Below are positions 1-64,000 of a DNA stretch of 64,000 bases, one piece after another (position 1 is the stretch's first letter; every line of letters begins with the position of its first letter). The notes under the pieces were generated by a model. It searched no databases and was not told the DNA's origin. It was given only the letters and a program-made list of their open reading frames with translations. This stretch comes from Tubulanus polymorphus (Eukaryota > Nemertea > Palaeonemertea > Tubulaniformes > Tubulanidae): positions 4,774,501-4,838,500 of the forward strand of contig NC_134035.1 of NCBI RefSeq assembly GCF_964204645.1. The letters run 5' to 3'. Made by a program: the position numbers and the translations under genes.

Positions 1-144
1 AAACAGTCCTCGGTAAGAAATTAAACTGATGAAACTGTAGGACTAAGGTTTAGAAGGTAGCGACTACATGTAGGCTCTTTTTTTACCCCACAGTCAATAG
101 CCTCTGATAGTTGCTCGCCCCTAGTTCAAATATTCTCTTAACAA

Positions 145-214
145 CATCCTCGCTTGCCAGGGTTTGATTCGTGAGTTTCAGCGGGCGGCAATCAAACCCT
201 GGCAAGCGAGGATG
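145..214. repeat. Perfect 25-bp inverted repeat (hairpin) in BORA intron
   Basis: Arms 145-169 and 190-214 are perfect reverse complements around a 20-nt loop. The arm core CCCTGGCAAGCGAG is the same 14-mer that recurs in every unit of the satellite at 57.1-58.4 kb, so the two are probably related by origin. Otherwise 1-382 is intron or upstream sequence with no coding signal. Confidence 0.9.
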
Positions 215-382
215 CTTTACAAGGGATAGGGAGAGCGCCCCGACCCTGTTCCGACTGCCTCGAGATTCGGTACTTCAAAGAATTTATTGATCCCGCGAGA
301 TCCGAAGCAAGCAGAGTCTACCGTGTCAGACTGTACTGATAACCAAATTTCAGTAATTTGACCGTGTTAATTTCGCTTTTAG

Positions 383-3300
383 GTATAAAACGACTCCCGG
401 TGGTAACCGCGCGTTGACTACTCCGAAAAGACGTTTGAACGCGGCCTCCGCGATGTACAACCCTTTTGAGAACCACACGGTCGATTTCTTGCATTTGCCT
501 ACGTTCAGCCCGAATGTATTTTCGAAAGGAACTTCGACGCCGAGCCGGTCAGATTCGGTAAGTATATCAGCTCTTTTGAACTGCTCAAATCAGGATTCAA
601 ACCTTATTTGTCGAGATTGAATGAATCACTAAGTCGCCGCATTATCTTACCACAGTCCAATTCTTTAACCCTGATTTGATGATTCCAGTGGAAGACCAAT
701 GGCTTAATTCCACAGGTCAATGAAAACCAGGGAATTCTGACTCTTTCTTAAAAATCTGAGGGATATATCAGAGAATTTGAATTTGTGGATATTAAGTGGC
801 ACGAGGAACATCTTGATAAAAACAGCCCCCACTGAGGATATCTTAAAATTTGACCAGTGATTTTTAATTTTTAGTGTCTTGTTGTTCTGACTGGTAATAA
901 GTGACACAAGGAACTGCTCCTCTTGATATGAATCAGCCCCCACTGCGGATATCGCATAATTTGATTAGGGAGTTTGAATTTTGGTGTCTTGTTAATCGAG
1001 AAATTTTGTTATCAATGGTCTGGGAGATATCAGGGGTTCCCTGATCTGTAAAACATTAACAGAAGTCTCAACTGTTATGATGATGATAATAATAATAATA
1101 ACAATAATAATAATGATACGTGTCTTATTAACTTATATAGCGCTAAATCCAGCGTATAAAAACCACTCAGCGCGCTTCACGTAAAAGCCTCATGTAGCTT
1201 CCAACAAACTTGAATCCTTGATCGAAGGGAAAGCAGTGGGAGGCGTAGGCTATGTCTGAATCATCGCTAGTGCGTCGGGTTATTCAAAATTTCTAACTCG
1301 TCTCGATTTTTTTCGCAGACGCCACAAAAGTTCCGCTGGTCGATCGATCAACAAGCGTTGTTACATCCGGCTGATATCGATGAGATGCCTCATCATCAAT
1401 TAAACCTCATCTCCGTGTAAGTTTCAGGTCGAATACGATTAAAAACTGATTCCCGGGTTAGATAATCTTAGTTGTTGTAAAGACGACTGATATTTGTCTG
1501 ATTAATAATATTTAGAGAATCCTACAATAATAACATATGAAACATATTTAGTACCACAATGTTTCCTTGAGCTAGTAGCTTTTTTTTTATTCAACGCTTC
1601 AACTACATTTTAACGGTCATCTTCAGGAATACTGAATATTAGAATATAGTCGAAACATTGAATAAACTACGTACTAGCTCAAGGAAACATTTTTGGACTT
1701 TGTATTGTTTATTTGTTATTGTTGAAGGATTCTCTATATATTATCGGCACAACACAGATATAGCTATTTTACCAATGGTTTTGTCTTTGGTTTTAGAGAT
1801 GATGAAAATACCGAATACATGGCTCAACAAGCGATCGACACATTTTTCACGAGTAATATGATCGCGCCTTCACCGTGGTCAGAAACGAACAAAACAGTGT
1901 CGAGAATGAACGAAGGTAAAACGCTTTCTCCGTCGTCCGTAAGAGATTTCACTGAGAATGCTTTTAATTGTTTGGAGGAAAGAGAAATATAGACTTCTTG
2001 TTTTGATATTGCTGTAGATATGAAAGTCGAGGCTAGTTGTAAAGACACGTCTGGCAATAGAAGCCAAACTAACAGTTCAACTACGAGCAACAAAAAGGAC
2101 GGTATGTATGACTTCTTACAACAGATCACTGGATCAAAAATAGACTCAACAACTGTTCATCCACGCTTCGCATGTGTTCAGGACCTAACCTAAGATATCT
2201 ATAATTGAAAATGAACTAGGGCCTCCAAACACTTGACATTAGACATTTTATCTGCACACTTTCAAAAACCGATCGTCCACACTTCACATGTGTTCAGTAG
2301 GCCTACTTCACCTGAGACATTTCTAATTGAAAATGAAATATGCAAACACAAGACATTAGCGGTTTTATCAGTTCACATCCAAAAACTGAACATCTACACT
2401 TCACATGTGTTCAGGACTTCATCTGAGACATGTTTAATTAAAAATGAACAACAAACATTGGACATTTGGCGTGTTTGTTTTTCAGTTGGTTGTCAGACGA
2501 CGCTCACAATACCCAGTGATATCGACGTGCAATCAATACTCGGTGAATTCTTCACATATATCCAGGAAGAACTGGCCGCGTCTGGATCGGACGTGCTCAG
2601 CATTTCGACGCTCCGGCGCAAACTATTCTTTAACGGTGGCGACTTTAAACGCGAAGGATCCGCGACAAGGTACGACGTTTATTCAATTTGAGAAACTTTC
2701 TAAAACTATTCCCGGTTTGATCGCTGTGACATTGAACTGTAAATACAGTAATGCCTTAGGTGATGAATTGTATTTTATTTTTGTTTGCACTCTACTTGAT
2801 GAAATCCGTGAAAACCATCTACATTTGAATACTTTTTGTAACTTAAAAACAAATCCAACAACCCAGTTTGCTAAATTCATTAAAATAGGCTTAGATGTAT
2901 AGGAACCCTCAAAAAGTTAATATATTGTGACATGTATCGTTAATAAGTTTGTTATAGGCCTATTTATTTTATAGTCTCCCTCTAAGGAAATGGTTGTAGT
3001 GTAAATAAATTCCTAATTGCTGACGTGTTTTGTTTCAGTGGATCGAGTTTGAAGACGATGTCAACCGATCATTCACCGTCAGTTTCACCGTTACGTGGTA
3101 CAACACCAGAAAAACACAGTCCAATCGTAACTCCTGCATCTGTAAGTTCGTTAAAAACGGCGTTTTCTTTAATTGAAACAATCTAGATGTCAGGACTTAG
3201 TTGGAGACATATTTGATAAACCATTTTGGAATCCGTCCAATTTGGAAATCCGTTAAGTGTCACTTGCTTTGCATAAATGCTCAAAAACTACTTTTGCCCC

Positions 3301-6300
3301 AGCCTTAAAACTTGGAACTTCGCTTTTAATTGGTAACTCATTTGTCAACTTTTCGATCTCTTTTCTTGTCTCGTAAATCGGCTGAAATTTTCATTCATTT
3401 CTCGTTATTGCTTTCAGACGCAGTTTTCGTCTAGTCCTATAGCGTCGATTCACAGAAGCGCTAGTCCGGCGTATCGACGCGGTTCGTTCGAGTTTACGGA
3501 ACACCTCTCTTCACCGGAATTATCACCGATTAATACTCCCGTATCGAAACAAAACAGATATCCGCTAACCGGTAAATATTACAACTCTGATTCTATTCTG
3601 TTAGCACATTTTCAGAAGCTGATCGTCCACACTTCACATGTGTTCAGTACTTCATCCTGAGACATTTTAAATTGAAAATGGACTAAAAATAAATACAAAC
3701 TCCAGACATTAGCCATTTTATCAGCGCACTTTCAAAAACTAATCATCCACGCTTCACATATATTCAGTACTTCATTTGAGACATTTTAAATTGAAAATGG
3801 ACTACAAAAAAATACAAACACTAGACATTAGACATTTTATCAGTGCACTTTCAAAAACTAATCATCAACACTTCACATGTGTTCAGTACTTCATCTGAGA
3901 CATTTTAAATTGAAAATGGACTACAAAAAAATACAAACACTAGACATTAGACATTTTATCAGTGCACTTTCAAAAACAAATCATCAACACTTCACATGTG
4001 TTCAGTACTTCATCTGAGACATTTTAAATTGAAAATGGACTAAAAATAAATACAAACTCCAGACATTAGACATTTTATCAGCGCACTTTCAAAAACTAAT
4101 CATCCACGCTTCACATGTATTCAGTACTTCATTTGAGACATTTTAAATTGAAAATGGACTACAAAAAAATACAAACACTAGACATTAGACATTTTATCAG
4201 TGCACTTTCAAAAACTAATCATCAACACTTCACATGTGTTCAGTACTTCATCTGAGACATTTTAAATTGAAAATGGACTACAAAAAAATACAAACACTAG
4301 ACATTAGACATTTTATCAGTGCACTTTCAAAAACAAATCATCAACACTTCACATGTGTTCAGTACTTCATCTGAGACATTTTAAATTGAAAATGGACTAC
4401 AAAAAAATACAAACACTAGACATTAGACATTTTATCAGTGCACTTTCAAAAACAAATCATCAACACTTCACATGTGTTCAGTACTTCATTTGAGACATTT
4501 TAAATAAAGAATGAACTACAAACATTAGACATTTTATCGGCGTACTTTCAAAAGCTGATCATCTGCGCTTCACATATGTTCAAGATTTCATCTGAGACAT
4601 TTGTAATTGAAAATGAGCAAACACTAGAAATAGGACATTTTATCGGCAAGCTTTCTAAAGCTGATCATCTGCGCTTCACATATGTTCAAGATTTCATCTG
4701 AGACATTTGTAATTGAAAATGAGCAAACACTAGAAATAGGACATTTTATCGGCACGCTTTCAAAAACTGATCTTCTGCACATCACATGGGATCAGAACTT
4801 TGCCCTTAAGTCAAATTCAACGAAACATTTATCCTAATTATACATGTGTTTGTTGTTTTAGCTTCTGCCGTGCGACGGTTGGACGTCGAAACGTTGTTCG
4901 GTTCAGCTCATGGCAGTAATATATCTCCATCCTGCGGCCGACCGAGTATCAGTCCGGATTTATCACCAATTGCCAATGACGAAAAACAACCCAAATCAGG
5001 TACCATTTATATTCCATATATTTACAACCATCCACAGTGACTTAGTATTTCAAGAGTTAGAGAATATGGTTGCATATCTGGGGTGGATTTCGACTTGTTC
5101 CAAAATACAGGCCCCAGTAACTGGTATAACCTTTAACCCAGGGACCAGTTGCATAGTCATGACTTAGACTTAAGACCAGTGAAAGACCAACTTAGTACTG
5201 TAGCCAATGCAACAATTGAAGACAAGTCTTAACATTTAAGACGTCTCATGGACTTAAGCCACAACTGGGCCCTGGGGCCAGTTCCAAAATTGGTTTTCTC
5301 AAGACTGGTCTTAAGCTGTTAGATTGGCTAGCCTATAGAACTAAGACTGGTCTTAAGTCTAAGCCATGACTATTCAACCGGCTCCTGGGGCTAACTCAAT
5401 TGATAATGAATAGAGTTACCCCCGGCTTAAAGTGAGTTACGGTCTATAAAACTGGCCACAGTTCCATTCTCAGACCTGGTGTAAGACACTGGTGGCGGTT
5501 TATCCGGGGCAGTATACCGACAGTCAACGGTTTCATATTTGATTTTGTCGTAAATTAGATCTGATTTCATTTTCAGTTGAAAAAGACTTTGCGTCGAAAA
5601 CTCGTACACGCATCGAATTCGGCGCGAGCCCGAAAACCGACGTCGTCGATAGCGGCGGTGATACGAGAAACGAGTCGGCCGCGATGATGGACGTGTCCGG
5701 TTTCCAGGATCTGGTTACGGCGACGACGAAGGCAGACGCACCTCAATGGCCGTGGGGTCTGTCGACGATACGCGAGACGTCGATCAACGAATCCGAGTTG
5801 ACGAACGCCGTTTCGAAATCGTCGACCAACCATGATACCGGATACCAGACGGGCAGTTTGCAGTCGGCGACCGATTTGACCAATCAGATGGGTAGTTTGC
5901 CGTTGTCGAGTCGCGATTGCACCATGGCCGACGATACGGAACTCGACGGCTCCGAGGGAATCCCCGTCGAGAGCGGCGTCCCGACGAACCGTCCGACGGT
6001 GGAAGGCGGCGGCGGCGTCGACGATTTTAAACGTACGAACGTTTTTCGATTGTTCGCGAATTGCGGTCAACAAACCAACGTTCAGTTCGTGCAGCACCAG
6101 AACGCGTTTCAACAACAGCAACAACCGTTTCAGAATAAACTCTACCCGGGGACTACGTTTTCGGGTTACTGCCATGCGGCAGCGGCCACCAGGGCGGCGT
6201 TGGCCGTATCGAACCCGGCGGCGGCGTGCATGAATACGTCCGGCGGTCCGGTGATCGCGTGGAATCCGGTCGGTTCGTCGACGCCCGAGAAATTAAACCA

Positions 6301-6331
6301 GTTACAATCGATAGACGTGCAAATCGACTAA
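383..6331 (+). CDS. BORA: Protein aurora borealis (BORA), 5'-truncated by window start
   Basis: Cofactor that, once phosphorylated by cyclin-Cdk, lets Aurora A activate Plk1 at mitotic entry; cytoplasmic. Nine in-frame coding exons: 383-557, 1319-1416, 1797-1915, 2018-2101, 2486-2669, 3039-3141, 3418-3571, 4862-4999, 5577-6331, giving 602 visible residues (human about 559). Family marks seen, numbered from the first visible residue: MYNPFENHTVDFLHLPTFSP at the N-terminus; FRWSIDQ at 63-69 (Aurora A-contacting FxW region); IAPSPW at 113-118, whose Ser-Pro matches the key Cdk site (human Ser112); CQTTLTIPSDID and STLRRKLFFNGGD in exon 5; many SP/TP sites in exons 6-8; and DTGYQT near 438, matching the beta-TrCP degron DSGxxT with Thr for Ser. 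The last exon is long, Q/N-rich and poorly conserved. Exon 1 starts mid-codon behind a clear acceptor, so the start Met lies upstream, perhaps before the window. Identification is firm; exon 4 (2018-2101) is the least certain. Confidence 0.95.
690..1062. repeat. Degenerate repeat with internal duplication (BORA intron)
   Basis: Two diverged copies of a block containing CAGCCCCCACTG, GATATC and GTGTCTTGTT follow each other, bracketed by strings such as CAGGGAATTCTGACT and AGGGGTTCCCTGATCTGT. The same phrases recur at 54957-55190 in a CCDC59 intron and in part at 16880-16975. This is an interspersed, probably non-autonomous transposon family. Confidence 0.6.
1078..1117. repeat. AT-rich (ATA)n microsatellite
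   Basis: Imperfect trinucleotide run of TGA/ATA units with one ACA interruption, in a BORA intron. Confidence 0.8.
1555..1790. repeat. Dispersed palindromic element ending in CTTGAGCTAGT (BORA intron)
   Basis: Arms TGTTTCCTTGAGCTAGTA (1559 on) and TACTAGCTCAAGGAAACA (ending about 1691) are inverted, with TATAGTCGAAACATTGAATA between them. A tail of about 100 nt follows, ending TATAGCTATTTTACCAATGG. The same ends and tail occur at 30738-30860 and 31980-32130 in SPRYD3. The tail stops only a few bases before the acceptor of BORA exon 3 (1797), so the element may supply part of that splice site. Confidence 0.7.
2130..2460 (+). repeat. Diverged copies of the 119-bp repeat family
   Basis: Three partial units sharing CACTTTCAAAAAC, CTTCACATGTGTTCAG and AATTGAAAATGAACTA lie just upstream of BORA exon 5. 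The family is expanded in tandem at 3600-4800 and appears inverted or dispersed at 37060-37240 and 48840-49260. Confidence 0.75.
3600..4800 (+). repeat. 119-bp tandem repeat array in BORA intron
   Basis: About ten copies of a unit of 119 bp (period measured between successive GCACTTTCAAAAAC motifs near 3843, 3962 and 4081). Each contains CTTCACATGTGTTCAGTACT, GAGACATTTTAAATTGAAAA and CTAGACATTAGACATTTTAT. Copies in the middle are almost identical and the last three are diverged, which suggests recent local amplification. No exon lies inside. Confidence 0.92.
5145..5470. mobile_element. Cluster of three short palindromic MITEs (GGGNCCAGTT family)
   Basis: Back-to-back foldback elements. About 5146-5275 runs from GGGACCAGTTGCATAGTCAT to CAACTGGGCCCTGG; about 5276-5393 from GGGGCCAGTTCC to CAACCGGCTCCTGGGG, with CTTAAGACCAGTCTTAAG-type cores; and 5394-5470 from GGGGCTAACTC to GGTCTATAAAACTGG. 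The same family recurs at 26.6, 28.1, 30.2, 40.3, 45.7, 46.3, 54.4-54.9 and 56.1 kb. Confidence 0.7.
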
Positions 6332-6556
6332 CATAATGATTGACGGTAGTAAACTCCGCCCATTTCTCAGCGGAACTTGAATCTGTGAAACATGGATTGG
6401 AAATTGATTCGATGAAATGAGAGAATTTTGTGGGAAGTGCTAGATATATTTAAATGAAACCTGAAACCAAAACTGCATTTTCCATGTGGAGTTGAGATGA
6501 TTTAACAGGTTATGAGTGTAAGGAGTCTACTGTTACTAGTGGAGAAGTAAAATGGA

Positions 6557-6562
6557 AATAAA
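6557..6562 (+). terminator. Candidate BORA polyadenylation signal (proximal)
   Basis: AATAAA about 230 nt after the BORA stop. A second AATAAA at 7305-7310 is followed 24 nt later by a run of twelve A, so two 3' ends are possible. Confidence 0.4.
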
Positions 6563-6678
6563 GCCAAAAATAACGCATCTGTTAATTGATTGGTACGGGT
6601 CGACAGTTTACTATTACAGGCAGCACGAGTCGAAAATAAATCGAATTTCTCCTATGTTCATTCGTTGTGGCGTTTAAA

Positions 6679-7014
6679 CAGGGTCCCTACGACTCCTTGA
6701 TTGCTTGAAAACTCATTCTAAACCAGAAATGTTTTTCAAGTCCTTGAATATCCTTGGATTTGAACTAAAAATGCCCAAAAGTCCTTGAAAATAACTTGCA
6801 TTTTGAGAAATGGGCAATTAGAATTTGTTCGGATTTATGCTTACTTATACGAACAGATTCCACTGAATTAAATGGTATACTTAGAATACAGTACCCATTT
6901 TAGGTGGAGTCTACAGTAATCGGGATATGAAAAAAGTGCAGACCCTCCTCGACATTTGAAGTTTTCTCCTTGAAAACTCCTTATATCCAGGAATGACTGA
7001 TCTGTAGGGACCTG
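6679..7014. mobile_element. MITE with CAGGGTCCCTAC-type termini
   Basis: The left end CAGGGTCCCTAC and right end GTAGGGACCTG are inverted. Internal sequence has repeated TCCTTGAAAA/TCCTTGAATA phrases. The termini resemble hAT-type non-autonomous elements (5'-CAGGG), but no clean 8-bp target duplication is visible. Confidence 0.55.
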
Positions 7015-7304
7015 TGAGAAATTTTGCTGGGTATAAGTAGGTAAAGTCATTTTATTAACCAGACATTTGTGGAACTAGGTCGGCTAAAGTCTTACTCAGT
7101 GGTAGACTCAGTTCTACAGATGTGGTTAGATTTCGTTCTTGGAGATGAAATGAGTTGATTTTTTATATTGCGCGAGTCTGATATCGACTAGAACTCAGTT
7201 TTATTCGTTCAGAATTATCGTGATTACCGATATTCTTATAGCGCGCAATTTTTTTCTGAATAACGTTTTGTATTGGTTTTGATTTTTTTCTTTTTATGTG
7301 AATG

Positions 7305-7310
7305 AATAAA
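7305..7310 (+). terminator. Candidate BORA polyadenylation signal (distal)
   Basis: AATAAA in GAATGAATAAAGATTTATAT, followed by TATTGATATTTGT and a genomic A12 run. This is the last good signal before the PDZ gene's upstream region. Confidence 0.45.
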
Positions 7311-7559
7311 GATTTATATATATTGATATTTGTAAAAAAAAAAAAACGTAAGTCGTTTGTATTTTTTGTTCTTAAAACCGCAGTTGTGGAGTTCAGTATT
7401 TGCATCGATTCTCTATCTATTTCTAGATAAATCGAATAACTTGCAAAGTTAGATAGAAAACCTCTCGGCAACTTTTCTTTTAATTGACGAACGGTTCGAA
7501 GAATCTTAGTTATTTTCGCTTCGGGGGAATGTTCGTGAAATTACACAAGGACAAAGTGT

Positions 7560-7934
7560 GGTTATAGTTTTTTGTTTTAAGAGCAGGTGGGAGCTCTTCC
7601 ATCGGCTGTGATGCATACACCCACAAGAATCTACTCCCCTAGAAAACTTCACCCGCTCTCAATCTCTCTTAGTAGAGTGTTATATGAAACACTACCCGGT
7701 GACTATCTTTACATAGCGCGTTGCTGGTAAATTTAGAACGTATTTTCTGTGTACGAACACAGAGTTTGGAGCGGGAGAGTGGCTGATATACTGAGCGTTC
7801 ACCGCCGGAGCGAGGAATTCCTTCCCCCCTCTCTCATACACACCTCGTGCTTGCTTTATACACTGTCTGTGCCCGACAACATTGACGACCTTGTCTTACC
7901 GCGGATCTCGTGTGTAATTTAAACGCTTATCAGC
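7560..7934 (+). promoter_or_regulatory. Putative promoter/5'UTR of the PDZ gene
   Basis: Non-repetitive stretch between the last BORA polyadenylation candidate and the PDZ start codon, with CT-rich patches and a TTATATGAAA TATA-like string near 7680. Placement is inferred only from position. Confidence 0.3.
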
Positions 7935-10900
7935 ATGACTACGATGGCAGTGACATTGCAGCGACACGACAAGCTACAGCCGTGGGGCTTCAGGCTCCAG
8001 GGAGGTCGAGACTTTAGGATGGCGCTTTCGATAAAAAAGGTAAATGCTTCGTTTACGATCAACAAGTTGTTTATGCAAACCGTATTTGACTTTCGTTTCA
8101 GAGGGGGTTGGCGGATCCAGCTGAGTTTCTATACATTTTCATTAATTCAACTAGATTAATGGCTTCAAATTCGGGCCTATTTTACTTACTATAATAAACG
8201 ATGGCCTGTCAATAATTGGTACAGGGTATGGATTAAATTGGAAGGTCTTGGCATCCAAAGAAGATGAAATGTAAAACAGAATTGAAATAGATGCTAAATA
8301 CGGTAGAAGCTCGTTACAGCTAACTTCATGGGACCAGAAAATGTTGTTATAACCGATAGTTCGTTAAATCCAGTATGAAGTGTTTCTTTTTACTTGGAAT
8401 GAAATTCTATATTTGTAATATCCGATGAATGCTTGTATCAGAGTTCGTTGCAACGAGGTTCCACTGTAATTCGTTGCAAATTAGATGGCATTTACTTCAC
8501 AATTTTGAAAATCGTCCAATAGATATTGTTCTGTAGTGACAAATTAGGGAGTGTGGGGTCCACCAAACTGCAAAAAATTATTTATAATGTACATTTTTTA
8601 CATCTGGGAACAAAATTATTGGTTTTGCCTCCTCCGGTGCCCTACGCTACTTTTATTACATTTAGAAATATCATTTTTTGAATTATGAAATGTATGGGTA
8701 ATTTGTAGTATTTCAGAATTATTTCATCATACGTATTGCCTTAGTATAACTACTGGTTGTTTTAGGGTTACCCGCTAATGTTACGATCAACTACGTAATT
8801 CTGAATAAATATCCACGTAATTCTGTCGTAGATTTATTCAGAAATGATATAAATATTGGAAGTAATATAAACGTTGCATTTCAATACGTTTCCGCAGTAT
8901 TCAATGGTGCAATGTTTGTCACTATTTGTGGCGAAAAATAGGTGTCAATCAATTTATAATTCGTGTAACGCTTTACGTAATAAAAACGAACACGGATTGA
9001 GTAAATAAACAACGGGTTGATGTAATATAAAATCCACGCGTCAATTAACCGAGGCCGATCTAATTAAGACGTCTCAATAGTAGCTCTATTTAAAAGTGTT
9101 TCTATTATACGGTAATATCAAATGCCACGGGAGCTAACGATCCAGCCGCCGGTTAGAATTCCACACCTCATCAATAACAGCATAACACCAGCAGCCACCA
9201 TCGTGATATCACAACATAACATAACATTTTCATGAATTCATAGCGCATTGTACCTGAATTGGAAAAAAAAGAAGTATCAGTTCGTTTCCACGATCATAAT
9301 TTAAAACGTCTTAGAATCCGGCTTGGTCCTTAGATAGGCCTATACCGCATACCAAGTTTCAGAAAGATCGAAAGATGAAAATTCTAGACACAAGAAGCAA
9401 TTGATAAAAAGTATGACATTTACCCCTGTACAGTGCCCCCTGGGGGACATATCAGAAAAAATGACCACTGTTCTGTAGGCCTTTGTTCCATAGATATGTC
9501 ACCAAATTTCAGATAGATTGGATGGCAATTCTGGGAATATCAGCCATTTGACAGATGGGGACATTTTTTGTCCTCATGGACTTTTTGTCCCTTCCGACCC
9601 ACAGGACAAAAATGTCCCATCTGAAACATCCATCAACTTTTGCTTTACATTGCTAGAAGTCCTAGAATTTCTGAAACTGAATTTCTGAATTTCTGATCTT
9701 TCTGAAACTCGGTACGTGGTATCACTAGACCTAGGGCTACAGAATTATGGAGAACGTTTTCCCTTTGTCCCCCAGGGGTGCTGTTCAGGGGGGTTAAATG
9801 TAATATTTTTTGAATTGTTACTTCTAGAGGATTCTTCCGATTGTTCTGAAACTTAGTATGTTGCGTCATGACTCTTTATTCTAGAGTTCATGGTTGTATC
9901 TATGGCCAAGGCCAACAGAAATACAGGGTTTTTATTCGGATGTGTCCTTCAGGGGGCGCTGAACATGGGTATGCGATATTACTCAAGTCCTACATTTCCA
10001 TCCAATCATTCTGAATCTTGGTATGATGTATCTATAAATTGACCAAAGCCTACGATTCTATTGAGCTGTTTCTGATTCGTTGCTTGCGAGTTCAATGAAA
10101 TAATCCATTTGAAGTGTTAACCAAATTCAACATTTTTTGACGCAGCCGAACGCTATTCGGAGTGTGGGCGGATGGGTGAATGATAAAGAAAAGAAATGTT
10201 AATTGATGAAAAGTTAACGCAGACGGAACGCTTTCGGCTCCGGTTGTACACGTCTTAGCGAGCGGTTTATACGTCATTATATCGGAGAATAATACGAAGA
10301 ATGCTACGAATGCTATGCATTATTTTTACAAACTGAGGTGAACCACCAGTTCTGATCTTCCAAACAGAGTGATAGCTAGAGATGCAGTATGTTTGTTCGT
10401 CTGGAACGGTGGCGATTCCCCTTATACTTCGTGTGTAGGATTTTAGAATAAGGAAATCTTTTTAGTTAGAATCAGAGATCATAATATGTAAAACCCGATA
10501 TTGATTTCGAGAAGGAAAATGCCCAGGGGGCTATATTAGAGCTTTCAGAATTTTCTTTGTTTTCGGGGAATTGTGGCGCACTGTGAAATGACGATTGTCA
10601 TATGTTAACAATAGCCCGATATATCGGTTTATAGGTTTTTTGCGTATGAGACCACTTCATAATTCATTCATATTTTATGCGTTGTGAATTATATACTTGA
10701 GCTAAACTCAAGCTGAAGGGTTTTTCCATTGCTACCGATCGAAGTTTGAAAATAGTCACAGGATTTTTAGATATTCGGGGTTCACCCAAAACTAAAAGAA
10801 ATAAGCCTGCCGTTCCATTCTTTTCATTTCAAGATTATGTTAAGGTGAGGAACTGCCATCAACTGGAAAATTCTCCAGAGCTGAAATGGTGTCCCCCAAG

Positions 10901-11851
10901 CCTTCGGTAATGATCAATACTTATGTGTTACTGATTCTCTTCATAATTATTTTCTTTTAGGTGGAATTGAATTCGCCGGCTCATGGATATATAGGGCCTG
11001 GAGATATGATTTTAGGTATAGGAAATATCGACGCCTCTCAACTGACGCACGTACAAGCGCAAACAGCCATCAAACAACAAGGAAATGTTCTACATCTTAC
11101 CGTTAGAAAGTAAGTAAAAATCCACCATCAGAGTACAGTGATACAACGAACTTCAGGAGACTGCAAAATCTGTTCATTGACACATGATACAGTGGAATTA
11201 ACCTCGTTACAACGAACTTCAGGAGACCGGAAAATACGTTCGTTATAACTGATAGTGCGTTGCATCCAGTGTGAAATTGATTTAGTTTAGATCGTCTTTT
11301 TTGGATAAAATTCTCAGTTTGTAATACCCAGATACGTAAATTGTTTTGTCCGAGTTTTTTATAACGAAGTTTAACGTATAGTATCTTCAAAATCATTGTG
11401 ATTTTTGATTATTGTGATAGATCCATTAAAAGTATTACGCACTGCTAGAAGCCCCCTTTTCTGTATACTCAACGGGCTTTGGACTCAGTCTATCCTTTCT
11501 CTCTGCCAAATTTTGATAGACACTGTAAATCATATTTTCTTATCGGAAATATCTCTATCACTTTTGAGTTTTATGCGGGATCAACAAGTGCTCCGTCTGG
11601 TAATAACGAATACATCTGTACATACAGAAATGGCAGACGATTTCATAACGATGAAAAGCGTCGTATATTTTTTGCCTATTATTCAACTTCAGCTGTTTTA
11701 CACATCACTGTGGTGATGTGTATTTCGGTCTTAAGTAATTAACGTATGTTCCATTCTATATTTCAGGGGCGGAGTTTTGGAACCACCCAATCTGAAACCG
11801 CGTGGACCAGTGAAGTTCTCCGCCTACACGGCGTCTCAATTTAAATTCTGA
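7935..11851 (+). CDS. PDZ-only protein of the PDLIM/Zasp (ALP-Enigma) type
   Basis: Three coding exons, 7935-8039, 10961-11109 and 11767-11851, join in frame to 112 residues. Residues 5-85 form a PDZ domain: VTLQRHDKLQPWGFRLQGGRD matches the start of PDLIM/Zasp PDZ domains, with PWGF as the carboxylate-binding loop (GLGF type). Then come VELNSPAHGYIGPGDMILGI and the helix-2 region LTHVQAQTAIKQQGNVLHL. The tail GGVLEPPNLKPRGPVKFSAY ends ASQFKF with no LIM domain. In ALP/Enigma proteins this PDZ binds alpha-actinin at Z-discs and actin structures. Start chosen at MTTMAV, just before the domain. Nothing resembling LIM exons follows before UBE2T, so this is either a PDZ-only gene or a short isoform. 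Many invertebrate Zasp genes make short isoforms. Confidence 0.88.
8299..8470. mobile_element. pogo-like MITE remnant
   Basis: The right end CAACGAGGTTCCACTGTA and a diverged left end GGTAGAAGCTCGTTACAGC are inverted copies of the terminus CAGTGGAACCTCGTTACAAC. Internally TTATAACCGATAGTTCGTT is shared with 11190-11385 and 39557-39730. Lies in PDZ intron 1. Confidence 0.7.
9340..10050. repeat. Old direct/inverted repeat remnants in PDZ intron 1
   Basis: The phrase 'TACCAAGTTTCAGAAAGAT' or its complement recurs in diverged form near 9350, 9490, 9690, 9845 and 10010, interleaved with blocks of CCCCTGGGGGACA (or complement). It looks like a decayed repeat with inverted halves. No coding capacity. 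Confidence 0.5.
11190..11385. mobile_element. pogo-like MITE remnant (PDZ intron 2)
   Basis: Begins CAGTGGAATTAACCTCGTTA, contains ACGAACTTCAGGAGACCGG and CGTTATAACTGATAGTGCGT, and ends in a degraded TTATAACGAAGTT. Same family as 8299-8470 and 39557-39730. Confidence 0.65.
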
Positions 11852-12550
11852 TCGAATGGATGTTTATCCATCTAAGATACAAACTAGACATAGCGATAAA
11901 TGAAAAAATTTTCGTGGAATATATTTGTTATACGTTTGAAGAAATTGGAAATACTGTTGCATTGGGGTCGTGCAGTCTTGTCATTTGTGTACATATGGGA
12001 GCGAGAACATTAACACGAAAAAAAACTGATGAATTCATCGTTTACAAATTTGTGTATGATATTTATCACCGATTGATAATTTTTACGCTTGGAATCTTTT
12101 TTTTTTTCATTGTATAATGTATTATTTAGATATGTATTAACTAGATATGAATATATAATTGTACGATGGCTGGTTTGTTGAAGCCGACATTTATCATGTT
12201 TATACGTACACGCAACATCTATAAGATAATTAAGTAAAATATTTGTAAATAGTCGCCATATTTCTTAACGTCTAAGAAAGTTTATATATTAGATATGTAA
12301 ATTCTATTATATATTATAGTATTAATATACATATATACATATGATATTCCGGTTCCTGTGGAGCGAAAAAGATCTGCTATTTAAAACAGCGCTATATGTT
12401 GGTTATGAAGTAGCGAGAGAGGAGAAGCACTTAGTCTAATCTACGACGGGAATAAGAAAACAACTTGTTCGCGTTCGTTCTTCGCAGACGATGTTAGTGA
12501 TGATGATGAAGGATATATAGAACGGTTTCTTGTATAACTCGCTATGCTAT

Positions 12551-12556
12551 AATAAA
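12551..12556 (+). terminator. Candidate polyadenylation signal of the PDZ gene
   Basis: AATAAA in GCTATAATAAACTATCATC, 700 nt after the stop. The AT-rich stretch before it fits a long 3'UTR. From here to about 13660 I see no gene or clear repeat. Confidence 0.4.
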
Positions 12557-13670
12557 CTATCATCTTTACGTTCAGGAGTTATTTCACGTGTAAAGAAGCG
12601 TCTGAGAGATCAGAATAAAGGAGTCGTTGTACTTGTATTTAAACGACGCCTCGAAGCAGTTTCGATTAGTAGAGCCACGTATATACATGAACAACTGGTC
12701 AACAATTCCATGAAGATCATCGTAAAATATGTGTAATATCATTTTATGAAATGGATTTCATAGTGGCATTCATAGATACATGTCTATATATATGTAATTA
12801 TTCACGAGACCCTGATATAGAAGGATTTTCTAGTGGTTTCTAGCTACGAAACGAAACCAGTTTGTCATCGCGTCATCATCAGTGTAGTCAACGTATATAT
12901 ATAAAAAAAATCATATGTAAATCATCGGAACAAACACGTGATCACGTGATACATTTAAATGAGCGTATCTTCGTCGGGAGAACGTATACACCTCGATCGG
13001 TTTTCGTGTACATACGACGGAGCCACAATTTCTGGCTCTGTTTTTTTAGGAGGTTTTATGAAATTTACTTTAATCTTAGCATCTATCTTCGATTGTGCCA
13101 AACCTATTACTGACGACTGTTGACGAGGATACAGTTCCATGTACGTAGTCCAACCACAGGGGCTTGTGACAATATGATAGCGGGGGTGATACCAGTATCT
13201 CTTATCAGGGATACTGAGTATCAGCATACTGCGACCAGCCCCTGTATAGTCCCGATTTAAATATTGACCCTTGCGTTGAATTATTGGAAATAACTTTGAA
13301 ATCACCGGTCGTGGAACTGGATTGAGGAGTCCCAGTTGGTCCATGTGTTTTCAACGAAATTGCTTTCTTTTTTTTAAATAAAACTAACTCACGCATTCAA
13401 TCATGAGTGTCATATGCGATAATATATGTATGTGAAAAGTTTTGGTCTAATTGAAAATAGAAAACGTAATCCATTTGCCATAGAAATTGTAATCGTTGAC
13501 TTGTTGCGAGGTCAGTACGTAACACTGATTCAGGTTCCAGTCGCCTACCTGGATTCTTCAACGTAGAATCTCACCAGGCTTGCCTGGAAAATTTATCCCT
13601 GTCATCATCAGGATGGTGTTCCTTATTGGTGTTTGCCAAAAACGTTTTGGGAATCAAGAACTGCACTTGA

Positions 13671-13951
13671 GCCGCGATCACACGAGCGTTTTTCGCCCGT
13701 GCCAAATATGGCCCGGAAAACTGTTCACACACAGTTGCCAAATTTGGCCCGACCATTAACAGCCAAATTTTAGCACGGGTCAAATTATTACGTGTGAATT
13801 GCTACTGGTTCCGGAAATGACTTCGCTTCGTTTAGTATCGAGTAAGTGGTAAACGTGTGAACGCGCTCTCTAATAAACGCGGGCCAAATTTTAATCGGGC
13901 CTGATCCACGCCAATTTGATCCTGGTCAAATCGGCTACGTGTGGTCGCGGC
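13671..13951. mobile_element. MITE with GCCGCGATCACACG inverted termini and TGA target duplication
   Basis: The left end GCCGCGATCACACG and right end CGTGTGGTCGCGGC are inverted with one mismatch. Flanks are TGA on both sides, a 3-bp direct duplication. Internal GCCAAATTTGGCCCG-type words appear in both orientations. About 280 bp, non-coding. Confidence 0.8.
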
Positions 13952-14352
13952 TGAAAATTCCTGGCTTGTGACAGTTCCTGATGTTCGCTTGATTGTGTCC
14001 TATTCCCTGCTTGTATGGCCACATACCTTTCCCAGCACCTATCGTATCCTTGAAGATTTAGTGGAAGAATGCCGTTGGCACCAATGAGACGTAGGACTAT
14101 CGCGCAGACCCCGATTTAGTCAGTGTATGACGTCGTATGATAGCTAGTTCTGTACTCGAGAATCTCACAATGTAACCATGGCGTGGGAGAAGAATGCGGG
14201 TTTTCCTTCGAAGATTTGAAGCTGCACCCAGGAGACTTTTAGTATTAGATCACTTAGAGAAATAACTGACGAAATCGTGAGTTATATATTCGTATTTGAC
14301 TGTTTGTTTATTATTCAACCTATTATATAAATTCACCTTGCGACAATGTTTC

Positions 14353-14358
14353 TTTATT
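14353..14358 (-). terminator. Candidate UBE2T polyadenylation signal
   Basis: AATAAA on the minus strand (TTTATT on plus), 45 nt beyond the UBE2T stop; another copy lies at 14308-14313. Confidence 0.45.
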
Positions 14359-14402
14359 TCTGACAAACTAAATTCGATTCATAAACAACGGAAATGTATC
14401 AT

Positions 14403-15600
<1,198 letters not shown>

Positions 15601-17760
15601 GACGATAGAACGGCACCGGGATACGGATAAGAAGAATTTTTTCACTTCAAACTATTGAAATGGTCGGCGACCTTGAGAATTTTGACGTATGTTCGGTTAA
15701 TGGTTGATACGCAGTTTTGGGCTCGAATCCTGAAATAGCTAATCATGGTACCGCGAACCAGTCAATATCCCTAATCGGCGGATTAGGGATTTGAAATCCA
15801 CAATGAATCCGAACTCCAACATTTAGGGAGCACTACACTCAGTCTCCGTATTTACCGGTCTTGGACTTAAATAAAATTCAAATTGAAATTTGTTCATCAA
15901 TTTACAAATGCGTTTTTTGTCGGTGATCGCTACAGTACAGAAATAAACTTTCATAGGAAAATGAATGAAAAGTCCGTAAAGAAAATCTAATATAATGTGG
16001 AAACTAGTATATCCACGACATTTACTTAAAACACTAAGTCCGATTCCGTGATTTAGGGCGCAGGGACCTGAGGTCAGTTCAATGAATGAAGAATTGTGTC
16101 AATTGTGTTCACACCGTCTGCCCTGAACCCGGAAGTATTTTTCGTGTTTTTTCAATATTTTTGGGATTTTCCACTACTGTGGTGTTTGAATGAAGTGGTG
16201 CAACTACTGACGACGAATTAGGTGGACCGCTCTACTTACCGTGAGATCATATCATTGTTTAAGGTAAGTGTAGCTTACGCAATCAATAATTACAACAGGG
16301 ATTGTTTCCGTTTTGTGTTGAGCTTTTAATAATTGTAAAACTTCACAATCACACTCACCACAAGTAAATTAAATTGTCAGATTGAAGTCTAAAAGTTTGC
16401 TCGCTCTCTGTTTTTATGCTTTGCTTCACGCTAAAGGCCTATTAGTAACTGGATTGAGTATTTAGATTGAGGTTTAATACGTGCGACAAACTAAACAGAA
16501 CAGAGAAACATTTTGAATAATACAGAAGAATCGTACTATATTATTATGATTTCTCATCAATTTTGTATTTTATCCTTTTTCTCATCTTTATTGTAAAAAA
16601 CCCTGACTTGTATATTATACTCATATGACAAACCGATATATATATATATTGAATTGGTTAGCCTATTCAGTTGAAAAATTGAAGAAGGCAGTCAGCCTTT
16701 CCACACTCTCGATTGGCTGATAGTATTTTTTTATCCTGTCACTTTTCTAACCCACTTCATCAATGATCGTGGTATGCCACCATCTGAGATCAGTTACAAC
16801 GATAATATAAATGCCACTGAAAATTTGCCTGACTTCTCTGCTAATAAATCGGTTATTCAGTTATTGTCTTGCATGGATCAGGTAATTTTGAGACTTTGAT
16901 CAGAGAAAATTCAGGGACAGGGAAAAATAATCAGGGAATTCTGAGTGTCCATATCTGTACGAACCCTGCATCTCGCTACTTGCCTGCTGACCAGTAGAAA
17001 ATCGACTAGGCCTACTCATTATTATCTTTATAACATTTTGGACTTAGGCCTATTATAATCATACCACTTTTATATTCAGTATTATACGGTATAATATTGT
17101 GGGCAGTTTGTCTGAGTCCTTCTCCTTAAATCTTTCAATCATTCATGAATCTTATGATGGTTTCCTATAATGATATAGCTCTTCACTGATGTAAATAAGA
17201 CTTGTTGGTAAAATACAATGGAATATCTATATTGAATCGGTTGTAGCTCACAATATCCGTGATAAAACGATAATAGTAGAATCCTTAGTATAAATGAAGT
17301 TATGTCTAGAAAGTTTATTAAAATATCAGAAATGTTTTAGATATATTTTCACCCGAAATATTTCTAATATTGCAGTAAACTTTTTAGACATTACTTCGTT
17401 TATAGAGGATTTTACTATCAAGAACATGTATATGTATGTATGGGTATGTGTGGCCTATCATGTTAGGTACAGGTGACACTAATGCGCAGTAGGCGCATGA
17501 CTGATAGACGTATGAGTACATGCTATTTATATTTTCAGAAGTTCAAGTCCAATCATTTATTTTCCTGAAAACCTTGTTTTCAATTCAGCTATATTCATTA
17601 GTAGCCTAGATTCGGTCCTCCATTGCTTGTATAAACTGAAATTGTCCTATTGTCTAGATATTAGTATATATATTAGTCTTAATTTATAAGGTGGTAGAAA
17701 TTGGTCAGAAGTGTCCATCCCCAATGCTACGCCTTTTGCTTAAAGCCTACCAGTGCAGAT
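15601..17760. other. Gene-free AT-rich stretch upstream of UBE2T
   Basis: No coding exon recognised. The first few hundred bases should hold the UBE2T promoter. A short (TA)n run lies near 16640, and 16880-16975 carries fragments of the CAGGGAATTCTGA repeat family seen at 690-1062. Confidence 0.5.
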
Positions 17761-17761
17761 A

Positions 17762-17917
17762 GGGATCATTCATATTACGAACGCATGAAATTTGACTTTT
17801 TCAACCCCCCCCTGTAGGCAAAATCGGCCATTTTTTTCATAAACATTAAGCATTACAGTATGCAATTGCACTTAACCCTCCCCTCCCCCAATGTGTACGT
17901 AATAAATGAATGATCCC
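17762..17917. mobile_element. Short MITE with GGGATCATTCAT inverted termini
   Basis: The left end GGGATCATTCATATTACGAA and right end TACGTAATAAATGAATGATC form an imperfect inverted repeat of about 25 bp. The interior has opposed C-runs (CCCCCCC near 17806 and CCCTCCCCTCCCCC near 17877). About 156 bp. Confidence 0.7.
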
Positions 17918-18771
17918 ATAGTACATGTAGGTCTTAGATGAAGAAACTATGAAATGTGGCAGAGTGTGCTATTGTTGAATTGTGTATCGATAGGCAAACA
18001 AGTCGATGTCCCTAATCAACGGAATCCAACTTAATTCCCATTACGAGATTTAGGGAGAACTGCAGACAGGAATCAAAATGTAGAGGCAATTTTTGATTTT
18101 TTAATCCGTAATCAGGAACTGAAATCTCCGGGGTATTCGGCCCAGTTCTCATGTCTGTTTCGGAATATGAAAGGAGTGCCTCAATGGTTTTGCTGTGTAT
18201 TAGAATATTGCGCGTCTCGGCCAGACAAACATCAATCTCTGCGAATGTTTTCCCGATCGGAAATAACGAAAGTATAAGTAAATATATCATTTATCATCTG
18301 AGTCAACAGTCTAGACGCAGTTGACACAAACTGTCATTAGCAGTAGGCTATCATCGGCGTCGGAATCCGTCCTATTCGCATGATCTCGGCGGTTTTAAAC
18401 CGTGCGCATGAATCTCGTTTAGTCTCGTTAATGATTTCGTTTGAATGCCGATCCCAACGAACCCCGAACCGTATTAGAGATCATCCTCTAGTCATTTTCA
18501 TCGGTCTCGTTATTGTTAGCGTCGTCGTCGGTTGCTGTAGGGAAGCAATTTTATGCTGCGTTGGTTTTTACACGGTCTTATTATTAATACGGCGGTGGCG
18601 GTGGCCTATCGGATCTCTCTCTTCGACGCGATGATAAAAACATTGCAACAGCTTTTCATGATTGCAATTTTCTAAAATGAAATGTTTTACCTCATCATGT
18701 ATATTAACCCTGTAACTGCCGGCGTTGCATAAGACAGAAGGTAAATGAATGATTTTTCAAAATGTCCAAGG

Positions 18772-19010
18772 CTGCAATCAGTTATAACGAGCGCATTTTC
18801 AGGTCTCCTGAAATTCGTTCTGATGAGGTTCCGCTGTATCAGTTATAACAAACAGATTTTCAGGTCTCCTGAAGTTCGTTGTAACGAGGTTCCGCTGTAT
18901 CAGTTATAACAAACAGATTTTCTGGTCTCCTGAAGTTTGTTGTAATGAGGTTCCGCTGTATCAGTTATAACGAACAGATTTTCTGGTCTCCCGAAGTTCG
19001 TTGTAACAAG
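18772..19010 (-). repeat. Four tandem copies of a pogo-like MITE end
   Basis: A unit of about 61 bp, containing GTATCAGTTATAAC, AGATTTTCAGGTCTCCTGAA and CGTTGTAACGAGGTTCCGCT, is repeated about four times. The unit is the right-terminal segment of the pogo-like MITE seen at 39557-39730, so a transposon end has become a minisatellite. Confidence 0.8.
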
Positions 19011-19707
19011 AGATTTCATATGGAACTGATGTTCGGTTTGTTTTTCCCTCATTCAGTATTTAGTATCAGCTGTAGGATTTGAACTTTCTCCCGAACCCGC
19101 AGCGAGAATATTACATTTAGGGCAGAGTCGTCGAAACCTAACTCGAAGTCATCGGCGACTGCGGTCATTAATAAAATGAAATGACTCATCGGTAACTATT
19201 AACGTTCCCATCGATAGCGTTGGATCTCTTCGGCTGTTCGACACGCGCCGAGATAATCAATCTCTATTGAATCTAAGAGATGTCTCTTTGCTTCGTTGAT
19301 CGGCTGCTTAATTTTCTGTAATGATTGCGTCTGCGACTCTCTCCTAGACTCTCTCCTAATAGACACATCGGTTTTCATCGGTCGTCGAAACCCTAATCTC
19401 GCTTGAAGATCAATTTTCTGGCAATTTTCTGGCTTTCGAGTTTTGTCTCTACTGAAGATGGCTTTGCATCGCCTTTTCAATAATTTTCGCCTGTTGCCAG
19501 TAAGCTCCACTCCAATCTGATCCGACTAATTGGTACTTTCATTTTGTATCTAATAATTCTTTTCTCTGTATATTGTTTATGTTCGATGTAAATAAAATAT
19601 CAATCAATCAAAACCCACTCGGAGATTTGTTTTTTTTAAATATTTTTTTCAACTCTTATGAAACCGATATCTATCCGATAACTACTCACATAGGTCTCTC
19701 TATCCAT

Positions 19708-20270
19708 AAATATTACTCTCTAACTCAGATATCATTGTCAAGTCAAAAGATCCGACTTGAGCAGAGAATGCTGTACCATCCAACTCAGATATCGCTCTCA
19801 AGTTAAAAGATCCGACTTGAACGGAGTCTACTAAACCATCCAACTCAGATATTACTCTCAAGTCAAAAGATCTGACTGGAGCGGAGTCTACTGTACCATC
19901 CAACTCAGATATCACTCTCAAGTTAAAAGATCCAACTTAAGCGGAGTCTACTGTACCATCCAACTCGGATATCACTCTTAAGTCAAAAGACCCGCCTTGA
20001 GCAGAGTCTACTATGCAAATCAAATATCGCTCTCAAGATCTGACTGGAGCGGAGTCTACTAAACCATCAAACTCGGATATCACTATCAAGTCAAAAGATC
20101 CGACTTGAGCCGAGTCTACTGTACCATCCAACTCAGATATTACTCTCAAGTCAAAACATCTGACTTGAGCGGAGTCTACGATACCTTCAACTCAGATATC
20201 AATCAAGTCAAAAGATCCGACTTGAGCGGAGTCTATACTGTACCATCCTACTTGGATATCACTGTCTAGT
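19708..20270 (+). repeat. 60-bp minisatellite array
   Basis: Nine or so copies of a 60-bp unit with CATCCAACTCAGATATCACT, CAAGTCAAAAGATCCGACTT and GAGCGGAGTCTACTGTAC; one unit near 20010-20060 is shortened. Because 60 is a multiple of three, open frames exist by chance. Related single units are found inverted at 47560-47740 and in part at 40920-41010. Confidence 0.92.
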
Positions 20271-21100
20271 CAGACACATTTTTACCGTACCAAAAAAAAA
20301 CCCGGTTTGAGCTGAGTTCCTGATGCAGAAAATGTTTTTAAATGATTCAACTGATTCGATCTGGGAATTGAAATGTAGTGAATTATTCCGCGGACTCTGA
20401 AACGAATGGTTATTCGTCTCAGTAAATAACATCGCAGAATTCTCGTAATCTCGAGCGTCTTCGAGCTGAAAATCTAAAGAAAAAAACCGAGACGACGCTC
20501 GCTCAGCCCCTCGAGAGACCGAGACCGACGTACGTACGCGCAGTTATCAGAGACGAAATCTTCCGAACCAGTCGGGTTGATTAATTCGCGAGTCGGGTTT
20601 TTTCCCCGCCGCGCTATTCACTGCCTCCGGCGTATCGGATCGCGAGCTGGAAAATACGACAATAACCGATCTACGCGGACGCTAGATCAGAATAAAATTG
20701 GCGCTGCTGTTTAACGTTTTCGGGTGGATCTAGAAAAAAACAGAACAAGGGTCTAAATGAAAAGAGGCGAGCGAAATGGAGTGACCATACGTCGTATCGC
20801 ATATGAGCCGAAAAATTCGCTTAGCAAAGGGAGCTGTGGCGAGCGTGTGCATCATAAAACCGTAATTACTACATATCTTCACCATTTACGTTGTGATAAG
20901 CGGCTTATTGTTAAATCTATTTGAGATGAGCAAAACGGAGTGACCCTGCGGCCCAGATCCCCAAATGCCGTTTTTGCATTGTCGTTTCAATTTTAATCGC
21001 AAAGATTTTGCTATTTTTCGATTTTTGATAAGTTCTATCCAGCACGCATGTTGCTATTTACACGTGTTGCTGGTCGACTCTACCGGGTACCGGGTTATTT
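20271..21100. other. Unassigned stretch with a CpG-rich patch
   Basis: 20450-20700 is richer in CG than its surroundings (CGAGACGACGCTCGCTC, GTACGTACGCGCAG) and could be a promoter or untranslated exon of an unrecognised transcript. No conserved coding sequence found. Confidence 0.3.
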
Positions 21101-21104
21101 TTTC

Positions 21105-21778
21105 GTTCTATAATGCAGGACTGCAGAGCTGGTGTACCAGTGACCGGCTCCCCGTCTGGAATGCAGAGCCGGTCTACCGGCGACCAGCTTTGCGCTCTGG
21201 AATTCAGAGCCAGTCTACCAGTTGGAATGCAGTGCCAATCTACCAGCTTCCTGTCTGAAATGCAGAGCTGTGATCTACCAGCGACCAGCTTTGCGGTCTG
21301 GAATTCAGAGCCAGTCTACCAGCTGAAATGTAGAGCCAGTCTACCAGCTGGAATGTAGAGCTGGTCTACCAGCTGGAATGTAGAGCTGGTCTACCAGCTG
21401 GAATGCAGAGCCGGTCTACCAGCTGGAATGTAGAGCCGGTCTACCAGCTGGAATGTAGAGCTGGTCTACCAGCTGGAATGTAGAGCTGGTCTACCAGCTG
21501 GAATGCAGAGCCGGTCTACCAGCTGGAATGTAGAGCCGGTCTACCAGCTGGAATGTAGAGCTGGTCTACCAGCTGGAATGTAGTGCCAGTCTACCAGCTG
21601 GAATGTAGAGCCAGTCTACCAGCTGGAATGTAGTGCCAGTCTACCAGCTGGAATGTAGAGCCGGTCTACCAGCTGGAATGTAGAGCTGGTCTACCAGCTG
21701 GAATGTAGAGCTGGTCTACCAGCTGGAATGCAGAGCTGGTCTACCAGCTGGAATGTAGAGCTGGTCTACCAGCGACCA
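21105..21778 (+). repeat. 25-bp minisatellite array
   Basis: Unit of 25 bp, TCTACCAGCTGGAATGTAGA followed by GCTGG or GCCGG, repeated about 25 times. The first 200 bp are diverged, longer units with CGACCAGCTTTGCGCTCTGG. The core CTACCAGCTGG contains the palindrome CCAGCTGG. Confidence 0.95.
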
Positions 21779-22182
21779 GCTCTGTCTTTGTCGGATCGAT
21801 AATAATATGATCGCCGCATCAGAATTCCCGCTTCAGACTGCGGCAGCATTCCGACATTCTCTCTCGCTCTCTAGAGAGAGACGCCCGACTAAATTACATT
21901 CTTTGATGATGGTTTTTTCGCGTCGGCGCTCGGTGGTGTAAATGAAGCCGGGATCCAAACGCCGGATATCGATTTCTCGCTCTGTTTGTGTTCGCCTATT
22001 ACGACGCGTCGGCAATTACGACTTTTCGACGAACGAAATTCGGGCTGTTGACTTTTCGTTTGTTGTTTAAATCCGTTTATCGATTGTGTAAATTGGCTCG
22101 CGATAATGCATGGAGCTGCTCCTGCGAAAGAGATCGGAAGCTGTACCGCCGGGGCTGTTACATTCACACTAGTTAGTCCACT

Positions 22183-22226
22183 CATGGACGTAAAAACTAG
22201 ATATCTATCTAGTTTACACGTCCATG
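22183..22226. repeat. 44-nt near-perfect palindrome
   Basis: CATGGACGTAAAAACTAGAT folds against ATCTAGTTTACACGTCCATG with only one or two mismatches and almost no loop. The flanks AGTCCACT and GGTCCACT are nearly direct repeats, so it may be a minimal foldback insertion. Confidence 0.8.
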
Positions 22227-23255
22227 GTCCACTCTAATTTGGCGCGTTCAATGCTGCGCGTTCAAACATGTTTTTTAATCAGCTGTTATATGTTATATAT
22301 AGTTTAGTGTCAGTATTAAGTTATCAGTGTCATCTCTACAAGTGAAGCCAGCCTGTAAAAGGCTTACAAGTCACAAACTTTCATGCAAATAAAACGTATT
22401 CATGGTCTGTTACCTTTACGTCGTTTAGGACGCTCTTTCAATATTATAGATGCACGCGTATGTGATTATTCTACAATTTCATACGATCAGAGTTATTACC
22501 TCGGTACTTGAAAGTGACGTTTCATATGGACAGTTAGTACATCTTCAATTTTGTTCTATCACTGGTCCAGCTATAGACGCAACACTGTGATCGACAGTCT
22601 ATTGAAGTGAAGTTGAAATGAAGTTCCTGTTCAAAAATTATTTATTCCAAAAATCAGAACAGACCAGGATCGGTAGGCCTAATTTTGGTCGGTCTTAGTC
22701 GTTATAGCGTAAATGCTTGGTCAGGTCCGTTGTAAACTTGATTTAGAAAATTTTAACTATCTATTTGGCTAGATAGAGTTGTATTATTCAATTTTAATCC
22801 TAAAACCATATTGCACCATCGACGATGACAAGTCTTAATTACGTCATTAATTGAAATGTCTGTTCTACTTTTCTCATACGACGCTTTCGGGCGAAAAATA
22901 ATTCCCGCTGGGCGACATGCTGTAGCCGTCGTCGAGGGTTTCTCGTTTATATTCTCTCGCGTAAAACAACGCGAATTATTATCGACAAAAAATATTACGC
23001 GATTAATGACTCACGAAGCGAAATGCGAAACGTCGGGAAAACTTGATAAATAATTCCCGATACACAACGACGACGGCCGACCGAGGAAGGCCAACAGCGC
23101 GTTGAGGTCGGGTTACAATCTGTTGCGACTCTCTTCAGTGTCTCGTTTAACCATGTATTCCACTTAGTCCATACGTGTTTTCTGTGTTCTGCGTTTCATG
23201 CATGAAATCGTCGTATGATTCATTACACCTGTACAGATGTGCACAGTTCCCTCCT
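22227..23255. other. Gene-free stretch
   Basis: Nothing recognised. A short open frame at 22856-23053 has no family resemblance and is treated as chance. Confidence 0.5.
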
Positions 23256-23259
23256 CTCC

Positions 23260-23860
23260 CTCTCACTATCAATCTGTCTCTACTCTCTCACCCTCTCCTC
23301 TCTCACCCTCTCCTCTCTCACCCTCTCCTCTCCCTCACCCCTCTCCCTCACTATGTCTCTCCCTCACCCCTCTCCCTCACTATGTCTCTCCCTCACCCCT
23401 CTCCCTCACTACATCTCTCACTCCCTCACTATGTCTCTCCCCACCCGCTCCTCTTTCACCCTCTCCTCTCTCCCTCGCCCTCTTCTCTCTCCTCCCTCAC
23501 CCCTCTCCCTCTCTCTCCCTCACTATGTCTCTCCCTCACTATGTCTCCCTCACCCTCTCCTCTCTCGCCCTTTCCTCTCCCTCACCCTCTCCTCTCTCAC
23601 CCTCTCCTCTCTCGCCCTCACCCTCTCCTCTCCCTCACCCCTCTCCCTCTCTTTCCCTCACTATGTCTCTCCCTCACTATGTCTCCCTCACCCTCTCCTC
23701 TCTCGCCCTCTCCTCTCTCTCCCTCACCCTCTCCTCTCTCGCCCTTTCCTCTCCCTCACCCTCTCCTCTCTCACCCTCTCCTCTCTCGCCCTCACCCTCT
23801 CCTCTCCCTCACCCCTCTCCCTCACTATGTCTCTCCCTCCCTCTCTTTGTCTCCTTTCAC
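23260..23860 (+). repeat. CT-rich (pyrimidine-strand) minisatellite
   Basis: About 600 nt made of CTCTCCTCTCTCACCCT, CCCTCACCCCTCTCCCTCAC and CACTATGTCTCTCCCT units in higher-order order; the strand is almost purely pyrimidine apart from the CACTATGTCT spacers. All three frames stay open because the array lacks stop codons, giving Ser/Leu/Pro-rich artefacts. Confidence 0.95.
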
Positions 23861-24286
23861 CCAATAGCCACCCCCTTACTCCTCACTCCCCTCTAACGAT
23901 CTACGGAAAAAAATTACCATTCAAGACCCGTTTTCTCATCAAGCGACAAGTCTCATCGGGACCGACATAAAAACGCCTAATGGGGAGTTTGTTTGCAGAC
24001 GGCTTTATTTGTGACACATTTCGACCGCGCGCGTTCGCGGCAGTTGTCATTTGTTTCTTATGCTATTTCCGGATCTAGTTACAGTGTAGTTATTAGGTGT
24101 CATTGTTCAGATCGGTCCCTGCGATGAAGTCGGGTACCGACGAGTGGGAGTGTCTGAGATACGAGGGGGAACTTCGGCCTTCCTCTCTCTCTTCTCCATA
24201 CCTCCTTATCTAAGACCCGAACTGTACATCATTAAGCCCAAACTGAACCTCGGTAGGCTGTAGGGCACTCTCGTAGATTTATGATT

Positions 24287-24290
<4 letters not shown>

Positions 24291-24348
<58 letters not shown>
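24291..24348. repeat. (TA)n microsatellite
   Basis: About 58 nt of uninterrupted AT dinucleotides between CGTG and GAGATCTCATC. Confidence 0.97.
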
Positions 24349-24352
<4 letters not shown>

Positions 24353-24849
24353 TCTCATCATAGAGGGCACATTTTAATGAAAACTGGCGTAATCTGTCGC
24401 TGTTTCTATCGTGGCAGTGCTAGTTATACCCGCTGGCTATTATACTCACATCAAGCGGATATTGGTCTGATGAATATTGGTTTATTATGGCAACCCGCAT
24501 CTCTCTTTCTCTCTCCTCTCTCTTCCCTCTCTCACTCTCCCCTCTCTCCCTCCCCCTCTCTCCCTCTCTCTCCTTCTCCTTTGCTTTCTTTTTGTAACGT
24601 TACTCTTTCAGCCTGCAGAATGTTCATTCATGAGAGATGCAACTCCGTTTTCATTACTGATTAACTAGGGAACAATTTCTTCCATGTTTAGATGAAATTT
24701 TCATGAAACCATTTCCACTTGTTACTCGCTTTATAGATAGGTTCCTTTCCAGCTCGGCTTGACTGAGGTGAAGTTTCGATGCTTCAAAATTCCATTTCTC
24801 ATCGAAGGATTCTAATTAAAAAAATCAGTTTTGAGTTTTTTTGCGAGCG

Positions 24850-25192
24850 CCGGGCATCTCTTAGCTCTTAGATCATCATTATCGGTGTAATTTGTGCTTA
24901 TTTCTAACGGTATCGAATTGTTACGTCGCGGCGGCGCGCGCCGGTGTCCGGTGTACTTTGACGGCGTTGTTATGTCAGTCGCTCGGTGTGTCGTTATTCT
25001 CGGAACGTCTGGCCATAAATTCTGAAACTTAGCAGAAGTGTGTGAGTCATCGCCGAGCTGCGCACGTTCAGTCAGTAGATGTGTGACATCTATCCGACCA
25101 CCTGTAGCTCCTTCAGCGCTCGACGAATTCGGTCGAAAAATTACCATTCGAAACTCGAGTCCGTACAGGAATGTATTAACGATATGCGCAGG
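24850..25192 (+). promoter_or_regulatory. SPRYD3: Putative SPRYD3 promoter and first exon
   Basis: A locally CG-rich block (GTCGCGGCGGCGCGCGCCGG near 24930) ends in a strong donor: ATGCGCAGG followed by GTAAGT at 25193. The nearest downstream gene on this strand is SPRYD3. The last nine bases encode Met-Arg-Arg in phase 0, the same three residues that start vertebrate SPRYD3 as I recall it. Joined to an alternative acceptor after 27877 (TTCTGAG) this would extend the protein in frame; joined to the stronger acceptor at 27861 it would be 5'UTR with a short upstream frame. Unresolved. Confidence 0.45.
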
Positions 25193-25499
25193 GTAAGTCA
25201 CGTCGTCGTAGCTAATCTGTGTGTGAATTCTTCATCTTGAATTTGATTTATTTCGTCCGAAATTGCCGAAGAAAATGGATTTCGAAAGGTGTGATCTTAG
25301 AAAATTACCTCAGATGCCATGTTTTAGGTACGCCGGGATGAATGCTTATTTTGCAGTAGTTCTTTAATATTATGATATTTTTGCACCTGTACGTCGCATG
25401 GAAATATCTGCTGCTTCAATTCATTGAAGAAATAAATGTTTTGGCGACGTGTTTCATTGTGGTTTATGACTATGTGTTAACGGGTTTCCAGGTTCAGTG

Positions 25500-25870
25500 T
25501 CGTCTTTTCTCTTCACTCTTATCATCATCTATCCGTATCATTCCCCATTCCTTAACCCTACCTCTCTCTACTCTCTCTTGTCTCGCCCTCTCCTCCATAT
25601 TTCACTGGTTTCCAACCCGATCCAGGTTCAGTGTCGTCTTTTCTCTTCACTCTTGGCATCACCATCCTTATCACTCCCCGTTTGTTAGCCCTCCCTCTCT
25701 CTCTACTCCATATTTCACTGGTTTCCAACCTGATCCAGGTTCAGTGCTGTCTCCTCCTTTCATTCTTTCCATCCATATCCCTCCCCATTTCTTTACCCTT
25801 CTCTCTACCACCCTCATCCTCCATCTCCGCAAGATTTCGCTGGTTTTCAGGTTCAGTGTTGTCTCTTACC
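25500..25870 (+). repeat. Three to four diverged units before the (CT)n tract
   Basis: The phrase CCAGGTTCAGTG followed by TCGTCTTTTCTCTTCACTCT recurs near 25489, 25624, 25735 and 25850 with TTTCACTGGTTTCCAACC between. It is a pyrimidine-rich tandem repeat of about 120 bp in the first SPRYD3 intron. Confidence 0.75.
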
Positions 25871-25950
25871 TTCAATATCTTTTCATCATCATTACCACCA
25901 TCCCTATCACTCCCCATTCCTCGTTCACTTTACTCCCTTTTGTCTCATCC

Positions 25951-26072
<122 letters not shown>

Positions 26073-26605
26073 CCTCAATGTTATGCTGTAGGCTCAAACA
26101 CTAGATGTTTACTGCTGCGCTGCGTGTGTGTGTCTGTGTGTGTGAGATGCTCTTGAGTTTTCTTTCCACCGTTGACTAATGGCTAATTTGTTTTTCATGA
26201 TTGATCTTTTATCGGGGATTAGCTCCGAGGATCAATACGTCGTTTGTCGTCGTCGTTGTCGCCCCGTGCGACGAGAACGCGTTCGCTCCTAGATATATTA
26301 CTTCAGTTCTGTAGATGACACTCGGTTTATTTAGATTTACGCAATCAAGAAAAAAGAAATGAAATCTTGAATTCCGTTTTTTCAAGTCAGGGAATATCGG
26401 TAGTCTCTTCATCCAGGTTGCGCAGTCATCACTTGAGTGCCAAATCGACTTAGGTTATTTTTTTTGCCATATTAAGTTTTATCATCAAAAATACCAATAC
26501 AAGAATACAGTATATAGGCTAGCAAAGCGTCAATCTGACATTTTATGCTGTGTTGAATATGAATAGTTTAACATCATATTATTATTGGCGCGATATTTTG
26601 AAATA

Positions 26606-26890
26606 TGAAAATACTCTCCAGGGACCAGTTGCTCAAAAGTTGTCGAGAGTTAACCAGTGGATAGTTGACATCGTAACAATTAAAAGTTCATTGTTACTAT
26701 GGTATATTTATCCATTGGTTATCATTAAAATTTCATTGTTGCTATGGTATTTATCCATTGGTTATCTTTAACCAACTTTTGAGAAGCTGACCCCCGGGAT
26801 CCAGTTCCACAGTTGTGAGTTAGAGTTAACTCCGAGTTGAAATAAGTTCATTTTCAATGAGTTAACTCACAACTGTGGAACCGGGTCCAG
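26606..26890. mobile_element. Two adjacent palindromic MITEs (SPRYD3 first intron)
   Basis: 26620-26795 runs from AGGGACCAGTTGCTCAAAAG to CAACTTTTGAGAAGCTGACC, with an internal duplication of ATTTATCCATTGGTTATC; its sister is 54833-54962. 26797-26890 runs from GGATCCAGTTCCACAGTTGT to ACAACTGTGGAACCGGGTCC, a nearly perfect foldback; its sister is 41072-41157. Confidence 0.75.
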
Positions 26891-27555
26891 AGTGCTAGTT
26901 GTGTTAGTTACTGGTAAAGGTGGTTGTTTTTCATCCCCATGTTTCAAGGGACAGGGTAAATATTCATTAAAAATTATCCAAATTTTTTTCGAATGGACTT
27001 GGGTTATTTGATTTGTCTACGGAACCAAAACGGTCTTTAAGCAAAGCCTTGGCTGTGTGACTTACCCTGTGACTTACCCTGAGGGAAGTCTATCGCTTAC
27101 CGGTTATCAAACTGAAAAACAGGCGCATATTCTGAAATTGTTTACTTTCTTTTTCTGCACGTTAGTAGAATTAGCAGGCCGTACACTTAGACAGGGAGCG
27201 AGATTAAAACCCATTGTATACGAATTTATAAGATTAAAACCTTAGGCTAAACAAAAATCATACCTAGTTACTCAGCAGCGGCCGGGTCATTGTTGTAAAA
27301 TATAATAAAATTTGTAGTCAGTTCATTTCTATAGCTGTCGGGTGTGTTGAGGTAAAATTGATCACGATTTTTAAAAAAAAGTAATGTACAGGGTAGATAG
27401 GCGGCCGGCCGGGTCAACTTTCAAGCTCAGCAGAGCGGAGAAACAATATATCAATTTTTTAGCCTTATCTATTTTAGAAATCTATCCATCAGATCAAAAT
27501 TGAAAACGACAAAGGGTTTTGGACCATCGTCAGGTGTGAAGAGAAAATAGAAATA

Positions 27556-27790
27556 CAGTCAAGCCCCGATATACCGCCCACATCGGTGCAGAATGATTTT
27601 GGCGGTATAGAGAGTATGTTGGTATATCGGGGGTGTTTTACTATGTATTTGTATAGAGATGTACATTGAGAAAACATGACAGTAGGCGGGGTGGCAGTTT
27701 ATCGGGGGTGTTTTACTATGTATTTGTATAGAGATGTACATTGAGAAAACCTGGTGGTAGGCGGGGGTTGCGGTATATCGGGGGTTGACT
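27556..27790. mobile_element. mariner/pogo-type MITE with internal duplication
   Basis: The left end TACAGTCAAGCCCCGATATA and right end TATATCGGGGGTTGACTA are inverted, with TA next to each end. A block of about 90 bp containing GTTTTACTATGTATTTGTAT and AGATGTACATTGAGAAAAC is present twice in tandem inside. Confidence 0.75.
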
Positions 27791-27883
27791 ACATTAAAAT
27801 ACCGGTATGGAAAACGAGTTGATTTTTAATCATGTTCTCATTCGTGTTTGTTTTTTCGTAGACTGTGATGTTCTGAGAATGTG

Positions 27884-30800
27884 ATGTGGAGTCGAGAAGC
27901 AGCAATTTTACAGCAACTCGTAGATGAACGTAAGTCGATGTACCGTTATCATCGCGTACGCCACGCAGCCGGCGCGCTACGACCACCAGCCGACCGCGAT
28001 CTCAAATACCACGTCCGTTACGAACGAATAGCCGTCGAAAATGACACCCTCAGGTACTATACACGATTTCGTCGAACATTTTAAAGATTTTCTAGGCAGG
28101 GGACGGTTGTGTTGCATAGTCATGGCTTAGACTTAAGACCAACTATTATAGTCCTATAGCCAATTTAACAACTTAAGACTGGTCTTAAGATTAAAGACCA
28201 CTTTTGGACTTAAGTCACGACTGTGCAACTGGCTCCAGGGCTATTTTGACTCAAAAAATGTTTTCTACTGGTCTTAAGTTGTTAGATTGGTTATAGAACT
28301 AAGATGGTCTTAGACTGGTCTTAAGTTGGTAGATCGGCTGTAGAACCAAAATGAGCTTAGACTGGTCTTAAGTTGTTAGATTGGTTATAGAACTAAGATG
28401 GTCTTAGAGGACTTTCCTTAAGTTGGTAGATTGGTTATAGAACTAAGATGGTCTTAGAGGACTTTCCTTAAGTTGGTAGATTGGTTATAGAACTAAGATG
28501 GTCTTAGACTGGTCTTATCTTCAATCTCAGCCTTAACTTTGCAACTGATGCCTGGACGATAAAGCCATTTACGCACCATTCATTTTCACCTGCATCTATG
28601 AGCAATCAACTCTCGACTGTTGAGATGATTGCTCGTAGATTTATTGAAAAATCAAACTTTTCTCCAGCTAGTAATGGTAAATATCATGTACGATCATGTT
28701 CTTTTCTATGAAATTTACGAACATGAATTCGATATTCGTGAGTTGAAGTTCGAAACGTTGAAAATGTATGTCTTTTTTTCTCTGGCAGCTATACGGAAGA
28801 ACAGGGAGGTCGCGTTGGTCTGTACATCGCATCTACGCCGCTTAAACCGAGTAATAATTATTTCGAGGTTGAAATCATCGACGCCGGCGTAAATGGAACG
28901 ATCGGTAAGAAGAAAGCGACGACCTTTTAACCTTATTTTCCCTAAACCAGAAAGGGTTCGATATGTTAGTACTGTCTAGTTCAACTTAACTTGATAGCAT
29001 ATCGTTACCTCAGTCAGTTTTGGTGGTACATACCCGAAGAAAGCACTGGCAGTTAAAAACATTAATTCTTAATCCATTTTTAACTGTATTGAAGGATATC
29101 CGAAAAGTCTTCATGAGAGAAAAATGACTCTATGATTAAAAATAAATGTTTTAGGTCAACTGCCAGTGCTTTCTGATCCGAATAAGGCTTTTATCGGGTA
29201 TGTACCACCGAGACTGACTGAGCTAGGTGATTATACCCGATAAAAGGTGTCCTCTCAAGTCAAGTTGAAATAGACAGTCGGCACAGGTCAATTATGCGCT
29301 AGAAAACCTAACTCAAAAATTTAAAATCGGAACGTCGCAAATTTGCGACCTGTAGACGAATAGGGGGGTAGGAAAAATTGACTTAATCTGCTAAGAGTCC
29401 AATCAATTAACACAATCAAATACGTAAGACATAAATGGGAACTGATTTTACACGCAACATAGGGCTTATGTCTATTATGGGCTTATCCCGGTCGTAATAG
29501 ATCCCAGATTAATCATCGTTTTTACTGGTCGTATCAAGTCCAATTTGAGGAATTTGTTCAAAAGTTTTAGAGAAATGTCCCCAAAAAATCAATGTCATAC
29601 AAAACAATAGACATTGAAATTCGCCACGGTAAACTGGTTACGGGTTCATAGATCTGGAACGCGATGAAATGTTTCTGTTTTATTGTTCGGAGCAACACGT
29701 GAATGATATGATTATGATTGTTGTTTAGGTATCGGATTGGTGCCGGCGATGTATCCGTTAGATCGTCAGCCCGGCTGGGGCGCTGAATCAATCGGTTACC
29801 ACGCCGATGACGGAAGGTAAGCTCCGTAGAAATAGAAATGATGTCAAATATCTTGTGAGGGATGTATTCATTAGATCGATGTAAAAGATTGTGTGAAAAT
29901 ATGTTTGCTTAATTGATTGCGATAAAATCTTGTGAAAAATTCAAGAAAAATGTCCGTTGAAATATTTCCATTCGCTTTTATACCATGGAGCTCAAGAGAT
30001 CTTGGTTTGGTCCAAATTGTGATCAGTAACTGCAGTATTTCATGTATTGAATCTGTATCTCAAATTCTTTTGGATTTAACTCAGATGATGGGTGAAAGCA
30101 AAAACGACTAACTTGTTACAAATTGTTAGATCGAAAATTATGACAGAAATAACAGGGGCCAGTTGCATAGTCATGGCTAAGACTTAAGACTAGTCTAACA
30201 TCAACTTAGGTCTATAGTCAATCTAACAACTTAAGACCAGTCTTAAGATTAAAGATCACTTTTGGACTTAAGTAGTGACTATGCAACTGGCCCCAGGGAC
30301 TAGAAGAAAAGTCTTTTTGATGTTTTGGTGGAATTCTTGGTGGCACATCCGTACTCCAAGTAATCAAAAGAAAACGAACTACTAAATACTAAATGTAGGA
30401 ATGTAGTGTTTAATGTAGGAATGTAGTGTATAATGTAGGAACGTAGTGTGTAATGTAGAAATGTAGTTTATAATGTAGGAACGTAGCGTATAATGTAGGA
30501 AGTTGTTTTTTTTGTGTTTTCTAGATTGTTCAACTGTAATGGTTTTGGTCGACCGTTCGGTTCGAAGGCATACGCCGGTGATCGCATCGGCTGCGGCGTC
30601 GATTTCACAGACGCTTTCGATTCAGAAGACGACAAACAACAACAGCAACAACAACAACAAATGGTCACCGTATTCTTCACGTGTAACGGGAAAAAGGTAA
30701 TCATTCGATAGTTTAGAATAAAGATGAAAAAGTCTGAAAATGTTTTTCTTGAGCTAGTGTAGTTTATTCAACGTTTCGACTAAATACTAATAGTCATCTT

Positions 30801-33800
30801 CAGGAAGTGTAGTTTCTTCAACCTTTGGACTATAGGCCTGTACTAATAGACATCTTCTGGAATACTCAGATACAACAGAAATTGTAAAAACAAAGAGAGT
30901 AATTTAAGTAATCAAGATTGATACAAACTAAGAAATAATATAACATAGATTAACATATAACATTATCTATATTTTTGAACAAATGCTTACCACCATTTAA
31001 ACATTTTGTGCTCTGTGCAATTGTATCCATTGTTGAGCAAATAAACTAAACTGTAAACTGTAGAAACAGTTACTGAAGCAGATCTTTGGGAGCAAACTCA
31101 AACCACTTGCCTACCCTGATTTTATTTTGAAAAAGCTCTTTTTAACCCTTTCAGTGCGTCTACACCGCAGTGCAGTGTATAAATTGGTGATGGATTTTGC
31201 TAGTTCACCGCGCTGCGGTGTATTAATGTAATTAGTTATTAGTTTTTATCTCTATAGATGGTAGCACCTGTCAAACATAGTGAAATATTAGTAACTAACA
31301 ATACACTACGCCGCGATGTAGACACTTTATAGTGCTTTTCCTGTTATTCAACACACTAGGGTGGAATTTTAAAAAGTTTTCACATTTTCTCCAGCACTTT
31401 AGGGTATTAGTCAGCACGGAAAGGGTTAACCCATGTTTAAAAGAACATAACTTAGATCTTAAAAAATTTAGACCTGAAAGCGTAGTTGCTAGTCACGTTT
31501 TCCAAACCTGCCACAATATTATGATTTTGAAAATGGCAAACTTATCTACCCTTGCAGCGATGGGATTAAAAGACACATTTTAGAATCCGCTATTACTAAT
31601 CATTGAAAATTCTGATAACTGTATAAATCTAAACAATGGTTTTTCTTCCCGCAATAAAAATTCTTCTGCAAATCGGTTAAACTTAACACTTGATGCATTC
31701 TTTGATGGTCTGTTCATATTCTACTGTTTGAATTGTAGTCATTCCACTTGTATTCACTATTGTTTGGATTTTAAGTACCCCCTAGTTTGTCGCTTTTCAT
31801 CAGTTAACTTTTAATAAAGCTTATATTCACTATTGTTTTATATGATTACCCCCTAGTTTGCTCCCCCTGCTTCAGCTTATAACTGTTTCTATGTTATTGT
31901 GTCTTAGTTTGTGTCAATCTTGATTACTTTAATTAGTCTCTTTATTCTGAAATTGTATATATGCATATATTTCACAATTTCTGTTTTATCTCAGTATTGA
32001 TGACTATTAGTTTATAGTCGAAACGTTGAAGAAACTACACTAGCTCAAGGATACATTTTCGCACTTATTTATTTTCTCGTCTTTATCGTGGGATTCTCGT
32101 TATATTATCGTCGCAACACGGATATAGTGTTTTATCAATGGTGAGAAGACTGGTCTTAATGATTCCTTAATGAACTTATACTGGTTTTAACTCTTAAGTA
32201 AAGCCTGTACGATCAACCCTTATATAAAAGCAGTCTTAAAATCATAGGTTGGTCTTAAGTTGAGTTGGCTTTAGATATGTTGTAATGCATTTGATTGATA
32301 TTTTTAGGTTGGTCAGGTGCTATGCGGTTTGCCTCAGGATGGATTTTTCCCAGCGATCGGGATGCACTCTGAAGGCGAGGAGGTTCGCTTATTAATGGAC
32401 GCCAATTGGCAAGAGGAAGACGTGATTCTGATGTCTATAGATAACACGGAAGAAGAGTGGTTACGGTTACATGACGTCAGAGTTAACGGACAGGTACGTA
32501 GACATCTTCTGAGTACGGGATGGATATGTTTGTGAAATGTGTTACAGAGGGTTTTACGAATTACGGTCAAAACGTCCTCGCGCCAAAACATCCTCCTGTC
32601 AAAACGTCTTCCAGTCAAAACGTCCTTGTCTGTATTAGGGGCCCATGTCCTCTCCACACTCAACAGCTCAATCAACAGTAGTGGGGAGAGGGCGGCACCT
32701 CACGATAGTCACCTTTAGGAACCTTGATGTTTTAAAAAATCTGAACTTTTTTTTAGATGTATTTAGTCCCCTCCTCCGATAGTATGTAACTAGGATGTTG
32801 TAAATAACGTTTGTCTTACGTTTTAAATACTTTTATTTTCTGTTATTGTAAATATTGATCGACTGCCTCATACACCATCCATACATTAAAGGTCATATAT
32901 TTAGCTTATAACTCAGATTTAAGTGTAGTAATAACTATATGCATTGATGGAATTTATTGTATGATAAAGTTATTCTGGCGTGAGTGAGGACGTTATGACT
33001 GACGAAGGTGAGGACGTTTTGACCGGGTATGTGAGGACGTTTTGACCCTGCACCGGTCTTACCCCCCCCCCCCCGGCCTTGATAACTGATTTATTTGTAT
33101 AGAAATATGAAAGGTGTTACTGAGCGTCTTGTCCCCTTGATTACTGATTCTTTTGAACAGAAATGTGAAAGATGTTACTGAAGATCTTATGCACCTTTTT
33201 AACCGATTAATTTGCCCAAAAGTATGAAAGGTCTTACTGAGGGTCACTGATTACTTAGAACAGAAATATGAAAGTTGTTTCTGAGGGTCTTACTCCTCTT
33301 GATAACTAATTAATTTGAGACTGAAATTTCAATAAGATGTCCCTCCAAACATTTCAACATACAACTGATAACATATCATATTTTGGAGAGGTGGCGATGG
33401 TAGCCGATATATTGTAAAACGATTGAAAAAGAACTGACTTTGAATTTGTACTGTGAAACTCTTGGGGTATTTTTTGATATTCTACATCCAGTTCTCCAGC
33501 ATTTTCAATCAAAAAGCCACCGTGTGTTCGGGTTTAAATGATTTACTCTGTTAATTCTCGTTACAGATGCTGGAATACACCGGCCGCGGTAAAAGCATCG
33601 TAGACGTCGGACTAGCGCAGGCGCGATACCCGCTCAATCCGACGAATCACTATTTCGAAATTGAAATTATCGACCCCGGTGCAAATTGTTATATAGCCAT
33701 AGGTTTAGCAAAACGGGTAAGTTTACGTGAATTTTTAAAGTTAATTACAAATACAAATACATGTACATCATCGGTTTCATAATTGAAATATCTTAAATGT

Positions 33801-36800
33801 GATTAATCAGAGAATTTGTGAAAGTAGTAGATTAAGGCAGGTTTCGATTGGTCTCTACCGGTGATTCCAAAATTCTCTCATGGCGCGTTCGTTTCGACCA
33901 GAATACACTCGACCTATTCCGGAATCTGTAAACCTGATAGAAGCGGTCGAGAGTTTGTAATCGACAATAGCTATTCCTTCACCGGAATGCGTTCAATCGA
34001 AACCTGCCTAAGATACAGTTAACATCGTCTTACTCGGTAGCGTTTATGGGCTGGAAATATTTCACCGAGTTGAGAATTGGAGAAATAGTCGGTTTTTTTC
34101 GGGATAAATTTTAATTAGATTTGAGCACCGACTTAAAAGCGTGGCTTACCAAATTGGCCAGTACCGAATTTTTTAATTCAAATCAAAATTTTGGTCAAAT
34201 TTGAAGGGTTTACCGAGTAAAGACGAGTGCGAACGGATACTTATTGAGCGCGATATTAAGATTTAAAACATTTAATTTTGCTCAGGAAATAACTACGAAA
34301 TTCCTTACCGAGCAACAGATAGATATAGAAATTGATCGCGTAGTTGAAGCTTTGAACGACGGTGAAAACGGCGTAGAACCACTCGGTCGACGCCGGCGGT
34401 AGAGGAATGAACGTGATCAGCACGGTCGGCAAAGTGAAAACGGCGAACGCTACCGAAACGGTGACGAGCATCACGGTCGTGCGTTTGGCGTTCGCCGTTT
34501 TGGTTTTGGCGTCGCCGATGTCTCTACCGGTGACGAGAACGTACGAAATGACGGCGTTAAAAACAATCGTCAACGACACGGGAATGACGAAGTGATAGAA
34601 GACGATTACTCGGAAGTACGTCGTCTGATCGCGCAGCGCGTAGTAACATCCGCCGCGTTCCGGCGAGTATTCCGTAATCACGACCGCCCAGATCGAACCG
34701 ACGACGTTCGGCGCGAACATCGCGACGACGACCGCGCGCGAGAAATGCCGGGTGCAGACGAGCCGCGATTTCAACGGCGACAACACGACGACCAGACGCT
34801 CGAACGAGATCGCGACGATCAGCCACGAGCTGTAGCAGAACGCCAACTCAAACACGAAATCGTAAATCGTACATTGCGCGTACGTCAGCGCGAAACCGCC
34901 GTCGTCGAGTGCGTAGTCGACGAGCGGTAGTCCGGCGACGCAGAGCAGCACGGCGAAATCGGTTATCGATATCGCCGTCAGGTACGTCGCGTACGACAGA
35001 CGACGCAGGCGCTTGCTCGTCGTCATCACCGCGAAACTGGCGACCGAACCGAACGCGCCGAAACTGAACACGATCGACAGCGACATCGCCGAGAATACGC
35101 GCAACGCGCCGGACATGCGCGAGATCGATTTCAACGCGATGGAACTCGCGTACGGCATTCCGATCGATACGTTCATCTTCTGCTTATGTTTTTCTCACTT
35201 CGTATTTCTCGTTCTGTTACCTGTCTTTCTCTCTAAATTGCTTCCATTTCGATAATGACAAATATCTGTATATTTGGATACGGAGTTGGATTGGAATTCC
35301 TGTGCGTGCGGATAATTGGCTTTTCATTCGCGATCATAATGGCTTTGTATCCATTAAGAATTCGCTGGAAAAGTTTTAGGTTTGAACGTTGAGTGCACTG
35401 TCCTCGGGGCATCGATGAAAGCGCGATTCATTGCTCTTAACAGACACTGAAAATACTGCTCAGAATATATTGATTTTTTCATTTGGTGCTTTTAGGATTA
35501 CCCGAGACAGCGACATCCTGGCTGGAATAAAGGTTCTATAGCTTACCACGCAGGTACGTATTTGAGCTTAATATACTAACCGATCACAGAGAGACAATTT
35601 GGCCCCGGACCAGACCCTAGTGTTTTATTAGACAGTGTGTTCACATGTAAATCACTCACTCGTTACTAAACTGCTTTCAAAATGATGCTGTGGCAAGTAA
35701 CATGGTTCCCACAGTACAGGGAAATTGGGAAAAAACATGGGAATTTTGAAATAATATTCCCAGTTTGGAAATATTTGGGAATTTGAGAAATCTTCCTCTA
35801 GTCAGGAAATATTTGGGAAATTCATTACATTTCATGTATTGCATTTTCCAAGGGGAACTTACTTCAGCAATTTCTCATGAAAATCACCTTTATCAACCAG
35901 TTACCATTAAAATGCAGTACGATGGTATCTGTTCATTTTTATGCAGGTCCCATTTACCATTTGGAAAAGTTGAAAAAAGTCACCCTAAAAATACTTGGGA
36001 AAAACTTGTGAATTTTTAAGTGTAACTGTGGGAACAATGACTGGGAGCGATTCACCTCGTTTAGCAAGGTGAATCGCTTCCAGAACCAGTTAACATTGAC
36101 ATGTAGTAATTTGACCGATGTTAGAAAAGCGCTTGGGCGATCGCGGCTGATGATTCAAATCAAAATGACACGATGTTTCAAGACTTCAGAGAATTAGCAG
36201 ATGTTTGCTAAACAGTTAATTAGACAACGAGAAAGTATTTTATTATGAAGCAGATTATAGAGCCAGAGTCTGTAGCTGTTGTCTACAAGAAAATCTAGTT
36301 ATAGCCAATGGTTTTTATGAAAACTATTTGCAGATAATTATTCAATAAGTTGATGATGACATGTGTTTATGAGACTAGTGTATAATTAGCGGATGCTGAC
36401 CAGTTAATTAGACAACACGAAAGTCTTTAAAAAGATTAGTTGACTAAATACAAATACTGGGTATACATGTATATACTTCCTGTACATATAACTATAAATA
36501 TGTAGAGTGAAATACTCATTAAGCATTATATTTGAAGATTATTTCAATAAAACAGTTTCAAATCCAAGCCCTATAATCTACTTGATAATATGCCCTCTAA
36601 TATATATATACCCTATAATACTCACACTAGTGTCTCGCTTAAAACTTTGATTCTATCTCATTTCGTCGCAGATGATGGAAAAATATTCATCGGAAGCGGC
36701 GTCGGCGATCACTTCGGCCCGAAGTGTCATAAAGGTGATATAATGGGCTGCGGTATTTTGTTCCCTCGCGACTATAACTATAACGATCTGGACAGCGATG

Positions 36801-37824
36801 GTTCACCGGATGGCACGCCCGACGACGGAGACGACCCGATCGACGCGTTGTTAGAATTAGAGAACTACGACGACAGCGCATCGGAGGACGAGGAGTGGTG
36901 GGATCAGCCGTACGCCGGCAACGGAACTAAAGTTCAGGTAGTTATGATTTTGTCGGCTAGGTGGCGTTTAATGCTGAGTTGGTGCGGTTTGTGTGAATGC
37001 AATAATTTACTTCAGGAATCAATTTGCGGCCTCATCTGTGGTCCACTAGTGTAGTGTGAATTATGGACAATCAGTTTTTGAAAGTGACTGAAATGATTAA
37101 TGTTTGATGTCTGTAGTTCATTTTCGATTACAAATGTCTCAGGTGAAGTCCTGAACATATGTGAAGTGTGGACGATCAGTTTTTGAAAGCGTGCTGTTAA
37201 GATGTCTGATATCTGGTGTTGGTACATCATTTTCAATCGAAAATATCTCCGGTTAATGAAAGTAAAACTCGTTATTGCAAAATCTAAAATATAGAAAATG
37301 AAATTTATTCATAAAGAGTTGAAATAGAAAATTTAGATGCACAGCATTTCGGACTCTCTGCACAGAGACCATCATCAAATAAAGATAATTTTCAATTTTT
37401 CTGTCTCAGGCATAAATCACTATAGTTAAGCTAAAAAAGATACCTTGTTTTTCCTCATCGGCTGAATCATTTGTAATCTGTTTATTTCTATAGCTGCCCG
37501 GTCTGTTATTCCGCTTGACCATGATTTAAAAAAAAGTAATGTACAGGGTAGTCGATAGGCAGTCAGCTGGGTCAACTTTTAAGCTCGGCAGAAATGAGTA
37601 ACAAAGTATAAATTTTTTAGCCTTGATAAAAATTAACGAAATTTTCTCCGAGTTTCAAATTAATCGAATTCTGTCGTTTTGTTTTACAGGTGTTTTTTAC
37701 GCGCAACGGCAAAACGATCGGACGCCGCGATATTCGCATTCCAAAGGGCGGATTCTACCCGACCGTCGGCATGCTGAGCAACGACGAAAAAGTGAAAGTC
37801 GACTTGCGACCGTTGACCGGATGA
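27884..37824 (+). CDS. SPRYD3: SPRY domain-containing protein 3 (SPRYD3)
   Basis: Nine coding exons: 27884-28053, 28789-28904, 29729-29816, 30525-30696, 32308-32493, 33567-33716, 35496-35553, 36672-36937 and 37690-37824. They join without a break to 446 residues (human 442). Two SPRY/B30.2 domains in tandem. The first has LYIASTPLKPSNNYFEVEII, PLDRQPGWGAESIGYHADDG, GDRIGCGVDF and LFNCNG. The second has SIVDVGLAQARYPLNPTNHY, RHPGWNKGSIAYHADDGKIF, GDIMGCGILFPRDY and VFFTRNGKTIG, ending VKVDLRPLTG. SPRY domains are peptide-binding beta-sandwiches; SPRYD3's own partner and function are poorly known. Oddities: an eight-Gln run in exon 4 between the domain-1 strands, and an acidic DDGDDPIDALLELE segment in exon 8 where vertebrates have a poly-Glu insert. 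Start at 27884 (MWSREA) has an in-frame stop upstream if the 27861 acceptor is used. A GPCR gene sits inside intron 6. Confidence 0.96.
28110..28560. mobile_element. TTAAGACCAGTCTTAAG-type MITE plus local tandem amplification
   Basis: 28112-28232 folds GTTGCATAGTCATGGCTTAG against AAGTCACGACTGTGCAACTG. It is followed by five tandem units of about 60 bp (TTGGTTATAGAACTAAGATG, GTCTTAGACTGGTCTTAAG) derived from the same element, ending near 28555. Lies in SPRYD3 intron 1. Confidence 0.8.
28971..29278. mobile_element. Foldback element with about 110-bp inverted repeats (SPRYD3 intron 2)
   Basis: The outer arms ACTGTCTAGTTCAACTTAAC and CAAGTTGAAATAGACAGT pair; the inner arms CAGTTTTGGTGGTACATACC / GGTATGTACCACCGAGACTG and GAAAGCACTGGCAGTT / AACTGCCAGTGCTTTC pair. 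The left arm carries indels relative to the right. No coding capacity. Confidence 0.85.
30153..30299. mobile_element. Palindromic MITE, well preserved (SPRYD3 intron 3)
   Basis: Runs from CAGGGGCCAGTTGCATAGTC to ACTATGCAACTGGCCCCAGG with TTAAGACTAGTC / GACCAGTCTTAAG inside. The best-preserved copy of the family in this window. Confidence 0.85.
30398..30503 (+). repeat. 20-bp tandem repeat next to SPRYD3 exon 4
   Basis: About five copies of AATGTAGGAATGTAGTGTAT with small changes, ending 20 nt before the acceptor at 30524. Confidence 0.85.
30738..32130. mobile_element. Composite element with long inverted ends and reverse-transcriptase remnant (LINE/Penelope-like)
   Basis: The left arm (30738-30960) and right arm (about 31880-32065) are inverted over roughly 200 bp: TTCTTGAGCTAGTGTAGTTT, AACGTTTCGACTA, AACAGAAATTGT, AGTAATCAAGATTGATACAA and their complements. 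The right arm is followed by the tail TTATATTATCGTCGCAACAC...ATCAATGG, also seen at 1790. The interior at 31430-31583 reads CLKEHNLDLKKFRPES then VVASHVF, which resembles the KxxLD...FRPVSNL region of LINE-type reverse transcriptases, with deletions. A piggyBac MITE interrupts it. Element class is uncertain. Confidence 0.5.
31142..31429. mobile_element. piggyBac-type MITE inserted in the composite element
   Basis: Starts TTAACCCTTTCAGTGCGTCT and ends GGAAAGGGTTAA, i.e. a TTAA duplication with CCCTTTC termini as in piggyBac elements. The interior contains CACCGCAGTGCAGTGTATAA / TACACCGCGCTGCGGTGTAT, CACCTGTCAAACATAGTGAA and CACTAGGGTGGAATTTT. Copies at 38525-38736 (reverse) and 50492-50782. 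No transposase. Confidence 0.88.
32990..33074. repeat. Simple repeat ending in a C13 run
   Basis: GAGGACGTTTTGACC is repeated three times (32983-33045) just before a run of thirteen C. A related inverted set, CAAAACGTCCTCGCGCC and CAAAACGTCTTCCAGTC, lies at 32567-32630. Confidence 0.7.
33079..33320 (+). repeat. About 63-bp tandem repeat (SPRYD3 intron 5)
   Basis: Four diverged units with CTTGATAACTGATT, AACAGAAATATGAAAG and GTTACTGAGGGTCTTA, starting right after a C13 homopolymer (33062-33074). Confidence 0.8.
33836..34008. mobile_element. PIF/Harbinger-type MITE with TAA target duplication
   Basis: The termini GGCAGGTTTCGATTG and CAATCGAAACCTGCC are perfect inverted repeats and both flanks are TAA, matching the 3-bp TWA duplication of PIF/Harbinger elements. 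About 173 bp. Lies in SPRYD3 intron 6 beside the nested GPCR gene. Confidence 0.85.
34256..35176 (-). CDS. Rhodopsin-family GPCR, single exon, nested in SPRYD3 intron
   Basis: 306 residues, intact, no introns, seven hydrophobic segments. Class A marks seen: D73 in TM2 (SITDFAVL), C102 before TM3 and C177 in extracellular loop 2 (likely disulfide), E126-R127-L128 in place of DRY at the end of TM3, LPT in TM6, and NYAINFYIY in TM7 in place of NPxxY, then an amphipathic GKEFRSYF. TM1 has GSV where most have GN. N2 is a possible glycosylation site (NVS). An in-frame TGA 21 nt upstream supports this start. The NFYIY variant with a short tail is common among invertebrate neuropeptide-type orphan receptors; the ligand cannot be assigned. 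The C-terminal tail is only about 15 residues. Lies antisense in the 1.8-kb SPRYD3 intron between exons 33567-33716 and 35496-35553. Codons are strongly CG-rich, unlike the flanking intron, which fits selection on the coding sequence. Confidence 0.93.
   Translation of the reverse strand: MNVSIGMPYASSIALKSISRMSGALRVFSAMSLSIVFSFGAFGSVASFAVMTTSKRLRRLSYATYLTAISITDFAVLLCVAGLPLVDYALDDGGFALTYAQCTIYDFVFELAFCYSSWLIVAISFERLVVVLSPLKSRLVCTRHFSRAVVVAMFAPNVVGSIWAVVITEYSPERGGCYYALRDQTTYFRVIVFYHFVIPVSLTIVFNAVISYVLVTGRDIGDAKTKTANAKRTTVMLVTVSVAFAVFTLPTVLITFIPLPPASTEWFYAVFTVVQSFNYAINFYIYLLLGKEFRSYFLSKIKCFKS
35705..36035. mobile_element. MITE with GTTCCCACAGT inverted termini (SPRYD3 intron 7)
   Basis: The left GTTCCCACAGTACAGGGAAA and right AACTGTGGGAAC are inverted; TTGGGAAA/TTTGGGAATT words repeat inside. 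Probably the same broad hAT-like group as 6679-7014. Confidence 0.65.
37060..37240 (-). repeat. Inverted copies of the 119-bp repeat family
   Basis: Complement of the BORA-intron repeat: GAAGTGTGGACGATCAGTTT, TGAAAGCGTGCTG and CATTTTCAATCGAAAA, about one and a half units, in SPRYD3 intron 8. Confidence 0.75.
37295..37400 (-). repeat. Dispersed element end with TGATGA-hairpin-CCGAAA structure
   Basis: On the minus strand: TTTGATGATGGTCTCTGTGC then AGAGAGTCCGAAATGCTG, with the stem GGTCTCT/AGAGAGTCC placed between TGATGAT and GAAA. Such ends are typical of invertebrate retroelements. The layout resembles a hammerhead core but does not match it exactly. Confidence 0.4.
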
Positions 37825-38041
37825 AATGCGGTTCATGGACTCCAGTTGTTCTGTTATATATAAAAATACGATAAAAGCGTTAAATGTTGACTGATGATGA
37901 TTGCTGAAGGAAAATAATGCATTTTATTATTACGTTTTTTTTTAAGACAAAAAGTTATGAATGACTATTATGTAGTAAACGGTCCGTTGGTTTGTGTCTT
38001 GATGAAGTAAAATTTATTTCAAGTGCCAATATTCGTTTAAA

Positions 38042-38047
38042 AATAAA
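38042..38047 (+). terminator. Candidate SPRYD3 polyadenylation signal
   Basis: AATAAA about 220 nt after the SPRYD3 stop. Confidence 0.4.
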
Positions 38048-38524
38048 ACGATGAACGTAGAGCTATTTACCATTTATGAGCGTACAATAGGCATGTGTAA
38101 AGCTGTTAAATGTGTTATAATGGATGCATAGTGCGTGTTGTGCAATATTGAGATTATCGTTTGCGGCATGGAAAATTCTCACGTGAAAAAGTCTATTTTT
38201 CCTCTTTGCTGAAAGCGTCTGAAAAGTAACAAACTTACGGCTTATCAAACTGAACTTACGGCTTATCAAACTGAAAAAGGTCACATTTGCGATTAAAGTT
38301 GTGTACTTGTCTTTATCTATACGGTTAACGTAAGCCACTTAATATAGTAAAAACAGATTTTTTCAGCGTCCACCCCCGGGGACAGTCGCTTGAAATTTAA
38401 GGGTAAGCCGTCAGGTGGCTATCATAGTAATGATACGATTTTGATTGTCACTGCGGTATCTTGTCCACCTGGTCAATTTGAACCATGTACTCAAAAACAG
38501 ACTCATTTAAAGAGTTTTGGTGCC

Positions 38525-38736
38525 TTATCCCTTTCAGTGTTGTATAATCGATTCTCAAAAGTGCTGGAGATGATTTGAAAGGGTTAAAAAATTCCACCCC
38601 AGTGTGTTGAAGAACAGGCTATAGTGGCTATAGTGCATCATCGCGGTTTATCGTTAGTTACTAATATTTCACTATGTTTGACAGATGGTGCCAATTTATA
38701 CACCGCACTGCGATGTATACGCGCTGAAAGGGTTAA
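38525..38736 (-). mobile_element. piggyBac-type MITE, internally deleted copy
   Basis: Reverse-oriented relative of 31142-31429: ends with GCGCTGAAAGGGTTAA, begins TTATCCCTTTCAG, and contains CACCCCAGTGTGTTGAA and TACACCGCACTGCGATGTAT. A second GAAAGGGTTAA at 38577-38587 suggests an internal rearrangement. Confidence 0.8.
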
Positions 38737-39483
38737 CCAACTTTTGAGTAACTCACCCCGAGATACCTGTCCCTGTAGGTGCTATGTATATGTGTATTTG
38801 AGTTGATAGATATGTACCAGTACTACTACAGTTTTTGAAAATGGCTCATAGATTTGAGTTGAAATGTCAAACTATCAGATAGTTTTTCTTTTTGATTGTG
38901 GGTTTTTGTCGACTAATTGATATTGGACAGCCACTTGTCTATGGAAACCAAAATGTACCAGTACGTCGCGTGTAAGGACGCACTTGATGGTGGTAGTTTT
39001 TTCGCCCCGCAGTAACGTTTGTTACGTTGTTCGTTTTTGAAAGTTGTTTGTTAAACGGTTCGTTAGTAATGGTTTCGATCGTCTTCCAATTAGTGGATCG
39101 TAATTAATAAGTTTTTTTTATCGATAATCGTATGATGTAATGAGTAATTAATCGATTTCGAGAGAGAGAGAGAGAGAATATTTGATAGTTTTTGCGTTCG
39201 TTAACATTGTCTTGTATTTCATAAGGAAACGAGTGTAACTTGTGATAAATATATGTATGAGTATCATATAATACATGTCCTATAATACCATATAGATACT
39301 GATAGATATGCACTATTTAATCTTACAAAGCTGATACCTATTTCTAAACTATTCTTCTGTTCATTTCGATTCAAGTTATTTTGCGCCCCGGTTGTTGAGT
39401 TTGTGTATTAAGTTTGAAGATGAAGAGAGGATTATAGTATATTGAATGCGTATACAATGTGTATGTCTATATCTAACTGACTC

Positions 39484-39860
39484 AGCTAGCTAGTACTAAT
39501 CCTCCAGGAGGTCTCAGCTAGCTAGTACTTCTCCTCTTAGGGGTCTCGGCTAGCTACAGTGGAACCTTGTTACAATGAACCTGGATATAACAATTCATCG
39601 GATATAACAAATATGTAATTTTGTTCCAAGTAAGACAATTTTATTAATTTCATACTGGATATAACCAACAATCGGTTATAACGAACATATTTTCTGGTCC
39701 CGTGAAATTCGCTGTAACGAGGTTCCACTGTAGCGCTACTCTTGTTGGAGATCTCGGCTAGCTAGTACTACCGTACTCCTCTTGGAGGTCTCAGCTAGCT
39801 AGTACTATCCCCCTTGGAGGTCCCAGCTTGCTAGTACTATACTCTTCTTGGAGGTTTCGT
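39484..39860 (+). repeat. GCTAGCTAGTACT tandem repeat, split by a MITE
   Basis: Six units of about 50 bp: CAGCTAGCTAGTACT, then CTCCTCTTGGAGGTCTC. The second and third units are interrupted by the pogo-like MITE at 39557-39730. Confidence 0.85.
39557..39730. mobile_element. pogo-like MITE with TA target duplication
   Basis: The left end CAGTGGAACCTTGTTACAAT and right end CTGTAACGAGGTTCCACTG are inverted; TA lies on both sides (39555-39556, 39731-39732). The interior has GGATATAACAATTCATCGGA and CGGTTATAACGAACATATTT. Best-preserved member of the family here; no transposase, so non-autonomous. Confidence 0.9.
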
Positions 39861-40255
39861 GCTGCGAGTTATGTTTTAAATCGGCTACTACGTAAGTTTG
39901 TTGTTATTTGTTTGTTAACTCATAAAACTTATGAATGATTAGTTGAAAAAAAGAGCAGGGACCCATTACATAAAACGACTTTGAAGTTTTATTAGTCACA
40001 GTAGCAAAATACTGAAATGTTAAGCTATTCTTCGAAACGGGTCCCTGGTGGCTAAGTCCAAAATAGGAAAAGGATAATTAGTAGGCATTATTTCAACTTG
40101 AATATTATTTTTTGGCCGGCGACTGGGCTGCCTTAGGGCAGTGCCGAAGTGCTTTCTCTACTTGTGCTATAGTGATTGACTTTGTTTAACAAGATGGTTG
40201 TTATTTTTTCATTAGTGCTGTTACCTCTATTTTATCTGGGCCACTATATGGACCT

Positions 40256-40447
40256 AGGGCCAGTTGTATATTGTTAGACAAAAACCTAAGACCAACTTCT
40301 ATAGCCGATCTCTCGATACCAGTCTAAGCTCATTTTGGTTAAACCCAGTGTTAGGGCACCAGTTCTATAGCTAATCTAGATGTTGAAGTCAGGTCTTAAG
40401 ATTTAAAAACACTTTTGGACTCGAGTCAAAAGTGCGCAACCGTGACG
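40256..40447. mobile_element. Palindromic MITE (GGGCCAGTT family), diverged
   Basis: Begins CTAGGGCCAGTTGTATATTG, contains CTAAGACCAACTTCTATAGC and GTCTTAAGATTTAAAAACAC, and ends AAGTGCGCAACCGTGACG. From 39.9 to 42.1 kb no gene is recognised. Confidence 0.6.
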
Positions 40448-41071
40448 ATCTGGTCTTAGGTATTCGGTATTTGTGGTTTTAGGAGTGACATAGCCCTATA
40501 TGAGGGACGGCGCTATTCTAGGATACAAAAGTAACCTAAATTGAAACGTAAAATATTAACGTTGATATTTGTGTGTGCGGAAAAATGTTGATAGATGCAA
40601 TCGTTAAAACTACGTACTGGTAGATTATGTTACACGTCATGTTGCTAGGGTTGGTCGGGGTCTGCCTAGTTTCTGTAGTCTTCAGTTAGGTTCGAATCTA
40701 AACCGATGACTGCCGAACTGCGGATACCCCCGGCCGGCGTACTGAACTTGTGCATTGGTTGATTTATGTATAAAGGAGTTTTATTTTTACCAATTTGTAA
40801 ATATCTATATGAATATATATATCTGGTTGCATCTAAATAAATGATATTGGTACAGAGTGTAATCGATTTGATTGGTCTATTTTGAGTATTATCCATTCGA
40901 CCTCGCGGATGTATGGTGGACTCGGCTAAATTCAGATTTTTTGTTGAAGATTTTCAGAGCCAGCACAAATCAAATGGTCCTACAAGATGTGACCTGAGCC
41001 GAGTCTACTGTAAATCGGGATCTTATTAATTTCAACAAACTCGAGGAGACAGGAAATTTGTTTGATACAGG

Positions 41072-41205
41072 ATCCAGTTAGAGTTAAAATTAGTTAATTT
41101 TCAAAGAGTTAACTCTGGGTCAAATGTTAACTCACAACTGTGGAACTGGATCCTGTAGTATAAATAACACAGTGGAACCTCGTTACAACGAACTTCAGGA
41201 GACCG
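41072..41205. mobile_element. Foldback MITE followed by a pogo-like terminus
   Basis: 41072-41157 folds GGATCCAGTTAGAGTTAAAA against AACTCACAACTGTGGAACTG plus GATCC; then CAGTGGAACCTCGTTACAAC at 41170 is a solitary pogo-like end. Confidence 0.65.
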
Positions 41206-42117
41206 TATACAACCACACCTGACTTGATCAAGTTGCTGAAATATTTAATTCCAATCCCTGGCCAAGTGTGGAAGTTTTTTAAAGGTTCCAACTTCATGTT
41301 CGCAGGAGGCTTGCTGAAAACATCTGCAACGGAATCAGGAACATGTAATCAACTTCACTGGGGTTCGTCGATGGTAAAATGGTTGAATTCCTCAAGAACT
41401 CATCTATCCATAGCTGCAAATAATACATACAAGGTATGTGCCAGTTGTTTCATTCAGGGGTGGAACGAGCAAATAAACCTCCTATAGACTCACAATCAAA
41501 AACACAGTTATAATATTCAATATCATATTTATTTATAAATATTTATATACATCTGATCACCTATTAATGCTATAACAAGTATCCAGGAGTTACCGCAGGT
41601 ATCTAGATTCATTAAATATTCACTCAACTTATAGTCCCTTACCGAACCCACTTACATCAGGAAATATTGACTAGATGAGTTTATTTGACCACAGATTTTA
41701 ATTGAATGCAAGATCCAGCAGTGTTGTCCAAATGTACCCTAGCGAAACCTAGTGGTATCTCGCTTGCGGCAAGCAGAATCCTCGATTGCTACTTTGAGTC
41801 CTCTTTCTTCGAGGAATGTCACCATTACGATATATCAATCATATTGCTTAAGCCAACCGTCTTCAACTCGACAAAATCTCTATACTTTACGTTCAACTAG
41901 TTAATCAATATACAATACTTTAATGGTCACAAAGATTACCCTCAATCTAAATACAACGATTTTAAATCAAAATCATCACCGTACGAATTAAAGCATCTTA
42001 TTGACGATAAATTCATTAATTAATAAACAATGCGAGGAATTAACAATATATACATATAAATCATAAAGAAGAAACAGTTTTGACTAGAATTGACTTAGGA
42101 CAATATCATCATTAACC

Positions 42118-42285
42118 AAGGGCGGATCCAGGGCCAATTTTGAAGGACTTGTCATATCACCAAAGATCACTTCAATGTCCAAAAAGGCAATATTAAGCGG
42201 AAATGCACTAGTTGATAAAATGCGCTCAAAAAAATTTGATGGACTTGTACAAGTCCGGTAAGTCCCCCTGGATCTACCCCTGCAA
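42118..42285. mobile_element. hAT-type MITE just downstream of SCYL2
   Basis: The left AGGGCGGATCCAGGG and right CCCCTGGATCTACCCCT are inverted, the CAGGGGYGGATCCAGGG terminus familiar from non-autonomous hAT elements. Internally GGACTTGTCATATC and GGACTTGTACAAGTCC. Confidence 0.8.
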
Positions 42286-42383
42286 ATCCTCTAATTCCCT
42301 ACACACCACCGGGTAAAGGCAGTATTTGAGCAGCTTATATAAAGGTGGAACGTCGTCGTCGCGTGTCGGATACGATTCAATCA

Positions 42384-45300
42384 TCAGCCGAATATGTCCG
42401 ATATATCGTTCGGTTTCGGCTTGTTCTGATTGTTAATACTCTGTTGCGACGGCCCGCCGCCGAATAGGCTGTCGAAATCGTCGTCGCGTCGTTGTTGGTT
42501 AACGACGCTTTGTTGCTGTTGTCCGTTCGTGATCGCCAAGTTACCGAAGAAGCCCTGATTCGACTGCGGCCCCGGCGCCGGGCGGTAATACTGGTTCGCC
42601 ATGCCGCCCGGCTGCGGTATCATACCCGCCGGCGATCCCATCACGCCCTGATGATATCCGATCATTCTCTGCGGCTGCTGCTGACCCATGAATCCTTGTT
42701 GCGGTTGTTGTTGGTATCCCATGTACGGTTGTTGCTGCGTCATCGCCGCCGGTCGAGCAATTTGGTTCAACGACGGTCTCGGCTGATTCGACGACGTTTG
42801 AAGTAAACTGTCGAACGCCGATAAATCGACCGTCGCTTGTTTCGGGGGCATCTGCGACGCGGCCGCTGCGCCGTACGACGGTTGACCGATCCCTCCGCTG
42901 AACGAATTCGACTTCGCCGGTCCATACATCGTACTCGTGCTCGCCATACCCGGTCCGCTTGGGTTGTAATTCACCCCTTGCCCGTGCGTCGTCGATATGT
43001 TATAATTAGGCGCGCGGTTTGAGTTCAGCCCGGTCGACGCATCCATGAAGTTGGAATTGACGAGCGACGACGTGAGATCTTTAACGCGCGGTTTGTTCGC
43101 GGTCGGCGTCGATTTCGCCGTGATCGGCGCTTGAGTTTTCATCCTCTGTTGAGCTTCTTGTTCACGAGCGAGTCTTTGTTTTTCTTCCATCGTCAAATTT
43201 GTAGCCTGAAAACACGAGATAACAAGATAATCCCGCAATTCTAACAACCGTTAGTTTTTTCTAAAGGGTTTCTCTGAATGATATTCATCAAGACTGGAAA
43301 TAGTCCCAACTATTTATGAATGGGGATAAGACCGTCAATAAAACATTTCATATATGTTCTGCAAAACTTTATCAGTACGGCAATCTCAGGGGTAGGCGAA
43401 AAATATTTCACATTTCTGAACACAGGCAAAAATTTACAAATCCAAAATCCCCCTAGCGAAACCTGTTAGTTGAGGCTGTAAGTTGAGGTGAACTATATTC
43501 AAATATTATCACTCCGAATGAACACATACTTTAGGTGTCTGACTCGTTGGAGAAGTCGGTGACTTTTTGGTATCGGTTTCCCGCGAGTCACCGGAGCTGC
43601 TGTTACTAATCGACACACTACTGATACCGAAACCACTCAGAAATCGATCCATCTGAAAATCGGAATAATAACATAGTTTATAACGCGCGGTGCAGTGTAG
43701 CAATACCCGGGTATCTCCGGTCTAGTGATCCTTACCATCGTGTCCGATTTCGGCGCTTCAGTCGGTACTAAATTGTTCGGGTTGTGCTCGGGTCCAAAAT
43801 TGATCGTTCTGAAAGTTCAACACGCAATATGTAAAATATGTATGTTTAGAGGTCATGCAACCTCACAACAGCATTTCTTGGTTTGGACAGGGGATGATGA
43901 CTTCTCTCCATGGGAGGATGCTTGAGTTGGTTTACTCAGCAAACAGCTCCTCGAATGGTTTGGTCAGTTCACCCATTTTGAAATACGACAAAACAAATGT
44001 GGCTGGTTTAAGCATATCAGTTGATAAACCCATCTAAACAATGTGATTTTTCAGTTACTCTAATGGGTTTGCTCTAAACGAATGCTCCTCAGTTGATGAG
44101 CTCGTTCAGTTCGATAGCTACGAACAAACCTTTGTTCTTGCTGCATGGAATCGAGCTGTTCTAGTTTACTCCTATGTTCCGATTCAACGCGTCCGATCAT
44201 GTCTTTTATCACCGAGATGAAACCATTAAACTACAAAACAAAATATGTGATCGCTAGTAATAAGTAACTAAAGCCGCCGCAATCCTTGAATTTTGCTTGA
44301 GTACCAATAAGAATAGTATAATTCATGACAGATAGATTGATGTATTCTCAATGATGAAAGTAATGAATAATCCCACAATTGATGATATTTCAAATTTATT
44401 ATTTATCTGGCGGTTATGAGATTTTTCTAAATCCTCCAAATCCAATCTTCATATAATAATGAATGATTCATGCATTATTCATTAGCTTCATTCTTATTTG
44501 CTTACTGCCACCTGACTAAGACATCGAAGTTAGAGGGACATTGATACTTCAACACTAACTATTTTTCATGATCTTTTCCCCGACGATCAGGGAATCATTA
44601 CAAACTCAGTATCAATCAACTCCTCTTCTCATAGACAACAGAAATTCACAGATTTCAAATAACCCATTAAATTCAATAGAATCTTAACGATTTCGTCATT
44701 CACAAACCTGTTTTAAATTGAGATTACTGTCAATGCATAAAGGCAGCAGGAATGGTAAAGTTTTTGTCGCGAGGATGTCCTTCGTTATTCCTAATTTCTT
44801 ATGACTAAATGCTACTTGATAAATACCTGAAAATCAAATTCGTATTGCGCAATTAATATGCGTCGTATTCTTCGGTAAAATATGAGGTTAAAACAAATGA
44901 AATGAACGTACCTAAAATACTCATGAGGACAGCAGGTTCACGCGAGGGAATCTCTGTTAACATCGGAAGCACTTCGTCCAAAACAAACCACTTGTCCATG
45001 TATTCTAATAACTGCCCGATACATACGAGGCAGTTCACACGAACCTGGACAAAATTATCAATTCTTAAGTTTAGAATTCTTAAAGCGAAGGATAATTGGA
45101 TACGAAATGTAGGAAAAACTAGACAAAAATTTAAGATAAATACTATGAAAGTTATTTCAACTCAATTGCTACAAGCCTTCATCAAAAAACTGTTGAAGTC
45201 TTTCTTTGGACTGTTGGTTTGTCTATGGAAACTACAATACTATAATTGCTTCTTGCGAACAATGTAGACAAAGAACTAGCTTACCAGGTAGTTACGTGAT

Positions 45301-48300
45301 CAGAGTAAAAAAGTAAATGTTTTAGTTTGATAAACAACTGTCCCCAATTTCATGTAGCAAAATTGTGATTAGTAGCTTATAACAACCATCTAATTTCAGT
45401 AAACTCGATGATTAAAACTAGTTGTAATTATCTTTGTGAAACTCGACTCACCCCTAATAATGATGTAGCCAAACAGAGTTTACGAATTCTCGGCAAAATG
45501 GCGTTCTTCATACTGCTATATTCGATCAAACTGGCGAACGTAGGAATAACGCTTAGACAAATCTCCTAATGAAAATAAACAAACATAAAACATTCAATGC
45601 TCAGAACCACCAGACAGGGTTCTGCAGAATTTTCTATCTTACATTCTCAAATTTGCCTGATCTGAAATTCAGGGGCAGGTTTTACAGACTGGTGTTACCT
45701 TTAACCCCAGGGTTAATTTAATTCATTTTCAATTAAGTTAGCCCCAGGGTAAAAGGTAATACCGGTCTATAAAACCGCGCCCTGATTTCTACAAAAAAAT
45801 TTAACAGTTTTATTGAATGTATTGATCAATTAAACAGATGAATACTATAGTAATAATGCAGTTTTCACTGTCAACTATTGATCCTTTAACTCTAAAAAAG
45901 TTTTGAGCAACTAGCCCTGAATCTGATTTGATATTCTAGACTATTCTAAACGCAACTAAATGTAGCGTTACCTGTATTTGAGGCGAATTGCTTTCCAACG
46001 CTCGGAAGATCATTGGTAAGATATGATTCTTGACATCGGCGGGCGGCGTTTTCTGCAGCAATAAACTCATATTCTGCATGAAAATCAACGAAATCTGCAA
46101 AAAAAAATATATCAATTTCTAGTCATTGCAATCCCTTTTTCCATCTCTTCTTTCTACAGCGGCAGATCCAAGCGGTGTTTGGAGATCCTTCCAGAAACTG
46201 TGGAGACACGTTAGTTTCTTTGACCTCAACAAATTGAATAGTGATATCACAACTTTCACTTCTGGTAAATCAATCAAATAATCAATCTGAAGATTAGCAT
46301 GTACATTAGGAACACCCCTGGACCCAGTTTCACGAAAAAGTGTGCAGGGTAAGCCAAAAACGGTTAAGTTTGATATGTTGTCCTCATTAAAAACATGAAG
46401 TAACCAATAGCAATTACGACTTTGTGTGAAACTGGGCCCTGGTTTCTCTTGATGACACTAACCTGTACGGGGTTCTCGATGGCGAATGCCGGTTTCAGCA
46501 ACGGCAGACAGTGCGTTACGTACTCGCTGTCTGTAATCTGTTCGGCGATCGCGAGAATGCTCGGCAAAACGAATGGAACCATATCGGCGTTGACGAATTC
46601 ACTGAATAAACACGGTAATATTCTCTGCAAATGAACTCTCTGAAACACAATACGAGTTTAGTGAGAAATATTCATTCTCTCAACCCACATGAGCATGACA
46701 TGAGTTTCTTTATCCCTCAACCCACATGAACTCCACTCTAGTTACTTCGAGGTTTTTTTTAACCTGAACTCACTCGGGTCCGAGATTTCTCCCAAATCAC
46801 TGAGCTCTGTTTCTTTTCCCCTCACCTAACTGATATTTCTTTATCCCTCAACCCACATGAGCACCGCTCATAGTCTTCGTTCAATTTTTGTTTTAACCTC
46901 AACCACTAAGATCCATGATTTTTATGTTCTCTCAACTCACTGAGCTCCGTTTCTTTTCTCCCTCAACCCACTGAGCCCCACTCAGGTTCAAGGTTTCTTT
47001 TACTTATTGACGGGAAGAGGCCATAGAAGAACTGTGAACCAGGAAACTCTACAACTACCACCACAATTCAAATTCACAAATCCTGTATCAACGAGACACC
47101 ATGCTCATACTATTTTCTGGTAGTAGCTTACCTTTGGAAGTTTGACGACGACTTGAGGGAGACCTTTGAAAAACTGTGATTTCTGTAGATTATCGTGTTG
47201 TATCATAGAATCTAAATACTGCAGCGTCGTAACGCCGACATCTTCGAAGAACGGAATCTAAAATGAAACCGAAAATGAAGAATATTAAACCAATAAACGT
47301 CATCAACGGGTGGGTTGAAGAAATCAGAATCGTAAAATGGGTGGGTACCTTTGAGAGTTGATTTGCGTCTGGTCGAACACTCGGTTCGGCGTTCAGTAAC
47401 ATTTTCACGTGATCGCGAACCTCTGACGGAATACTACCCAGCAGTGATACCTTCATACGTCTCAACTATAAACAATATAAAACCACTATTAGTTCGTACT
47501 GAGCTTAATTTCATTTCATGGTCTAGGCAGCGCTCGAGTCACTTTTCAGATTGTAGAAATTTTGTCCGATTTGCGAGTGACATCCGAGTTAGATGGTACG
47601 GTAGACGCTTCACTTCAGGTCAGATATTTTTGGACAGGATAAATCTCTCCGATTTGAGAGTGATATCTGATTTGGATGGTATATAGAGGTCAGAAAATAT
47701 CCGAGTTGAATGGTTATCTCTGACTTGACCAGACATCTTTCAGTTGAATAGTTACCTCTATTACATGCAACATATTTCCACAATTTCTAAAATCTATATT
47801 CAGAATCCGATTGATTTTGAGTGACCCTTACCTCTTGTACGTTTTTATCGAACGTGCTGATTTGATTGTTGCATTCGTACAACGGTTTCCCCTGGTTGAA
47901 CACGGCATACATGAGCACGCCGAACGAGAACATGTCACTGGCGATGCTACACGAGCCGGTCAGTTTGTACTCGGGCGCGAGATTGTTCAACGCGGGCTGC
48001 GCTACGTGGGGCAACTCTGGTTCCCAGTCGATGAACGTGAATGCCGGCTGTGAAATAATAACCACGAGAATTCTGTACTTAATCATTAACGGGTGGTTCT
48101 TATATCACAAAGTTCTTACAGATCAAGGAATCCACAATTCCATGATTTATTCCCCTGGCCCTCAAAAATTTCCTTGATTACCACCAAGAACAACAAGATA
48201 GCAAAAATCCAAATTCCCTGATTGAATGAGAAGATCTTCTTGTCTGATTCATGGATATTAACGGTTGGAAGTTGTTGTGGGTGGCCTGAAACCCCCGATC

Positions 48301-51300
48301 TGTCACTGCTTCAAGTATCTATTGTATGTAATCAATTCAGGATGCTTACAGATCATGGAATACAAAATTCCCAGTCAAGATCAAAAATCTATATTCCCCA
48401 CCTTTTCCCTGATTTTCAGGAAAAGTGAGAATTCCCTAATTTTCCCTGCATGTTCAAAATTGGCCACCTCTCAATACGTACTTAACGCTTATGATCAACC
48501 CCTTATGAGAATTCATACGATTATTATATTTATAGACTATATTTTCTAACTTAAATCCATTTTTTTATCGACATTTACGACGACGGTGAATAGCTATTTT
48601 ACCTGATCGGCGCTTCCGATGTTCGGAAGAGAGAAATCGAAGCCGCTCAGTTTCCACGCTCCGTTCTTAACGACGACGATCGATTCGGGGCAGACGTTTT
48701 TGTGTAACATCTTCACGTCGTTGTGAAGAAACGTCAGACCGTCGGTGATCTGAAACGAAATGTAATCCTTCGTACACAAACTGACCGAGAATAGACATTT
48801 CTTACTAATTATGATTAAACTATCCAACATTCGTCGAAGATTTTAACTGTAAATGAACTACAAACACCAGATATTAGACGGTTAATCAGCACACTTTCAA
48901 AAACTGGTCATACACGCTTCACATGTGTTCAGCACTTCATCTGAGACATTTCTAATTGAAAATGAACTACAAACACCAGACATTAGATAGTTAATCAGCA
49001 CACTTTCAAAAACTGATCATACACACCTCACTTGTGTACAGCGCTTCACACATCTTAAGTTGAAAATCAACTACAAACACCAGACATTCTATCAGTACAC
49101 TTTGAAAAACTTTACATACACACTTCAATTATGTTCAGAATTTCAACATCCCCGGTGTTTGTAGTTCATTTTCAGTTATAAATAGATGTTGAAATCCTGA
49201 ACACATGTAAAGTGATGGTGAACTACAAACACCAATCATAATCATATCTAAACATTTTTCGCAAACTGATCAGGACTTAGCAATAGCTGAGGAACGACTA
49301 GAAAGAGGATGGCTCCAGGCTGCGGATACCTGGATAAAAAATGTTGCCAGTTCAGTAATTTGAAAATCACCTGTAGTTCGTACTTACTTGTAACAATCCG
49401 TATTTGATTTCGACGTCGAACAGTTTGCAATCTTTCAATTCGGCCGGTAAAGGATTCGGCACATTGTCGCAGTTGCCGAGCATGTTCGCGAGACTGGCGA
49501 AAACTCGTTCGGTCGCAAACGCCAGACTGTCGCGCGACTCCTCGATCGGGTGCAGCACCGATAGTATTTTCGGGTGTCGTAAACGCGTTAGATTGGCGAC
49601 TCCTTTCTTCAGCACCGACACGATGATCTCCTTGTCTTTTTTCGAATAGCGATCGATCAGTTTCTTTTCGAACATGAAAACGGACGCTTCCTGCGGACGG
49701 GAGATAGAAATTCAGATTCAGATTTCATCGAATTACAAATTCTCGTGAGATGATGAAAATACCGAATCACTTTTCTCAATAATACAAAGCTCGAGTAACT
49801 AAAAGAATACTTTAAGGCAATCCTTCATTCGACACAGTGTAAAATGGATATAAAATGATTTAAGTTAATGCAGTATTTCAAATACCAGATCGATGTGATT
49901 AGTCTCTGCTGAAACTAGTTAATGATAGCATGGACTTTTCTCTATATTCAACTTCGAGTAAATGAAAAATTTTAGGCAATTGTCCAATACAATATACAAA
50001 ACGGATATAAAAAACGATGGTTCATTCAGACTGCACAATTTCACTAGCGATATTAAGGCTGATTTCAAGTACGGGCACTCCCATAAATTAAGCGATTAAC
50101 CCACAAAAAACAGGTTACATATGATTGAATATAGACTATAGTTCTACTTGGCATCTAGTTAAATGAATGTTCGCCGGCTGGCTGGCTGGCTAGCTGACCG
50201 GGTGACTTACTTGTTTCGTAGTTTTCTTCATCGCGTCGTAGATCTTCCACAGACAGCCGGGACCGGCGCTCGCGACGTGATTGCCGACATCGAACTCACG
50301 AGTGACCGGATTGCCGGGCAACGCGCCCGACACCGTGTTCTTGATTTTATATATCATATCCATCGTGGTGATCCCGAAACTGAAACTGGCTCCCTGCGTA
50401 TCAGTAGAAAAAACAAACAACGTATTTTATATCGCCGCGTAAACCAGACGCGCCTGACCCAGTCTTGCATTTGTGAGTTCATATTAGACACTTAACCGTT
50501 TCAGTGCGTCTACACCGCAGTGCGGTGTACGAATCAGTGATGGATTTTGCTAGTACACTGCACTGCGGTGTATTGATTTAATTAGTAATTACTAATTATC
50601 TCTCTTGAAAGATGGCAGCACCTGTCAAACATAGTGAAATATTAGTAACTAACGATATACCGCGCCAGGGTGTAGACGAACTATAGTGCTATTCCCGTCA
50701 TTCAACACACTAGGGTGGAATTTCTTCAGAATTTTAAAATTATCTTCAGCACTATAGGGTTAGCCAACATTGAAAGGGTTAAAGCAAATTGGAAATGGTC
50801 TTTTGGATCCAATGCAACAGTTCTAGACTCCCGGGGTTAACACATTTAAAATGAATTAATTCAACTCAAACTTAACCTACAACTGAGAAAAAGGGTAGGT
50901 CTACTTGTAATTTTGACTACCCAATACACATAGATGTAGCATTGGGTCATTAGTTACAAACCAGCAATTGGATATTGGTCACCATCAGAAAGCAGAAATA
51001 AAGTGTTCAAATCAAATCAAATCAAACCCAGTTCCTCAGTAAGCAGATAGATTATTATGGCTTACTACGATGGTTTCTACCTCAAACTTGATTTCCGGTA
51101 TTTCAAAAACAAAGCAATTTTCATGCGTAAAATATCATCATGGCAGTGACAAAGACAAGATCCTTTTATTTAGAAGCGTACGATATATCGTAGTTTTCCT
51201 ACAAAGCCGAGATGCCCAGGACAGTGGTGCTGTAGGCACAGTCAATAATGTGTAACGACAACAAAATACAATACGCCCCGATGAAGAAATATACATGATT

Positions 51301-51689
51301 TTAAAAGCTAGAGTGCTAGATTTAGACAGGGTAGCCACTTTTCCCCCGTTTACGAATTCAGTGAGCGATAACGCAAAATTGAATCTGCTGTAGGTGAATG
51401 GAGAAATTTCCCGGCTTAAAACCTTACAATTTATCATAAAAGAAATAAGTCATCTCGTCAATTGCATATCCTAATTCTCTCGAGTTCGATGGGGTTTTTG
51501 GCAAAATTTGTCAAATTCCCCGAGTTTTCCCTGATTAATTTTCTAATTCCTCAAGTTTTCCAGGCGGGTGGCCACCCTATTAGATAACCTAGTGTCGACC
51601 ATGCACCAACCAACAATCAACGACAATGAACCGATGATTCCCGGACTATATTATAATCATATCTCCCATCACCGCACAATTCCACTTAT

Positions 51690-51724
<35 letters not shown>

Positions 51725-51799
51725 TTCTACCTCAATTTTATTATTAGCATTCTTAACGTTTTCGACTATATTTTTTTTCAATGAACTGATACTGTCCAT
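42384..51799 (-). CDS. SCYL2: SCY1-like pseudokinase 2 (SCYL2/CVAK104)
   Basis: Clathrin-coated-vesicle-associated pseudokinase acting between the trans-Golgi network and endosomes. Sixteen coding exons in transcription order: 51731-51799, 50211-50393, 49388-49690, 48603-48749, 47832-48047, 47349-47465, 47132-47257, 46463-46639, 45972-46094, 45452-45565, 44912-45044, 44708-44826, 44130-44230, 43736-43808, 43530-43652, 42384-43205. Frame is kept throughout: 981 residues (human about 929). N-terminal kinase fold with NPVTREFDVGNHVASAGPG, LTRLRHPKILSVLHPIEESR, ITDGLTFLHNDVKMLHKNVC (no HRD), KLSGFDF (no DFG) and LAPEY (APE). HEAT-like repeats follow (RILPCLFSEFVNADMVPFVL; QLLEYMDKWFVLDEVLPML; PAVLMSILG). 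The long Q/N/P-rich tail has FDSLF and ends DISDIFG, as in vertebrates. The start in the small first exon (MDSISS) is preferred; an in-frame ATGGATATG in exon 2 is an alternative. Confidence 0.96.
45668..45783. mobile_element. Foldback MITE in SCYL2 intron
   Basis: GGGGCAGGTTTTACAGACTG folds against GGTCTATAAAACCGCGCCCT; the inner arms ACCTTTAACCCCAGGG/CCCCAGGGTAAAAGGT pair. Sister copies at 54600-54715 and 5394-5470. Confidence 0.8.
46315..46443. mobile_element. Foldback MITE abutting SCYL2 exon 8
   Basis: CCTGGACCCAGTTTCACG folds against TGTGAAACTGGGCCCTGG, with AGTAACCAATAGCAATTAC inside; sister at 56092-56232. Its right edge is about 20 nt from the SCYL2 donor at 46462. Confidence 0.8.
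46676..47005 (-). repeat. Degenerate tandem repeat in SCYL2 intron
   Basis: CCCTCAACCCACATGAGC, followed by GAGTTTCTTT or GATTTCT-type strings, recurs about five times with a period near 60-90 bp. Confidence 0.7.
47555..47760 (-). repeat. Diverged units of the 60-bp minisatellite family
   Basis: Complementary to the array at 19708-20270: CCGAGTTAGATGGTACGGTA and GAGAGTGATATCTGATTTGG. About three units in a SCYL2 intron. Confidence 0.6.
48840..49260 (+). repeat. 119-bp repeat family copies in SCYL2 intron
   Basis: Three to four units with GCACACTTTCAAAAACTG, CTTCACATGTGTTCAGCACT and AATTGAAAATGAACTACAAA, the last ones scrambled and partly inverted (CCGGTGTTTGTAGTTCATTT). Same family as 3600-4800. 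Confidence 0.8.
50492..50782 (+). mobile_element. piggyBac-type MITE (SCYL2 first intron)
   Basis: TTAACCGTTTCAGTGCGTCT to TTGAAAGGGTTAA, with TTAA at both ends; the interior is co-linear with 31142-31429 over its full length, including CACCTGTCAAACATAGTGAA. Confidence 0.88.
51329..51581. mobile_element. hAT-type MITE with CAGGGTGGCCAC termini
   Basis: The left CAGGGTAGCCACTTTTCCCC and right CAGGCGGGTGGCCACCCT are inverted. The right half carries TTCCCCGAGTTTTCCCTGAT. Flanks GATTTAGA and ATTAGATA are similar but not identical, so the 8-bp duplication has decayed. Confidence 0.7.
51691..51721. repeat. (TA)n microsatellite beside SCYL2 exon 1
   Basis: About 31 nt of AT dinucleotides, ending ten bases before the SCYL2 exon 1 donor. 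Confidence 0.95.
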
Positions 51800-52029
51800 G
51801 ATGCGCGTGGAAGAACGGCGATCTGAAATAATTGAGAAAGTTTTGAAGAAGCGCGATATTGAGCAGTAACCGATTTTAGAATTTTTAGGATCCGATACTC
51901 CGTAAGAAGGGTCGATCGTAACAACTGAGTATTCATCGAGCTACTACAACAGTTACTCATACACATTATAGATTAAAATGTGGAGGGGAAAAAAATGTGC
52001 TAATCAATTAAAAATAACATTAAGATTAA

Positions 52030-52335
52030 TCAAAGGGGGCAATGGACAGGATCAAGCTAGGACCAGTAACCTATGCTAGCCAGACCCAAGATTGAGCTAG
52101 GCCCAGCGGCAGTAGTAGGGTGAGGCTCATGCCTTCGCAGCCACCAACAGAGCCAAAATTGAGCTAGGCCCAACACTCCAGTCCAAACAGAGGCAGAGCA
52201 AGGATTGAGCTAGGCCCAGTAGTACTCCAAACTAAGGCAGAGCAGGGGTAGGCCCAGTACTCCAAACTGAGGCAGAGCAAGGACTGAGCTAGGCCCAGAA
52301 CTCCAAAACCGAGCCAGCTAGGCCCAATTCTCTCC
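52030..52335 (+). repeat. GAGCTAGGCCCAG tandem repeat
   Basis: GATTGAGCTAGGCCCAG followed by CTCCAAACTGAGGCAGAGCA recurs five to seven times with irregular spacing (about 40-70 bp), between SCYL2 and CCDC59. Confidence 0.85.
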
Positions 52336-52399
52336 AAACTAGATCACAATCAACCCGACACTCGTCCAGTAGGGCCGGCACAGGGAACCCGGAAGTGAT

Positions 52400-52900
52400 T
52401 TTAAAAGTCCTAGTTTTTATTTCTAGCAGCGGACTAACCGGTGTTTCTCAGCAAATATAAGAACGATTCATCGATTAGACAGCTCTCTGTCTCGGTAGCT
52501 GTCTATTTCACCAGTTCCTCCTGTAATCAGCGACTATTCGGCTCGGATACCCCACATTCAAACGACAAATTAATCAGAATTTCGATGACAGTTGTTTGAC
52601 AAGCTGTACCGGAACTACTGAGTAGTGTATCCTAAACCTCGGGTATTGGATTTATTTTTGGAAATAAATCCAAATCCATCAATTACGCTGACCGGATGTA
52701 TCCACTAAATCGCGGTTCGGGACTTGACTGAATTGAATACGAGTTGTCTGTCGCTGATTTTCGATGTAATTGCCTAGCCTACTTATATTTCTATTTTGAT
52801 GATTCTACTTTGATTTCTGAGTTAAAGTAAAGACGAAAGTTTAGGCCTTTCTACTACGGATGGTTTATTTTGTCACTTTACGTAAAATAACGTAGATAAA
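52400..52900. promoter_or_regulatory. Putative shared SCYL2/CCDC59 promoter region
   Basis: Repeat-poor sequence between the divergent SCYL2 and CCDC59 genes. No core promoter motif is clear; the assignment rests on position and on the acceptor-like ATTTCAG (minus strand, ending at 51822) that implies an upstream SCYL2 5'UTR exon. Confidence 0.3.
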
Positions 52901-52907
52901 AGGGAAA

Positions 52908-53027
52908 ATGCCCCGACTTCGTTCGGCCGGCGACCCGGTGGGCCCGTGGAGGTCGTGGACGTGGGCATTCCCATTTCTCATCATCATCGTCATCATCCTG
53001 CTATTCTTTACTTTCGCACCATATTAA
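52908..53027 (+). CDS. Possible 39-residue single-pass membrane microprotein
   Basis: MPRLRSAGDPVGPWRSWTWA is followed by a hydrophobic stretch (FPFLIIIVIILLFFTF) and ends APY. One basic/tryptophan-rich N-terminal half plus one C-terminal membrane segment, the plan of small tail-anchored proteins. The start has A at -3. The N-terminal half lies in a CG-rich patch that stands out from its surroundings. It could instead be 5'UTR of CCDC59 or a chance frame. No family recognised. Confidence 0.3.
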   Translation: MPRLRSAGDPVGPWRSWTWAFPFLIIIVIILLFFTFAPY

Positions 53028-53409
53028 ATGTTCTAGTCTATCAAATAAGAAAAATATGAACATAAAGAGTGGAACATAAAGAGTGCGGCCCGAAAGTAAC
53101 GACAGGAATCACAGTGCAATTGGAAGGGAGTGTGCAGTGTGCACAGTAAATTAATCCATCGGTTTCATGATTGAATATTTCAAAAAATCACCTCTAACCC
53201 TTACACAATAAGCCAGAAATCGATGAAAAACTTATTTAAATTCAACCAGCGTTCAGTCAGGGAAGGGACCTTTTTCTTACACCACCAGTCCCTACTCTAG
53301 ATCAGACCAGAAACTAGTCCTTCAGGAATAATTATCTAATCTAAATTGTGTATTTTCTTGTTATTCAGTTGCTAATGAAGGGAGCTGTAAAATAGATAGT
53401 GAAATCATC

Positions 53410-55839
53410 ATGAACAAGAAAGGTGACAAGTACAAAAAACATGGCAATAAGGGAAACATCGCTGAAGGTAGGGTATTGCCTTAACTGGTTTAAAAAACGC
53501 TCAGGCTATTTTTACGACGCCGTAAACGGATGACACTAGCTATATTTACGACGTTTCATTCTGATTGGCTAATAACGTTGCGCATGCGCACTAGGGTGCG
53601 CGACTTAGAAAATTCAAGGCAAGTGTGGAGAATAGAGTTAGAGAAAATAGAGCGGATCGAGCAAGACTCGAACCCGGGCCAGTTAATTACTAGCGCAGCA
53701 TCATACCACCAGACCACCGAGCTCGCTGACAGTCGGTCAAATATTTTAACTAGATATAGCCTCACCTTACCCTAATCCTATCCCTAGGGGTAAAACGGAC
53801 CCTTACCCTAACCCTAACCCTCTGGACCCTCTTCTCACCCTCTTGACACTAATCCTCTCCTCTCTAGACCATAATCCTAAATTCAATATAAAACCGTCGT
53901 AAATATAGAATTCACGACCCGCTTTACGATGCCGTAAATATAGCCACTTTGTTAAAAAAAAGAGACTTTATCATCGCACTTCTTCATTTAAATCTAATTC
54001 TGTTTGCAGGTCAAGGGTTTGCCGGAAGAAACAAGAAAAAGATGGTTTATGAATACAGAAAGATGCAGTTGAAAGAACGGAAAAAGCAGAACTTAGAATC
54101 CACAAATTCGAGAAAAGAAAAATCACATCCGAAGAATAAAAAGTAAGTGTCAGGATTATGAGATTGTGCTGACTGTCAACTGGTCGAGATGCGTGGCAAA
54201 TTTTTGACCTGCCAATGTTGAACTTTGAACATTTTCAGACCAACTGGCAATAAAAGCACGAACATGCTCACGAAATCACAGATGAAATACACGAGTCGAA
54301 AGATGGAAAAAGAGAAGAAAAAAATGGTAATTTTTGATTTATTCGCGACTTGAGTGTTTTAATAGGGGTATAGCACTGAGTTACACTTGCCATATGATGA
54401 CATCCGTCCGAACCCCTGGGGGCAGTTGCACAGTAGTGGCTTAAGTCCAAAACTGGTCTTAAATCTTAAAACTGGTCTTAAGTTGTTAGATTGGCTATAG
54501 AACTAAGTTGGTGTTAGACTGGTCTTAAGTCTAAGCCATGTGGGGGGACATTTTCAGTAAAATTTCCGGTGAAATGAGCAGATGATTTCAAAAGAAGACC
54601 AGGGCCCGGTTTTATAGACTGGTATTATCTTTAACCCGGGGGCTAACTCAATTCATTATAAATGGAGTTAACCCCTGGGTTAAAGGTAATACCAGTCTAT
54701 CAAATTGGGCCCAGAGGGTTGGCTGCTGCAAAAGTGTTTTTGTTTGGCGTATGCGAAATAGAGGGCTTTGAAATTCTTATTTCGACTAGTCACCATTATG
54801 CCACAACATATTTTTATCAGGTTCATACAAGGGGCCAGTTGCTCAAAAGTTGGTTACAGCTTACCAGTGGATAGTTGACATGGTGACAATTAAAAGTCCA
54901 TTGTTATTACGGTCGGCCATCCATTAATCTTTAACCACCCTTTGAGCAACTGGCCCCAGGGACCTGAGGAAAAATCAGGGAATTTCTGATTTATTTGAAA
55001 AATCGAGTAAATTCTGACTCCTTGAAAATCAGAGAATTTTGGTGTCTTGTGTGTTCGCGCTGGTGGTGAGTGGTACATGGAACCGCTAGAGGAGAGACAG
55101 CCTCCATTGAATATATCTTATCATGTAATCAGGAAATTTTTGGGCAATGGTCGGGGAAATTGGATTGCCCGATTTGTGAGGACCCTGCATTATTTAAGTA
55201 GAGAATACTAACCTGTCATCTACGGAAGCGATAAAGGGCCTCGAATTGTCGCGTTCAAACTCGACAAGTCGCCATATTTATGTCGATATATCGCGATATA
55301 TCGTGTCAAGTCGACATGAATATGTCGACATATTTCGTTTTCACAACCATTTTCCTCGCGACAAGTCGACATATTCATGACGACTTGAAACTCAGTCGTC
55401 ATATCACTGGCATCTTCGTCTTACATTTCGACGTGTCTTCAACTGACGACTTGTCCCGTGGAAAATGGGCGAAAAAGCGAAATTTGTCGTGAAAACGTCA
55501 CGATATGTCGATTATTCATGTCGACTTGACGCGATACATCGACATAAATATGGCAACTTGTCGAGTTAGGACGTGACAACTCAAGGCCCTTTATCGCTTC
55601 CATTGTCATCCCCTTCGTTTTGAATCAGTTTCAATCAATTGAACGTGACAATGACTTTGTTCTCGTTTCAGGAATTGATTAAGAAGCAGAAGGCGTCGAG
55701 CGAAGCGTTGAAAAAATATCAGGACAAAAAGAAGGAAACGCACAAAAAACTTTGCAAAAAAACATTCAAAGGGCAGCCACTGATGTCGAAACAAATGGAC
55801 GTGTTGTTAGAAAGAATACAAAACTTGAAGAACACTTGA
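53410..55839 (+). CDS. CCDC59: CCDC59 / TAP26 homologue (Fyv7-like ribosome biogenesis factor)
   Basis: Coding exons 53410-53467, 54010-54142, 54239-54326 and 55672-55839 join to 148 residues (human 241). Marks: EGQGFAGRNKKKMVYEYRKM matches the EGQGFAFRRK block of human CCDC59, and the C-terminus KKLCKKTFKGQPLMSKQMDV, then LLERIQ, matches its conserved KKTKKGQPNLN end. Between them are Lys/Glu-rich coiled-coil stretches (KMEKEKKKMELIKKQKASSE). The family is nucleolar; the yeast counterpart Fyv7 acts in small-subunit rRNA processing, and in mammals it also binds TTF-1. The exon containing the start is open back to its acceptor at 53368 (ANEGSCKIDSEII before M), so translation may begin in an earlier exon. 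Shorter than vertebrate proteins mainly in the middle. Divergent from SCYL2. Confidence 0.83.
53504..53945. mobile_element. TIR element carrying a tRNA-like (pol III) segment and telomere-like repeats
   Basis: The left GGCTATTTTTACGACGCCGT and right ACGATGCCGTAAATATAGCC are inverted. Inside on the minus strand, about 53660-53730, are CGAGCTCGGTGGTCTGGTGG (A-box-like) and GGCCCGGGTTCGAGTC (B-box), spaced as in a tRNA but with a broken T-stem, i.e. tRNA-derived. Then come TTACCCTAACCCTAACCCT strings. In the CCDC59 intron after the first listed exon. Confidence 0.65.
54418..54547. mobile_element. Palindromic MITE (TTAAGACCAGTCTTAAG type)
   Basis: GGGGGCAGTTGCACAGTAGT to CTTAAGTCTAAGCCATGTGG with a GGTCTTAAGTTGTTAGATTG core; the right terminus is degraded. 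Confidence 0.65.
54600..54715. mobile_element. Foldback MITE, well preserved (CCDC59 intron)
   Basis: AGGGCCCGGTTTTATAGACT folds against AGTCTATCAAATTGGGCCC; ATTATCTTTAACCCGGGGGC and CCCTGGGTTAAAGGTAATAC are the inner arms. Confidence 0.82.
54833..54962. mobile_element. Foldback MITE (CAGTTGCTCAAAAG type)
   Basis: GGGGCCAGTTGCTCAAAAGT folds against CCTTTGAGCAACTGGCCCCA. Shares the GTGGATAGTTGACAT interior with 26620-26795. Confidence 0.82.
54957..55190. mobile_element. CAGGGAATTCTGA-family element
   Basis: Contains AATCAGGGAATTTCTGATTT, GGTGTCTTGTGTGTTCG, ACAGCCTCCATTGAATATAT and GAGGACCCTGC; co-linear in part with 690-1062. It overlaps the end of the preceding MITE. Confidence 0.6.
55224..55601. 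mobile_element. 378-bp foldback element with GGAAGCGATAAAGGGCC ends
   Basis: The left GGAAGCGATAAAGGGCCT and right GGCCCTTTATCGCTTCC are exact inverted termini. The next layer also pairs: CGACAAGTCGCCATATTTAT with ATAAATATGGCAACTTGTCG. The centre is full of GTCGACATATT/AATATGTCGAC words. It ends 70 nt before the last CCDC59 exon. Confidence 0.88.
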
Positions 55840-56091
55840 ATTTTCTACAGAGTTTACGTGTTTTTTATTGGATTTTGTTTTGGAAATGAACACCTGCAGC
55901 ATTCGACTCGGATATCGGGGTTGAATTAGGATCGACGAATCAACCCAAATTAAACTCCCCTGCCGACAACTGCATTAGTTGTTGTATAGTTGAGACGATC
56001 ATAATGTTGATTAATTATCCAATGTTGACTTACAGTTAGCGAATTGAATTCAAATACAAAGAGTGATGACTTATGTAATAACGCCAAGTTT

Positions 56092-56232
56092 TATCCTGGG
56101 CCCAGTGTCACAAAACCAGTTTAAGCTTAAAACGATTAAGTTTGAATTGTTGAACACGTTGAAAAATGAAAGTAACCAATAGCAATTACACCAAAAATTT
56201 AGGTTAAACTTTAACATGAAACTGTACCCTGA
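56092..56232. mobile_element. Foldback MITE downstream of CCDC59
   Basis: CCTGGGCCCAGTGTCACAAA to CATGAAACTGTACCCTG, with AGTAACCAATAGCAATTAC inside; sister of 46315-46443. A possible CCDC59 polyadenylation signal AATAAA follows at 56262-56267. Confidence 0.75.
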
Positions 56233-56299
56233 TAACGACTTAGCTGAGTTTGACTCTAGAGAATAAACAAAGCCAAGTTGCATATTTGAACAATGTCCT

Positions 56300-57050
56300 G
56301 TCGCGCTCGAGTAACTGAAACCGTGACCGGGACGTGATTAGCCTATATGCATTCTGTACATGAGTCAGTTATGAATCGGCTGTCATACGAGACACACGTT
56401 AGTTTTGTATAGATTTTGGATATCGACTCTGCGAGAAAATACATTGGATTTTTAAAACTGAAATACATTATTTGGAACTCACAAATTCAGACTTTCAAAA
56501 ACCATTGTTCGTATCTGGACGCTGCAACGATCTCGTAGAGTTTCAAGATATCGACTTCGGAGCTGCAAGAACGTTCACAGGTTTTTGAAACGGGAATTCG
56601 CTACTCGATTTAGACAAATTGGAATTCTCGAGTTCACCGTTCGCATCTGGATAAACTGCAGCAATCAGTGTTGGAGCTGATGATATCGTAGGATGAAGTG
56701 TCGATTTCGTTGAAGATTGTGACGCTAAGAAATCTGGAATAAACTTGTGTAATATCAGGATATAATAAGCTCATTATCAGTGCATTGGAAAATCATCATT
56801 GGATTGATAAAATGTGACCGCTAATTGATTAAACCGTTGGTGAGACATTCTTATACTCTAAATAAGTTACATTTCTGTTTGTTCTTTGTTAATTTATTCA
56901 TGTATGATTATGCCATTGAACATGATTAAATTGATGTCTATATTTGATATTGTTTGTTATTATTTTATGACTCTTATCGTGAGAATTAATGGTCTATTGG
57001 TGACTCGGGGGCACCAATCATAGGTTCGTGGAGAGACTCCGATGGTAAGA
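56300..57050. other. Gene-free stretch downstream of CCDC59
   Basis: No coding exon or clear repeat. Two related phrases (TCAAGATATCGACTTCGGAG and AGATTTTGGATATCGACTC) are the only internal similarity noted. Confidence 0.45.
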
Positions 57051-57059
57051 CGATGAAAA

Positions 57060-58395
57060 ATAGGCTACACATTGCCCTGGCAGGATAGGAATGAAGCCTC
57101 GTCACCGTGGGAAAAACTCCTTTTACCCTGGCAAGCGAGTATCGGTCCGGTCCCGCATTTTATAGGTCCGACTCCGCATTATGGCTGCCTTAATTTCCTA
57201 GGGGAGTAGCCTTTTTGGCTCCTTTTTACCCTGGCAAGCGAGTATCGGTCCGGTCCCGCATTTTATAGGTCCCGTTCCGTATTTAGGCTGCCTGCCTTTC
57301 CTAGGGCGAAATTGACCCTTTTGACTCCTTTATGCCCTGGCATGCGAGTATAGGTCCGGTCCCGCATTAAGGCTGCCTTTCCTAGGGGGAAATTGGCCTT
57401 TTTGGCTCCTTTTTGCACTGGCAAGCGAGTATAGGTCCGGTCCCGCATTTAGGCTGCCTTTCCTAGGGGGAAATTGGCCTTTTTGGCTCCTTTTTGCCCT
57501 GGCAAGCGAGTATAGGTCGAGTCCCGCATTTAGGCTGCCTTTCCTAGGGGGAAATTGGCTTTTTTGGCTCCTTTTTGCCCTGGCAAGCGAGTATAGGTCC
57601 GGTCCCGCATTTAGGCTGCCTTTCCTAGGGGGAAATTGGCCTTTTTGGCTCCTTTTTGCCCTGGCAAGCGAGTATAGGTCCGGTCCCGCATATAGGCTGC
57701 CTTTCCTAGGGGGAAATTGGCCTTTTTGGCTCCTTTTTGCCCTGGCAAGCGAGTAAAGGTCCCGTCCCGCATATAGGCTGCCTTTCCTAGGGGGAAATTG
57801 GCCTTTTTGGCTCCTTTTTGCCCTGGCAAGCGAGTATAGGTCCGGTCCCGCATTTAGGCTGCCTTTCCTAGGGGGAAATTGGCCTTTTTTGCTCCTTTTT
57901 GCCCTGGCAAGCGAGTATAGGTCCGGTCCCGCATATAGGCTGCCTTTCCTAGGGGGAAATTGGCCTTTTTGGCTCCTTTTTGCCCTGGCAAGCGAGTATA
58001 GGTCCGGTCCCGCTTATAGGCTGCCTTTCCTAGGGGGAAATTGGCCTTTTTGCCCTGGCAAGCGAGTATAGGTCCGGTCCCGCATATAGGCTGCCTTTCC
58101 TAGGGGGAAATTGGCCTTTTTGGCTCCTTTTTGCACTGGCAAGCGAGTATAGGTCCGGTCCCGCATTTAGGCTGCCTTTCCTAGGGGGAAATTGGCCTTT
58201 TTGGCTCCCTTATGCCCTGGCAAGCGAGTATAGGTCCGGTAACGCATTTAGGCTGCCTTTCCTAGGGGGGAAATTGGCCTTTTTGCCCTGGCAAGCGAGT
58301 ATAGGTCCGTTCTTGCGTCTAGGCTGTTGTCCGTGCCCACCCTGGAGAAGGGGTGGCTCCTGCTCGATTTTGCACTGGCAAGTGAAGATTAATCC
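57060..58395 (-). repeat. 81-bp satellite array
   Basis: About fifteen units of 80-81 bp with CCCTGGCAAGCGAGTATAGG, TCCGGTCCCGCATTTAGGCT and CCTTTCCTAGGGGGAAATTG plus GCCTTTTTGGCTCC. Units in 57.4-58.2 kb are almost identical, while both ends are diverged (57060-57300, 58300-58395). Since 81 is divisible by three, frames stay open on both strands; on the minus strand the translation repeats TYTRLPGQKGAKKANFPLGK. Indels in several units break every frame, so I treat it as non-coding. The 14-mer CCCTGGCAAGCGAG is shared with the hairpin at 145-214. Confidence 0.95.
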
Positions 58396-59348
58396 TGCGA
58401 TAAGGGGAATGGGTCAAACGAGTAATTCTCACAAGAAATGAATAGAACAATAACGACAACGAAATACTAATTCAAAATATTGATTATGATATATTTATGT
58501 TTATTCTTAAATGGTCAATCATAAATGAATGAATAAAGGAAGAACAAACAGAGGAATCAGACTCACCTCTCAGTTTCAATATCATAGAATAAATCAATCT
58601 TTAGAAAATATACAATATCTCATTAACGTTCTTTATGATTATCGATTGCACTTGATAATTATTCCAATCACTGAGTATCAGCTTATTATATCCCGATATT
58701 ACACAAGTTCAAATCATATCATCCATTCATACACTGATTGCTGCAGTTTTATCCAGATGTGATCGATGGGATTTTGACTTTCGACTTAATACCAGGTGAC
58801 TAGTGTTTTTCTGAATACAGGAATCATTTTACAAACAACAAACAAGAATCAACCGCGCTTTGAAAATAAATTATCAATCTCGCTCGTAATTTAACGTAAG
58901 TCATTTTTTCATCTCAAAACGATCGCGTTTGATTATTATTCCGATGAACACGCGCATTGTCCGATACACCATCTGATTATTATGTTCCGATATTGCACAA
59001 GTTTATTCCTTACAGATTTCTAAGCGTCACCATCTTCACCGAAATCGAGCATTCATTCGCCGATTATTCTACGATAAGAGTTCGGACTGATCGTTGCAGT
59101 TTATCCAGCTGTGAACGATAAGTTGATAGTTCAAATGAACGCGTATTCCAATAAAGAATTCCATATTCTTTAGTTGCAGCTCCTTTGAGCAAATATTACG
59201 GAATCTCTACAAATAAACCGTAAGCCTATGTGAGCCGTGAGACATTACAACTGATTCATGTATACAATATATCTGGTCACGTCCACGGTCACGGTCACGG
59301 TTAATCTAACCGTACGCGACGCTAAGATCAAATCATGCGAGTTGTATA
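58396..59348. other. Gene-free AT-rich stretch with an imperfect duplication
   Basis: 58680-58770 and 58980-59120 share CCGATATTRCACAAGTT, TCATTCRYYGATT and GCAGTTTTATCCAGMTGTGA in the same order, an old duplication of about 300 bp spacing. No coding sequence. Confidence 0.5.
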
Positions 59349-59850
59349 AGTAAATGGGATAATAGGGGTTCATACCAAAGGTCGAACGGTGAGTGAGTAA
59401 AAAATTAAAATAAATCCCCGCACGCTCGAATTTATTTTAATTTTTTACTCACTCGACCATTCAACCTTTGATATGAACCCCTATTATCCCATTTACTCTT
59501 AAAATATTCATGTTTTAAAAGTGAGAGTAAAATGTTAACAGAATAATCTAGAAAATAAGATCAAATATAGATTTCGAGTGATAAAATATAAATTTTAACA
59601 TAAAAAGTAACGAGTATTAACGAGTGAAATAATTCATATTTAAAACATTGAATATTCATGTTTACATGCGTTAAATTCTTGATTTTTAACATAAAAAGTG
59701 TGAGTAAAGTGTGAGTGAAATAATTCATATTTAAAACATTGAATATTCATATGAGTAAGAATTATTTTAATAACATTTTGTTTATAAAAATGAAGAAAGA
59801 AGAAGAAGAACCGAAATTCAAAATCGAAATGAAGCCAATGTAATAAATCT
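59349..59850 (+). repeat. Left inverted repeat of the 2-kb element, with snap-back end
   Basis: Matches the complement of 60765-61307. Unlike the right repeat, its outer 150 nt form a hairpin of their own: TAAATGGGATAATAGGGGTT at 59351 onward pairs with AACCCCTATTATCCCATTTA ending at 59500, with arms of about 65 nt and a loop centred on CCCCGCACGCTCG. It then carries one copy of a block of about 115 bp that the right repeat has twice. Confidence 0.85.
59751..59843 (+). pseudogene. Mirrored N-terminal fragment of the 226-residue ORF
   Basis: Thirty codons, reading MSKNYFNNILFIKMKKEEEE before the stop, duplicate the start of the minus-strand ORF because the inverted repeat extends into the gene. 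It stops where the repeat ends. Confidence 0.8.
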
Positions 59851-59917
59851 AATGCCTTACTTTCACTCATTTTTATAGTTAAAATATATAAAATAAATCA
59901 AATTAAAAGATGCTGTT

Positions 59918-60141
59918 TTAATCCTCCAAATCATTTAAATCATTAACTTTTTTATTGTTATTTTTTCTGTGATTGTTTCCATTTAACTTCTTTAACTTTT
60001 TACCTAATTTCATATTTTCATTCATCAAATCTTTACTGATATTTTCATAGAAAAAGAAAAGTGCAGCCAATATTAACCCTCCTGCTATAAGATAAAAAGC
60101 TTCAAATCATTTTTCCCAATTGGAATGCTGAAATCTTCCAT
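59918..60141 (-). pseudogene. Broken small membrane-protein ORF of the 2-kb element
   Basis: A start at 60141 reads MEDFSIPIGKND and soon stops. A different frame of the same stretch continues with FEAFYLIAGGLILAALFFFY, a clear membrane segment, then a Lys/Asn-rich tail ending at the stop at 59918. The total is two bases over a multiple of three, so a single one-base indel (or a TGA stop in the second frame) separates the parts. It follows the 226-residue ORF on the same strand, so both may have been one transcript. Confidence 0.5.
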
Positions 60142-60191
60142 TTATTTAAGAGAAAAATTAAAATTAATTTGAAATATATTATTTTGAATAT

Positions 60192-60872
60192 TTAGAGTTG
60201 AATTATTATTTTTGAGTTATGATATTTTGATTTAAGATGGTGTGATTTATCGCTTCGAGTATAATATTTTCCACAATTACATAACACTTTTTCATTAGGT
60301 TCATATTTAGGCGCAACAATTTCATTATCTAAGTTACATTGAACTGCAACATCTTTATATGATTTTTCATTATCTAAATCACATTGAATTCCAATATTTG
60401 ATGAATTTTCATTATAGATAATTTGTTTATTATCAAAATTAAAATAATATAATTGTCTTTTTTCAATTCTTAAGTTAATCAAATCATTATAATCTTTTGA
60501 AAGTATTAAATCACTTTTTCTTTCATTGAAAGGAATTTTGAGAATATTTATTATGTTTTCATCTAAAGTTCCTTTATAATTAAAAACTGTATTGAATATT
60601 TTAGGATTTTTAGCGCCATTATCAAAAGTATCAATTAGATCAGTAATTAAATATGTTTCATTTGATAATATTTGATTAATTACAGTAATATTTTCAATTT
60701 TATAATGTCTTGCGGACACTAGATTTGTTGCTGAAATATAATTTCTAATGTTAAACTGTGAAAATAATTTATTGGCTTCATTGATTTCGATTGTGAATTT
60801 CGGTTCTTCTTCTTTCTTCATTTTTATAAAAAAATTTTTATTAAAATAATTCTTACTCATATAAATATTCAA
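60192..60872 (-). CDS. 226-residue ORF of the 2-kb element with C-terminal Cys/His finger
   Basis: Intact open frame, rich in Asn, Lys and Ile. The N-terminus (to about residue 35) is encoded inside the inverted repeat. There is a charged KMKKEEEPKF stretch near 17-27 and a central region without recognisable fold. Then come two imperfect internal repeats, NIGIQCDLDNEKSYKD and DVAVQCNLDNEIVAPK, and a C-terminal CNCGKYYTRSDKSHHLKSKY followed by H: a C-x-C...H...H arrangement that could bind zinc. Fingers of this short CxCG-Y-...-HLKSKxH style occur in proteins of mobile elements and large DNA viruses. No enzyme motif is seen, so a DNA-binding or regulatory role is only a guess. Three in-frame Met codons (1, 5 and 18) could each be the start. 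Confidence 0.65.
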   Translation of the reverse strand: MNIYMSKNYFNKNFFIKMKKEEEPKFTIEINEANKLFSQFNIRNYISATNLVSARHYKIENITVINQILSNETYLITDLIDTFDNGAKNPKIFNTVFNYKGTLDENIINILKIPFNERKSDLILSKDYNDLINLRIEKRQLYYFNFDNKQIIYNENSSNIGIQCDLDNEKSYKDVAVQCNLDNEIVAPKYEPNEKVLCNCGKYYTRSDKSHHLKSKYHNSKIIIQL

Positions 60873-61307
60873 TGTTTTAAATATGAATTATTTCACTCAC
60901 ACTTTACTCACACTTTTTATGTTAAAAATCAAGAATTTAACGCATGTAAATATGAATATTCAATGTTTTAAATATGAATTATTTCACTCACACTTTACTC
61001 ACACTTTTTATGTTAAAAATCAAGAATTTAACGCATGTAAATATGAATATTCAATGTTTTAAATATGAATTATTTCACTCGTTAATACTCGTTAATTTTT
61101 ATGTTAAAATTTATATTTTATCACCCGAAATCTATATTTGATCTTATTTTCTAGATTATTCTGTTAACATTTTACTCTCACTTTTAAAGCATGAATATTT
61201 TAGGAGTAAAAGAAATCAAAATAAATTCGAGCGTGCGGGGATTTATTTTAATTTTTTACTCACTCGACCGTTCGACCTTTGGTATGAACCCTATTATCCC
61301 ATTCACT
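60765..61307 (-). repeat. Right inverted repeat of the 2-kb element
   Basis: Complement of the left repeat with a few substitutions. It holds two tandem copies of the block containing TTCATATTTAAAACATTGAA, GCGTTAAATTCTTGATTTTT and AACATAAAAAGTGTGAGTAA where the left repeat has one. It lacks the snap-back extension. The upstream region and first 30-35 codons of the 226-residue ORF lie within it. Confidence 0.85.
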
Positions 61308-62100
61308 GTATACTTCTGAACTGAAAAATATCGTACAATTTGTAGACACATAAAATCAAACAAATCTGCGTAAATTTAATAACAATACAACAATACAATA
61401 CACGGGTTGGATTCATGCAGTTGATGATAACGATCAATTCTAAAAACTTAAAACTCAATTACTGTTATCCATTTCGAACTCTACCTGATTTTTTCAGCAT
61501 TTGTTCACTTTTATCAAAGTCATCTACTGCTAGCGTTCCCCATGAATTGTTTAGCACATTTAAATGACAGCGAGCTGATGAGCCGCTACGTTTGTTTATA
61601 TAGTCTTCAGTCAGAATTGTGCAATTATTTTTCTAATTTTGTGTGTTGTTCTCGGGGTCAAAGGTCTATGTCTCGTAATAAAGAAGTTTCCAGTTTCTAG
61701 GCGCCAGTTTATGGCGGTCCCTCGAGGTCCCCATTGTTGCGATAATTTGCGCTCATTTTTAAAACATAAGTTTAGATTGAATATCATATAGTTCTGCAGT
61801 CCCTTGCTCGATGAAATCAATTTATACACCATTTTAAAGGAAATGAAATGCAGATATTTGCTGGCGATTCTTGGAATTTTTGAACGCAACAATTGAGAAC
61901 AGTGACAATGTGAAACCAAGGACCGCATATCTTAACTGTGCGTAAAAGAAACCGCAATATCTATTAATTTAGAAATATCTAAGTATTTCTTGAAGCTATA
62001 TTTCCTATTTTCACAGAGGTTAAGGAGGGTTATTTGCAGTTTAAGCCTGCGTTAAAATCTTTTGAATATCTTTCCTGACGACTGATCTGTACCCGCTTGA
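61308..62100. other. Gene-free stretch between the 2-kb element and the 102-bp satellite
   Basis: No conserved coding sequence. An open frame at 61611-61928 (minus) shows no family resemblance and is not called. Confidence 0.45.
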
Positions 62101-62129
62101 GTTTGAGATTACGCGCAAAAGGGGTCTCT

Positions 62130-64000
62130 TTAATTTAATACAAAATCTTCAGAATGATATGAAGCCTCATGAATCTGGATCTTTCAACCCATCTCTTGAA
62201 AATGAGTTCAGTACACCCCACCCATAAATAACAATTCAATACCGCATCTTCAGGACGATATGCAGCCACAAAATTCTGGATCTTTCTACTGAACTATTGA
62301 AACTTAGTTTAGTACACCCTACACATATAGGACAATTGAAATCAGCATCTTCAGGAAGATATTAAGTCCCAAAATTCGGGATCTTTCGACCAATCTATTG
62401 AAAATTAGTTCAGTACATCCTACCCATATATGACAATTCAATACTGCATCTTCAGGACGATATGAAGCCCAAAATTCTGGATGTTTCGACCAATCTATTG
62501 TTTTCAGTTCATTACACCCTTCCCATAAAGGACAATTGAATTAAGCATCTTCAGGACGATATGAAGTCACAAAATTCTGGATCTTTCAACCAATCTACTG
62601 GAAATCAGTTCAGTAATCAAATACATCATTTTCAGGACCATATGTATAGCGAGAAAATCCAGATCTTTTGACCCATCTTTTGAAAATGAGCTCAGTACAC
62701 CATACCCATATATGACAATTCAAAAAAGCATCTTCAGGACGATATGAAGCCACAAATTCTGGATCATTCGACCAATCTATTGAAAATTAGTTCAGAACAC
62801 GCTACACATATAGGACAATTTAATACAGCATCTTCAGGACGATATGAAGCCACAAAATTCTGGATCTTTCAACCAATTTATTGGAAATCAGTTCAGTAAT
62901 CACATACCCGATCTATTGCAATTGAATACAACATCTTCTAGACCCCTTGTAGCCACAAAATTCTGGATCATCCAACCGTTCTCTTGATAATCAGTTCAGT
63001 ACAACCCATAGCATCTATAAAGATTAAATACATCATTTTCAGGACCATATGTAGTGAGAAAATCCAGATCTTTCGACCCATCCAATGGAATTTAGTTCAG
63101 TACACCCTACCCATATGTGGGTAATTCAATACAGCATCTTCAGGACGATATGAAACCACAAATTCTGGATCTTTCGACCAGTCTTTTGAAAATCAGTTCA
63201 GAACACGCTACACATATAGGAGAATTTAATACAACATCTTGAGGACGACATGAAGCCACAAATTCTGGATATTTCTTCCAATCTATTGAAACTTAGTTCA
63301 GTACACCCTACCCATATATGACAATTTAATACAACATCTACAGGACGATATGAAGCCCAAAATTCTGGATGTTTCTACCAATCTAATGAAAATCAGTTCA
63401 GTACACCCTACCCATATAGGAAAATTTAAAACAGCATCTTGAGGACAATATGAAGCCCCAAAATTCTGGATGTTTCGACCAATCTAATGAAAATAAGTTC
63501 AGTACACCATCCTCATATATGACAATTCAAAACAGCATCTTCTGCATGATATAAAGACACAAATTCAGGATCTTTCGACCAATCTCTTAAAAATTGGTTC
63601 AGTACACCCTACCCATATATGACAATTCAATACTGCATCCTCAGGACGATATAAAGTCCCAAAATTCTGGATCTTTCGACCAATCTATTGAAAATCAGTT
63701 CAGAACACTCTACACATAAAGGACAATTGAATTCAGCATCTTCAGGACGATATGAAGCCACAAAATTCTTGATCTTTCAACCAATCTATTGAAACTAAGT
63801 TCAGTACACCCTACCCATATATGACATTTTAATACAGCATCTTCAGGACGATATGAAGCCCAAAAATCTGGATGTTTCGACCAATCTATTGAAAATCAGT
63901 TCAGTACACCCTACCCATTTATGACAATTTAATACAGCATCTTCAGGATGAAACGAAGCCCCAAAATTCTAGATATTTCGACCAATCTCTTGAAAATCAG
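62130..64000 (+). repeat. About 102-bp satellite array, continuing past the window
   Basis: About eighteen units of 101-103 bp with TTCAGTACACCCTACCCATA, TATGACAATTCAATACAGCA, TCTTCAGGACGATATGAAGC and CACAAAATTCTGGATCTTTC, then GACCAATCTATTGAAAATCA. Units differ from each other by 10-20 per cent, so it is older than the 81-bp array. It runs to the last base. Confidence 0.95.

Follow-up and report, generated by a model that had tools for sequence, protein, structure and literature searches.

The window, by which we mean the whole 64-kb stretch of DNA that was analyzed, contains a small mobile element of 1959 bp at positions 59349–61307. The features of this copy are given below in window coordinates, with the strand where one applies.

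59344–59348, no strand: target duplication, left copy, GTATA (a single GTATA in the unoccupied paralogue L052)
59349–59839, plus strand: left inverted arm (blastn of the element against itself and repeat search)
59349–59497, no strand: 149-bp palindrome at the terminus (self-complementary at 89%), bounded by AGT...ACT
59790–59838, plus strand: first codons of ORF1 copied inside the left arm (repeat pair, 81%)
59829–59870, minus strand: what is left of the ORF3 start, MSESKALDLLHWLH (14 residues matched in tblastn by the L002 protein, E 0.005)
59919–60119, minus strand: ORF4, encoding a small protein with a single hydrophobic segment; its frame is broken in this copy (open relatives of 67–77 aa in L002–L007)
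60192–60860, minus strand: ORF1, 222 aa from ATG, no internal stop, with a zinc-finger-like C-x-C...H...H pattern near the C-terminus
60771–61307, minus strand: right inverted arm, overlapping ORF1 at its 5' end (self-comparison by blastn and repeat search)
60859–61080, no strand: 91-bp tandem repeat, 2.4 copies, within the right arm
61204–61307, minus strand: terminal palindrome, incomplete, outer ~102 nt (C11:4835704-4835807)
61308–61312, no strand: target duplication, right copy, GTATA

The two termini, AGTAAATGGGATAATAGGG at 59349 and CCCTATTATCCCATTCACT up to 61307, match as inverted repeats over 19 nt (95%), in agreement with the coordinates and matching termini given in a preliminary description of this DNA, and the element begins and ends as AGT...ACT. 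The inverted repeats, put there at about 500 bp, appear in a blastn comparison of the element against itself as two aligned blocks, element positions 1–404 against 1602–1959 (86% over 405 columns) and 245–491 against 1423–1670 (91% over 254 columns), and the arms include a 261-nt stretch at 98% identity, which makes the earlier estimate a fair one. The extreme AT-richness that had been remarked on corresponds to a GC content of 23.4% in the element vs. 44.9% and 35.9% in the 2-kb flanks.

It had also been pointed out that GTATA directly adjoins the element at both ends, and the unoccupied form of the site does hold just one. A query of 218 nt, made of both flanks joined with one GTATA, matches C11:4853710–4853928, 18–20 kb away, at 94% over its whole length. 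The 120 bases of this unoccupied paralogue designated L052 read ...GCGAGTTGTATAC..., with one GTATA and without an insert, and because the paralogue reads through the site in this way the window element is a real insertion. As it stands, the window copy has a target duplication of 5 bp; if a final T is missing from the element, the duplication would be the 6-bp TGTATA. Elsewhere in the window lie a tandem array at 57292–58285, made of 12.4 copies of an 81-bp unit that match at 93% and containing long stretches open on either strand, a tandem array with a unit of ~100 bp that begins at 62132 and reaches the window end at 64000, and an open frame on the minus strand at 34259–35194 that matches the rhodopsin-type GPCR family 7tm_1 (E 2e-19), which points to an animal host.

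On the minus strand of the window copy ORF1 comes first, with the broken ORF4 and, after it, the opening codons of ORF3 behind it. ORF1 is the intact frame of 226 codons recorded previously, which is stop-free and has that length when counted from a TTG, or 222 codons when counted from the first ATG. The small membrane-protein frame described as broken is ORF4, and it is indeed frame-broken in the window copy, with a related open stretch in each of six siblings (the hydrophobic segment was judged by eye). For the ORF3 remnant, the tblastn match obtained with the L002 protein was not obtained with ORF3 of L032 or L031. When 17 family query proteins were compared with the window copy (L001/L043), a set that includes PolB pieces and the penton-like protein and lies outside integrase, ATPase, protease and major capsid, ORF1 alone matched; there is no PolB tail, and as to capsid genes there is no penton match and no ORF besides ORF1 that is longer than 76 aa. 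ORF1 itself falls into no Pfam family above the cut-off and has no relatives at E ≤ 1e-3 among 441 candidates. Matches to PHROGs and Pfam are weak, at best E 0.013 and 0.06, respectively, and were taken as chance, and its structure model, with a pLDDT of 30, is of no use. The window copy looks damaged, and since ORF4 is broken, ORF3 truncated and the right palindrome incomplete, it is probably no longer complete.

Further members of the family are abundant in the same genome. A search with the whole element gave 245 matches (with the best 40 of 1964 candidates scored), and there are at least 150 copies of ORF1 (best 150 of 677 candidates) and at least 150 of ORF3 (best 150 of 372 candidates); among palindromes related to the terminal one of the window element, the best 40 of 1140 candidates were scored. 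Twelve further bracketed copies measure 2.4–7.7 kb, and identical 6-bp flanks are found in 11 of them. One of the twelve, L047/L048, has a PolB N-terminus, ORF2 and ORF3 in place of ORF1, with GCTAAC on both sides; leaving it aside, the 6-bp flanks are identical in 10 of the 11 copies, the exception being L023, where 4 positions of 6 agree. These 11 correspond to 14 bracketed rows from which we removed L011 (the same place as L038), one row of L037 and the L045 row, the latter two having been wrongly paired from ends of different origin, and L020, L023 and L024 have common flanking sequence and may be non-independent. The search for further copies and empty sites that had been proposed for this element has thus located both, together with 6-bp duplications, and the outcome named as speaking against it (no copies and no empty allele, or displaced ends with unduplicated flanks) did not come about.

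The arms of L032 and L035 are about 3 kb long (up to 3.1 kb), with an identity of 99.5% and 99.6%, which means that some copies are nearly complete inverted duplications carrying genes in both arms. Stand-alone MITEs of 150 bp were considered for the palindromic family and dropped: the single match that was read, L053, runs on into the element leader and is therefore an element end. Several other arrangements can be seen in individual copies. The ends at L005:3124 and L015:1034 lie ~20 kb apart, have the same flank, tgcgga, and point in opposite senses, an arrangement that recombination between the arms of two copies, with inversion of the intervening DNA, could have produced. The L034 element (GACATC on both sides) is inserted within a gene (L034:329–1621 and 8143–9135), which we take to be an env-like retroelement gene. 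Tandem arrays (~24-bp units by eye), several of whose frames are open, lie between the cassette genes of L031, L034, L035, L037 and L039.

Polinton genes for PolB, a penton-like protein and integrase are found in the same genome as the element, which bears on the likeness to Polintons that was originally drawn from its ends. The names PolB, penton and VLTF3-like are those we presume from motifs and gene order, without a family match. With the PolB piece from L044 (best 150 of 1843 candidates), 32 of the 150 matches are stop-free and lie in frames of 1350–1359 aa, and no match to this piece was found in the phage collection. Eight of these 32, picked by eye, lie in a row with a penton-like gene and an integrase on the opposite strand, the distance between the PolB and integrase matches being about 13 kb, as at C7 6790866+, 6794926+ and 6803555-; in the C2 example a single stop interrupts the integrase. 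Pfam recognized neither the integrase piece nor the penton-like protein, and the identity of the integrase comes from its homologues, 965 in number, since PF00665 is carried by 99 of the 120 listed (63 of these 99 also carry PF00385; by eye).

Two kinds of evidence connect these genes to the small elements. The same terminal palindrome and leader precede a truncated PolB N-terminus in L044, L046, L047 and L006; the putatively shared ends of this AGTAATAGGGG subfamily are those of the truncated PolB copies. L050 and L051 represent a second subfamily, whose terminus (read by eye) is a different one and whose PolB contains an intein-like insert; L051 is the one intact PolB copy whose 5' end was read. 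The second kind of evidence consists of remains of Polinton genes in family siblings: of 33 distinct places with ORF1, five (L010, L025, L032, L036, L037) have a PolB tail behind it, or six if the more diverged PolB piece (63%) in L031 is counted, and none was found in the other 27. In the five elements the point at which the PolB tail takes over from the ORF1 stop hardly varies and lies directly behind the YFDTD motif, and at least this branch therefore derives from a Polinton by internal loss. The Polinton-type PolB at L050:305–1366 has its intein-like insert inside the YFD-TDS motif, which is uninterrupted in the L044 copy; in Pfam this insert matches LAGLIDADG_3 (E 1e-7) above the cut-off and Intein_splicing (E 2e-5) below it.

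Taken as a whole, the window element is likely to be a copy of a non-autonomous, gene-bearing Polinton (Maverick) satellite family. The preliminary description had offered two possibilities, a compact non-autonomous derivative mobilized by a Polinton and a miniature family with accessory genes of its own, and the evidence fits both together, with mobilization being the part that we infer.

The cassette common to the small elements is ORF1-ORF4-ORF3, and its genes differ in how strongly they are constrained. The dN/dS comparisons were made among open copies only, with stop-bearing copies and pairs with dS ≤ 0.08 excluded, and the pairs share ancestry and so are not independent. ORF3 and ORF4 are clearly constrained, with a median dN/dS of 0.28 vs. 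a neutral 0.76 for ORF3 (184 pairs, 20 open copies) and of 0.18 vs. 0.73 for ORF4 (52 pairs, 11 open copies). The median for ORF1 is moderately below neutral at 0.50 vs. 0.93 (242 pairs, 23 open copies), with 126 of the 242 pairs under the 2.5% point of the null; by part, codons 1–175 give 0.38 and the rest 0.74. The earlier suggestion that the intact ORF indicates selection holds in this form for the genes of the family, while the window copy itself falls outside the result.

The company that these genes keep bears on whether the small elements are ordinary deletion derivatives, with the cassette a leftover of a Polinton lineage that normally carries it and the elements passive debris whose genes have no role. 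ORF1 lies beside penton genes in L025 and L027, with integrase 11 kb on for L025, so that cassette genes also occur outside the small elements; this speaks for such an origin, as does the only moderate reduction of the ORF1 dN/dS. Among the best 150 of 677 ORF1 candidates, however, ORF3 lies within 4 kb of ORF1 in 81 copies and PolB within 15 kb in 1 copy. An opposite ORF1 is present within 9 kb in 55 of these 150, and penton within 15 kb in 8; PolB or penton is near ORF1 in 9 of the 150 vs. a mean of 4.06 in shuffled places, and as a control penton was found downstream of PolB in 44 of 150 PolB copies (best 150 of 1843). All of these proximity counts are lower bounds because the candidate lists are partial (best 150 of 677, 372, 1843 and 1680). 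The clear constraint on ORF3 and ORF4 also argues against passive debris, as does the presence of cassette genes in both near-identical arms of several small elements, and we regard an origin as mere deletion derivatives as rather unlikely. At L025:1304–3764 and C5:9035071 an element end leads into ORF1, after which come the PolB tail, ORF113 and a penton-like gene, and integrase is matched 11 kb farther along; this is perhaps a Polinton with ORF1 replacing most of PolB.

A few larger copies also carry ORF2, a protein of 758 aa (L032:5276–7552, minus strand) that is present in five stop-free full-length copies at 99–100% identity. Among 5.8 billion proteins, five are related to it at E ≤ 1e-3, and no relatives were found in viral contigs. 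The motifs DxDxT, YNK and RxE are, we presume, indicative of a rolling-circle initiator, but profile searches found nothing and the fold resemblance of the N-terminal part to ribosomal S6, TATA-binding protein and rolling-circle initiators is weak, and this assignment was set aside. If ORF2 were nonetheless an initiator of rolling-circle type, the subset bearing it could be a separate, self-replicating element whose likeness to Polintons lies mainly in its ends; we judge this improbable, and for part of the family it would be compatible with a Polinton satellite. The terminal palindromes of the family (149–408 bp, self-identity 0.79–0.90) might also suggest a hairpin-ended element that replicates as parvoviruses do, flipping its ends, but this seems very improbable since in 15 of 15 palindromes (13 distinct; by eye) the loop at the centre is oriented alike with respect to the outer end, and hence no flip and flop forms are seen.

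Returning to a Polinton satellite family as the best reading, at least one branch arose when a Polinton lost most of its interior. Because the Polinton ends have been kept, such an element could be both replicated and inserted in trans by Polinton proteins: the protein-primed polymerase would copy it from the ends, and the Polinton integrase from the same genome would insert it with a cut stagger of 6 bp, of which 5 bp can be read at the window copy. The cassette probably helps the element compete for the Polinton machinery, with the zinc-finger-like ORF1 perhaps binding the element ends and ORF4 and ORF3, which are short and have a hydrophobic stretch, perhaps acting at a membrane. A fuller version of this account, which we put forward tentatively, is that of a true Polinton satellite, amplified to at least 150 ORF1 copies, two of them in some elements, and with selected ORF1, ORF4 and ORF3 (a few copies with the 758-aa ORF2), that uses the Polinton polymerase and integrase, may be packaged in Polinton capsids, and redirects this machinery by means of its cassette.

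For vertebrate Mavericks, PMC8097293 gives 6-bp duplications, end motifs of AG/CT or AGT/ACT, arms of 46–1447 bp and a size of 12.7–24.6 kb. The family shares with them long inverted arms (~500 bp here and up to 3.1 kb in siblings), AGT...ACT ends, duplications of 6 bp (11 of 12 siblings; 5 bp in the window copy) and, in some siblings, a PolB tail. It differs in its size of 2–7.7 kb and in carrying the ORF1/ORF4/ORF3 cassette, and the window copy is too small for PolB, integrase and capsid genes. The window element is thus not an autonomous Polinton, since it agrees with one in its end features and departs from one in size and gene content. Ginger elements likewise transpose by means of an integrase, but have TGTNR ends and 4-bp duplications according to PMC2836005, rather than the AGT ends and 6-bp duplications of this family.

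In having a partner's ends and target duplications without the machinery, the family resembles non-autonomous DNA transposons with conserved cis ends, but it has constrained genes, and the partner's PolB was seldom seen next to them. In the literature searched by title and abstract opening, no non-autonomous Polinton family with genes of its own was found. Mavericks encode capsid homologues and particles have not been observed, as stated in the abstract of PMC8097293, and if a Polinton-dependent satellite with selected genes does exist, nuclease-protected satellite DNA would argue for Polinton particles. The setting is a genome in which numerous Polinton copies are open and some gene families are without described relatives.

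Satellite viruses and virophages, such as Mavirus and its relatives, are parasites of a larger element that have genes of their own, among them capsid genes, form particles, and have a giant virus as the partner. The present family would similarly parasitize a larger element while carrying its own genes, but it is known as DNA, the window copy shows no capsid gene by penton match or by a further ORF above 76 aa, and its partner would be a Polinton rather than a giant virus. If the satellite reading is true, the family would be, in an animal genome, the Polinton equivalent of virophages and phage satellites.
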